From an uncultured Clostridium sp. (GTDB lineage: Bacteria; Bacillota; Clostridia; Oscillospirales; Oscillospiraceae), in the NCBI GenBank assembly GCA_904420465.1, contig CAJFVL010000011.1:1-39987 (forward strand): a stretch of 39,987 bases of DNA, read 5' to 3'. Below are positions 1 through 39,987 of the stretch, in pieces. A program made the translations under genes and the position numbers. The first letter of the stretch is position 1. Each line of letters begins with the position of its first letter. The notes under the pieces were generated by a model that saw only the letters and a list, made by a program, of their open reading frames with translations, was not told the DNA's origin and did no database searches.

Positions 1-999
1 GGGGGTGACGCACCGGCCCCGGGGGGTGCGGGTGAGGAAGCCCAGCTGCATCAGGTAGGGCTCGTACACGTCCTCCAGGGTGACCGCCTCCTCGTTGATA
101 GTGGCGGCCAGGGTGTCCAGCCCCACCGGCCCGCCCCGGTAGTTCTCGATGATGGACCGGAGCATCCGGTGGTCAATGGAGTCCAGCCCCAGGTGGTCGA
201 TCTCCAGGGCGGTGAGGGCCTCGTCGGCCACCTTTTTGGTGATGACGCCCCCCGCCTTCACCTGGGCGAAGTCCCGCACCCGGCGCAGCATCCGGTTGGC
301 GATGCGGGGGGTGCCCCGGCTGCGCCGGGCGATCTCCATGGCCCCGTCGGGCTCGATGGGCACCTCCAGGATGCCCGCCGACCGGGTGACGATGCGGGCA
401 AGCTCCTCCGGGGTGTACAGCTCCAGCCGCAGCGTCACCCCAAAGCGGTCCCGCAGGGGGGCGGACAGCTGGCCCGCCCGGGTGGTGGCCCCGATGAGGG
501 TGAACTTGGGCAGGTCCAGGCGGATGGAGTTGGCGGACGGCCCCTTGCCGATGATGATGTCGATGGCGTAGTCCTCCATGGCGGGGTACAATACCTCCTC
601 CACCGCCCGGTTCAGGCGGTGGATCTCGTCCACGAAGAGGATGTCGTTCTCATTCAGGTTGGTGAGCAGGGCCGCCAGGTCCCCAGCCTTCTCGATGGCG
701 GGGCCGGAGGTGATGCGGATGTTCACCCCCATCTCGTTGGCGATGATGCCGCTGAGGGTGGTCTTGCCCAGCCCCGGCGGGCCGTGGAGGAGCACATGGT
801 CCAGAGGCTCCCGGCGCATCTTGGCCGCCTGGATAAAGACCTCCAGGTTGCCCTTGGCCTTCTCCTGACCGATGTACTCTCTTAATGTCCTGGGCCGGAG
901 GGAGTACTCCCCCTCGTCCTCCCGGGTCAGGGAGGTGGTCACCAGGGGCTCGCTCAGCTCCTCGGGGTCAAAGTCCGGATTGGAAAAATCAATGGCCAT
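1..999 (-). CDS. ruvB: RuvB, Holliday junction branch-migration ATPase (3' end cut by window)
   Basis: AAA+ motor that, as a hexamer with RuvA, drives branch migration of Holliday junctions in the cytoplasm. The ATG at 999 opens a frame that runs unbroken for 333 codons to the window edge. Walker A GPPGLGKT is at about residues 73-80, Walker B DEIH at 124-127, and the sensor GATTRAG and winged-helix end (FLTRTPRGR) are present. The family is usually about 335-345 aa, so only a few residues are missing. It lies 37 nt after a 54-aa frame and downstream of ruvA and ruvC on the same strand, so it is probably the last gene of a ruvCAB transcript. A purine-rich GAGAGGAA lies about 10 nt before the start. 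Identity is certain; only the C-terminus is unseen. Confidence 0.97.
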
Positions 1000-1036
1000 A
1001 ATCGTTTGGTTCCTCTCAAAGGTATGCTGACTTAAA

Positions 1037-1201
1037 TCAGTATCGCAGGACAAAATAGATCACATATACCCAGCTGAGCAGGCCGTGAAAAATGGCCCAC
1101 CCCACCGAGTGCCAAGTGGTATAGGAAATGACCATGGCTAGGCAGGTACCGAAGGTAATGCCGCTTTTCACCACGGTCTTGGTGGTTTTCGTTGTCTCCA
1201 A
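1037..1201 (-). CDS. Small membrane protein (54 aa), unnamed, inside the ruv operon
   Basis: A short frame with a TTG start at 1201, five nt after the ruvA stop. A GGGGTGAG ribosome site overlaps the ruvA end, and the stop is TGA at 1037-1039. The product begins [14 protein letters not shown], followed by a hydrophobic stretch (residues 15-28) and a second one rich in aromatics (32-52, with SVGWAIFHG and WVYVIYFVL). That predicts one or two membrane segments with a positively charged start. I cannot assign a function. My impression is that similar small proteins occur in gut Clostridia, but I cannot search. The tight spacing implies translation coupled to ruvA. Against it: TTG start and short length. 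Confidence 0.6.
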
Positions 1202-1206
1202 GGTTC

Positions 1207-1815
1207 TCACCCCTTCATCATCTTTTTCAGGGCCTGCTTGATGATCTGCTCCAGGGTCAGGCTGTCCAGGTCGATGCCCTTCAGGGCCAGATTGATCTCC
1301 CCCTGGGAGTAGCCCAGCACCGCCAGGGCGGCGCTGGCCTCAGACAGCTTGTTCTCCGGGATGACGGTGATGCCGGTGCCGCCGTAGCTCTCCCCCTGGA
1401 AGGAGGCGGTCTGGCCCTTGGCCAGCTTGTCTTTCAGCTCCAGGATGATGCGCTGGGCAATCTTCTTGCCGATGCCCTGGGCCACCGTGAGGGCCTTCTC
1501 ATCCCCGGTGATGATGGACAGCGCCAGATTGGCCGGGGTGGTGGCCGACAGGATGGACAATGCCGCCTTGGGGCCCACACCGGACACCGAGGTGAGCTGC
1601 TGGAACAGGTTCAGCTCCTCCTGGGTGGCAAAGCCGAACAGGTCCACCCCGTCCTGGCGGATGCTCAGGTAGGTAAAGAGCTTTCCCTTCTCCCCCTTCT
1701 TCAAGGCGGACAGGGTGTAGCTGGTGGTGCGGCAGGCGTAGCCCACCCCGCCGCAGTCGATGACGGCCAGATAGGGCTCAATGTGGGCCACGGTGCCGAA
1801 AAGATAGTAGAACAT
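1207..1815 (-). CDS. ruvA: RuvA, Holliday junction binding subunit
   Basis: Tetrameric DNA-binding partner of RuvB that holds the four-way junction. It has 202 aa, the normal family length. The N-terminal OB-fold (MFYYLFGTVAHIEP, with IDCGGVGYAC) is followed by two helix-hairpin-helix motifs at about 76-86 (SVSGVGPKAAL) and 111-121 (VAQGIGKKIAQ). The C-terminal domain III (ALAVLGYSQGEI) contacts RuvB. It lies between ruvC and the small membrane-protein gene, all on the minus strand. A 119-bp palindromic repeat fills the gap to ruvC, so the ruvC-ruvA message would carry a long hairpin just ahead of the ruvA start. Identity is secure. Confidence 0.97.
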   Translation of the reverse strand: MFYYLFGTVAHIEPYLAVIDCGGVGYACRTTSYTLSALKKGEKGKLFTYLSIRQDGVDLFGFATQEELNLFQQLTSVSGVGPKAALSILSATTPANLALSIITGDEKALTVAQGIGKKIAQRIILELKDKLAKGQTASFQGESYGGTGITVIPENKLSEASAALAVLGYSQGEINLALKGIDLDSLTLEQIIKQALKKMMKG

Positions 1816-1833
1816 GAAATAAACCCTCGTTTC

Positions 1834-1952
1834 AGATAGGAGATAGGAATTAGGAGATAGGAGTTATGGAGTCCGGCTCTGCCGGACAAATTTGAAAGCG
1901 CCGCCGCCAGGCGGCACTGCAACTCCTATCTCCTATCTCATCACTCCTATCT
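1834..1952. repeat. Palindromic AGATAGG-type element, copy A (between ruvC and ruvA)
   Basis: Two 32-nt arms in inverted orientation (1834-1865 and 1921-1952), each made of roughly 7-8 nt units of the AGATAGG type. The outer 9 and inner 14 positions of the arms match perfectly. The core holds two GC hairpins: GTCCGGC-TCT-GCCGGAC, followed by AAATTT, then GCCGCC-GCCA-GGCGGC. No U-tract follows, so it is not an ordinary terminator. The right arm supplies the ruvC stop codon. Copies B to E lie elsewhere in the window. Confidence 0.88.
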
Positions 1953-2468
1953 CGTGTCATATTTGCTGGGATCGAACTTCCGCTCGGTATTCAGCAGGCT
2001 GGTGGCCGAGCGGCCGTGGCAGATGGCGATGGCCAGAGCGTCGGCCGCGTCGTCGGGCCGGGGGACCTCCCTCATATTCAGCAGCCTCTGGGTCATGAGC
2101 ATGACCTGCCGCTTGTCCGCCCCGCCGTAGCCCACCACCGCCTGCTTCACCTGCATGGGGGTGTACTCAAAGACGGGCACCCCCAGCTTCTCGGCGGCCA
2201 GCAGAATGACCCCCCGGCCGTGGGCCACCGCAATGCCGGTGGTGATGTTTTTGGTGAAAAATAACTCCTCCACCGCCATCTCGTCAGGGTGGAAGGTGTG
2301 GATCAGCTCCTCCATATCGCTGGAGATCTGGAGCAGCCGGCTGGACAGGGGGATGCCCGGCGGGGTGGTGACCACCCCGTACCGCAGGAGGGTATTTTTT
2401 CCCCGCTCCGCCCGGATGGCCCCAAAGCCGATGGTGGCCACTCCCGGGTCGATGCCTAAGATAATCAT
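1947..2468 (-). CDS. ruvC: RuvC, Holliday junction resolvase
   Basis: Mg-dependent endonuclease that cuts Holliday junctions and acts with RuvAB. The ATG at 2468 follows AGGGGAGG with a 5-nt gap; a frame 7 codons longer has no better site. It has 173 aa. The acidic catalytic residues are visible: D7 (ILGIDPG), E67 (AVEELFF), D140 and D143 (PDDAADALAIA). The last two codons, AGA (Arg) and TAG, are the first six nucleotides of palindromic repeat copy A, so the repeat has replaced or created the end of the gene. It is first in the ruvC-ruvA-54aa-ruvB set. Confidence 0.96.
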   Translation of the reverse strand: MIILGIDPGVATIGFGAIRAERGKNTLLRYGVVTTPPGIPLSSRLLQISSDMEELIHTFHPDEMAVEELFFTKNITTGIAVAHGRGVILLAAEKLGVPVFEYTPMQVKQAVVGYGGADKRQVMLMTQRLLNMREVPRPDDAADALAIAICHGRSATSLLNTERKFDPSKYDTR

Positions 2469-2501
2469 GCTGACCTCCCCTGCGCACACAAATACATGGT
2501 A

Positions 2502-2530
2502 ATCATATCACACTTTTGGTAGAATGGAAA
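2502..2530 (-). promoter_or_regulatory. Sigma-A type promoter for the ruv operon
   Basis: Read on the minus strand: TTTCCA (2525-2530), 17-nt spacer, TATGAT (2502-2507). It ends 33 nt before the ruvC ATG. The -10 is good and the -35 is modest. Repeat copy B begins 16 bp upstream of the -35. Confidence 0.65.
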
Positions 2531-2545
2531 GGGAAAATCCTGTTG

Positions 2546-2663
2546 AGATAGGAGTGAGGAGATAGAAGATAGGAGTTTTGGTGTCCGGCTCCGCCGGACA
2601 AATTTCAAAACGCCGCCGCAGGCGGCACATCAACTCCTATCTCCTAACTCTTATCTCCTATCT
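2546..2663. repeat. Palindromic AGATAGG-type element, copy B (between ruvC and the sigma factor gene)
   Basis: Same design as copy A: 32-nt inverted arms at 2546-2577 and 2632-2663. The core has GTCCGGC-TCC-GCCGGAC, then AAATTT, then GCCGCC-GCA-GGCGGC. The core is nearly identical to that of copy A. It lies between divergent promoters or genes, so at this location it is not simply a 3'-end structure. Confidence 0.88.
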
Positions 2664-2718
2664 CCCTGTGACATTTCCCCCCGCTGCTTTGAGTTATGGG
2701 TGAAGGGAGGTCGAGCCT

Positions 2719-3222
2719 ATGGACACTCAGCCGCTGCGCGCGGGCGGCGAACTCACCGAGATCATAGACCGCTATCAATCCACAGTATACGGCCTGGCTC
2801 TCGCCAAGACCGGCTCCCGGGCGGACGCGGACGACGTGTTTCAGGAGGTCTTTCTGGCCTATTTCCAGTCGGGCAAGACCTTCCGGGACGAGGAGCACCG
2901 CAGGGCCTGGCTGCTGCGCACCACCCTGAACCAGTGCAGGCGGGTGACCCAGTCCTCCTGGCGGAAGAAAACCGTCCCCCTGACCGAGCGGGAGGACGCC
3001 CCTGTTGCCTTCTCCACCCCGGAGGAAAACGGGGTGTGGCAGGCCCTGTCCGGACTGGAGGAGGGCTACCGCCTGCCCCTGTACCTGTTCTACTTCCAGG
3101 GGCTGTCCACACGGGAGATCGCCAGGGTGCTCTCCCTGGGGGAGGGGGCGGTGCGGATGCGGCTGTCCCGGGGCCGGGAACAGCTGCGCCAGGCGCTGAA
3201 AGGAGACTACTTCGATGAATGA
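2719..3222 (+). CDS. ECF-type RNA polymerase sigma factor
   Basis: 167 aa, typical of extracytoplasmic-function (sigma-70 family) factors. Region 2 spans about 15-80 (DRYQSTVYGLALAKTG, DADDVFQEVFLAYF) and region 4 about 110-160 (STREIARVLSLGEGAVRMRLSRGREQL, helix-turn-helix). The start ATG follows AAGGGAGG with an 8-nt gap. The stop overlaps the next gene, a membrane protein, by 8 nt. That is the usual arrangement of an ECF sigma factor with its anti-sigma factor. The sequence does not show what signal it senses. It is probably autoregulated, but I could not define its promoter. Confidence 0.93.
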   Translation: MDTQPLRAGGELTEIIDRYQSTVYGLALAKTGSRADADDVFQEVFLAYFQSGKTFRDEEHRRAWLLRTTLNQCRRVTQSSWRKKTVPLTEREDAPVAFSTPEENGVWQALSGLEEGYRLPLYLFYFQGLSTREIARVLSLGEGAVRMRLSRGREQLRQALKGDYFDE

Positions 3223-4672
3223 GATCTTTTCCTCCATGCAGGAGCAGTTAAGGCCCAGCCCCCAGGCCCGGGCGGCCCTGGAGGCCCGGCTGGCCCAGCC
3301 GGTCAAGAAGCGGCCCGCCCCCTGGAAGTACGGGGCCGTGGCCGCCTGCGCCGCCCTGGTGCTGGCCGCCTATCCCATCTACCGGGCCCTCTCCCCCGCC
3401 CTCCACGCCACCGTTCCCGGCCAGGGGAGCTATTCCACCTATCAGGAGACGGAGGAAGCCCTGGGAGAGCTGGAGGGCGGCCTGCCCCAGCTGAACATCT
3501 GGGCGGCAGTCCCGCCCGCCGGGGACAGCAGCGCCAGCTACGCCGCCGGCGCGGGGGTCAACCGGGATGTCACCCAGACCGATCTGGAAGCTCTGCTGGG
3601 CGGTTCCATCCCTGACGTGTTGGGTTGGGAGGGCTTCTCCGACCTCACCGGCATGCTGGCCTTCGGGCTACCCGGCGGCGCATACGAGGAGCCCGGACCC
3701 CTGGACGAGCTGTTCTACGGCCACTTCTACGGCAGCTGCGGCTGGGGGGAGCTGACCCTGATGGTGGGGGGCCAGGGAGTCACCGTCTCCCCCGACGCCA
3801 TCGGCCGGCCGGAGGACTGGCCCGGGGACAGCGTCACCGTTCTCAACGGGGTGGAGATCCGGGCCGCCCGTTTTACCTACCCCGGCGGGGAGCAGTACGG
3901 GGAGATGTCCTTCACCCTGGACAGCGGCTACAGCGTCTTTTACTCCGTCACTGCCCAGTCGGCCCAGGAGGTGGAGGAACTCCTCGCCCGGATGGCCCAG
4001 GCGGCGGTGGTGGAGGGGTGTTTCCACCCCGAGGCCCTGGCCGACGACTTGGCGGCCTATAACGACAGCGGGGACGCTCCGGCCGACGCCGGAGGGGACG
4101 CCATCGCCCCCGAGCCCCTGGCGGGGGTGTCCGGCTGGCGGAGCCAGCCCTGGTTCGGCGGGTACTACTACGACAACGAGGCCGGACGGTACGTCATCGT
4201 GCAGGTGGCAGGACAGGACCTCCCCGATTTGGACTTTGGAGATGCCGCCTTTGTCACTGGGAGCTACTCCTATTCTCACCTCTCCAGCCTGATGGACCAG
4301 CTCAACGAGCTGGCCATGACCGACCCGGCCTGCGGCAGGGTGATGGCTGTGTGGGCTTTGAACGAGATGGACAACCGCATTGATTTGACCATCACGGAGG
4401 AGAATCCCCGTCTGCTGGCCATTCTGGCCGAACTGGACCCGGAGGGGGACGCCATCCGGGTGGAGCTGGGGGCCTTCGCCTCCACCGACGAGGGGGCGGC
4501 GGACCAGACGGTCTCCTACCAGACCATGCCGGGCGGGGTCCCCTCGGAGGAGGAGCCTATGGCCATCGAACCCACAGTGGAGGACCTCCCCGCCTACCAG
4601 GAACACAGCCAGCCAGCCCGGGAGGAGCCGGTTTCCGGGGCGGACTTCCCCTCCTATGATCCACAGGCTTGA
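3215..4672 (+). CDS. Single-pass membrane protein, probable anti-sigma factor
   Basis: 485 aa. A short cytoplasmic head of about 38 residues (MNEIFSSMQEQLRPSP, ending in basic KKRPAPWK) is followed by one membrane segment (about 39-58, YGAVAACAALVLAAYPIY) and a long acidic exported part rich in Gly, Pro, Glu and Asp. The head is shorter than classical zinc-binding anti-sigma domains, and I see no HxxxCxxC motif. The role is inferred from the 8-nt overlap with the upstream sigma factor and from the topology. The exported part has no domain I recognise. A sensor or stress-related role is possible but unproven. Confidence 0.75.
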   Translation: MNEIFSSMQEQLRPSPQARAALEARLAQPVKKRPAPWKYGAVAACAALVLAAYPIYRALSPALHATVPGQGSYSTYQETEEALGELEGGLPQLNIWAAVPPAGDSSASYAAGAGVNRDVTQTDLEALLGGSIPDVLGWEGFSDLTGMLAFGLPGGAYEEPGPLDELFYGHFYGSCGWGELTLMVGGQGVTVSPDAIGRPEDWPGDSVTVLNGVEIRAARFTYPGGEQYGEMSFTLDSGYSVFYSVTAQSAQEVEELLARMAQAAVVEGCFHPEALADDLAAYNDSGDAPADAGGDAIAPEPLAGVSGWRSQPWFGGYYYDNEAGRYVIVQVAGQDLPDLDFGDAAFVTGSYSYSHLSSLMDQLNELAMTDPACGRVMAVWALNEMDNRIDLTITEENPRLLAILAELDPEGDAIRVELGAFASTDEGAADQTVSYQTMPGGVPSEEEPMAIEPTVEDLPAYQEHSQPAREEPVSGADFPSYDPQA

Positions 4673-4734
4673 CAACCGCGTTTTGGGAGGATACCATAGA
4701 GACAACCTTTTGAAGCGAAGGAGTGTGTTTTGCT

Positions 4735-5280
4735 ATGGACGCCCAACAGTGCATTGTAACCCGGCGCAGCGTGCGCAAGTTTGCCGACCGGCCCGTCCCC
4801 CATGAGCTGCTGGAGCAGGTTGTGGCTCTGGCCGCCTACGCCCCCAGCTGGAAGAACACCCAGATCAGCCGCTACATCGCCATCGAGGACCCGGCGGTGC
4901 GGGAGACCATCGCCGCGAAATACTGCCTGCCGGGGGCCAACAACCCCACCATCATCCGGGGCTGCCCCCTGCTGGTGGCCCAGACCTTTGTGAAGGCCCG
5001 CAGCGGCTACGAGCGGGACGGCGCCTACACCACCGATCGTGAGGACGGCTGGCAGTACTACGACTGCGGCATTGCCGCCCAGACTTTCTGCCTGGCCGCC
5101 CACGACCTGGGACTGGGCACCGTCATCATGGGGGTCTTTGACCGGAAGCGGCTGCAGGAGTACCTCCAGGTCCCCGAGGACCAGGAGCTGATGGCCCTCA
5201 TCGCCGTGGGCTTCCCCGACGGCACCGAGCTGGCCGCCCCCAAGCGCAAGGATGCGGACGCTCTCCTCTCCTGGCGGTAA
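4735..5280 (+). CDS. Nitroreductase family protein (FMN)
   Basis: 181 aa with the nitroreductase fold signature. It begins CIVTRRSVRKFADRPVP (FMN-contact Arg/Ser/Arg), followed by AAYAPSWKNTQ, a middle CGIAAQTFCLAAHDLGLGT and a C-terminal VGFPDG. Such enzymes reduce nitro groups, quinones or flavins with NAD(P)H in the cytoplasm; the substrate cannot be told from sequence. I chose ATG 4735, 11 nt after AAGGAG; a GTG four codons earlier sits too close to that site. It starts 62 nt after the anti-sigma gene and may be co-transcribed with it. The bidirectional terminator at 5293-5324 closes the unit. Confidence 0.88.
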   Translation: MDAQQCIVTRRSVRKFADRPVPHELLEQVVALAAYAPSWKNTQISRYIAIEDPAVRETIAAKYCLPGANNPTIIRGCPLLVAQTFVKARSGYERDGAYTTDREDGWQYYDCGIAAQTFCLAAHDLGLGTVIMGVFDRKRLQEYLQVPEDQELMALIAVGFPDGTELAAPKRKDADALLSWR

Positions 5281-5292
5281 GCAAAAGACAGG

Positions 5293-5324
5293 AAAAAGCG
5301 GAACGGCAGGCCGTTCCGCTTTTT
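5293..5324. terminator. Bidirectional rho-independent terminator
   Basis: Perfect stem AAAAAGCGGAACGG / CCGTTCCGCTTTTT with a CAGG loop, giving a T-run on either strand. It separates the convergent nitroreductase (plus) and Bax-inhibitor (minus) genes, and so closes the long his transcript. Confidence 0.93.
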
Positions 5325-5333
5325 GCTTGCTGT

Positions 5334-6050
5334 TCAGTTGCGCCGGCTGTTCCCCACAAAGCGAAGCAGGTAGAGAAACAGGTTGATAAAATCCAGATAG
5401 AGCTGGAGCGCGGAGAAAACGGCCGCCTTCTCCAGCATGTCGGGAAAGCCGCAGTAATAGGTGTAATTGGCTCGGATCATCTGGGTGTCATAGGCCGTGT
5501 AGCCCAGAAAGATCACGATGCCGATGATGCTTACAATCCGCTCAGCCCCGCTCATGGGGAGGAACCAGGACAGGATTCCAAAGATCAGCAGGAAAATCAG
5601 TCCGGAAAAAAGAATGGTGCGCAGCCGGGACAGATCGCTTTTGGTGAAGTAGCCATAGGCGGCCAGTACGCCGAAGTACAGCGCGGTCATGCCGAATACC
5701 AGTACCACGCTCTCCAGAAGGAACACATACAGCAGGGTGGAAAAGACCACGCCGTTGACCGCCGCGTAGGCCAGGAACAGCCCCCGGGCCGCCCCTACGC
5801 TGAGGGTGCGCACCCGGCTGGCCAGCACCATCACCAGCAGAATCTCCACGATAAACAGCACATAGGGCGCGCTGTTATATTGATAGATGGCAAAGGTCAG
5901 ATTGGTGGTATAGAGAAATACAGAGATGCCAAATGTGATCAGCAGACCCAGGAACATCCACAGGAAGGTCCTGGCTGTGTACTGGCCCAGGCTCTCGGCC
6001 TGGCCCTGGGGCATGTAGCTCCGGTCAAACTCATAGGGATTAAAGCTCAT
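5334..6050 (-). CDS. Bax inhibitor-1 / YccA family membrane protein
   Basis: 238 aa, about seven membrane segments, with the TMBIM pattern: N-terminal SLGQYTARTFLWMFLGLLIT, and a conserved end with TAYDTQMI and ALQLYLDFINLFLYLLRFVG. Bacterial members are described as Ca2+ leak channels or regulators of membrane proteolysis; the function here is not shown. ATG 6050 has AAAGGAG 8 nt upstream; an ATG three codons earlier does not. It starts 33 nt after hisE with no terminator between them, so it probably sits at the tail of the his transcript. Confidence 0.93.
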   Translation of the reverse strand: MSFNPYEFDRSYMPQGQAESLGQYTARTFLWMFLGLLITFGISVFLYTTNLTFAIYQYNSAPYVLFIVEILLVMVLASRVRTLSVGAARGLFLAYAAVNGVVFSTLLYVFLLESVVLVFGMTALYFGVLAAYGYFTKSDLSRLRTILFSGLIFLLIFGILSWFLPMSGAERIVSIIGIVIFLGYTAYDTQMIRANYTYYCGFPDMLEKAAVFSALQLYLDFINLFLYLLRFVGNSRRN

Positions 6051-6083
6051 AACGAACACTCCTTTCGTCCGCCCAGCGGCCCG

Positions 6084-6410
6084 TCAGGTGGCGTGGTCGC
6101 TGACATGGAACTGCTTCAGATTTCCGATTTTAGCGCTGCGCCGGTCCAGCTCGGCCAGCACATCGTCCAGGGGGATGTTCTGCTCCACCATCATCACGGT
6201 CAGGTGGTAGATCAAGTCGGAGATCTCCCCCACCGTGTCCTCCTTCACGCCGTTCTTGGCGGCGATGATGGTCTCGGCGCACTCCTCCCCCACCTTTTTC
6301 AAAATTTTGTCCAGTCCCTTGTCAAACAGGTAGCAGGTGTAGGAGCCCTCCTGGGGATGGGCTCTCCGGTCCTCCACCACCTGATACAGGCGATGCAGCA
6401 CGTCGCTCAT
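6084..6410 (-). CDS. hisE: HisE, phosphoribosyl-ATP pyrophosphohydrolase
   Basis: Second step of histidine synthesis: removes pyrophosphate from PR-ATP. It has 108 aa with the MazG-like helical signature GEECAETIIAAKNG and the ISDLIYHL helix. ATG 6410 has GGAG 8 nt upstream; a GTG three codons earlier overlaps that site. In many bacteria hisI and hisE are fused; here they are separate genes, as in many Clostridia. A hairpin without a U-tract lies in the 63-nt gap after hisI. Confidence 0.95.
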   Translation of the reverse strand: MSDVLHRLYQVVEDRRAHPQEGSYTCYLFDKGLDKILKKVGEECAETIIAAKNGVKEDTVGEISDLIYHLTVMMVEQNIPLDDVLAELDRRSAKIGNLKQFHVSDHAT

Positions 6411-6435
6411 AGGCGTCACTCCAATCCGGGATCAG

Positions 6436-6459
6436 TTTGCCCCATCTTCACGGGGCAAA
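6436..6459 (-). other. Intercistronic hairpin between hisI and hisE
   Basis: TTTGCCCC (6436-6443) pairs with GGGGCAAA (6452-6459) across an 8-nt loop. No T-run follows, so it could stabilise or process the message rather than end it. Confidence 0.6.
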
Positions 6460-6473
6460 TTCCCTGGCTTTTA

Positions 6474-6794
6474 TTATAGCGCAATCTCGTTGAAAAAGCA
6501 ACTGTAGGCCCCGGTGTGGCAGGTGGGACCGTCAGGCAGGCAGAAGTAGAGCAGGGTGTCGGTGTCGCAGTCGGTCATAATTTTCCGCACATGGAGGTAA
6601 TGGCCGCTGGTGGCCCCCTTGTTCCACAGCTCCTGCCGGCTGCGGGACCAGAACCAGGCGGTTCCGGTCTTTAGGGTCAGCTCCACCGCCTCCCGGTTGG
6701 TGAAGCCCAGCATGAGGACGTCCTTGTTCTCCGCATGCTGAACAATCACCGGAATCAGGTCGGATTTTTGAAACAGCAGGTCCAGATCAAACAT
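6474..6794 (-). CDS. hisI: HisI, phosphoribosyl-AMP cyclohydrolase
   Basis: Third step of histidine synthesis: opens the adenine ring of PR-AMP. It has 106 aa. Metal-binding residues are in place: D75, D77 and D79 in DCDTD, with C76, C92 and C99 (DCD, TCHTG, SCF). The N-terminal half has LMLGFTNREAVELT and FWSRSRQELWNKG, both family hallmarks. It lies 15 nt after hisF. Confidence 0.96.
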   Translation of the reverse strand: MFDLDLLFQKSDLIPVIVQHAENKDVLMLGFTNREAVELTLKTGTAWFWSRSRQELWNKGATSGHYLHVRKIMTDCDTDTLLYFCLPDGPTCHTGAYSCFFNEIAL

Positions 6795-6809
6795 GGCCCT
6801 CCCCCTCTC

Positions 6810-7565
6810 TCACCGCACCGGCAGGCCCCGGGCGCGCAGATAGTCCTTCACCTGGGGCACCGTCAGCTCCCCGAAGTGAAACAGGGAGGCCGCCAGGGCG
6901 GCGTCGCACCCCGTCTCCTCAAAGACCTGGGCAAAGTGCTCCAGGCCGCCGCAGCCCCCTGAGGCGATCACCGGGATGGAGACGGCCTCCACCACCGCCC
7001 GGGTCATGGGGAGATCAAAGCCCGCCTTGGTGCCGTCGGCGTCCATGGAGGTGAGCAGGATCTCCCCCGCCCCCAGTGACTGCCCCTGTCTGGCCCACTC
7101 CACCGCGTCCAGGCCGGTGGGATTGCGCCCCCCGGCGGTGACCACCTCATAGCTCCCGTCAGGGCGCCTTCTGGCGTCGATGGCCAGCACCACGCACTGG
7201 GACCCGAACCGCTCCGCCGCCCGGGCAATCAGCTGGGGGTCCTTGACAGCGGCGGAGTTCACCGAGATCTTGTCCGCCCCCGCCCGCAGCAGGCGCTGAA
7301 AGTCCTCCAGCGTCCGGATGCCGCCCCCCACCGTCAGGGGGACAAAGACCTGCGAGGCGGTGCGCTCCACCACGTCGGCCACCGTATCCCGGGCGTCGCT
7401 GGTGGCGGTGATATCCAGAAAGACAATCTCGTCCGCCCCCTGGTCTGAGTAGTATTTGGCCAGCTCCACCGGATCGCCGGCGTCCCGGATGTTGACAAAA
7501 TTGACCCCCTTGACCACCCGGCCGTCCCGGACGTCCAGGCAGGGGATGATGCGCTTGGCCAGCAT
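6810..7565 (-). CDS. hisF: HisF, imidazole glycerol phosphate synthase cyclase subunit
   Basis: A (beta/alpha)8 barrel that takes ammonia from HisH and makes IGP and AICAR. It has 251 aa. It begins [20 protein letters not shown] with catalytic D11; the second half-barrel carries [15 protein letters not shown] with the other catalytic Asp. ATG 7565 follows AAGGGGGG; longer upstream frames are out of family length. It lies 19 nt after hisA. Confidence 0.97.
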
Positions 7566-7584
7566 AGGCGGACCCCCCTTGATC

Positions 7585-8316
7585 TTATGTATCAGATTGG
7601 GACGACATGCCGCCGTCCCGTACTGCCTGGGCCAGATCCACCCGGCCGGCGTAGTAGGCCTTGCCCACAATGGCCCCGTAGAGCCCCAGGGCGGCCAGCT
7701 TCCGGATGTCCTCATTGGAGGACACGCCCCCCGAGGCGATGAGGCGGCAGGACACCGCCCCCTTCAGCTCTTCCAGCCGTCCAAAGGCGGGCCCGGACAG
7801 GGTGCCGTCGGTGTCAATATCTGTAAAGATGATCGTCTTTACACCCATTGCGTCCATGGATTTTGCAAAGTCCAGATCGTCCAGGCCGGAGTCCTGCTCC
7901 CAGCCGGCGGTGCGGACCCGGCCGTCCCGGGCGTCGATGCCCACGGCAATCCGGTCCCCGTACCGCTCCACTGCGGCGCGGACAAAATCCGGGTCAGAGA
8001 CGGCGGCCGAGCCGATGACCGCGCGGGAGACCCCCAGGTCAAAGACGGCCTCCAGGTCGGCCAGGGAGCGGATGCCGCCCCCCAGCTCCACCTTCAGACC
8101 CAGGGCAGCCACGGCGCGGACCAGCTCCCCGTTTTTCCGCACCCCATCCCTGGCCCCGTCCAGGTCCACCACATGAACCCAGCGGGCCCCTGCGGCCAGA
8201 AAGTCCCGGGCCACGGCGGCGGGGTCGGCAGCCACCTGATGAACGGTGCCGAAGTCTCCCTTGTAAAGGCGGACCACCTGCCCGTCTTTCAGGTCGATGG
8301 CTGGCAGCACAATCAT
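7585..8316 (-). CDS. hisA: HisA, ProFAR isomerase
   Basis: Barrel enzyme that isomerises ProFAR to PRFAR. It has 243 aa. Catalytic Asp residues are at D8 (LPAIDLKDG) and in [11 protein letters not shown]; phosphate loops include GGGIRS and ASGGVSS. The start ATG overlaps the stop of the upstream LTA-synthase-like gene (ATGA), so its translation is likely to depend on that gene. AGAGGAGG lies inside the upstream gene's end. Confidence 0.97.
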
Positions 8317-10454
8317 GAGGCGTTTTCCTCCTCTTGGGTAAATTTCTCCGGTCCAAAGACCTGGCTGTAAAAGTCGTTCTCCACGATGAGCTCCGTGCTG
8401 TCCAGCTTGTAGCCCACCAGCCGCTTCATAGCGGAGACATACGCCTCCTGCTCCTCCTGGGTCATGGTGACCCCCTCAGCCGGGGTGAACTCCCCGGTGA
8501 AGCGGTTATAGAAGCCCCGGTCCGACTTCCAGCACCGGGAGGAGAACACCACCAGTCCCTCGCTGTCGGACAGGATGTCGCTGCCCGCCAGCATCCGGGA
8601 GTCGTATTCCAGCCCCAGCAGGTTGGACACGGTGGGCAGGATGTCCACCTGGCAGCAGACCTTGTCCACCTCCACCGGCTCCTCCATGCTGGCCGACCAC
8701 ATGATGAGGGTGTTCTTGTACACGTCAAAGTCAATGTTCCGCTCGTCGATGTTGGTCAGGGCCTCCGAGGTGCCGAAGGTCTTGCCCGTCAGCTCCTCCA
8801 GCACGTCCACGTCGGCGTAGGGGATGTGGTCGCCGGTGGCGACAATCAGGGTATTGTCCAGCTTGCCTGCCTCCTCCAGCCGCTGGAGCAGGTACTCCAG
8901 GGCCCGGTCCACCTCGATGGCGGCGGCGGCCACATAGGCCTGGGTTTTTTCGCTGTAGGGCAGGCCGGAGACCAGGTCTTTATACTGGCTGGCCACCCGG
9001 TTCCAGCCGTAGTTGGTGTGGCCGCTCACCGTCAGGTAGTAGACGTGGAAGGGGACGTCGCTGTTGATGTAGTCATCCACACTCACTTCCATCATATACT
9101 TGTCCCGCTGGGGCCACAGGCGGTCGGTGCCGGCGGCGTTCTCCTCACACTGCAGGCCGTTGGTGTAGTACTTCCAGTCATAGCCCAGGTTGGTGTGGGA
9201 GGCGTTGCGGCCGTACATATCCTGGTTGTCATGGTAACCCACCACCTGGTAACCCTGCTTGCCCAGCTGCTGGGCCAGGGAGAAGTAGGCGTTGGTGCCC
9301 AGCTCGCCGGTGCGCTTCATGGTGATGGGGCTGCCGTTCTTGGGGTACAGGCCCAGCAGGGTCTGGCACTCCCCGTTGGAGGTGCTGGTAAAGTGGAGGG
9401 CGGTGTAGTAGTTGTTGAACACAAAGCCCTCGTTGGCCAGCTTGTAGAGGGTGGGGGTCAGCTCCGGGTCGATGGCGTAGCCCGAGAAGCCCTCCAGCAC
9501 CAGCTGGATGACGTTGTACCCCTCGAACATGCCGGTGTACTCGTTCTTTCTGGTGGGGGTGACGCTGTTGAAATAGTTGGCCAGCCAGGCCACATCCTCG
9601 TTGCTGGTGCTCTCAGCCAGGGCGGCCAGGTCCACGTCCATCACATTGGGGGAGGTGTCCACCACCGGCTCCGGGTTCTCCGCCGAGGTGTCCCCGCCGG
9701 AGGAGCTGCCCCCGCCCAGGTTATCCAGGCCGGAGAAGTCGCTGTCCAGGTTGCCCTTGGGCGGGACGATCATGTGCTTCGCGTCCAGCCGCAGCATAGT
9801 CCACATGCCCAGCTGCTCCACCTGGTCGTCGATGTTGGTGTCCACCCGGTAGAGCTGCGCCGGAGTCAGGTCGCCCCCCCAGGGCAGGTGGACCGCCCCC
9901 AGGCCCAGCAGGTGGAAGATCACCGCCCCGGCCACCACCAGTCCGGAGAAGCGCACGTCGAACCGCCCCCAGCCCAGCACCCGGCCCCCAAAGATCAGCA
10001 GCAGGATGAAGGGCAGGAAGGAGAGGATGATCACCGGGAGATTGGCCAGCACGTTTTCCACAATGACCCCGGTGTAGTCGGTGAGGTGGTTGCCGGCGGC
10101 GGTCTCCAGGATGCTCAGGGGGTAGAAGGTCTGGAGAATCTTTTTCGCCATCAGCTCCACCACATACAGCAGGGTGAGCAGCCCGGAGAGCACCTTGATG
10201 ATTACCTGGTTGGCCAGCCGGGAGAAGGGCAGGGTGAGGGCGGAGAGGATCAGCCCCGCCGAAACGCTGAAGAACAAATAAATGGGGAGATACTTCAGCT
10301 GATACCCCATAGCGATGTGGAGCACCAGCTCCAGATAAAAGATCAGGACCGGGAAAAACAGCACCCGGCCCAGGGTTTGAAGGGCCTGGCTGTCTCCTCT
10401 GGAGCGGTTGGCTCCGCCGTAGACGCGCTTGCCTGTATAGCCTCTGGAACGCAT
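8313..10454 (-). CDS. LTA synthase / sulfatase-family membrane protein, embedded in the his operon
   Basis: 713 aa. Five membrane segments in residues 30-190, a Gly/Ser-rich linker (about 235-270), then an exported alkaline-phosphatase-superfamily domain. Residues lining up with LtaS are visible: E321 (LVLEGFSGY) as metal ligand, T358 in TSNGE as the likely catalytic Thr, His in VSGHTNY, and GDH in ATGDHIPY. LtaS-type enzymes transfer glycerol-phosphate from phosphatidylglycerol to a growing polymer outside the membrane; relatives modify glycans or lipids. The substrate here is unknown. ATG 10454 follows GGAGG by 5 nt. It lies 49 nt after hisH and overlaps hisA by 4 nt, so it is truly within the operon. 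No link to histidine is evident. Confidence 0.9.
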   Translation of the reverse strand: MRSRGYTGKRVYGGANRSRGDSQALQTLGRVLFFPVLIFYLELVLHIAMGYQLKYLPIYLFFSVSAGLILSALTLPFSRLANQVIIKVLSGLLTLLYVVELMAKKILQTFYPLSILETAAGNHLTDYTGVIVENVLANLPVIILSFLPFILLLIFGGRVLGWGRFDVRFSGLVVAGAVIFHLLGLGAVHLPWGGDLTPAQLYRVDTNIDDQVEQLGMWTMLRLDAKHMIVPPKGNLDSDFSGLDNLGGGSSSGGDTSAENPEPVVDTSPNVMDVDLAALAESTSNEDVAWLANYFNSVTPTRKNEYTGMFEGYNVIQLVLEGFSGYAIDPELTPTLYKLANEGFVFNNYYTALHFTSTSNGECQTLLGLYPKNGSPITMKRTGELGTNAYFSLAQQLGKQGYQVVGYHDNQDMYGRNASHTNLGYDWKYYTNGLQCEENAAGTDRLWPQRDKYMMEVSVDDYINSDVPFHVYYLTVSGHTNYGWNRVASQYKDLVSGLPYSEKTQAYVAAAAIEVDRALEYLLQRLEEAGKLDNTLIVATGDHIPYADVDVLEELTGKTFGTSEALTNIDERNIDFDVYKNTLIMWSASMEEPVEVDKVCCQVDILPTVSNLLGLEYDSRMLAGSDILSDSEGLVVFSSRCWKSDRGFYNRFTGEFTPAEGVTMTQEEQEAYVSAMKRLVGYKLDSTELIVENDFYSQVFGPEKFTQEEENAS

Positions 10455-10503
10455 GACGACCTCCGATGACATCCGCCCCGGGACCGGAGGCGCACAGGCG
10501 CCT

Positions 10504-11115
10504 TCAGCGGTCCAGGGCCGCAAAATTGCGCAGAATGGCGAGACCCGCCTCTCCGCTTTTCTCCGGGTGGAATTGGCAGCCAAAAAAATTTCCGCTCCAC
10601 AGCGCCGCTGTCACCGGCCCGCCGTAGTCAGTGACCGCAGCCGCCTGCCCGGGGTCGGTGTCCTGGGCGGAGAAGGAGTGGACAAAGTAGACCGCCGTCC
10701 CCTCCTCCAGCCCCTGAAACAGCGGGCAGGGATTGGGAAAGGCAAGGGTGTTCCAGCCAATGTGGGGCAGCTTCAGCGCCGTGGGGATGCGGGCGGCGCG
10801 GCCCTTCAGCACCCCCAGGCCGGAACAGGGGCGGACCTCCTCCCCCCGCTCCAGCATCAGCTGCATGCCCAGACAGATGCCCAGCACGGGCTTCTTCCGC
10901 CCCTGCTCGATGACGCAGCGGTCCAGCCCGGATGAACTCAGCTTGTCCATCCCGGCGGGGAATGATCCCACGCCGGGCAGAATCACTGCGGAGGAGCGCT
11001 CCAGCTCCGCCGGGTCATGGGTGACCCGGCACTCCTCCCCCAGATAGGCCAGGGCGTTGGCCACGCTCTTCAGGTTGCCCACCCCATAATCCACAATGGA
11101 GATATATCCCCTCAT
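10504..11115 (-). CDS. hisH: HisH, imidazole glycerol phosphate synthase glutaminase subunit
   Basis: Class I glutamine amidotransferase that feeds ammonia to HisF. It has 203 aa. Catalytic triad: C81 (GICLGMQ), H183 and E185 (FHPEKSG); the oxyanion strand is LPGVGSFPAGM. ATG 11115 fits the family start RGYISIVDYGVGN; an ATG seven codons upstream lacks a ribosome site. In this operon hisH is separated from its partner hisF by the LTA-synthase-like gene and hisA. Confidence 0.96.
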   Translation of the reverse strand: MRGYISIVDYGVGNLKSVANALAYLGEECRVTHDPAELERSSAVILPGVGSFPAGMDKLSSSGLDRCVIEQGRKKPVLGICLGMQLMLERGEEVRPCSGLGVLKGRAARIPTALKLPHIGWNTLAFPNPCPLFQGLEEGTAVYFVHSFSAQDTDPGQAAAVTDYGGPVTAALWSGNFFGCQFHPEKSGEAGLAILRNFAALDR

Positions 11116-11203
11116 TTGTACCACTTCCCTGCACATCCGTCAAGCCCGGGAGGGGGCTTCTCCGGATGAAAGTTCTTAAATTTTTGTTAACATTCTCTTT
11201 ACA

Positions 11204-11815
11204 CTACAATACGCCCTTGGTGGAGGGGGTGTCTGCCCCTTCCAGCCGGACGGCCTCCTTCAGGGCCAGCCCCAGAGACTTGAACAGTCCCTCGGTGATG
11301 TGGTGGGCGTTGTCCCCATACAGGCACCTCTGGTGGAGGGTCAGCCCCCCGTTCACCGCCAGGGCCCGCATGAACTCCACCGTCAGGCAGGAATCGTAGG
11401 CGCCGATCATGGGCTGGGGCATGGGGGCGTCAAAGACCAGATAGGGCCGGTTGGAGCAGTCCAGGGCGGTGAAGCACAATGCCTCGTCCATGGGAACGTA
11501 AGCGCTGCCGAAGCGGCGGATGCCCTTTTTATCCCCCAGGGCCCGGCTCAGCGCCTGCCCCAGCACAATGCCCGTGTCCTCCACCGTGTGGTGGCCGTCC
11601 ACCTCCAGGTCGCCGCGGGCAGTGAGCTCAAGGCCGAAGCCGGCGTAGAAGGCCAGAGCGGTGAGCATGTGGTCAAAAAAGCCGATGCCGGTGGACACCC
11701 GGACCTCTCCCCCGTCCAGGCAGAGGCTGACTTCGATCTGGGTCTCCTTGGTCTTGCGCTGGATGGAGTATGCCCGGGGACGGGCGTCTCCCGTTTGGTA
11801 GATCGGGGTATTCAT
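11204..11815 (-). CDS. hisB: HisB, imidazoleglycerol-phosphate dehydratase
   Basis: Dehydrates IGP to imidazole acetol-phosphate, using Mn. It has 203 aa and is monofunctional (no HAD phosphatase domain). Metal-binding motifs DGHHTVEDTGI and GDNAHHITEGLFK are both intact, as is GIGFFDHML. ATG 11815 has AAGGAGG 10 nt upstream. The gap to hisD holds repeat copy C; the gap to hisH (88 nt) holds an AAGCCC/GGGCTT hairpin and a weak A/T-rich stretch. Confidence 0.96.
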   Translation of the reverse strand: MNTPIYQTGDARPRAYSIQRKTKETQIEVSLCLDGGEVRVSTGIGFFDHMLTALAFYAGFGLELTARGDLEVDGHHTVEDTGIVLGQALSRALGDKKGIRRFGSAYVPMDEALCFTALDCSNRPYLVFDAPMPQPMIGAYDSCLTVEFMRALAVNGGLTLHQRCLYGDNAHHITEGLFKSLGLALKEAVRLEGADTPSTKGVL

Positions 11816-11956
11816 GTTACATTCTCCTCCTTTGACTGACAGCGGGGCGAAGGGGGGCACCGTCTGCGGACGGCGTGGGGATGTTCCGCCTGCGAGCGGG
11901 CTACTTTCCAGAGGCGGCGCGCTCCACGAAGCAGGCTTTCTGATTCCTAACCCAAA

Positions 11957-11988
11957 AACTCCTATCTCCTATCTCCTAACTCCTATCT
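11957..11988. repeat. AGATAGG-type element, copy C (single arm, end of hisD)
   Basis: One 32-nt arm (AACTCCTATCT... on the plus strand) closely matching the right arms of copies A and B. No matching left arm is seen in the 140 bp before hisB. It supplies the hisD stop codon exactly as copy A does for ruvC. It is a degenerate or half copy. Confidence 0.8.
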
Positions 11989-13263
11989 TTCTGAAAACCG
12001 CACCCGGATGGAGTTGGCGTGGGCGGTGAGGTGCTCCGCCTCGGCCAGGGCGACGATCTCCCCGGCGATGGGCCCCAGGCTGTCCCGGTCAAATTCCACC
12101 ACGCTCATGGTCTTGAGGAAGGAGTCCACACTGAGGGGGGAGAAGAACCGGGCGGTGCCGCTGGTGGGCAGAACATGGTCGGGCCCGGCCAGGTAGTCCC
12201 CCAGCGGCTCGGGGCTGTAGGCCCCCAGGAACACCGCTCCGGCGTTCTTCACCAGGGGGAGCAGGGCCCGGGGCTCCCGAGTCATCAGCTCCAGGTGCTC
12301 CGGGGCGATCTCGTTGGCCAGGACGGCGCAGTCCGCCAGAGTGGGGCACACAATGGCGCAGCCGAAGTCCCGCAGGGACTGCTCCATGATCTTGGAGCGC
12401 TCCAGCCGGGCCATCTGACCCTCCAGCTCCCGGTCCACCGCCCGGGCCAGCTCCATGCTGTCGGTGAGGAGGACGGCGCTGGCCTGCCGGTCGTGCTCCG
12501 CCTGGGCCAGCAGGTCGGCGGCCGCATAGGCCGGGTCGGCAGTCTTGTCGGCGATGACCAGCACCTCGGAGGGCCCGGCCACCATGTCGATGTCCAATGT
12601 GCCGTAGGCCAGACGCTTGGCGGCGGCCACATAGGCGTTGCCCGGACCCACCAGCTTGTCCACCCGGGGGATGAAGCCCGCCCCGTAGGTGAGGGCGGCC
12701 ACCGCCTGGGCCCCGCCCACGGCGATGACGCGGTCCACTCCGGCGATTCTGGCGGCGGCCAGCACGGGGACACTCAGATTCTCTGTGGGGGGCGTGACCA
12801 TGACGATCTCCTCCACCCCGGCCACCCTGGCCGGGACGGCGTTCATCAGCACGCTGCTGGGGTAGGCGGCGGTCCCGCCGGGGACGTAGATGCCCACCCG
12901 GGTCAGCCCCCGGACAATGCGGCCCACCCTGCCCCCGTCGGGGGAGGTCCACTCCGTGGTTCGGGCGAGCAGCTTCTCGTTGTAGTCCCGGATGTTGGCG
13001 GCGGCGTGCTCCATGGCCTGGACCAGCTCGGGCGGGCAGTCTCGGCAGGCCTGCTCCAGAGTCTCCTTGGAAATCTCATAGGGCTCCCTGCGGTCAAACT
13101 CCCGGGAGTAGCGGCGCACCGCCTCCAGCCCCCCCTCCCGGACGTTCTCCATGACGGCCCGGACGGCCTGCTCGATGTCCGTGTTCCGGGCGGCCGCCCG
13201 CTCCCACATGGCCTCCAGCTGGCGGCGCTCCGCCGTGCCGTCGGCTTTTATAATGGCGATCAT
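11983..13263 (-). CDS. hisD: HisD, histidinol dehydrogenase
   Basis: Last two steps: oxidises L-histidinol to L-histidine with NAD and zinc. It has 426 aa. Hallmarks: VPGGTAAYPSSVLM, GPGNAYVAAAK, AGPSEVLVIAD, and the zinc ligand region QAEHD, GPDHVLPTSG, EHLTAHANS. ATG 13263 overlaps the hisG stop (ATGA) with GGTGAAGGG just upstream. The final codons are AGA TAG, which belong to repeat copy C, so the natural end of the protein may have been altered by a residue or so. Confidence 0.97.
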   Translation of the reverse strand: MIAIIKADGTAERRQLEAMWERAAARNTDIEQAVRAVMENVREGGLEAVRRYSREFDRREPYEISKETLEQACRDCPPELVQAMEHAAANIRDYNEKLLARTTEWTSPDGGRVGRIVRGLTRVGIYVPGGTAAYPSSVLMNAVPARVAGVEEIVMVTPPTENLSVPVLAAARIAGVDRVIAVGGAQAVAALTYGAGFIPRVDKLVGPGNAYVAAAKRLAYGTLDIDMVAGPSEVLVIADKTADPAYAAADLLAQAEHDRQASAVLLTDSMELARAVDRELEGQMARLERSKIMEQSLRDFGCAIVCPTLADCAVLANEIAPEHLELMTREPRALLPLVKNAGAVFLGAYSPEPLGDYLAGPDHVLPTSGTARFFSPLSVDSFLKTMSVVEFDRDSLGPIAGEIVALAEAEHLTAHANSIRVRFSER

Positions 13264-13901
13264 CCCTTCACCCCCAGCTGTTCCTCGCACTTGGCGATAA
13301 AGTCGTTGATCTGGTCCTTGTACAGCTTCATGCTGGCCGTGTTGACGATGAGGCGGGCGGACACGTCGGCCACCGTCTCGATGGGCACCAGCCCGTTGGC
13401 CTTCAGGGTGGCCCCCGTCTCCACAATGTCCACAATGGCGTCGGTGAGGCCCAGGATGGGGGCCAGCTCCACGCTGCCCTCAATCTTGATAATGTCCACG
13501 TCCATCCCCTTCCCCTCAAAGAAGGCCCGGGTCACCTCCGGATACTTGGAGGCCACCCGGCGGGTCCGGTAGGTGCCGTAGAAGTCGGCCCCCTCCTTCA
13601 CCGCCAGGGCGAAGCGGCATCGGCCGAAGCCCAGGTCCAGCACCTCGTAGAAGGTCCCGCCTTTTTCCAGGATGGTGTCCCGGCCCACGACGCCCAGGTC
13701 GCACACCCCCCGCTCCACATAGGTGATGACGTCCGGGGCCTTGGCCAGCACCGCGTCCAGGGGGTAATTGGGCAGGGCGTGAATCAGCCGCCGCCCCGGG
13801 TCCCGGATGGGGCCGCAGTCCAGCCCCGCCTGTTCAAAGAGGGCCACCGACTTGTCCAGCAGACGCCCCTTGGTAATGGCAATCCGCATCCGTCCGCTCA
13901 T
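13260..13901 (-). CDS. hisG: HisG, ATP phosphoribosyltransferase catalytic subunit (short form)
   Basis: First committed step: joins PRPP to ATP. It has 213 aa, so this is the short form that lacks the C-terminal histidine-binding domain and needs HisZ. Motifs: RIAITKGRLLDKSV, DLGVVGRDTI and the PRPP loop TDAIVDIVETGATLKANGL. ATG 13901 overlaps the hisZ stop (ATGA); an in-frame ATG four codons later (13889) is a possible alternative. Confidence 0.96.
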   Translation of the reverse strand: MSGRMRIAITKGRLLDKSVALFEQAGLDCGPIRDPGRRLIHALPNYPLDAVLAKAPDVITYVERGVCDLGVVGRDTILEKGGTFYEVLDLGFGRCRFALAVKEGADFYGTYRTRRVASKYPEVTRAFFEGKGMDVDIIKIEGSVELAPILGLTDAIVDIVETGATLKANGLVPIETVADVSARLIVNTASMKLYKDQINDFIAKCEEQLGVKG

Positions 13902-15067
13902 ACCCGCACCAGCCTTTCTCCGTCTTTGTCCAGCACCAGCACCGCCTGGGCCCCCTTCTCCCGGGCCAGATTCAGGCTGGACTCCAGGGTGCGGCAGGGG
14001 GACAGCTCACAGGTGCCGGCGGGGCGGCCGTCCGCCGCCTCCAGGGCCTGGGCCAGATAGCCCGGCTCATAGTGGACCACCCACCGCAGGGCGGGGGGCA
14101 CGCTCTCGGGGAGGGTGCGGGCCACCGCGTCCACGTCCACCGCAAAGCCGGTGGCCTGGGCCTCCCGCCCGAAGGCCCCCACCAGTCTGTCATACCGGCC
14201 GCCGGAGAGGACGGCGTCCCCCGCCCCCTCCACATAGCCCCGGAATACCACCCCAGTGTAGTAGTCGATCTGGTGGACCATCCCCAGGTCGAAGCGGACA
14301 TACTGGCCGTAGCCGGCCGCCGACAGCTCATCCCACAGCCGGCGCAGGTAGTCCACCGACTGGGTGGGCCCGGCCAGCTCCTCGGCCTCGCCCAGCACCT
14401 CCTCCCCGCCGAACAGGCGGGAGAGGCGCTTCAGCGCGTCGGCTGCCGGGTGGCCGGCGTATGGGGCCAGCAGGGCGCCGAGGGCGGCAAAATTCTTCCC
14501 CTCAATCAGGGCCCGCACCTGCTCGGTGCCCTCCTCCCCCAGCTCCAGCCGGGCGGCCAGGTCCCGGAAGAAGCCGGCGTGGCCCAGCTCCACATAGAAC
14601 CGGGGAGCGCCGCAGGAGCGCAGTGCGTCCACAGCGGTGACGATCATCTCCAGGTCAGCCTTGGGCCCCGCCGCCCCGATGAGCTCCACCCCGCACTGGG
14701 GAATCTCCCGGCTGCCGCCGTTGTGGGCGGGTCCGGCGCGGTACACCGTCTGGTCGTAGTACAGCCGCTGGGGCAGTGGCAGCGAGCGCAGCTTGGTGGC
14801 CGCCACCCGGGCAATGGGGGTGGTGGAGTCGGGCCGCAGGACGCACAGCTTGCCGCCGGCGTCCCACACCTTCACCATCCGCTCCTGAGGGATGGCGCAG
14901 CCCGTCAGGGCGAACAGGTCGTAATATTCGGTGTCCGGGGTGGACACCTCCCGATAGCCCCGCTGGCGGAACAGCCGGGTCAGCCGCTCCTGCACCTGCC
15001 GGCGCTCCTGGCACTCGGCAAACAGGCGGTCCCGGGTCCCCTCCGGGGTGTTGACAGTCAGTTTCAC
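13898..15067 (-). CDS. hisZ: HisZ, ATP phosphoribosyltransferase regulatory subunit
   Basis: 389 aa, histidyl-tRNA-synthetase-like paralogue that binds short HisG and carries histidine feedback control. Class II motifs are visible: motif 2 (RPDSTTPIARVAA, YYDQTVYRAGP) and a motif-3 region (SGGRYDRLVGAFG). It lacks the anticodon domain of a true HisRS, and its place directly ahead of hisG confirms the role. It starts with GTG at 15067 after AGGGAG (8-nt gap). It is the first gene of the his operon, with a 60-nt leader containing a GC hairpin. Confidence 0.94.
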   Translation of the reverse strand: MKLTVNTPEGTRDRLFAECQERRQVQERLTRLFRQRGYREVSTPDTEYYDLFALTGCAIPQERMVKVWDAGGKLCVLRPDSTTPIARVAATKLRSLPLPQRLYYDQTVYRAGPAHNGGSREIPQCGVELIGAAGPKADLEMIVTAVDALRSCGAPRFYVELGHAGFFRDLAARLELGEEGTEQVRALIEGKNFAALGALLAPYAGHPAADALKRLSRLFGGEEVLGEAEELAGPTQSVDYLRRLWDELSAAGYGQYVRFDLGMVHQIDYYTGVVFRGYVEGAGDAVLSGGRYDRLVGAFGREAQATGFAVDVDAVARTLPESVPPALRWVVHYEPGYLAQALEAADGRPAGTCELSPCRTLESSLNLAREKGAQAVLVLDKDGERLVRV

Positions 15068-15085
15068 GCAGATCGCTCCCTGTGC

Positions 15086-15107
15086 GCGGGAGGTCAGCCC
15101 CTCCCGC
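15086..15107 (-). promoter_or_regulatory. Hairpin in the his operon leader
   Basis: GCGGGAGG / CCTCCCGC with a 6-nt loop, just upstream of the hisZ ribosome site on the minus strand. No U-tract and no T-box motif are seen. It could tune hisZ translation. Confidence 0.5.
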
Positions 15108-15129
15108 TGCTTTAATTCTTTACCACGCT

Positions 15130-15158
15130 AATATACTACATCGCAAAATTACTGTCAA
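15130..15158 (-). promoter_or_regulatory. Strong sigma-A promoter of the his operon
   Basis: Minus strand TTGACA (15153-15158), 17-nt spacer, TATATT (15130-15135). The -35 is perfect and the -10 matches 5 of 6. It lies about 60 nt before hisZ. A nested inverted repeat abuts the -35 on its upstream side. Confidence 0.88.
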
Positions 15159-15216
15159 GGTGCAAACTGCACAGGGAACGCGGGACTCCGCCCCTGTCCC
15201 CTATAGAGTTGCACCT
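15158..15216. repeat. Nested inverted repeat adjoining the his promoter
   Basis: AGGTGCAA (15158-15165) mirrors TTGCACCT (15209-15216). Inside it ACAGGG mirrors CCCTGT, and inside that GCGG mirrors CCGC. Its last base overlaps the -35 box. It could be an operator, a cruciform, or a remnant of an insertion end. Confidence 0.6.
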
Positions 15217-15359
15217 GCGCTTCCCCGACGTTGCAGAGTCCCGGCTTGACCGCGCCCAGATTGTTCCTGTCGCTGAAAAACACCATGAAAAGCGGTGCTG
15301 TGTTTCTCCATTATAGCGGCTCCGGCGGCTTTCCGCAATCCCGGTCTTTCCGGACACAG
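15217..15359. other. Gene-free spacer upstream of the his promoter
   Basis: No convincing frame, RNA or promoter is seen here. Together with its flanks it forms a gene-free tract of 623 bp (15068-15690). The neighbouring parts hold the his promoter and dyad (15130-15216) and the hairpin cluster (15360-15657). Confidence 0.5.
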
Positions 15360-15395
15360 AAAAAGCAGCACACGGGCAAGCGCCCATGTGCTGCT
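15360..15395 (-). terminator. Rho-independent terminator made by palindrome copy 1
   Basis: On the minus strand a 14-bp stem (AGCAGCACATGGGC with GCCCGTGTGCTGCT) is followed by TTTTT at 15364-15360. It would end a transcript coming from the aminotransferase gene or from the hairpin cluster. The same 32 bp recurs at 15626-15657 without a T-run. Confidence 0.75.
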
Positions 15396-15657
15396 CAAGC
15401 TGTCGAAAAAGCCCGGCTTTTGCTGGACTTTTTCGACAGACTTCCCAATGCCATTACTTTTGTACCACTGTGTGGCACAAAAGTCCCCGCTGCGCGGGCC
15501 GCAAAGCCTTGCTGTACAAGGCTTTGCAGGGCATTTAATCTCATTCGAGGCGGGCTGCCGCCCCCTCGAGCTCCCCCGCCGCGAAAAATCCCTGTTTTTC
15601 TACCGGCACTTTTTGGACAGGGCGAAGCAGCACACGGGCAAGCGCCCATGTGCTGCT
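15364..15657. repeat. Hairpin cluster bounded by two identical 32-bp palindromes
   Basis: Within about 300 bp: palindrome 15364-15395; perfect 12-bp stem CTGTCGAAAAAG / CTTTTTCGACAG (15400-15439); 13-bp stem ACTTTTGTACCAC / GTGGCACAAAAGT with one mismatch (15456-15484); CCCGC/GCGGG (15486-15498); perfect 11-bp stem GCAAAGCCTTG / CAAGGCTTTGC (15501-15527); GAGGCGG/CCGCCCCCTC (about 15547-15566); and the 32-bp palindrome again at 15626-15657. Frames crossing it are by-products of the repeats. It may be a repeat hotspot, a structured 3' end, or a small RNA. Confidence 0.8.
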
Positions 15658-15690
15658 CCTGTTCCTCTTTTCCGCGGGACGCCGCCCTTG

Positions 15691-16890
15691 TTACACAGCC
15701 TCGCCCTTCAGGAACTTCTCCAGCCGGTTCAGCCCCTCCTTGATATTGTCCATGGAGGTGGCGTAGGACCAGCGGACGAACTCCGGGGCGCCGAAGCCGG
15801 TGCCGGGGACCACAGCCACCTTGCCGTACTTCAGGAACACATTGCCGAAGTCGTCGGCGTCCTTGATGACCGTGCCGTGGAACTCCTTCCCGATCAGCTG
15901 GCTGATGTTCATCATCACATAGAAGGCCCCCTCGGGCTTGATGCAGCTGACCCCCTCGATCTGATTCATCCGCTCCACCATATAATTCCGGCGCTCCTCA
16001 AAGGCGCGGCGCATCTCCTCCACCGTCTCCTGGGAGGCGGACAGGGCCACGGCGGAGGCCTTCTGGGAGATGGTGCAGGGAGAGCCGGTGGAGTGGCTGA
16101 GGTAGTTGGCGATCACCTTGGCGATGCTGGCGGGGGCGGCCACATAGCCGATCCGCCAGCCGGTCATGGCGTAGGACTTGGAAACGCCGTTGACGATCAG
16201 GGTGCGCTCCTTGATATCCTCCCCCAGGGCGGCCAGACTGACAAACTCCTTGCCGTCATAGACCAGGCTGTAGTAGATCTCGTCGGAGATGACATAGATA
16301 TCCTTCTCCACGCAGACCCGGGCCAGGGCCTCCAGCTCGGGGCGCTCGTACATCATGCCGGTGGGGTTGGAGGGGTTGTTCAGAATCATGCACTTGGTCT
16401 TGGGGGTGATGGCGGCGGCCAGCTTTTCCGGGGTCAGCTTGAAGCCCTCGGCCTCGGAGGCGTCCACCACCACAGGCACGCCGCCCACCATGCGGATGAG
16501 CTCCAGGTAGCTGACCCAGTAGGGGGCGGGCAGGATGACCTCATCCCCCGGGTTGACCAGGGCCCGCAGGGCGGCATAGACGCAGGTCTTGGCCCCGTTG
16601 GACACGGCGATCTGGGTGTAGTCATAGTCCAGGCCGCAGTCCTCCTTCAGCCGCTGGCTGACCGCCTTGCGCAGCTCGATGGTGCCGGCGGCGGGGGTGT
16701 ACCGGGTCTCGTTGTGCTCGATGGCCTGAATACCGGCCTGCTTGATATGATCAGGGGTGGGAAAGTCGGGCTCACCGGCCCCAAAGCCGATGACGTCCTC
16801 TCCCTCCGCCTTCATCTGCTTGAACATGGCGTCGATGGCCATAGTGGTGGAAGGGACGACGGCCAGGGCAATCTTAGACAACTCCTTCAT
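15691..16890 (-). CDS. Class I pyridoxal-phosphate aminotransferase, aspartate aminotransferase type
   Basis: 399 aa, aspartate aminotransferase of subgroup Ib (AspC/PatA-like). Motifs: FGAGEPDFPTPDHI, YTPAAGTIELRKAV, NNPSNPTGMMY, DEIYYSL, and the PLP lysine in VSKSYAMTGWRIGY; the C-terminal Arg region FVRWSYATS binds the substrate carboxylate. It interconverts aspartate and 2-oxoglutarate with oxaloacetate and glutamate in the cytoplasm. The start ATG follows AGGAGGAG. It has its own promoter, so it is a single-gene unit. The his operon lacks hisC; this enzyme is not of HisC type by motif, so I do not assign it that role. Confidence 0.92.
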   Translation of the reverse strand: MKELSKIALAVVPSTTMAIDAMFKQMKAEGEDVIGFGAGEPDFPTPDHIKQAGIQAIEHNETRYTPAAGTIELRKAVSQRLKEDCGLDYDYTQIAVSNGAKTCVYAALRALVNPGDEVILPAPYWVSYLELIRMVGGVPVVVDASEAEGFKLTPEKLAAAITPKTKCMILNNPSNPTGMMYERPELEALARVCVEKDIYVISDEIYYSLVYDGKEFVSLAALGEDIKERTLIVNGVSKSYAMTGWRIGYVAAPASIAKVIANYLSHSTGSPCTISQKASAVALSASQETVEEMRRAFEERRNYMVERMNQIEGVSCIKPEGAFYVMMNISQLIGKEFHGTVIKDADDFGNVFLKYGKVAVVPGTGFGAPEFVRWSYATSMDNIKEGLNRLEKFLKGEAV

Positions 16891-16969
16891 GAAACGCTCC
16901 TCCTTACAAAATCGGGTTCTCTTCTCTTCTTCCCGGGCGGTCCGGCCGCCCTGTATTCACGCATGGGTT

Positions 16970-16998
16970 ATTATATGCGCTGTCCCGAAAAAATGCAA
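16970..16998 (-). promoter_or_regulatory. Sigma-A promoter of the aminotransferase gene
   Basis: Minus strand TTGCAT (16993-16998), 17-nt spacer, TATAAT (16970-16975). The roughly 75-nt leader holds a GGGCGG/CCGCCC hairpin at 16935-16951. Confidence 0.85.
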
Positions 16999-17048
16999 GA
17001 GAAAAAAACCATTTTTGCAAATCGTTGGTGAAATTTATGGAGTATGCC

Positions 17049-17084
17049 AAAAAAGGAGGGGCCTGGAAACCAGGTCCCTCCCTC
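17049..17084 (-). terminator. Rho-independent terminator of the leu operon
   Basis: GGAGGGACCTGG / CCAGGCCCCTCC stem followed by TTTTTT on the minus strand, 12 nt after the leuB stop. Confidence 0.93.
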
Positions 17085-17095
17085 AAAATGAATAC

Positions 17096-18172
17096 TCAGA
17101 TATGCTGCCGGATCAGCTCTCCCATGCGCCGGGTGCCCACTGTCTCCTGTCCCGGGGCGGCGATGTCGGGGGTGCGCCAGCCCTCGGCCAGGACGGCGTC
17201 CACCGCCCGCTCCACCGCGTCGGCCTCCTCCGCCAGGTGGAAGGAGTAGCGGAACATCATGGCCACGGACAGGATGGTGGCGATGGGATTGGCCTTGTCC
17301 TGCCCTGCGATGTCGGGGGCGGAGCCGTGGATGGGCTCATACAGGCCGGGGGCGGTATCCCCGATGGAGGCGGAGGGCAAAAGGCCGATGGACCCGGTGA
17401 TCATGGAGGCCTCGTCGGAGAGGATGTCTCCGAACATGTTTTCCGTTACCACCACATCAAACTGGCTGGGGTCCTTGACCAGCTGCATGGCGGCGTTGTC
17501 CACCAGCACGTCCTCGTAGGCCACGTCGCTGTACTCCTCTGCCAGGCGGTGCATGACGGAGCGCCACAGGCGGCTGGTCTCCAGCACGTTGGCCTTGTCC
17601 ACGCTGGACACCTTCTTCCGGCGCAGGCGGGCCAGTTCAAAGGCCCGGCGGCCGATGCGCTCGATCTCCTTCTCGGAGTAGGCCATCCGGTCGGCGGCCT
17701 CCTCTCCCCTGTCCTCGGTCTGGTAGCGCTCCCGCCTGCCGAAGTAGATGCCGCCGGTGAGCTCCCGCACCATCATCAGGTCGATGCCGCGCTCCGCCGT
17801 CTCCTTCTTCAGGGGGCAGGCGCCGGCCAGGGCGGGCCGCAGGGCGGCGGGGCGCAGGTTGGCATACAGCCCCAGGTCCTTGCGGATGGACAGCAGGGCG
17901 GTCTCGGGGCGCTTCTCCGGATCGGTGGAGTGGCCCCACTTGGGTCCGCCCACCGCGCCCAGCAGCACGGCGTCGCAGGCCTTGCACTTCTCGGCGGTGC
18001 CGTCGGGATAGGACTTCCCCACCGCGTCGATGGCGCAGCCGCCCATCAAAACATCTTCAAAAGTGAAGGTGTGGCCGAACTTTTCGCCCACGGCCTCCAT
18101 CACCTTGACGGCCTCCCCCACCACCTCGGGGCCGATGCCGTCGCCCCGGATCAGGGCAATTTTATAGTTCAT
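17096..18172 (-). CDS. leuB: LeuB, 3-isopropylmalate dehydrogenase
   Basis: Oxidises and decarboxylates 3-isopropylmalate with NAD in leucine synthesis. It has 358 aa. Motifs: ALIRGDGIGPEVV, GAVGGPKW, RELTGGIYFG, the metal/active-site VTENMFGDILSDEASMI and the NAD loop EPIHGSAPDIAGQDKANP. ATG 18172 overlaps the leuD stop (ATGA). It is the last gene of leuCDB; leuA is not in the window. Confidence 0.97.
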   Translation of the reverse strand: MNYKIALIRGDGIGPEVVGEAVKVMEAVGEKFGHTFTFEDVLMGGCAIDAVGKSYPDGTAEKCKACDAVLLGAVGGPKWGHSTDPEKRPETALLSIRKDLGLYANLRPAALRPALAGACPLKKETAERGIDLMMVRELTGGIYFGRRERYQTEDRGEEAADRMAYSEKEIERIGRRAFELARLRRKKVSSVDKANVLETSRLWRSVMHRLAEEYSDVAYEDVLVDNAAMQLVKDPSQFDVVVTENMFGDILSDEASMITGSIGLLPSASIGDTAPGLYEPIHGSAPDIAGQDKANPIATILSVAMMFRYSFHLAEEADAVERAVDAVLAEGWRTPDIAAPGQETVGTRRMGELIRQHI

Positions 18173-18654
18173 TTCGCTACCCCCCGGGCCTTCAGGGAGT
18201 TGAGCAGGCCGCCGCTCTGGATAATGCCGTCGATAAACTCGGGGAATGGCGCGGCCTGCCAGGTCTTTCCGGTGGTCTCGTCGGTGATGACGCCGGTGGA
18301 AAAGTCCACCGACACCTGGTCCCCGGCCTGGATCTCCTCCGCCGCCTGGGGGCACTCCACGATGGGCAGGCCGATGTTGATGGAGTTGCGGTAGAAGATG
18401 CGGGCGAAGGAGGGGGCGATGACGCACTTCACCCCGCAGGACTTGATGGCCAGGGGGGCGTGCTCCCGGCTGGAGCCGCAGCCGAAGTTGGGGCCGGCCA
18501 CGATGATGTCCCCCTCCTCCACGGTGGAGGCGAAATTGGGGTCGATGTCCTCCATGCAGTGGGAGGCCAGGGCCGCCGGGGACGGGTCGTTCAGGTGCCG
18601 GGCGGGGATGATCACGTCAGTGTCCACGTTGGCGCCGTATTTATATACTTTCAT
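18169..18654 (-). CDS. leuD: LeuD, 3-isopropylmalate dehydratase small subunit
   Basis: Swivelling domain of isopropylmalate isomerase, which pairs with LeuC. It has 161 aa, the short archaeal/clostridial type. Motifs: GANVDTDVIIPARHL, GPNFGCGSSREHAP, FARIFYRNSINIGLP. The ATG follows AAGGGA at a rather long gap. It is separated from leuC by repeat copy D and a hairpin, so the operon message carries two stem-loops there. Confidence 0.96.
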   Translation of the reverse strand: MKVYKYGANVDTDVIIPARHLNDPSPAALASHCMEDIDPNFASTVEEGDIIVAGPNFGCGSSREHAPLAIKSCGVKCVIAPSFARIFYRNSINIGLPIVECPQAAEEIQAGDQVSVDFSTGVITDETTGKTWQAAPFPEFIDGIIQSGGLLNSLKARGVAK

Positions 18655-18682
18655 TTTAAAATCACAATCCCTTCTAATCTTG

Positions 18683-18770
18683 AGATAGGAGTGAGGAGAT
18701 AGGAGTTTCCCTCCCGCTCCGATCTTCCGTTTTCAAATATCTCCTATCTCCCATCTTCTATCTCCTATCT
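18683..18770. repeat. Palindromic AGATAGG-type element, copy D (between leuC and leuD)
   Basis: Inverted arms at 18683-18708 and 18737-18770 built from the same heptads as copies A and B. The core (28 bp) is different: it lacks the GTCCGGC and GCCGCC hairpins. This is a shorter form, about 88 bp. Confidence 0.85.
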
Positions 18771-18771
18771 A

Positions 18772-18798
18772 AGCCTAAAAGGCTGCGCCTTTTAGGCT
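18772..18798 (-). other. Hairpin overlapping the leuC stop codon
   Basis: Perfect 12-bp stem AGCCTAAAAGGC / GCCTTTTAGGCT with a 3-nt loop. The leuC TAA lies inside the 5' arm on the minus strand. It ends next to repeat copy D. No T-run follows. It probably affects stability or coupling between leuC and leuD. Confidence 0.75.
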
Positions 18799-20048
18799 CT
18801 CGGGTCGGCCACGCACCCGGCCACGGCGGAGGCGGCAGCCACGGCGGGAGAGGCCAAAATGACCTCGCTGGTCACATGGCCCATGCGGCCCACAAAGTTG
18901 CGGTTGGTGGTGGAGACGGTGCGCTCCCCCTCGGCCATGACGCCCATGTGTCCGCCCAGGCAGGGGCCGCAGGTGGGGGTGGAGACGGCGCAGCCCGCCT
19001 GGATGAAGGTCTGGATCAGGCCCTCCTCCATGGCCTGGAGGACGATGTCCTGGGTGGCGGGGATGACGATGCACCGCACGTTCTCGGCCACCTTCTTCCC
19101 CTTGAGAATGGCGGCGGCGGCGCGCAGGTCGCTGATGCGGCCGTTGGTGCAGGAGCCGATGACCACCTGGTTGATGGGCAGGCCGGCCACCTCGGACACC
19201 ACCTTGGTGTTCTCGGGCAGGTGGGGCATGGCCACGGTGGGCTCCAGCTTGTCCAGGTCGATGATGACCTCGCTCTCATACTCGGCGTCGGGGTCGGCCT
19301 CGAAGGCCTCGCAGGGGCGGTTGACCCGGCCGTTGATGTACTCCATGGTCTTTTCATCCACGGGGAAGATGCCGTTCTTGCCGCCGGCCTCGATGGCCAT
19401 GTTGGAGATGGTGAAGCGGTCATCCATGGACAGGGAGGCCACCCCCTCCCCGGTGAACTCCAGGGATTTATAGAGGGCCCCGTCCACCCCGATGGCGCCG
19501 ATCAGGTGGAGGATCACGTCCTTGCCGGAGACACAGGGCTGGAGTCTGCCCTTCAGGGTGACCTTGATGGCGGCGGGCACCTTGAACCACAGCAGGCCGG
19601 TGGCCATGGCGGCGGCCATGTCGGTGGAGCCGATGCCGGTGGAGAAGGCCCCCAGGGCCCCGTAGGTGCAGGTGTGGGAGTCGGCCCCCACAATGACCTC
19701 GCCGGGGGCGCACAGGCCCTTTTCAGGCAGCAGGGCGTGCTCCACCCCCATGTGGCCCACGTCGAAGAAGTTGGTAATCTCATGCTTGTGGGCGAAGTTC
19801 CGGGCCTGCAGGCACAGCTCGGCGGACTTGATGTCCTTGCAGGGGGTGTAGTGGTCCAGAACAATGGCAATCTTGTCCTTGTCAAAGACCTGGGTAAACC
19901 CCGCCTTTTCAAATTCAGTGATGGCGACGGGCGTGGTGATGTCGTTGCCCAGCACCATGTCCAGCCGGGCCTCGATGAGCTGGCCGGGCTCCACCCGGTT
20001 GAGCCCGGCGGCCTTGGCCAGGATCTTCTGCGTCATGGTCATTCCCAT
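18792..20048 (-). CDS. leuC: LeuC, 3-isopropylmalate dehydratase large subunit
   Basis: Aconitase-family enzyme that isomerises isopropylmalate. It has 418 aa, the HacA-like short type usual in Clostridia. The three [4Fe-4S] cysteines are visible in GSCTNGR and TCGPCLGG; also [24 protein letters not shown] and [15 protein letters not shown] 20048 has AGGAGG 10 nt upstream; another ATG three codons earlier is too close to that site. It is the first gene of leuCDB and diverges from the Crp/Fnr gene. Confidence 0.96.
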
Positions 20049-20081
20049 AAAAATCATACCTCCTCAGGCTTTCTTGGACCC

Positions 20082-20090
20082 ATCATACCA
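20082..20090 (-). promoter_or_regulatory. Extended -10 promoter for leuCDB
   Basis: Minus strand TGGTATGAT, an extended -10 (TGn-TATGAT), 34 nt before the leuC ATG. The -35 is weak (CATTCT region). It overlaps face-to-back with the plus-strand promoter at 20098. Confidence 0.6.
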
Positions 20091-20097
20091 GAAGGGG

Positions 20098-20126
20098 TGG
20101 AAAAAGAATGTAATGTGTGATACAAT
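20098..20126 (+). promoter_or_regulatory. Promoter for the Crp/Fnr-family gene
   Basis: TGGAAA (20098-20103), 17-nt spacer, TACAAT (20121-20126). A small TGTA-N8-TACA dyad (20109-20124) lies over the spacer and -10 and might be an operator. The 5' leader of about 115 nt contains repeat copy E. Confidence 0.55.
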
Positions 20127-20136
20127 CCGTTTATAA

Positions 20137-20230
20137 AGATAGGAGTTAGGAGATATGAGATAGGAGATATTCAAGAGCAGAACGTTTCCCAGGTTCCGGC
20201 AACTCCTATCTTCTATCTCCTATCTATCTT
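20137..20230. repeat. Palindromic AGATAGG-type element, copy E (leader of the Crp/Fnr gene)
   Basis: Inverted arms at 20137-20170 and 20201-20230 with the same heptads. The 30-bp core is unlike those of copies A, B or D. In RNA it would form a long stem ending just 10 nt before the gene's ribosome site. Confidence 0.83.
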
Positions 20231-20249
20231 AAAAAAGGGGTGGTATGAA

Positions 20250-20873
20250 GTGGACATTCCCGATCTGGACCGCTGGCGGGCCTTTGCCGAGGGCCGTCCC
20301 GTGGTGCTGTGTTCACCGGGCTACCTGATCTATCTCCAGGACACCAAGGCCACCTGCTTCTACTATCTGAAGGCGGGCCGGGTCAAGAGCTTCATCCAGT
20401 CGCCGGAGGGAGAGGAGCGGGTGCTGAATGTGTACGGGGCGGGCAGCCTGTTCGGCGAGGCCTCCTTTTTTGACGAGCTGCCCCGGGTGTCCTCCGCCGT
20501 GGCCCTCACCAGCTGCGAGATCGTACCCATCGACCGGGAGCTGGTCACCGAGGAGATCGAGAAGGACCCGGAACTGGCCCTGGCCATGATGAAATATCTC
20601 GCCCGGACGGTGCGCCTGCTCTCCGGTCAGCTGGACGACATGGCCTTCCGCCCGGTCCCCTGCCGGCTGGCCCGGTTCCTGCTGGCAGGGGCGGACCGGC
20701 TGAACATGGTCCGCTGCACCCAGGAGGAGATCGCCGCCTCCATCTCCGCCAGCCGGGTGACGGTGAGCCGGGCTCTGAACCGGCTGGCCCGGGAGGGGGC
20801 GGTGGAGCTGCAGTACGGGAGCATCCTGTTGAAGGACCGCTCCGCCCTGGAGCGGCTGTGCCGGCCCGTCTGA
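20250..20873 (+). CDS. Crp/Fnr-family transcription regulator
   Basis: 207 aa. The cyclic-nucleotide-binding-like jelly roll (about 10-120; FYYLKAGRVKSFIQSPEGEERVLNVYGAGSLFGEASFF) is joined to a C-terminal winged helix (TQEEIAASISASRVTVSRALNRLAREG, about 155-180). There is no N-terminal Cys cluster as in Fnr, so oxygen sensing through FeS is unlikely; the effector is unknown. It has a GTG start with AGGGGTGG 6 nt upstream. It diverges from leuCDB; control of leu genes is possible but not shown. Confidence 0.9.
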   Translation: MDIPDLDRWRAFAEGRPVVLCSPGYLIYLQDTKATCFYYLKAGRVKSFIQSPEGEERVLNVYGAGSLFGEASFFDELPRVSSAVALTSCEIVPIDRELVTEEIEKDPELALAMMKYLARTVRLLSGQLDDMAFRPVPCRLARFLLAGADRLNMVRCTQEEIAASISASRVTVSRALNRLAREGAVELQYGSILLKDRSALERLCRPV

Positions 20874-20915
20874 AACGCGGGCCTACTGAAACACCCCGTC
20901 TCATATCAAATAAAG

Positions 20916-20957
20916 GCTTCCGGGGCCGGTCAAGCGGCAATTCCCCGCAGCTTTTTT
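20916..20957 (+). terminator. Probable terminator after the Crp/Fnr gene
   Basis: Imperfect stem: GCT, CGGGG and CCG segments pair with CGG, CCCCG and AGC, followed by TTTTTT at 20952-20957. Confidence 0.65.
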
Positions 20958-21135
20958 ATGGTCCGCTCTGCGTCCGCGCCGGAAAAACTCATACCGAGGC
21001 GGCCCTGGTCTCCACGGCAGCCCGGACAGGGCGCTTTCTTCCCGATATTCTGATGTTTAACACAACAATGGACAGCATATATGTTAAAGTCAAGAATCAT
21101 GCCGTCTTTATATCCGCGCGCAGAGGGGCTTCACT
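20958..21135. other. Intergenic region ahead of the XRE gene
   Basis: A/T-rich toward the gene. It holds an inverted repeat TTTAACA (21056-21062) / TGTTAAA (21082-21088) about 50 nt before the start, a possible operator for the XRE protein. I could not fix a clear -35/-10 pair. Confidence 0.35.
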
Positions 21136-21381
21136 GTGAAAATTTATGACTTCAACGGAAAAAAGAACATATCCGGCCGGCGCATCCGACAGGCCCGCAG
21201 GCGGCTCTCCCTGTCCCAGGCCGACCTGGCCGCCCGCCTGCAGGTGGAGGGCGTCCAGATTGAACGGGACAGCATCAGCCGGATTGAGATCGGGACCCGG
21301 TTTGTACCCGACTATGAACTTCTGTTCTTTGCCAAGGTCCTGGGCGTCTCCGCAGAGTGGCTGCTGGGGCTGCGGGACTGA
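21136..21381 (+). CDS. Small XRE-family (HTH_3) DNA-binding protein
   Basis: 81 aa, essentially one helix-turn-helix domain: GRRIRQARRRLSLSQADLAARLQVEG, then ISRIEIGTRFVPDYELLFFAKVLGVSAEWLLG. GTG start preceded by AGAGGGG. It lies 45 nt ahead of the glycosyltransferase pair and may control it or itself. The ligand and target are unknown; the dyad at 21056-21088 is a candidate site. There is no toxin partner, so I do not call it an antitoxin. Confidence 0.85.
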   Translation: MKIYDFNGKKNISGRRIRQARRRLSLSQADLAARLQVEGVQIERDSISRIEIGTRFVPDYELLFFAKVLGVSAEWLLGLRD

Positions 21382-21426
21382 TGGCTCCGCCAAAAACAAA
21401 TCGGATGGCTCTGGGGGTGCCGCAGC

Positions 21427-22404
21427 ATGAATCAGGTAATCTCGGTCATCGTCCCCTGTTACAATGAACAGGAGGCGCTTCCTTTCTTTCTGAAGGAGAT
21501 TAAAAAGGTAGCCGGCGAGATGTCCGTCTCCTACGGCTGCTCCTTTGAGATTCTTTTTGTCAACGACGGCTCCCGGGACAACACCCTTTCCATTCTGCGG
21601 GAGGCCGCCCGGGAGGACAGCCGCATCCGCTATGTATCCTTTTCCCGCAACTTCGGCAAGGAGAGCGCCATTTACGCCGGCTTTCAGGCGTGCACCGGCG
21701 ATTTTGCCGCGGTGATGGACGCGGACATGCAGGACCCGCCCTCCCTCCTGCCCCAGATGTGGGAGATTCTGCAGACGGGGGAATATGACAGCGTGGCCAC
21801 ACGCCGGGTCTCCCGAAAGGGGGAACCCCCCATCCGCAGCTTCTTCGCCCGGTGCTTCTACAAGCTCATCAACCGGATCTCCGACGCGGACATTGTGGAC
21901 GGGGCCCGGGACTTCCGTCTGATGACGCGCCAGATGGTGGACGCCATCCTGTCCATGTCTGAGTACAACCGCTTTTCCAAAGGCATCTTCGGCTGGGTGG
22001 GCTTCCGGACCAAGTGGCTGCCCTACGAGAATGTGGAGCGGGTGGCCGGCGAGACCAAGTGGTCCTTCTGGAAGCTGTTCCTCTATTCCCTGGAGGGCAT
22101 CACCGCCTTCTCCACCGCCCCGCTGGCCATCGCGTCGGTGGTGGGGGTGCTGTTCTGTCTGGTGGCCTTCCTGTTTATCTGTGTGGTGCTGTTCAAGACG
22201 CTGGCCTTCGGCGACCCGGTGGGCGGCTGGCCCAGCACCATGTGCGTCATTCTGTTTCTGGGCGGCATCCAGCTGTTCTGCATCGGTATTCTGGGCCAGT
22301 ATCTGGCCAAGACCTATCTGGAGACCAAGCGCCGCCCCATCTACCTGGTCCAGGAGACCAGCGAGGACCTGCGGCGGCAGTCTGAACCGCCCCGGGATAT
22401 ATGA
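21427..22404 (+). CDS. GtrB-like polyprenyl-phosphate glycosyltransferase (GT2)
   Basis: 325 aa. The N-terminal GT-A fold (SVIVPCYNEQEALP, FVNDGSRDNT, SRNFGKESAIYAGF, DXD-type VMDADMQDPP) is followed by two C-terminal membrane helices (about 230-260 and 270-295). Family members put a sugar on undecaprenyl phosphate at the inner face of the membrane, for later transfer outside. The downstream gene is a GtrII-like transferase, so together they could decorate a cell-surface polymer. No GtrA flippase is in view. Confidence 0.9.
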   Translation: MNQVISVIVPCYNEQEALPFFLKEIKKVAGEMSVSYGCSFEILFVNDGSRDNTLSILREAAREDSRIRYVSFSRNFGKESAIYAGFQACTGDFAAVMDADMQDPPSLLPQMWEILQTGEYDSVATRRVSRKGEPPIRSFFARCFYKLINRISDADIVDGARDFRLMTRQMVDAILSMSEYNRFSKGIFGWVGFRTKWLPYENVERVAGETKWSFWKLFLYSLEGITAFSTAPLAIASVVGVLFCLVAFLFICVVLFKTLAFGDPVGGWPSTMCVILFLGGIQLFCIGILGQYLAKTYLETKRRPIYLVQETSEDLRRQSEPPRDI

Positions 22405-22422
22405 AAGATTGGAAGTAGACGT

Positions 22423-23991
22423 ATGATGAATCATCCAAGCACCGCTCTCCGGTGGCCTGACCAGTCCGGCCCCTGGACGCGCATCTCCAGGCCCTTTCGG
22501 CTGGCCTTTTTTTCCGCCTGCCTCATCGGGACCATCACCCACCTCTATCTGTTCACCAACCTGCTGCTCAACCACGACAGCACCAACTCCCTCTTCACCG
22601 ACAACGACGTGCTCTCCCTGGGCCGGTGGTCGCTGAAGTATCTGTCCGCCTTCAGCTCTGACTTCCAGCTGCCGGTGGTCATCGGGGTGATCTCCATTGT
22701 GATGCTGGCTCTCACCGCCGGGCTGACGGTGCGCATCCTGCACATCACCAACCGGGTGAACATTGTGCTCACCGCCGCCCTGCTGGTGACCTATCCCTCG
22801 GTGGCCAGCATCTTCTCCTATCTGTTCACCGCGGACGCCTACTTTATCGCCCTGTTCTTCTGCGCCCTGGGGGTCTGGTGCGCCCAGCGGTACCGCTGGG
22901 GCTGGGCGGCCGCCATCGCCCTTATCACGGTGGCCTGCGGCACCTATCAGGCCTTTGTGTGCTATGCCATCGGCCTGTTCCTCTTTGACTGCCTGATCCG
23001 TCTGCTGGAGGGGGAGGCCATCCCCCAGGTGGTGGCCCGCGGCGTGCGCTATGTGCTGATCTGCGTGATCTCCCTGGTTCTCTATTATGTGGTGCTGCAG
23101 GTCATGCTGGCGGTCACCGGCACCGCCCTGGACGACTACCAGGGGGTGGGCGGCATCGGCCTGTCCAGCATCGCCGCCTTTCTGGCCCAGATTCCAAAGG
23201 CCTGGCTGCTCTTTGGGGCCCGTTTCTTTGATCCGGGCTACCTCTCTCCCCTGCAGCAGGTCCTTCTGGCGCTCTACTGCCTGTTCTTCGCGGGGCTGGG
23301 GCTGTACCTGATTTGGGTCAGAAAGCTGTACCGGGACCTCCCCCGCCTGCTGCTGATCCTGGCCGGCCTGCTGCTCATCCCCCTGGCCCTGGACTTCATC
23401 GCCGTGCTGGCTCTGGAGGCCACGGTCCACTCCCTGATGACCTACTCCTTTGTCCTCTTTCTGGTGCTGATTCTCAAGGCCTCTGAGCTGGCAGCGGCGG
23501 AGCTTCTCCCCGCCGGCGGCCGGAAGGGCGCCCTGGTCTTTTTTGCCAACCTGGCCCTGTGCGCCGCCCTGGTGTGGGGAAACTTCTGCGTCACCAACAT
23601 CGCCTACCTGCGGATGCAGGTGCGGTACGAGACCTCCTATGCCGTGGCCAACCGGGTCATGGCCCGCATCGAGTCGCTGGAGGGCTACACTCCGGATACC
23701 CCGGTGGCCATCGCGGGGATTCTGCCCTCCGGCCAGTACGGCACGGGGGTGGGCGACTTTGCCCGGATCGACGGCCTCACCGGTGTGGAGGACAACGCCC
23801 TGCTGGGCACCTATGCCGCCTCCGTGTTCCTAAAGACCTACACCGGCCTGCACATGCCCGGCCTGACCGACGAGCAGTGGCTCATGGTGTACCAGTCCGG
23901 CATTCTGGACACCATGCCCTCCTACCCCGCCGAGGGGTCCATCATCCTCCACAACGGGGTGGTCATTGTCAAGCTGAGCGAGATGGCCTGA
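22423..23991 (+). CDS. GtrII-like multi-pass membrane glucosyltransferase
   Basis: 522 aa, about ten or more membrane helices, then an exported C-terminal tail of roughly 130 residues. The pattern GRWSLKYLSAF, TYPSVASIFSYLFTADAYF and CGTYQAFVCYAIG matches the glucosyltransferase GtrII-like family (Glucos_trans_II), which moves sugars from lipid carriers to surface glycans. It starts 18 nt after the GtrB-like gene with GGAAG upstream; ATG ATG leaves a one-codon ambiguity. The acceptor is unknown. The terminator at 24011 closes the unit. Confidence 0.82.
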   Translation: MMNHPSTALRWPDQSGPWTRISRPFRLAFFSACLIGTITHLYLFTNLLLNHDSTNSLFTDNDVLSLGRWSLKYLSAFSSDFQLPVVIGVISIVMLALTAGLTVRILHITNRVNIVLTAALLVTYPSVASIFSYLFTADAYFIALFFCALGVWCAQRYRWGWAAAIALITVACGTYQAFVCYAIGLFLFDCLIRLLEGEAIPQVVARGVRYVLICVISLVLYYVVLQVMLAVTGTALDDYQGVGGIGLSSIAAFLAQIPKAWLLFGARFFDPGYLSPLQQVLLALYCLFFAGLGLYLIWVRKLYRDLPRLLLILAGLLLIPLALDFIAVLALEATVHSLMTYSFVLFLVLILKASELAAAELLPAGGRKGALVFFANLALCAALVWGNFCVTNIAYLRMQVRYETSYAVANRVMARIESLEGYTPDTPVAIAGILPSGQYGTGVGDFARIDGLTGVEDNALLGTYAASVFLKTYTGLHMPGLTDEQWLMVYQSGILDTMPSYPAEGSIILHNGVVIVKLSEMA

Positions 23992-24010
23992 GCTTCCCCC
24001 ATCAAACTGC

Positions 24011-24046
24011 AAGCGCCCTGGGCGGGTGGTTCCGCCCAGGGCGCTT
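24011..24046. terminator. Rho-independent terminator between convergent genes
   Basis: AAGCGCCCTGGGCGG / CCGCCCAGGGCGCTT stem, perfect over 15 bp, then TGTCTT on the plus strand. It serves the gtr-like genes and possibly the convergent DUF4349 gene. Confidence 0.88.
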
Positions 24047-24128
24047 TGTCTTGCCGAAAGGCCCCTGTTTTCTGCCGGCAGTTTTTATCATCTGAGGAGG
24101 GAGGCTTCGGAACCGCCCGTTCATTGCC

Positions 24129-25052
24129 TCATTCTGTCCCGCCCCCCGGCGGATTCCGCCGCTTTTTTCTCCATTGTTTCCAGGAGAGGACACCGCCCGC
24201 TGCAATGGCCAGCACCAAAACCGCCTGGAACAGGTGATAGGACAGCCACACCAGCAGCTCCTGTCCGCCCCGCACCAGCCCCTCACCGCTGGCGGCCAGT
24301 CCGGCCCCCATCCGCTCCAGCAGTCCGGCCGTCTCTCCGGGGGTCTGGCTGACGCGGACCACCTCCTGGAGGGACAGGTCCACGGTGGCGTAGTCAATGA
24401 GGTCGTCGTAGCGCTCCAGATCCAGAGTCAGGCTCTGGATCTCATACTCTGTCTCGCTCAGGGCGCTCTCCAGGGCGATGATGCTCTCCATGGTGTCGGC
24501 CTGGGCCAGCAGAGCCAGCAGCCGCTCCTGCTTGGTGCGCTGGGTGGCCAGCCGGGTTTCGGTGTCGTAATAGGCCTGGCTCACGTTTTCGCTGCTCTCC
24601 GTGCGCTGGGTCACATATCCCAGGCTGCCCGACTGCTCCAGAAAGGCGTCAAACTGCCCCTCGGGCAGGCGGATGACATACGCCCCATACCGGGCCGCGT
24701 CCTGGTCCCGCAGGCTGCCCCCTTCCACCCGGGCCGACTGGAAGTAGCCGCCGCAGGCCTCCACCAGCTCCTCCAGGGCGGCCGCCGCCTGGTCAAAGGC
24801 CTCGGTCTGGACGGACAGCTCCGCCCGGCGGATCAGCTTGGCATTCTGCCCCGGCTGGGCGGGGGTCCCGCTGTCCTCCTCCGCCGGGGCGCTCTCTGTC
24901 TCCAGATCCGGCGCACCCAGGGCCAGCTCTCCGCCGGCCGCGGTGTCAGCGGCGGCCGTGCTGTTTCCCGCCGCGTCTCCCCCTCCCCCGCCGCAGGCCG
25001 GCAGGGTCAGAACCAGGACCAGAGCTGTGACAATGGCTCCCATTCGTCTCAT
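24129..25052 (-). CDS. DUF4349 lipoprotein
   Basis: 307 aa. Signal peptide with lipobox LTLPAC (lipid on C20), then a low-complexity Gly/Ala/Glu linker. A DUF4349 core follows (about 75-260; LIRRAELSVQTEAFDQAAAALEELV, GGYFQSARVEG, VIRLPEGQFDAFL, then coiled-coil helices and YDDLIDYATVDLSLQE). A C-terminal membrane segment (about 265-290) ends in a basic tail. It is a cell-surface protein held at both ends. The biochemical role of the family is not established. ATG 25052 has AAAGGAG 8 nt upstream. It diverges from the amidase gene. Confidence 0.88.
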   Translation of the reverse strand: MRRMGAIVTALVLVLTLPACGGGGGDAAGNSTAAADTAAGGELALGAPDLETESAPAEEDSGTPAQPGQNAKLIRRAELSVQTEAFDQAAAALEELVEACGGYFQSARVEGGSLRDQDAARYGAYVIRLPEGQFDAFLEQSGSLGYVTQRTESSENVSQAYYDTETRLATQRTKQERLLALLAQADTMESIIALESALSETEYEIQSLTLDLERYDDLIDYATVDLSLQEVVRVSQTPGETAGLLERMGAGLAASGEGLVRGGQELLVWLSYHLFQAVLVLAIAAGGVLSWKQWRKKRRNPPGGGTE

Positions 25053-25221
25053 ATACCGCGCTCCTTTCCGTCTGTGATGTGGAGGACCTCTCTGCCCTTA
25101 TAGACGAAAAAAAGGCGGGCTGGTTGCGGCGGAAAGAAAATTTTTTTGCCCTCCGCCCTGTTTTTTCTCCGCACCGCCCCACTTCCGGCGGCATAGGATG
25201 GGAAAAACAGGAGGTATTTCC

Positions 25222-25962
25222 ATGCCCATCATCTATTTGTCCCCATCCACTCAGGAGAACAACCACTACGTCAGCGGCGGCACCGAGGAGCAGTATATGA
25301 ACCTCCTGGCCGACAAGATGATCCCCTATCTGGACGCCTCCGGCATCCGGTATGTACGCAACACGCCGGGCATGACGGCGGCCTCCTCCATCGCGGCCTC
25401 CAATGCCGGCAGCTACGACCTTCACCTTGCCCTCCACTCCAACGCGGCTCCCGACGGCCGGTACGGCGAGGTACGGGGCTCCATCGTATTCTACTACCCC
25501 GGCAGTGCCCAGGGACAGGAGGCCGCCCAGCTGATCGCCAACGGTCTGAAGGCCATCTACCCCCTGCCCAATCTGGTGCGGGCCCAGCCCACCACCGCCA
25601 TCGGCGAGGTGCGCCGGGTGCGGGCCCCCTCCGTCTTTCTGGAGCTGGCCTTCCACGACAACGAGGCCGACGCCGCCTGGATCAAAAACAATCTGGACGC
25701 GGTGGCCCGCAGCATCGTCCTGTCTCTGACCGAATACTTCGGCATCCCGTTCTATGAGGCCGAGCGGCCCCGCGACGGCCTGGTGGACGTATCCTGGGGA
25801 GTGCTGAACATCCGTGCCAGGCCTGACACAGGGGCTCCCATCCTGGCCCAGGCCCCCGACGGCGCCCGGCTCACCATTCTCAACGGCTCGGACGGCTGGT
25901 ATCTGGTGGACTACAACGGCACGGTGGGCTACGCCAGTGACGATTTTGTCACGGTGGGCTGA
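25222..25962 (+). CDS. N-acetylmuramoyl-L-alanine amidase (Amidase_3) with C-terminal SH3 domain
   Basis: 246 aa. The amidase part (1-180) has the clostridial form IYLSPSTQENN, GGTEEQYMN (zinc Glu), LALHSNA (zinc His72) and VFLELAFHDNEADAAWI (catalytic Glu141). The C-terminal 60 residues are a bacterial SH3 repeat (GVLNIRARPDTGAPIL, GWYLVDYNGTVGYASDDFV). It cuts the stem peptide from muramic acid. No signal peptide is present, which is common for spore-compartment or holin-released enzymes. ATG 25222 follows AGGAGG by 7 nt. It is paired with a LysM/GH18 gene 17 nt downstream, suggesting a spore-wall job. Confidence 0.9.
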   Translation: MPIIYLSPSTQENNHYVSGGTEEQYMNLLADKMIPYLDASGIRYVRNTPGMTAASSIAASNAGSYDLHLALHSNAAPDGRYGEVRGSIVFYYPGSAQGQEAAQLIANGLKAIYPLPNLVRAQPTTAIGEVRRVRAPSVFLELAFHDNEADAAWIKNNLDAVARSIVLSLTEYFGIPFYEAERPRDGLVDVSWGVLNIRARPDTGAPILAQAPDGARLTILNGSDGWYLVDYNGTVGYASDDFVTVG

Positions 25963-25979
25963 GTCAGAGGAGCGCTGAC

Positions 25980-27254
25980 ATGGAGATCTATGTGGTCCGG
26001 CCCGGCGACACCCTGTACTCTGTCGCTCTGAGCTTCGGCGTGTCCATGGCCCGTCTGCAGGAGGACAATCAGCTGCCCAACCCCGCCCGGCTGGTGGTGG
26101 GCCAGACTCTGGTGATCCAGTACCCCAAAACGGTCCACACCGTTCGGCCGGGGGAGTCCCTGTCCTCTATCGCCGCCGCCTACGGCGCCACCGTCCGCCA
26201 GCTGCTGCGGAACAACCCCGGCCTGGGAGGACTGCCAGACCTTGTGCCGGGGCAGAATCTGGTCATCGACTTTCAGCAGAAGCGGGAGGGCGCCCTGGCC
26301 GTCAGCGGCTACGCCTACCCGGAGATCGAGGAGGAACTGCTGCGCAGCACCCTCCCCTATCTCACCCAGATTGCTCCCTTTACCTACGGCATCACCGCCC
26401 AGGGGGATCTGGTCCCCCTCCGGGACGAGGAGATCCTGGAGGCCGCACTGGCAATGGGGGTGCTGCCCCTTCTCCACCTGTCCACTCTGACAGAGGAGGG
26501 GGTCTTTTCCAACGAGACGGCCCACGCCGTCCTCACCGACCCGCAGGCCCAGGACCGGCTCGTCGGACAGCTGATGGATACCATCGCGCGGAAGGGCTAC
26601 CGGGGGCTGGACATCGACTTCGAATTTGTCTACGCCAGCGACGCCCCGGCCTACGCCGCCTTTGTGGCCCGGATGCGGGCGCTTCTGTTCCCCCTGGGCC
26701 TGCCTGTTATCGTGGCCCTGGCTCCCAAAACCTCCGCCGACCAAAGGGGAGACCTGTACGAGGGACACAACTATGCCCTGCTCTCCCAGGCCGCCGATTT
26801 CGTCCTGCTGATGACCTATGAGTGGGGCTATACCTACGGCCCGCCCATGGCGGTGGCTCCCCTGCCCAATGTGCGCCGGGTGGTGGAGTACGCTCTCACT
26901 GAGATGCCCGCCGGACAGATCTACCTGGGCATCCCCAACTACGGCTATGACTGGACCCTCCCCTACCGCCAGGGCTCCAGGGCCCAGTCCATCTCCAACC
27001 AGTACGCCGTGGAGCTGGCCGCCCGGTACGGCGCGGCCATTCGCTTTGACGAGCGGGCCCAGTCCCCCTGGTTCCGGTATGCGGACGAGAGCGGCCGGGA
27101 GCACGAGGTCTGGTTTGAGGATGCCCGCAGCATCCGCGCCAAGCTGGCTCTGACTCAGGAATACGGGCTGTACGGGGTGGGCTATTGGAACCTGATGCGC
27201 CCCTTCCCTCAGAACTGGCGGGTGCTGAACAGTCTCTATCAGATTTTGGACTGA
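25980..27254 (+). CDS. LysM-GH18 spore cortex-lytic enzyme (SleL/YaaH type)
   Basis: 424 aa. Two LysM domains (about 3-49 and 52-98: YVVRPGDTLYSVA, HTVRPGESLSSIA) are followed by a glycoside hydrolase 18 barrel (about 105-424). The GH18 catalytic signature GLDIDFEF places the acid at E215; YGYDWTLPY and GVGYWNLM are typical of YaaH. These enzymes act on spore cortex muramic-delta-lactam peptidoglycan during germination. There is no signal peptide, as in Bacillus YaaH. It is in an operon with the amidase. The terminator hairpin at 27257 follows. Confidence 0.92.
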   Translation: MEIYVVRPGDTLYSVALSFGVSMARLQEDNQLPNPARLVVGQTLVIQYPKTVHTVRPGESLSSIAAAYGATVRQLLRNNPGLGGLPDLVPGQNLVIDFQQKREGALAVSGYAYPEIEEELLRSTLPYLTQIAPFTYGITAQGDLVPLRDEEILEAALAMGVLPLLHLSTLTEEGVFSNETAHAVLTDPQAQDRLVGQLMDTIARKGYRGLDIDFEFVYASDAPAYAAFVARMRALLFPLGLPVIVALAPKTSADQRGDLYEGHNYALLSQAADFVLLMTYEWGYTYGPPMAVAPLPNVRRVVEYALTEMPAGQIYLGIPNYGYDWTLPYRQGSRAQSISNQYAVELAARYGAAIRFDERAQSPWFRYADESGREHEVWFEDARSIRAKLALTQEYGLYGVGYWNLMRPFPQNWRVLNSLYQILD

Positions 27255-27256
27255 GT

Positions 27257-27299
27257 GTCCCCTTCCTCCGCTGAATTTCAGCCGGGGGACTGGATTTTT
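27257..27299 (+). terminator. Probable terminator after the GH18 gene
   Basis: GTCCCC (27257-27262) pairs with GGGGAC (27285-27290); inside it GCTGAA mirrors TTCAGC. TGGATTTTT follows. Confidence 0.6.
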
Positions 27300-27319
27300 G
27301 CCGGAGATTGGAGTACAAT
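27291..27319 (+). promoter_or_regulatory. Possible promoter for the thioesterase-deacylase pair
   Basis: TGGATT (27291-27296), 17-nt spacer, TACAAT (27314-27319). The -35 is poor; the -10 is good. Confidence 0.4.
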
Positions 27320-27402
27320 GCAGAAGATGTGCCGGGTGAGCGGAAGGAGGAGCGCCGCCCCCTCTCCCGGCAGGAGACCAGAACACAAAGGAGAAATCAT
27401 CC

Positions 27403-27795
27403 ATGTCCATTGAAGTTGGAATCAAGGGCCGGGCCGAGGACCTGGTCCGGGAGGAGAACACCGCCCGGGCCGTGGGCTCGGGCACTCTGCCTGTCTTTGC
27501 CACCCCCGCCATGACCGCACTGATGGAGAAGGCGTCCTGGACCTCCCTGGCTCCCCATCTGGCCGAGGGGGAGGGCACCGTGGGCACCAAGCTGGAGATC
27601 ACCCATGACTCGGCCACCCCCCTGGGGATGAAGGTGTGGGCGGAGAGCGAGGTCACCGCGGTGGAGGGCCGCCGGGTGGTGCTGAAGGTGGCCGCCTACG
27701 ACGAGCGCGGTCTCATCGGCCAGGGGGTCCACGAGCGTTTCGTCATCCAGGACGCGCGCTTTCTGGCCAAGACGGCCAAGAAGCTGGAGGGCTGA
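27403..27795 (+). CDS. FlK-like hot-dog thioesterase
   Basis: 130 aa single hot-dog domain with the pattern of fluoroacetyl-CoA-thioesterase-like proteins: VFATPAMTALMEKASW (catalytic Thr and Glu region), GTVGTKLEITHDSATPLGMKVWAESEV and a final VHERFVIQDARF. It likely hydrolyses a small acyl-CoA; the substrate is not known. AAAGGAG lies 9 nt ahead of ATG. It starts a two-gene unit with the YbaK gene 3 nt downstream. Confidence 0.85.
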   Translation: MSIEVGIKGRAEDLVREENTARAVGSGTLPVFATPAMTALMEKASWTSLAPHLAEGEGTVGTKLEITHDSATPLGMKVWAESEVTAVEGRRVVLKVAAYDERGLIGQGVHERFVIQDARFLAKTAKKLEG

Positions 27796-27798
27796 GCC

Positions 27799-28269
27799 AT
27801 GTCCATCGAGAAGGTGAAGTCCTATTTCCGCGCCCTGGGCCGGGAGGGAGACATCCTGGAGTTCCCCGTTTCCAGCGCCACGGTGGAGCTGGCCGCCCAG
27901 GCGGTGGGGGTCATCCCCGCCCGCATCGCCAAAACCCTGTCCTTTCTGGTGGAGGACGGCTGCGTCCTCATTGTAGCCGCCGGGGACGCCAAGATCGACA
28001 ACCCCAAGTACAAGGCCCAGTTCCACACCAAGGCCAAGATGCTCACCCCGGAGCAGGCCCAGGAGATGACGGGCCACGCCGTGGGCGGCGTGTGCCCCTT
28101 CGCCAACCCGGAGGGGGTGCGCACCTACCTGGATGTGTCCCTGAAGCGGTTTGACACGGTGTTCCCCGCCGCCGGCAGCTCCAACTCGGCCATTGAGCTC
28201 ACCTGTGACGAGCTGGCGGAGTACTCTCACAGCCTGGGCTGGATCGACGTGTGCAAGGGCTGGGAGTAA
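27799..28269 (+). CDS. YbaK/EbsC-type aminoacyl-tRNA deacylase
   Basis: 156 aa. It carries the YbaK/ProXp fold marks: SSATVELAAQAVGV, IAKTLSFLV, the lysine in AKIDNPKYKAQF, and GHAVGGVCPFANPEGVRTYLDVSLKRF. Such proteins clear mischarged tRNAs (for example Cys- or Ala-tRNA(Pro)) in the cytoplasm. Its exact tRNA target cannot be read from the sequence. A ribosome site (GGAGGG) lies in the end of the upstream gene, so the two are coupled. Confidence 0.92.
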   Translation: MSIEKVKSYFRALGREGDILEFPVSSATVELAAQAVGVIPARIAKTLSFLVEDGCVLIVAAGDAKIDNPKYKAQFHTKAKMLTPEQAQEMTGHAVGGVCPFANPEGVRTYLDVSLKRFDTVFPAAGSSNSAIELTCDELAEYSHSLGWIDVCKGWE

Positions 28270-28282
28270 GCTTCCATAAACC

Positions 28283-28319
28283 CCGCGCCGGGCCCCATTT
28301 TGAGGCCCGGCGCGGTTTT
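28283..28319. terminator. Terminator between the YbaK and ABC-F genes
   Basis: CCGCGCCGGGCC / GGCCCGGCGCGG perfect 12-bp stem with TTTTATAT on the plus strand. On the minus strand the run is weaker (GGGGTTTATGG). Confidence 0.88.
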
Positions 28320-29814
28320 ATATTCCCGTCGGGGACAGCTCCACCGCTCCAGTGGCAATCCCCTCCCGAAAGGCCCGGTCGTGCTCCACAAAGACCAGGG
28401 TAGGCCGGTATTCCAGGATCAGCTCCTCCAGCTGGATTCGGGAGAACAGGTCGATATAGTTCAATGGCTCGTCCCACAGGTAGAGAGAGGCGCTCTGGCA
28501 CAGGCTGACGGCCAGCAGCACTTTCTTTTTCTGCCCCGCGCTGTACTCCGAGATGTCCCGGTCAAAGAGTGAGCGGGCAAAGTCCAGCTTGCGCAGGGCG
28601 GTGAGCAGGCGGGTATAGTCCACCCCCTTCGCCCGGGCCAGCCCCTCCAGTGTGCCTGACAGCCCCTCCGTCCCCTGGGGCACATAGGAGATCTCCAGGC
28701 CGGAGGCGCGCCAGAGGGCGCCGGTGTATTCCAGCTCCTCCCCCAGCAGCAGCCGCAGCAGGGTGGTCTTGCCGCAGCCGTTGGGTCCGGTGAGAGCCAG
28801 CCGCTCCCCCTGCTCCAGCCGGAAGGTACAGGGGGCGCTCACCGGCCTGCCATTCCGGCACACCGACACCTCCCGCAGCTCCAGCAGCCTGGCGCTGGGA
28901 TGGGACTTTGGGGTCAGCCACAGGCTGTCCGTCCGCTCCAGATCCCGGAGGAGGCCCCGCTTCTCCTGGATGGCCCGCTCCTGCCGCCCCTCCAGGCTCT
29001 TGGCCCGCTTCATCATCTTGGCCGACTTGTGGCCCACAAAGCCCCGGTCCACCTTCAGGCCGGAGTTCTCGCTGCGGTATTTGCTCCGCTCCACCTGGTC
29101 CGACCAGCTCTCGGCACGCCGGGCCGCCTGCTCCAGGCGGCGGATCTCTCCCTTCAGCTTCTCGTTCCGGGCCAGCTCCCGGCGGTCCCGGGCCTCCTTC
29201 TCCCGGTACCAGACGGAGAAGTTCCCCCGCACCAGCTCCTGCCCTCCGGGGTTGAGGGCCAGGATGTGGTCCACACAGCCGTCCAGAAAGGCCCGGTCGT
29301 GGGAGACCAGCAGAAAGCCCCGGTCCAGCTGCCGCAGATAGCGGGCGACCGCCTCCCGCCCCGCCTCGTCCAGGTGGTTGGTGGGCTCGTCGATCAGGGG
29401 ATAGCGGCTCTCGGCCAGAAAGAGGGCGGCCAGACCCGCCCGGGTCCGCTCCCCGCCGCTGAGGGAGGAAAAGGGCCGGTCCAGCAGCTCCTCCCCCAGC
29501 CCCAGCAGGTTCCACTCCCGGAGAAGGCGCCACTCCTCCCCCTCCGGGACGCCCTCCAGCAGCACCTCCCGGGCAGGACGCTCCGGCCGGGATACGGGGC
29601 GTGGAAAGTACAGGGGCCGCTCCGGGCAGCTCAGGGCTCCCCGCCCCTCCAGGCTTCCCTCCAGCAGACGCAGCAGGGTGGTCTTGCCCCGGCCGTTGCG
29701 CCCCACCAGCCCCAGCTTCCAGCTGGTGTCCAGCCGGAGATTCAGATCCTGAAACACAGGGGTGTGGCCGCCGTCGTAGGTGAAGCTCAAACGCTGTATC
29801 ATAATTTGAGACAT
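28318..29814 (-). CDS. ABC-F ribosome-protection-like ATPase (Lsa-type)
   Basis: 498 aa, two ABC domains and no membrane part. Domain 1: Walker A GRNGRGKTT (38-46), signature LSGGE (118-122), Walker B with IDEPTNHLD. A long charged inter-domain linker spans about 200-310. Domain 2: GPNGCGKTT (343-351), YSAGQKK and LWDEPLNYID. The LWDEPLNYID form and the start SQIMIQRLSFTY resemble the Lsa/CplR group, whose members displace lincosamides, streptogramin A and pleuromutilins from ribosomes. The resistance spectrum here is unproven. ATG 29814 is 8 nt after AGGAGG; an ATG two codons earlier is too close. The leader has the layout of a translation-sensing attenuator. Confidence 0.9.
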   Translation of the reverse strand: MSQIMIQRLSFTYDGGHTPVFQDLNLRLDTSWKLGLVGRNGRGKTTLLRLLEGSLEGRGALSCPERPLYFPRPVSRPERPAREVLLEGVPEGEEWRLLREWNLLGLGEELLDRPFSSLSGGERTRAGLAALFLAESRYPLIDEPTNHLDEAGREAVARYLRQLDRGFLLVSHDRAFLDGCVDHILALNPGGQELVRGNFSVWYREKEARDRRELARNEKLKGEIRRLEQAARRAESWSDQVERSKYRSENSGLKVDRGFVGHKSAKMMKRAKSLEGRQERAIQEKRGLLRDLERTDSLWLTPKSHPSARLLELREVSVCRNGRPVSAPCTFRLEQGERLALTGPNGCGKTTLLRLLLGEELEYTGALWRASGLEISYVPQGTEGLSGTLEGLARAKGVDYTRLLTALRKLDFARSLFDRDISEYSAGQKKKVLLAVSLCQSASLYLWDEPLNYIDLFSRIQLEELILEYRPTLVFVEHDRAFREGIATGAVELSPTGI

Positions 29815-29832
29815 GGTCATGCCCTCCTGTCT

Positions 29833-29877
29833 GTCAAAATCAAACAGCCGCGGGAAGGAACAAGCCCCTCTCGCGGC
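29833..29877 (-). terminator. Attenuator terminator in the ABC-F leader
   Basis: Minus strand stem: GCCGCGAGAGGGG (29877-29865) with CCTTCCCGCGGC (29858-29847), 11 of 12 positions paired counting G-U, then TGTTTGATTTT, directly ahead of the ABC-F ribosome site. A competing pairing exists (see the leader entry). Confidence 0.7.
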
Positions 29878-30012
29878 GGACCGGCAGGCATGGCGGCGCA
29901 GAGACGCCCCATGTTATCTATGCTTCGGAGCCGGCGGCGGAAAGCGGCAATACCCTCTCGCAGCGGCATGACAAAGCCGGGGCTCTTCCGCCCCAAATTT
30001 GCTCCATCATGC

Positions 30013-30033
30013 TCAGCCAAGGGTATTGCGCAT
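30013..30033 (-). CDS. Leader peptide MRNTLG (6 codons) of the ABC-F attenuator
   Basis: ATG CGC AAT ACC CTT GGC TGA, preceded by a very strong ribosome site (GGAGGGAGG about 7 nt upstream). Its codons 2-5 are the segment that pairs with the downstream AGGGTATTGC. It is far too short for a normal gene but well placed for drug-dependent ribosome stalling. Confidence 0.7.
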   Translation of the reverse strand: MRNTLG

Positions 30034-30066
30034 CTTCCCGCCTCCCTCCGGTTTTGGTTCTGGGGT

Positions 30067-30095
30067 ATACTAACACAGGTCCGCCCCCTTGTCAA
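30067..30095 (-). promoter_or_regulatory. Sigma-A promoter for the ABC-F gene
   Basis: Minus strand TTGACA (30090-30095), 17-nt spacer, TAGTAT (30067-30072). The -35 is the centre of a perfect 17-nt palindrome CCCCCTTG-N-CAAGGGGG (30084-30100), a candidate operator. Confidence 0.85.
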
Positions 30096-30111
30096 GGGGG
30101 TACCGCCTCGG

Positions 30112-30777
30112 TCACCGGAAGGGCCTTCCCTCCCCGTCCAGCACTTCACGGCGGTGGAATGTGACAAAATCCGGCTCATACTGGGGGTAGGCGGCGCAGA
30201 AGGCCGCCCGGATCAGCTCCGGGTTGACGCCGGGGTTCTGGGCGGACACCACCGCGTCCAGGGTCATGGTGTCGCTCTGACACTCCAGGTTGTAGCTGCG
30301 GATGAGGGGGATCAGATCCAGCTCGGTATATCCCTTCTTGGACTTGCTGGATTTTTTCTGCACCACCAGGCTGTCCCGGGAGAGAAGCTCCCGCATGGCA
30401 GGCTCGGCCTCCTGAGGCCGCCCCTCCGGGTACTCCAGATTCATGATGTAGTTGACAAAGGCCAGCTCCTTGATCTTCCGCTGAGCCGGATAGCACTCGT
30501 GGACCAGGATGCCCTCGGGCATGGCGGCGGTGAGGCGCTGGGGCACCTCTCCGTGAGCAGTCCCCTCCAGCAGACCGAACTCCAGAATCTCGCACTGGCT
30601 GGAGTAGCCCACCGACAGGGGCAGGGCGATGGAGACAAAGGGGTGGGGGTGGAAGCCCTCGGTGTGCTTGATGGGGATGCCCGCCCGGGCAAAGGCCCGC
30701 TGAAAGGTGCGCATCAGGTCCAGGTGAGAGATGTACCGGGCCCGGCCCAGCTTGGAGAACAGCAGACGGTCAGCCAT
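30112..30777 (-). CDS. DUF2344 / TIGR03936 radical-SAM-linked protein
   Basis: 221 aa. It starts MADRLLFSKLGRARYISHLDLMRTFQRAFARAGIP, with EGFHPHPFVSIALPLSVGYSSQCEILEF, both hallmarks of this small family that is found beside or fused to TIGR03960 radical SAM proteins. No catalytic role is known to me. The frame overlaps the radical SAM gene by 8 nt, and its GGAGGGAGGGG ribosome site lies inside that gene. Together they probably form one complex or pathway. Confidence 0.9.
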   Translation of the reverse strand: MADRLLFSKLGRARYISHLDLMRTFQRAFARAGIPIKHTEGFHPHPFVSIALPLSVGYSSQCEILEFGLLEGTAHGEVPQRLTAAMPEGILVHECYPAQRKIKELAFVNYIMNLEYPEGRPQEAEPAMRELLSRDSLVVQKKSSKSKKGYTELDLIPLIRSYNLECQSDTMTLDAVVSAQNPGVNPELIRAAFCAAYPQYEPDFVTFHRREVLDGEGRPFR

Positions 30778-32614
30778 TACACACCCCTCCCTCCAGCAGG
30801 CGGTTGGCTCCGCAGCCCGAACACCGGGTGCGGCAGTCCGGGGTGGTCCGGGAGGCGTAGCACTGCTCCCGCTCCCGCCACAGGAAAGCGGGGGTGACCA
30901 TGGTGTCAATGCGGCACCAGGGGAACACCTCGTTCCTGGGCCGCTCCCGGTGGGCGTAAAAGTCCCCGTCCACCCCGCACTCGGCCAGGGCGTCCATCCA
31001 CCGCTGAAAATCAAAATACTCGCTCCAGGAGTCCATTTTGGCCCCGTGCCGCCAGGCGCACTCCAGCACGTCGGCCAGCCGCCGGTCCCCCCGGGAGAGA
31101 ACGGCCTCCAGATAGCTGGTCTCCGGATCATGCCAGTTGTAGGTAATGGACTTGTCCCGCTTCAGAGCGTCCCGCAGCAGGTCCACCCGGCGCTGGTACT
31201 CCTCCCGGGTGATCTGGGCCTCCCACTGAAAGGCGGTGTGGGGCTTGGGGACAAACCAGGAGGTGGACACGGTGATCCGCACCCCCCGGGCCTTGTTGGG
31301 GGTGCACTCCCGCCAGGCGAAGTAGACCTTTCGGGCCAGGTCGGCGATGCCCAGCACGTCCTCGTCGGTCTCGGTGGGCAGGCCCAGCATGAAATAGAGC
31401 TTGACCCCGTTCCACCCGCCGGAGAAGCAGGTGCGCACCGACTGGAGCAGGTCCTCTTCGGTGAGGTTTTTGTTGATGGCGTCCCGCAGGCGCTGGGTGC
31501 CCGCCTCGGGAGCAAAGGTGAGTCCGCCCTTGCGCACCCGCTGGAGGCGCTCCATCAGGTTCATGGAGAAGGTGTCCGCCCGCAGGGAGGGCAGGGATAC
31601 CCCGATATCCCGGGGAGCGCAGTAGTCCAGCAGGTTGTCGCACAGCTCCAGCAGACAGGGGTAATCGGTGGAGGACAGGCTGGACAGGGTCATCTCCTGA
31701 TAGCCCGAGTCCTGGCAGGCCGCCTTGCCGTATTCGGCCAGCAGCTCGGGGCTTCGATTCCGCACCGGGCGGTAGACATAGCCCGCCTGGCAGAAACGGC
31801 AGCCCCGGATACAGCCCCGGAACAGCTCCAGCATCACCCGGTCGTGTACAATCTCGGTGGAGGGAATGATGGTTTTGACCGGGAAATAGGACTTGTCCAT
31901 ATCCTGTACGATGCGCTTGCGCACCATCTCATGGGCGCCGGAGCCCTCTACCACCCGCATCTCCTCCAGGCGGCCGTCCTCCTTGTAGATGGGCTCGTAA
32001 AAGGAGGGGACGTAGATGCCCTCGATCCGGGCGGCCTCCCGCAGAAACTCCTCCTTGGACCAGCCCTCGTCCCGGGCCTGGCGGTGGAGGGCGATGTACT
32101 CCAGGGTGACCTCCTCCCCCTCCCCCAGGACGAACAGGTCGATAAAGGGGGCCAGGGGCTCCGGGTTGTAGCAGCAGGTCCCCCCTGCGATGACCAGGGG
32201 GGACAGGTCAGGCCGGTCGGCCGAGCGCAGGGGCAGCCCGGCCAGATCCAGCATGTTGAGCACGTTGGTATAGGACATCTCGTACCCCAGGGAGAAGCCG
32301 ATGATGTCGAAGTCGGAGATGGGGTCCCCGCTCTCAAGGCCGTAGAGGAACAATCCCTCCCGGCGCATCTCCTCCTCCATGTCTCCCCATGGGGCAAAGC
32401 AGCGCTCACACCAAATGTCCTTCTCCCGGTTCATCACCCCGTATAAAATGCGGCAGCCCAGGTTGGACATGCCGATCTCGTATGTGTCGGGAAAACACAG
32501 GGCAAAACGAGTGGCCACGGACTGACGGTCCTTGACCACTGCGTTGTATTCTCCGCCGGTGTAGCGGGCAGGCTTCTGCACTTTGGATAAAATATGCTCC
32601 AGCGCGCGGTTCAT
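30770..32614 (-). CDS. B12-binding-type radical SAM protein, TIGR03960 family
   Basis: 614 aa. An N-terminal B12-binding-like domain (about 30-200) is followed by a radical SAM barrel with the cluster motif C268-x3-C272-x2-C275 (FRGCIRGCRFCQAGY) and downstream LSSTDYP, FAPEAGTQRLRDAINKN and KLYFMLGLPTETDEDV. The C-terminal end has a small Cys group (CRTRCSGCGANR). Its substrate is unknown. ATG 32614 follows GAGGGA; the longer frame has no better site. It lies 38 nt after spoIVFB. Confidence 0.93.
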   Translation of the reverse strand: MNRALEHILSKVQKPARYTGGEYNAVVKDRQSVATRFALCFPDTYEIGMSNLGCRILYGVMNREKDIWCERCFAPWGDMEEEMRREGLFLYGLESGDPISDFDIIGFSLGYEMSYTNVLNMLDLAGLPLRSADRPDLSPLVIAGGTCCYNPEPLAPFIDLFVLGEGEEVTLEYIALHRQARDEGWSKEEFLREAARIEGIYVPSFYEPIYKEDGRLEEMRVVEGSGAHEMVRKRIVQDMDKSYFPVKTIIPSTEIVHDRVMLELFRGCIRGCRFCQAGYVYRPVRNRSPELLAEYGKAACQDSGYQEMTLSSLSSTDYPCLLELCDNLLDYCAPRDIGVSLPSLRADTFSMNLMERLQRVRKGGLTFAPEAGTQRLRDAINKNLTEEDLLQSVRTCFSGGWNGVKLYFMLGLPTETDEDVLGIADLARKVYFAWRECTPNKARGVRITVSTSWFVPKPHTAFQWEAQITREEYQRRVDLLRDALKRDKSITYNWHDPETSYLEAVLSRGDRRLADVLECAWRHGAKMDSWSEYFDFQRWMDALAECGVDGDFYAHRERPRNEVFPWCRIDTMVTPAFLWREREQCYASRTTPDCRTRCSGCGANRLLEGGVCNG

Positions 32615-32652
32615 GATGGCCGATCCCTCGTCTTTATGTGGATAGTGTCTTT

Positions 32653-33258
32653 TTATTTTACTCGCTTCCGGCCTCTGTGGCAAGACCCAAATTGCAAATC
32701 CTGTTCACTGAGAAAATTTACCAGAAGCCAGAGGGAGACCAGCAGCAGGGTGATGTTGCGCCCCGCTCCCGCCAGCCAAAGGCCGCCGGCCAGCAGAGCG
32801 CCGGTGCAGATTCCGTCCAGCCTCCCCTGGACCCGGCGGGCCGCCTCCGGTCCGGCCAGAAGGGACAGGAGGCAGAACACCAGCCGGCCTCCGTCCAGTC
32901 TGCCCACCGGCAGCAGATTGAAGCAGCCCAGCACCAGGCTCAGCCCGGCGAAGAGCTGTCCCCAGCTCCACCGGCAGAACAGGGCGGCCAGCATCAAATT
33001 GACCAGGGGGCCGGCCAGGGCCGCCGCCCCCTCCCGGCCATAGCTCAGCGGACGGGAGAGCACCATCTCCGCTCCAACAGCTGTTAAGCGGATCAGCTTC
33101 ATATCTCCGCCCAGCAGCCGGATGGCCAAATAGTGTCCCAGCTCATGGAGCAGGCAGGCCGCCATGACCAGAGGGACAATCCGGTCCCGGTCCAGGTAGT
33201 TCAGCCAGGCGGCCAGCAGAAAAAATCCGCCGGTGGCCTCCACCCTGCCCAGCCTCAC
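32653..33258 (-). CDS. spoIVFB: SpoIVFB-like site-2 intramembrane metalloprotease (M50)
   Basis: 201 aa, about four to six membrane segments. The zinc motif HELGH is at 38-42; the third ligand is in NLLPVGRLDGG (D122). In Bacillus, SpoIVFB in the outer forespore membrane cuts pro-sigma-K. It is short compared with other S2P proteases and lacks CBS domains. GTG start at 33258 overlaps the stop of the M23 gene (GTGA), the same order as spoIVFA-spoIVFB. The name rests on that order and the sigma-E-like promoter. Confidence 0.85.
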   Translation of the reverse strand: MRLGRVEATGGFFLLAAWLNYLDRDRIVPLVMAACLLHELGHYLAIRLLGGDMKLIRLTAVGAEMVLSRPLSYGREGAAALAGPLVNLMLAALFCRWSWGQLFAGLSLVLGCFNLLPVGRLDGGRLVFCLLSLLAGPEAARRVQGRLDGICTGALLAGGLWLAGAGRNITLLLVSLWLLVNFLSEQDLQFGSCHRGRKRVK

Positions 33259-34283
33259 TGGTCGCTGAGCAGGTCGATATAATAGGCCGGATCAATATGC
33301 TGCCCGGCGCACTGCAGCTCCAGATGGAGATGGGACGCGGTGGCCATCCCGGTGTCCCCCACCTCTCCCAGCTTCTCCCCCAGGGCCACAGTCTGGCCCT
33401 TTTTCACACAGATGGAGCTGCAGTGGGCATAGAAGGACTTGACTCCGTTTCCGTGGTCCACCTGGAGATACAGACCGTAGGAGTCATTCTCCCCCACAAA
33501 TTCCACCGTCCCGGCGGCAAAGCACTGAATCGGCGTGCCCTTGTCCCCGCTGATGTCCACCCCGCCGTGGAACAGGTACTTTCCGTTGACGGGGTGGTCC
33601 CGGTAGCCGTAGGGGGAGGTGAGCCGGCCCAGCACCGGCGTCATGGTTTCCAGTGTTCCCAGGGACAGGCAGTCCATGGTATACCCTTCCGGCAGCGCCT
33701 CGCCGTCATAGCCGGACAGCTGCACCACAGTCCCCACCTCCGCCGCCTGTTCAGCCTCCTCCGGCGCGGGGGCCTCCTGGGCGGGTTCCGTCTGGACCGG
33801 CTGCTCCTCCGCCGCCGGCAGCTCCATCCCCTCCTCGCGGAAAAAGTGCCCCGCCAGCGTCCGCTGGTCGGGCTCTTCACTCAAAAACTGCCGCTCCTGG
33901 TCCAGCAGGCTGGTGAGCTGAGGGACGGCCTCCGGCTGTGTCGGGTCCTGCTCCGCCTCCGACACGCCGAACACCTGAATGCAGAACTCCCCCAGCTGGT
34001 CCAGCAGACTCTCTTCCCCGGCCATGGACTCCCCCAGGCCGGAGAAGGCCGCCTGAAAATCAGCGTCGGAGGAAATCAGGGAGAGCAGGTTGTCCCGCAC
34101 CTGCAGCAGGCGCTCGGGAAAGACGCCCCGCCCGATGAATACCATCAGAAAAACCGCCAGACATACCAGCAGCTGCAGCAGGCGGGCCCGCTCCTGCCGG
34201 TATGCGCCCCCGGCCCTGCGGCCCCCGCCGGCCGCCGCGCTCCGCCCGGTCCGCCGGGCCCCCTGTACCGTCTGATGAACCAT
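33255..34283 (-). CDS. spoIVFA: SpoIVFA-like M23 peptidase-domain membrane protein
   Basis: 342 aa. A basic N-terminus and one membrane segment (about 36-55) are followed by an acidic low-complexity region (about 120-190) and a LytM/M23 domain (about 220-335). Metal-site residues appear intact (FHGGVDIS, YAHCSS, SHLHLEL), so it may be an active endopeptidase, unlike the degenerate domain of many SpoIVFA proteins. SpoIVFA holds SpoIVFB inactive until a forespore signal arrives. ATG 34283 has GGAGAGG upstream; a start 7 codons earlier has no site. Confidence 0.82.
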   Translation of the reverse strand: MVHQTVQGARRTGRSAAAGGGRRAGGAYRQERARLLQLLVCLAVFLMVFIGRGVFPERLLQVRDNLLSLISSDADFQAAFSGLGESMAGEESLLDQLGEFCIQVFGVSEAEQDPTQPEAVPQLTSLLDQERQFLSEEPDQRTLAGHFFREEGMELPAAEEQPVQTEPAQEAPAPEEAEQAAEVGTVVQLSGYDGEALPEGYTMDCLSLGTLETMTPVLGRLTSPYGYRDHPVNGKYLFHGGVDISGDKGTPIQCFAAGTVEFVGENDSYGLYLQVDHGNGVKSFYAHCSSICVKKGQTVALGEKLGEVGDTGMATASHLHLELQCAGQHIDPAYYIDLLSDQ

Positions 34284-34318
34284 AGCCACCTCTCCTCTGT
34301 CCATATCCGCTTTGTCCT

Positions 34319-34348
34319 AGTGTATTCCGGCGGATGGACAAATATGCC
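34319..34348 (-). promoter_or_regulatory. Sigma-E-like (mother-cell) promoter for spoIVFAB
   Basis: Minus strand GGCATATT (34341-34348), 14-nt spacer, AATACACT (34319-34326), close to the sigma-E form (ATA ... CATACAAT/CATACACT). It ends about 36 nt before the spoIVFA ATG. Confidence 0.6.
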
Positions 34349-34396
34349 GGGGAGAGGGCGGTACGCGGGAAGCAGTCTATTGCACGCGCCGCAGTG

Positions 34397-34474
34397 CAAA
34401 AATCAGCCTGCCCAAAAGGTTCACAGACCTTTTGGGCAGGCTGCAGGGAGTCCCGCCAAGCAGGCGGGACTCCC
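34397..34474 (-). terminator. Tandem hairpins with terminator after rqcH
   Basis: First stem GGGAGTCCCGCC / GGCGGGACTCCC (34446-34474). Then a 17-bp perfect stem CAGCCTGCCCAAAAGGT / ACCTTTTGGGCAGGCTG (34404-34443), followed on the minus strand by ATTTTTG. Confidence 0.9.
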
Positions 34475-34488
34475 TCAGATCGGATGCG

Positions 34489-36255
34489 CTATTTCACCCG
34501 CAGCTTTCGGGCCAGCTCTCCGTCCGGCTCCACCCAGGCGGTCTCATAGGTGGTGTAGACCACCATGCCCGGCCGGGCTCCGGCCGGCTTTTTCACATAC
34601 CGGGCGGGGGTATAGTCCACCGGAACCTTGCCGCTCTCCCGGCCCTGGGAGAACCAGGCGGCCAGCCGGGCCGCCTCGTTCACGCTGGCCAGATCAGGCT
34701 CCTCCCCCTCAGTCCACAGGATAACATGGGAGCCGTGGATCTTCTGGGTGTGGAACCAGATGTCACCCTTCCCGGCCAGCTTGCAGGTGAGCAGGTCGTT
34801 CTGGGTGTTGTTCTTCCCCACCGAGATGCGCAGACCCGTACTGGACCGGAACTCCATGGGCTTGGAGGCCACCCGCTTTCCCCGGTCCTTGGCCTTGGAG
34901 GGCCGCCGCAGGTATCCGGTATCGGTGAGCTCCTGGCGGATCTCTCCCAGATCCCGCTCTCCCTCGGCCAGGGTGATGTTCTCCAGCACGCTGTTCAGGT
35001 AGTCCAGCTCCCGCCGGCCCTTCTCCAGCTGGATGGTCAGCATCTCCTCCGCCTTTTTGGCCTTGTTGTACTCCTTATAATATTTCGCCGCGTTCTGCTG
35101 GGGGGTGAGCAGGGGGTCCAGGGGAATCTCCACCTCGCCCCCCTCCGGGTCATAGAAATTCTGGGCCCGCAGCCGGGCCATCCCCCGCTCCATCTGGTAG
35201 AGGCTGCTGGTGATGATATCCCCGAACTGGCGCAGCCGCTCCCGGTCCCGGGTGGCGGCCAGCTCTTTCTCTTGGTTCGCCAGCTTGCGGGCGGTGCGGT
35301 CCCGGGCGCTGGTCACCGACCGGATCAGGTCCTGGCCCTTCTGCCGCACCCGCTCCTGGCTCTCCCGCTCCTCGTAGAAGCGGTCCAGCAGCTGGGAAAA
35401 GGTGGGGAAGGCAGTCAGCTCCGCCGCGTTTCCATACTGGGTCACCGGAAGAAAGGTGAAGTCCCGGGGCCGCCCTTCCATCAGAATCATAGTAGGTGTG
35501 AAGTGATTTTCCTTCACGATGCGCAGTAGCTCCTCCAGTCCGTCCAGCAGGCGGGCCCGGCCCGGCCCGCCCAGGAGGTTCAGCCGCACGTCCACCGCGC
35601 CCCCCGCCCGCTGGGCCAGCTCCCGGCAGATCAGGGGAGACAGGCCGTTAAAGGTGTCCAGCAGCCACTTGTCGGCCTGGGCCTCCTCGGGGGCGCGTGC
35701 GAGCAGGCCCTCCAGCTCCGCCCGGTCCAGGGCGGTGGGGTCGGCCTTGTCCTGGGGAGGCGGCAGGCGGTAGAACAGGCCGGGCAGCACCTGCCGCTGG
35801 GCGGACAGGTCCCCGTCCACCCGGCGCAGGCAGTCCAGGATGCGGCCCTCCCCGTCCAGCAGAATCAGGTTGGCCCGGCGGCCCAGAGCCTCCAGCACCA
35901 GCCGCCGCTCCACCCGGTCCCCCAGCTCGTCCAGGGCCTCCAGCCGCAGGGTAACCACCCGCTCCAGGTGGGTCTGGTCCACCGCCAGGATGCGGGCGCC
36001 GGACAGGTGCTTGCGCAGCAGCATGCAGAACATGGGGGGCTTGTCCGGGTTTTCCCGGGAAATTCCGGTCAGCTGGAGCCGGGGATGGCTGGGGTTGGCG
36101 GAGAGCAGCAGCCGCACGTTTCCCCGGGCGGGAGTACGCAGCGCCAGCACCACCTCGTCCCGGCCGGGCTGATAGATCTTGTCGATTTTTCCGCCGGTGA
36201 CGGTCTGGTCCAGCTCGTGGACCAGACCAGACAGGCAGAGCGCGTCTAAAGGCAT
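34489..36255 (-). CDS. rqcH: RqcH, NFACT ribosome quality-control protein
   Basis: 588 aa. NFACT-N (PLDALCLSGLVHEL, KIDKIYQPGRDEV, LSANPSHPRL, CMLLRKHL), HhH and a long coiled-coil (about 280-420, with many Arg/Glu helices) are followed by NFACT-R/DUF814 (YLRRPSKAKDRG, GLRISVGKNNTQNDLLTCKLAGKGDIWFHTQKIHGSHVI). Such proteins bind stalled 50S-peptidyl-tRNA and add C-terminal alanine tails with RqcP. The family was earlier called FbpA-like. ATG 36255 follows AGGTGA. It is last in the tmcAL-DUF3810-mrnC-rqcH row. Confidence 0.95.
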   Translation of the reverse strand: MPLDALCLSGLVHELDQTVTGGKIDKIYQPGRDEVVLALRTPARGNVRLLLSANPSHPRLQLTGISRENPDKPPMFCMLLRKHLSGARILAVDQTHLERVVTLRLEALDELGDRVERRLVLEALGRRANLILLDGEGRILDCLRRVDGDLSAQRQVLPGLFYRLPPPQDKADPTALDRAELEGLLARAPEEAQADKWLLDTFNGLSPLICRELAQRAGGAVDVRLNLLGGPGRARLLDGLEELLRIVKENHFTPTMILMEGRPRDFTFLPVTQYGNAAELTAFPTFSQLLDRFYEERESQERVRQKGQDLIRSVTSARDRTARKLANQEKELAATRDRERLRQFGDIITSSLYQMERGMARLRAQNFYDPEGGEVEIPLDPLLTPQQNAAKYYKEYNKAKKAEEMLTIQLEKGRRELDYLNSVLENITLAEGERDLGEIRQELTDTGYLRRPSKAKDRGKRVASKPMEFRSSTGLRISVGKNNTQNDLLTCKLAGKGDIWFHTQKIHGSHVILWTEGEEPDLASVNEAARLAAWFSQGRESGKVPVDYTPARYVKKPAGARPGMVVYTTYETAWVEPDGELARKLRVK

Positions 36256-36346
36256 AAAATCACCTCATGGTCAGAGTTGAGCGTGAAGAAAATACAGTTT
36301 GCAGGGGCGGCCCCCTGCGGCCGCCCGGCGGCAGACGGCGACCCGC

Positions 36347-36757
36347 TCAGGCCCCCTCCCCCTCCATCATCACGGAAAACAGCTCATTGAGCCGGTCCGT
36401 GCACCCCTGAAGGTAGAGCCAGCCGAAGAGGGCCTCCAGCCCGGTGGCCGCCTGGTACTGGGCCCGGGTGGCCGCCTTGGGCACCGAGTGGGGGGCAGTG
36501 TTCCTCCCCCGGCGGAACACGTCAGCCTCCTCCTGGGTGAGCAGGGGCAGGATGCGCTCCGCCCGTTCCGCCTGGGCGGGGGCGGCCACATAGCGGACGG
36601 TGGCCCGGTGGAGATCCTTGGCCTTCGCTTTCCCGTGGAGGCACAGCCAGGCGCGCACCATCACCTCGAACACGCTGTCCCCCAGGTGGGCCAGCCCCAG
36701 GCTGGACAGGGACAGCAAACTGTCCCGGCTGATGGAGAGATGAAAGTAATCGGTCAT
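36347..36757 (-). CDS. mrnC: MrnC, Mini-ribonuclease III
   Basis: 136 aa, RNase III catalytic domain without an RNA-binding domain. It cuts 23S rRNA precursor ends. Motifs: LGLAHLGDSVFEVMVRAWL (catalytic Asp), RGRNTAPHSVPKAATRAQYQAATGLEALFGWLYL (catalytic Glu). ATG 36757 has AAGGGGGA upstream. It lies 69 nt after the DUF3810 gene and 91 nt ahead of rqcH. Confidence 0.94.
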   Translation of the reverse strand: MTDYFHLSISRDSLLSLSSLGLAHLGDSVFEVMVRAWLCLHGKAKAKDLHRATVRYVAAPAQAERAERILPLLTQEEADVFRRGRNTAPHSVPKAATRAQYQAATGLEALFGWLYLQGCTDRLNELFSVMMEGEGA

Positions 36758-36826
36758 GGTCTGGTCCCCCTTATGCAATACCGGCCGAGTCATCACGGCG
36801 AGGCCGAATCTTTCTGACAAGCGGAT

Positions 36827-37945
36827 TCACTGGACAGCTCCCTCCGCCTCAGGGCCGAAGTAGGCCACCAGCAGATCTACGCAGGCCCCATAGGAGCGCA
36901 TGCCCAGCTCCTGGTCGTTGCTCTTTAAAAATGTATCATATACCTGCCCGGCCGCATCCTCCACCGGCGAGGACAGCGCTGCCCAATAGGCGTTGTTGTC
37001 ATTCCAGTCATTGGCCATCTCCTGGGTGAAATACTGCTGGACGATCTCGTTCCACGCCTCCCCGTCCACCGGGACCAGGGCATTGCACAGCTGGATCAGG
37101 CCCATCAGGTAGCCGGAATACTGGAATACCGGGTCTCCGCTGGTGACGGCGGCGGCGATGCCCACAAAGTTGGCCTCCTGCTCCGAGGCCACCATCCGCT
37201 GGTGGGCCATCTCATGGGCGATGGTGGCTGGCAGCAGACACAGCGGGGCATCCACATTCACGTTGGCCTCCCCGGTGAAGGGAAAATACACCCCGGTAAA
37301 TCCCAGGATGCTCTGAAGCCGTGAGAAAACAAGGGGCTTCACCCGAACAGAGGCCTTCAGCTCCAGACAGGAAAATTCCCTTGTCAGCTCCTCATAAATG
37401 GACACGCCCCGGTCAAACAGCTCCTCCCTGTCCTCGGCAAAGAGGCCGGCTTCATCCCGGGCCACCCGGGTGGAGTATTCCGCCGCCCGCTGGGCAAAGA
37501 GGGCGGTCACCTGGGCCAGGGTCTCCACCGAGTAGGGCTCCACCGTCAGGCCGCTCTTCTCCTGAAAGCTGGAGGCGTAATAGGCGGCGTTCCACATCCA
37601 GCAGACCGCGGCCCACAGCCACAGCACGACGCAGGCCAGTGCCAGCAGGCGGCGGAGGAAGGCCTTCCCATCCCGCCTTCGGATCACCAGCACCACCGCC
37701 CGAATGATCCAGAACACGCTCCCTGCCAACACCAGGGCGGTAAGCACCTCGGCCACTGAAAAGGGGAACACCGACCACAGCCGCCCCAGGAACTGCTCCA
37801 CCGGGGCCATGACGCCGGACACCCAGCCGTCCATCAGCGCCTTGTTCCCTTTCAGCCCCTCGAAGAGGGCCGCCAGGAGCAATGGCAGAACCAGCGCCGC
37901 GGCCCAGGGCAGATAACCTATGATTTTTTTCGCTTCCTTGGTCAA
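36827..37945 (-). CDS. DUF3810 membrane protein with zinc-metalloprotease motif
   Basis: 372 aa. Three N-terminal membrane segments (about 10-30, 62-88, 98-120) are followed by an exported or luminal domain with HEMAH at 244-248 (TIAHEMAHQRMVASEQEANF) and a downstream Glu as third ligand. This is the DUF3810 pattern, whose function is not established; the motif suggests a membrane-bound zinc peptidase. It starts with TTG at 37945, six nt after AAAGGAG and 13 nt after the tmcAL stop. The substrate is unknown. Confidence 0.85.
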   Translation of the reverse strand: MTKEAKKIIGYLPWAAALVLPLLLAALFEGLKGNKALMDGWVSGVMAPVEQFLGRLWSVFPFSVAEVLTALVLAGSVFWIIRAVVLVIRRRDGKAFLRRLLALACVVLWLWAAVCWMWNAAYYASSFQEKSGLTVEPYSVETLAQVTALFAQRAAEYSTRVARDEAGLFAEDREELFDRGVSIYEELTREFSCLELKASVRVKPLVFSRLQSILGFTGVYFPFTGEANVNVDAPLCLLPATIAHEMAHQRMVASEQEANFVGIAAAVTSGDPVFQYSGYLMGLIQLCNALVPVDGEAWNEIVQQYFTQEMANDWNDNNAYWAALSSPVEDAAGQVYDTFLKSNDQELGMRSYGACVDLLVAYFGPEAEGAVQ

Positions 37946-37958
37946 AACGTGCTCCTTT

Positions 37959-39170
37959 CTAGTTGGTCCGCACCGGGCTCTGGGTCCACTCCAGCCCCGC
38001 AGGCGGAATCTCCTCCAGGCAGAGGCCGTACAGGTCGGTGCACCGGGCCTCCAGCTCGAAAAGGCGGCGGCTCCCCTCGCCCAGCTCCCGGACGCGGGCC
38101 GGCTTGGTCAGGATGGGCAGGGCCGCCTTCTGCTTCATCTCCCGCAGCAGCTCCTGTCCCCGGCGGTTGAATCCCAGCACCCGGAGATAGGGCGGACGAT
38201 CAGGCCGGTCCGCCTGGATGAGGCCCAAATAGGCCCACACCACCAGGCGGCGCAGCCGGGCATTGGTCCAGTGCCTGGGCTTGGCCAGGGCAAAAAACTC
38301 CTCCAGGGAGCGGCACTGCCGCCCCGCCCGTTCCAGGCGCGGGGGAAGCCCCTCCCCCGCCCCGCTGTCGGGAAGTTCTGCCCAGTCTCCGGCAGTCATC
38401 ACCCGCAGCCGGGCCAGAACGGCCCGCTCCGCCCGTTTCAGGCTGGGGAAGCCCTTCCAGCCGCTTTGAAGGACCTCCAGCCCCCGCTTCGGAAGGTAGG
38501 GCTCCGCTTCTGACCAGTCCTCCCGCTCTAAAAAGGCGCGCAGCTGGGTGGCGGAGAGAAAGTTCGGGCGCTCCCCCTCCCCAATCAGGCTGTCGTGGGG
38601 GGCGCCCTCCCGCCGGACGGTCATGGGGCGCATCCCACTGTCCAGGCTGTCCAGCACCCGCAGGTATTCCACGCCCAGATTGTTGTTGGGAGATGAGAGC
38701 AGCCCGGCCAGTTCCTGGCCCAGCAGCCCGCATACCGCCCCCTGTCGGGCGGCGGCGAAGGGCATCCCCTCGCCTACAAAGCGGCGCAGACCGGCCTCGT
38801 ACACCGGGCTGTTGAGGCAGAGGGCGATGCGCTGGAGCTTGTCTACCTCCCCGCACTCACTGCCGAAGGAGAGCACATCCACCACCTGTGTGAGGGCCAG
38901 CAGGGCCACCGCCCCCCGGGCAAAGGACTCCGCCGAGGACACCGCCCACACGGTGGGCAGCTCCAGCACCAGGTCCACGCCCCCCAGCAGGGCCAGCCGG
39001 GCCCGGGTCCACTTGTCCGTAACGGCGGGACGCCCCCCCTGAACCCAGTTTCCGCTCATAACGGCCACCACGGCGCAGTCCTCCCCCAGAACCGCCCGGG
39101 TCCGGGCAATCTGATAGGCGTGACCGGTATGAAAGGGGTTGTATTCGGCCACGATTCCGGCCACCGCCAT
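37959..39170 (-). CDS. tmcAL: TmcAL-like tRNA(Met) cytidine acetate ligase
   Basis: 403 aa. N-terminal nucleotidyltransferase fold with AGIVAEYNPFHTGHAYQI (HxGH), VMSGNWVQGGRPAVTDKW, and SSPNNNLGVEYL and FLSATQLR in the middle. TmcAL (YlbM) makes ac4C at position 34 of elongator tRNA(Met) from acetate and ATP. ATG 39170 follows GAGGAGGAG. It is divergent from ackA, which makes acetate from acetyl phosphate, an intriguing but probably chance link. It is first of four minus-strand genes. Confidence 0.92.
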   Translation of the reverse strand: MAVAGIVAEYNPFHTGHAYQIARTRAVLGEDCAVVAVMSGNWVQGGRPAVTDKWTRARLALLGGVDLVLELPTVWAVSSAESFARGAVALLALTQVVDVLSFGSECGEVDKLQRIALCLNSPVYEAGLRRFVGEGMPFAAARQGAVCGLLGQELAGLLSSPNNNLGVEYLRVLDSLDSGMRPMTVRREGAPHDSLIGEGERPNFLSATQLRAFLEREDWSEAEPYLPKRGLEVLQSGWKGFPSLKRAERAVLARLRVMTAGDWAELPDSGAGEGLPPRLERAGRQCRSLEEFFALAKPRHWTNARLRRLVVWAYLGLIQADRPDRPPYLRVLGFNRRGQELLREMKQKAALPILTKPARVRELGEGSRRLFELEARCTDLYGLCLEEIPPAGLEWTQSPVRTN

Positions 39171-39220
39171 GGGCGCTCTCTCCTCCTCAAGAAAAAATGG
39201 GACAATTTGCAAAAAAACGG

Positions 39221-39249
39221 TTGTCCATTCCGGCAAAACGCGGTACAAT
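39221..39249 (+). promoter_or_regulatory. Sigma-A promoter for ackA
   Basis: TTGTCC (39221-39226), 17-nt spacer, TACAAT (39244-39249). A leader of about 90 nt with a short GGGG/CCCC hairpin precedes the ackA ATG. Confidence 0.75.
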
Positions 39250-39346
39250 AAAACAACACAGGCGTGCCTTATTATTTTAGAGCATTTCGGGGCTCAAGGC
39301 AACCCCAACCTGTTTCAAATCTGATTTGTGAAGGAGCGCGATTCCC

Positions 39347-39987
39347 ATGAATATTCTGGTCATCAACGCCGGCAGTTCCTCCCTGAAGTATCAGCTGCTC
39401 AACCCCGAGACCCAGCAGGTGCTGGCCAAGGGCCTGTGCGAGCGCATCGGCATCGACGGCAGGTTCACCTATAAGCCCGCCGGCAAGGACCCCATCAAGG
39501 ACGCCGAGGTGGCCATGCCCACCCACTCAGAGGCCATTCAGACCGTGCTGAACGCCCTGGTGGACCCCAAGAACGGCGTGATTTCCTCCATGGAGGAGAT
39601 CGGCGCGGTGGGGCACCGGGTGGTCCACGGCGGCGAAAAGTTCGCCCAGTCCGTCCTCATCACCGATGAGGTCATGGACGCCATTGAGGAGTGCAACCCC
39701 CTGGCCCCCCTCCATAATCCCGCCAACATCATCGGCATCAAGGCCTGCCAGTCCCTGATGCCCAGCACCCCCATGGTGGCTGTGTTCGATACCGCCTTCC
39801 ACCAGACCATGCCCCCTGTGGCCTACACCTACGCCCTCCCCTATGAGTACTATGAGCAGGACAAGGTCCGCCGCTACGGCTTCCACGGCACCAGCCACAA
39901 GTATGTCTCCCAGCGGGCCGCCGCCATGCTGGGCAAGCCCATCGAGGAGCTGAAGCTGATCTCCTGCCACCTGGGCAACGGCTCCTC
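39347..39987 (+). CDS. ackA: AckA, acetate kinase (5' part, cut by window)
   Basis: Makes acetate and ATP from acetyl phosphate and ADP; the main fermentation energy step. The first 213 codons are present of a usual 395-400. Motifs: [16 protein letters not shown] (phosphate loop), [34 protein letters not shown] (catalytic Asp), [12 protein letters not shown] and the ATP-site HLGNGSS at the edge. AAGGAG lies 9-10 nt ahead of ATG. There is no pta directly upstream. Confidence 0.97.

Follow-up and report, generated by a model that had tools for sequence, protein, structure and literature searches.

The window, i.e. the whole stretch of 39,987 nucleotides that was analysed here (contig CAJFVL010000011.1 of assembly GCA_904420465.1, from an uncultured Clostridium sp.), carries on its reverse strand a gene for an Lsa-like ABC-F protein, and the question raised by this locus is whether the leader RNA in front of the gene controls it and, if so, what that leader senses. 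Ribosome-mediated attenuation of ABC-F genes has been established for vmlR and cplR (PMC9226507, PMC10201436). The original prediction placed the present leader in the same category, as a ribosome-sensing attenuator in which the pairings 1:2 and 3:4 exclude the pairing 2:4, and this arrangement is backed by conservation and covariation. Judged from the sequence and from modelled folds, the leader is very probably a ribosome-mediated transcription attenuator which reads start-codon occupancy on a short upstream frame.

The ABC-F protein reaches 615.3 bits against the NCBIfam model NF000167 (Lsa), its top match among the listed families, and is filed as Lsa-like only, since this score is below the curated cut-off of 750; the general ribosomal protection model NF000355 is passed (433.6 versus a cut-off of 380). 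By sequence, the nearest solved structure is that of LsaA (7nhk, E 7e-127), followed by the next at 8.2e-67. The drugs printed for LsaA (ARE3) are pleuromutilins, lincosamides and streptogramin A (PMC10201436) and, as Lsa is the family to which the protein comes nearest, the same pleuromutilin/lincosamide/streptogramin A class is by analogy a plausible inducer. The gene has two in-frame ATGs (29812-29820), the first lying just 2 nt from AGGAGG; relatives conserve the second (MSQI), which is, from the sequences, the more likely translation start. GGAGG-type sequences are found ahead of the ABC-F starts in many relatives. The leader has the strong promoter that had been claimed for it (Table 1), and a promoter pattern of the same type was found by a script scan at 26 of 30 same-genus leaders. 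The same-strand upstream neighbours (30112-32683) encode a TIGR03936/DUF2344 protein and a TIGR03960 B12-binding radical SAM protein.

Table 1. Features of the ABC-F leader and gene, in order of transcription.
Feature	Position	Strand	Basis
Sigma-70-type promoter, TTGACA-N17-TAGTAT, extended -10 (TG)	30067..30095	-	10/12 matches; 0.1 expected in shuffles
Leader-frame Shine-Dalgarno GGAGGGAGG, 7 nt from ATG	30041..30049	-	sequence; conserved in alignment A1
Leader frame MRNTLG, 6 codons + TGA (ATG CGC AAT ACC CTT GGC TGA)	30013..30033	-	
Anti-antiterminator 5' strand	30016..30029	-	10-nt arm 30020-30029 (GCAATACCCT) + R1 30016-30023 (codons 4-6)
Stem A, hairpin directly 3' of frame, U-rich CTTTGTCATG on 3' side	29966..30012	-	
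T' (GCTGCGAGAGGG), near copy of terminator 5' arm; partner is the frame (off) or T* (on)	29953..29964	-	
AGGGTATTGC, exact complement of frame, overlaps T'	29947..29956	-	7/5000 dinucleotide shuffles with a complement as long as 10 nt
Partner strand of leader-frame Shine-Dalgarno in free fold	29926..29946	-	minimum-energy structure
T, terminator 5' arm	29865..29877	-	
T*, terminator 3' arm, partner of T and of T'	29847..29859	-	
Terminator hairpin GCCGCGAGAGGGG...TCCTTCCCGCGGC	29877-29847	-	
Interrupted U tract TGTTTGATTTT	29836..29846	-	
Shine-Dalgarno AGGAGG of ABC-F gene	29823..29828	-	sequence
Lsa-like ABC-F gene; start conserved in relatives at 29814 (MSQI), longer frame beginning at 29820	28318..29814	-	

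The other sequence elements named by the original prediction were largely recovered. The six-codon frame MRNTLG is present behind a strong ribosome site, its exact 10-nt complement lies 63 nt downstream, and T' matches the terminator 5' arm at 11 of 12 positions, a match equalled in 10/5000 shuffles. Downstream of stem A the RNA reads GCTGCGAGAGGGTATTGC, then a spacer, then the terminator hairpin. The terminator-like hairpin claimed for the region before the ABC-F gene was found as such, with the reservation that its U tract is interrupted and that it is absent from the list of a simple terminator scan, which flagged stem A instead. Stem A scored as terminator-like in that scan, and its U-rich 3' stretch recurs in relatives; by analogy with SL-2 of vmlR, it is a possible pause hairpin. 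The leader is more stably folded than any of 200 shuffles (z -5.23), and in its minimum-energy fold the Shine-Dalgarno and the frame form one strand of a long hairpin. Codon 6 of the window frame (GGC) deviates from the family motif and disrupts one of the seven R1:T' pairs, 6/7 being kept; what appears in the window fold is the shifted 10-nt frame pairing of the original prediction. Sequence and folding thus identify a frame with its Shine-Dalgarno, an anti-antiterminator that contains the frame and, with the interrupted U tract as a reservation, an intrinsic terminator with a mutually exclusive antiterminator, which are three of the four features by which an ARE ABC-F attenuator is recognized; the fourth, arrest of the ribosome by a drug with ensuing induction, is approached here through footprint folding.

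In the proposed mechanism, in which transcription, termination, the drug and induction are inferred, translation of the frame, or the absence of a ribosome, would leave the Shine-Dalgarno, the AUG and the next codons to pair with T' and its neighbouring strand; T would then pair with T*, and transcription would stop ahead of the ABC-F gene. Blockage of the first peptide bonds by a drug would instead keep the ribosome on the AUG or on codon 2, where the frame would be unable to pair, so that free T' could take T* as it is transcribed; no terminator would form, and RNA polymerase would continue into the ABC-F gene. The frame would serve mainly as a landing pad, the peptide encoded by it being largely immaterial.

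The switch was modelled by equilibrium folds with a hard constraint in place of the ribosome, and not by kinetics. With no ribosome on the window leader, T* pairs with T at 0.88 and with T' at 0. With a footprint of -15..+16 on the AUG, the pairing of T* moves to T' (0.77-0.82) and that with T falls to 0, in keeping with the earlier claim that the near copy can compete for the 3' arm. T' was ahead at codon 1 for all six footprint sizes (0.50 versus 0.31 for the smallest, over the whole T*); with the ribosome at codon 2 the outcome varied with footprint size, and from codon 3 onward T again held 0.85-0.90 of the whole T*. Covering the Shine-Dalgarno alone, or the frame alone, produced no switch in the window folds. 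Among 125 leaders folded with 8 nt of T* made, T' was ahead in 2 when free and in 107 with a ribosome at codon 1, the count declining to 104, 95, 78, 69, 51 and 41 at codons 2-7. With the whole of T* made, T' was ahead in 0 leaders when free and in 40 at codon 1 (mean T* shares with a ribosome on the start codon: T' 0.28, T 0.52). Footprints which began at least 21 nt past the AUG switched at most 12/125 leaders, and the window leader never. In these modelled folds, T' commonly captures T* early, and final stability over T is reached in about a third; since T' beats T over the full T* in only 40/125, a kinetic switch would be required in most leaders.

The pairings on which the switch would depend were followed first within the genus. 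A homologue at E <= 1e-60 is present in 53 of 99 related genomes, and a six-codon MR[N/K]xxx frame stands at the same place, after a strong Shine-Dalgarno, in 30/30 same-genus loci; these frames were located through the pattern ATGCGCAA, so their first letters are partly given by construction. In alignment A1, which comprises 28 of the 30 same-genus loci (L024 and L017, a near duplicate of L011, were omitted), unguided RNAalifold predicted R1 (codons 4-6):T', stem A and the terminator, 18 of its 38 pairs showing a double-sided change in one sequence or more; for stem A the corresponding number is 11 of 16. The named off structure was paired in 95.2% of cells and the on helix T':T* in 90.6%, the covariation of each being reached by 0/500 shuffles, versus only 40-64% of cells paired in the slid controls for both structures. 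Covariation in the genus, of the kind proposed as a check with the original prediction, supports both the 1:2 and the 2:4 pairing.

Beyond the genus, 220 regions upstream of Lsa-like genes were collected, of which 191 were kept after the removal of near-duplicates and short ones; a further 27 loci (L084-L110; <=30% identity, not Lsa-like) were not used. A usable terminator was available in 132 leaders, with T' found in 124 of these; some automatic terminators are doubtful (e.g. L010, L020, L135-L139), and that of L001 was set by hand. At the key position of R1:T', 124 leaders show T-A in 49, T-G in 39, C-G in 35 and C-A in 1, and at that of T':T*, 118 leaders show G-C in 54, A-T in 45, G-T in 15 and A-C in 4. 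Paired cells numbered 934/992 for R1:T' (shuffled maximum 900) and 900/944 for T':T* (shuffled maximum 857). In alignment A3, with 92 leaders (11 same-genus ones, the window included, and 81 of 89 further ones), R1:T' was 93.6% paired, with 60 double-changed cells versus a shuffle mean of 14.2. When independent pairs were counted on the tree, T':T* was supported (median p 0.031), while R1:T' gave median p values of 0.625 and 0.5, at one position and with too few differing pairs for a decision. Duplex energies of single leaders, which ranked 5 in 100 or better against shuffles in 41/169 cases for T':T* and 39/169 for R1:T', were too weak alone and were therefore replaced by covariation. Unguided RNAalifold found no pair on the 92 leaders of A3, probably due to stem A not aligning, and for this reason the covariance model described below is sequence-only. 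Together, sequence and covariation establish the parts, both pairings and their kept spacing, to which the footprint switch is added by computation.

The same evidence bears on an alternative in which the frame and the repeats are a chance occurrence or a relic and the hairpin is the ordinary terminator of the upstream operon. The TIGR03936-type gene does stop at 30112, 16 nt ahead of the leader promoter, and the simple scan lists no terminator between that gene and the promoter; the shuffle tests, the covariation, the retention of the leader across the genus and some of the phylum and the association with one gene family nevertheless make this reading, which the covariation contradicts, extremely improbable. 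Control exerted mainly on translation, with the leader masking the ABC-F Shine-Dalgarno instead of terminating transcription, would have precedents in cplR and vmlR, which combine both layers (PMC10201436, PMC9226507). It is rendered quite improbable by the position of the window ABC-F Shine-Dalgarno, which is outside the terminator and in no strong stem of the minimum-energy fold, and by the terminator-like hairpins that were script-called in 190 of 191 leaders, some of these calls being misplaced or weak.

If the leader is a transcription attenuator, what the ribosome has to do on the frame can be asked from the frames themselves. A Shine-Dalgarno-like stretch, a start codon and YYUGC occur together within 26 nt in 149 of 191 regions, versus a mean of 27.8 and a maximum of 38 in 20 mononucleotide shuffles. 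A selectable frame with the motif is present in 139/191, a few being spurious (e.g. L038, L049, L060, L189, L238); the window leader is not among the 139 because its codon 6 is GGC. The end of the T*-like motif falls at offset 18, counted from the start codon, in 116/139 frames, and the commonest codons 1-7 are ATG CGC AAT TTT TCT TGC TGA. For the 125/191 leaders placed on a tree (the remainder being without full protein), the stop was scored in 91 rows; it directly follows the motif in 70/91, precedes it in 14/91 and comes later in 7/91, and the frame end changed position at least 12 times on the tree, as the fewest changes possible. Three of the 14 early rows (L041, L119, L127) have doubtful starts and one of the seven late ones (L038) seems to be spurious. 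Where the Shine-Dalgarno spacing is ordinary, early stops leave, for example, MR (L117, L171), MK (L112, L164) or MRK/MRN (L165, L055, L035). In L041, L119 and L127 the start codon is followed at once by a stop and then by the pairing motif; these start-stop frames are not relied on, because the Shine-Dalgarno spacing is 12 nt.

The original prediction took MRNTLG to be a stalling peptide, such that a drug and the nascent chain would together arrest the ribosome at a later codon, as in erm and msrD leaders. An MR start in 75 of the 116 leaders with an offset-18 motif speaks for such peptide-specific stalling, as does CGC at codon 2 in 30 same-genus loci; the latter is partly by construction through ATGCGCAA and is ambiguous, because CGC also pairs in the RNA. 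Codon 2, however, encodes 12 amino acids across leaders, codons 3-5 are variable too, the stop lies before or past the motif in the rows given above with repeated changes on the tree, and a footprint placed on codon 3 or further along gives no switch of the window fold, which responds only at codons 1-2. This part of the original prediction is not supported, and peptide-specific stalling is considered unlikely. The R1 motif would be kept because of its likeness to T*, either of which can pair with T'; on the evidence of the sequences, the conserved element is an RNA motif and not a peptide.

An amino-acid starvation attenuator, in which the TGC or CGC codon would sense uncharged tRNA (e.g. for cysteine or arginine), was weighed on the same frames. 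Since it would be circular to count codons in motif-selected frames, the use of Ser and Cys codons was counted anew on frames chosen by their amino acids. Cys at codon 6 is then TGC in 122/127 frames, and a shortage at codon 2 would likewise keep the ribosome on the AUG. Against this, the early-stop leaders retain the TGC letters outside the frame, codon 6 of the window is GGC, the Ser codon before Cys6 is TCT or TCC in 82/82, as RNA pairing demands, and the gene encodes a ribosome-protection ABC-F protein and not a biosynthetic one. Starvation sensing in general is thus very improbable, and sensing of cysteine in particular was rejected on the TGC kept beyond early-stopping frames, the GGC of the window and the restriction of Ser codons to TCT/TCC. 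Occupancy of the start codon is the preferred reading. It is further suggested, with somewhat better than even confidence, that the leader represents a widespread, undescribed class of Bacillota attenuators that accompanies Lsa-like ABC-F genes, uses the frame purely for ribosome landing and senses blocked first peptide bonds. Leaders of such a class would carry an 8-nt mimic of the terminator 3' arm, mostly ending at +18, inside, across or beyond the frame; as the mimic would stay at a kept distance from the start codon, only the occupancy of that codon would be read, and the frame could shrink to two codons, perhaps to AUG-stop. Such leaders would form a general sensor and not one of a particular peptide-drug pair.

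The sequence-only model with which the distribution of the leader was assessed draws on 92 leaders that derive partly from the genus and phylum sets, so that hits on these source leaders match by construction; the informative controls are the genus genomes outside the model, the absence of strong hits elsewhere and the hits before ABC-F remnants in two genomes (G203 and G248), likewise outside the model. The window's own genome has one strong match (2.2e-10; next 0.155). In the genus, the leader was found in 41/61 genomes, i.e. all 40 with the ABC-F gene and one (G004) whose contig ends after the leader. Among 398 genomes of the phylum it was found in 32 at E <= 0.001, 26 of them at E <= 1e-6; of these 26 strong matches, 24 are just upstream of ABC-F genes and 2 precede broken ABC-F remnants. 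The six weaker ones comprise G077 (before the gene), G312 (near the gene on the opposite strand) and four elsewhere. Ten of the 36 phylum genomes with an ABC-F gene have no leader match at 0.001, and an eleventh has one on the opposite strand only; the element is therefore not universal, or is sometimes unrecognized by the model. In G203 (L288/L254) and G248 (L261/L289), a well-kept leader precedes an ABC-F gene that is broken soon after its start; there the leader has outlived its ABC-F gene. A weak match in G127 (L278, C10:22880-22977, plus strand; E 4.6e-4) has parts in the same order, with a frame-like ATGCGCAGCGAAGCTTGC, GCAAGAGAGCAGC and a terminator-like hairpin ending CTTTCTTGCGGTC; the gene after it resembles, by eye from the sequence, a sigma-70-family factor and not an ABC-F gene, and L278 is either a relic or a reuse of the leader. 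Rfam gave 0 matches at gathering score in the window and, in 20 of the regions from relatives at E <= 0.5, nothing beyond a tRNA and a microRNA model that stayed well short of its gathering score. If the proposed mechanism holds, intrinsic protection of the lincosamide/pleuromutilin/streptogramin A type would, in many Bacillota of gut and soil, be under a common, readable RNA switch. The leaders would also offer a natural test of the leader peptide as sensor versus landing pad, the motif being kept while the frame shortens, lengthens or changes, and a signature by which genes of this type could be located in uncultured genomes and their probable inducibility recognized.

The kind of control proposed here is known from vmlR and cplR. 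In Bacillus subtilis, an antiterminator model has been put forward for vmlR, with initiation arrest needed for induction (PMC9226507); as in the window, a short frame (MIN for vmlR) lies within an anti-antiterminator hairpin and an antiterminator competes with an intrinsic terminator. The peptide variants MDN and MDK work in vmlR whereas MRK is less efficient, so that the codons are not wholly neutral (PMC9226507). Unlike the window, vmlR has a three-codon frame of another sequence, belongs to ARE2 and possesses an extra hairpin that masks the vmlR Shine-Dalgarno. The cplR leader of Clostridioides difficile resembles the window in its 5' hairpin with a frame (MRI), its anti-Shine-Dalgarno element, its terminator before the gene and a uORF consensus starting with MR (PMC10201436). 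It differs in its three-codon MR[I/M] frame, versus six codons in the window, in belonging to ARE1 and in a terminator stem that masks the gene Shine-Dalgarno, translational attenuation being sufficient there (PMC10201436); three-codon MRN/MRK frames are present in some relatives of the window leader. The uORF consensuses printed in PMC10201436, namely MR[I/M] for CplR, MIN for VmlR, MK[L/Q] for VmlR2 and MAGN for LsaA, all differ from the frames described here. The LsaA consensus was derived from homologues at least 80% identical to LsaA (PMC10201436), and although Lsa (ARE3) is the subfamily nearest to the window protein, the frames here are of the MR[N/K/H]xSC type. Start-codon toeprints have been reported for the ARE5 leaders are5sc and tiaA of Streptomyces (PMC12421871), which, unlike the window, precede actinobacterial ARE5 genes and have other leader sequences. 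Among the matches listed by literature searches that included six typical frame peptides, there was no description of this Lsa-clade leader. Thus, while the kind of attenuator is known, the Lsa-clade form, with a terminator mimic at a kept distance from the start codon, looks new.
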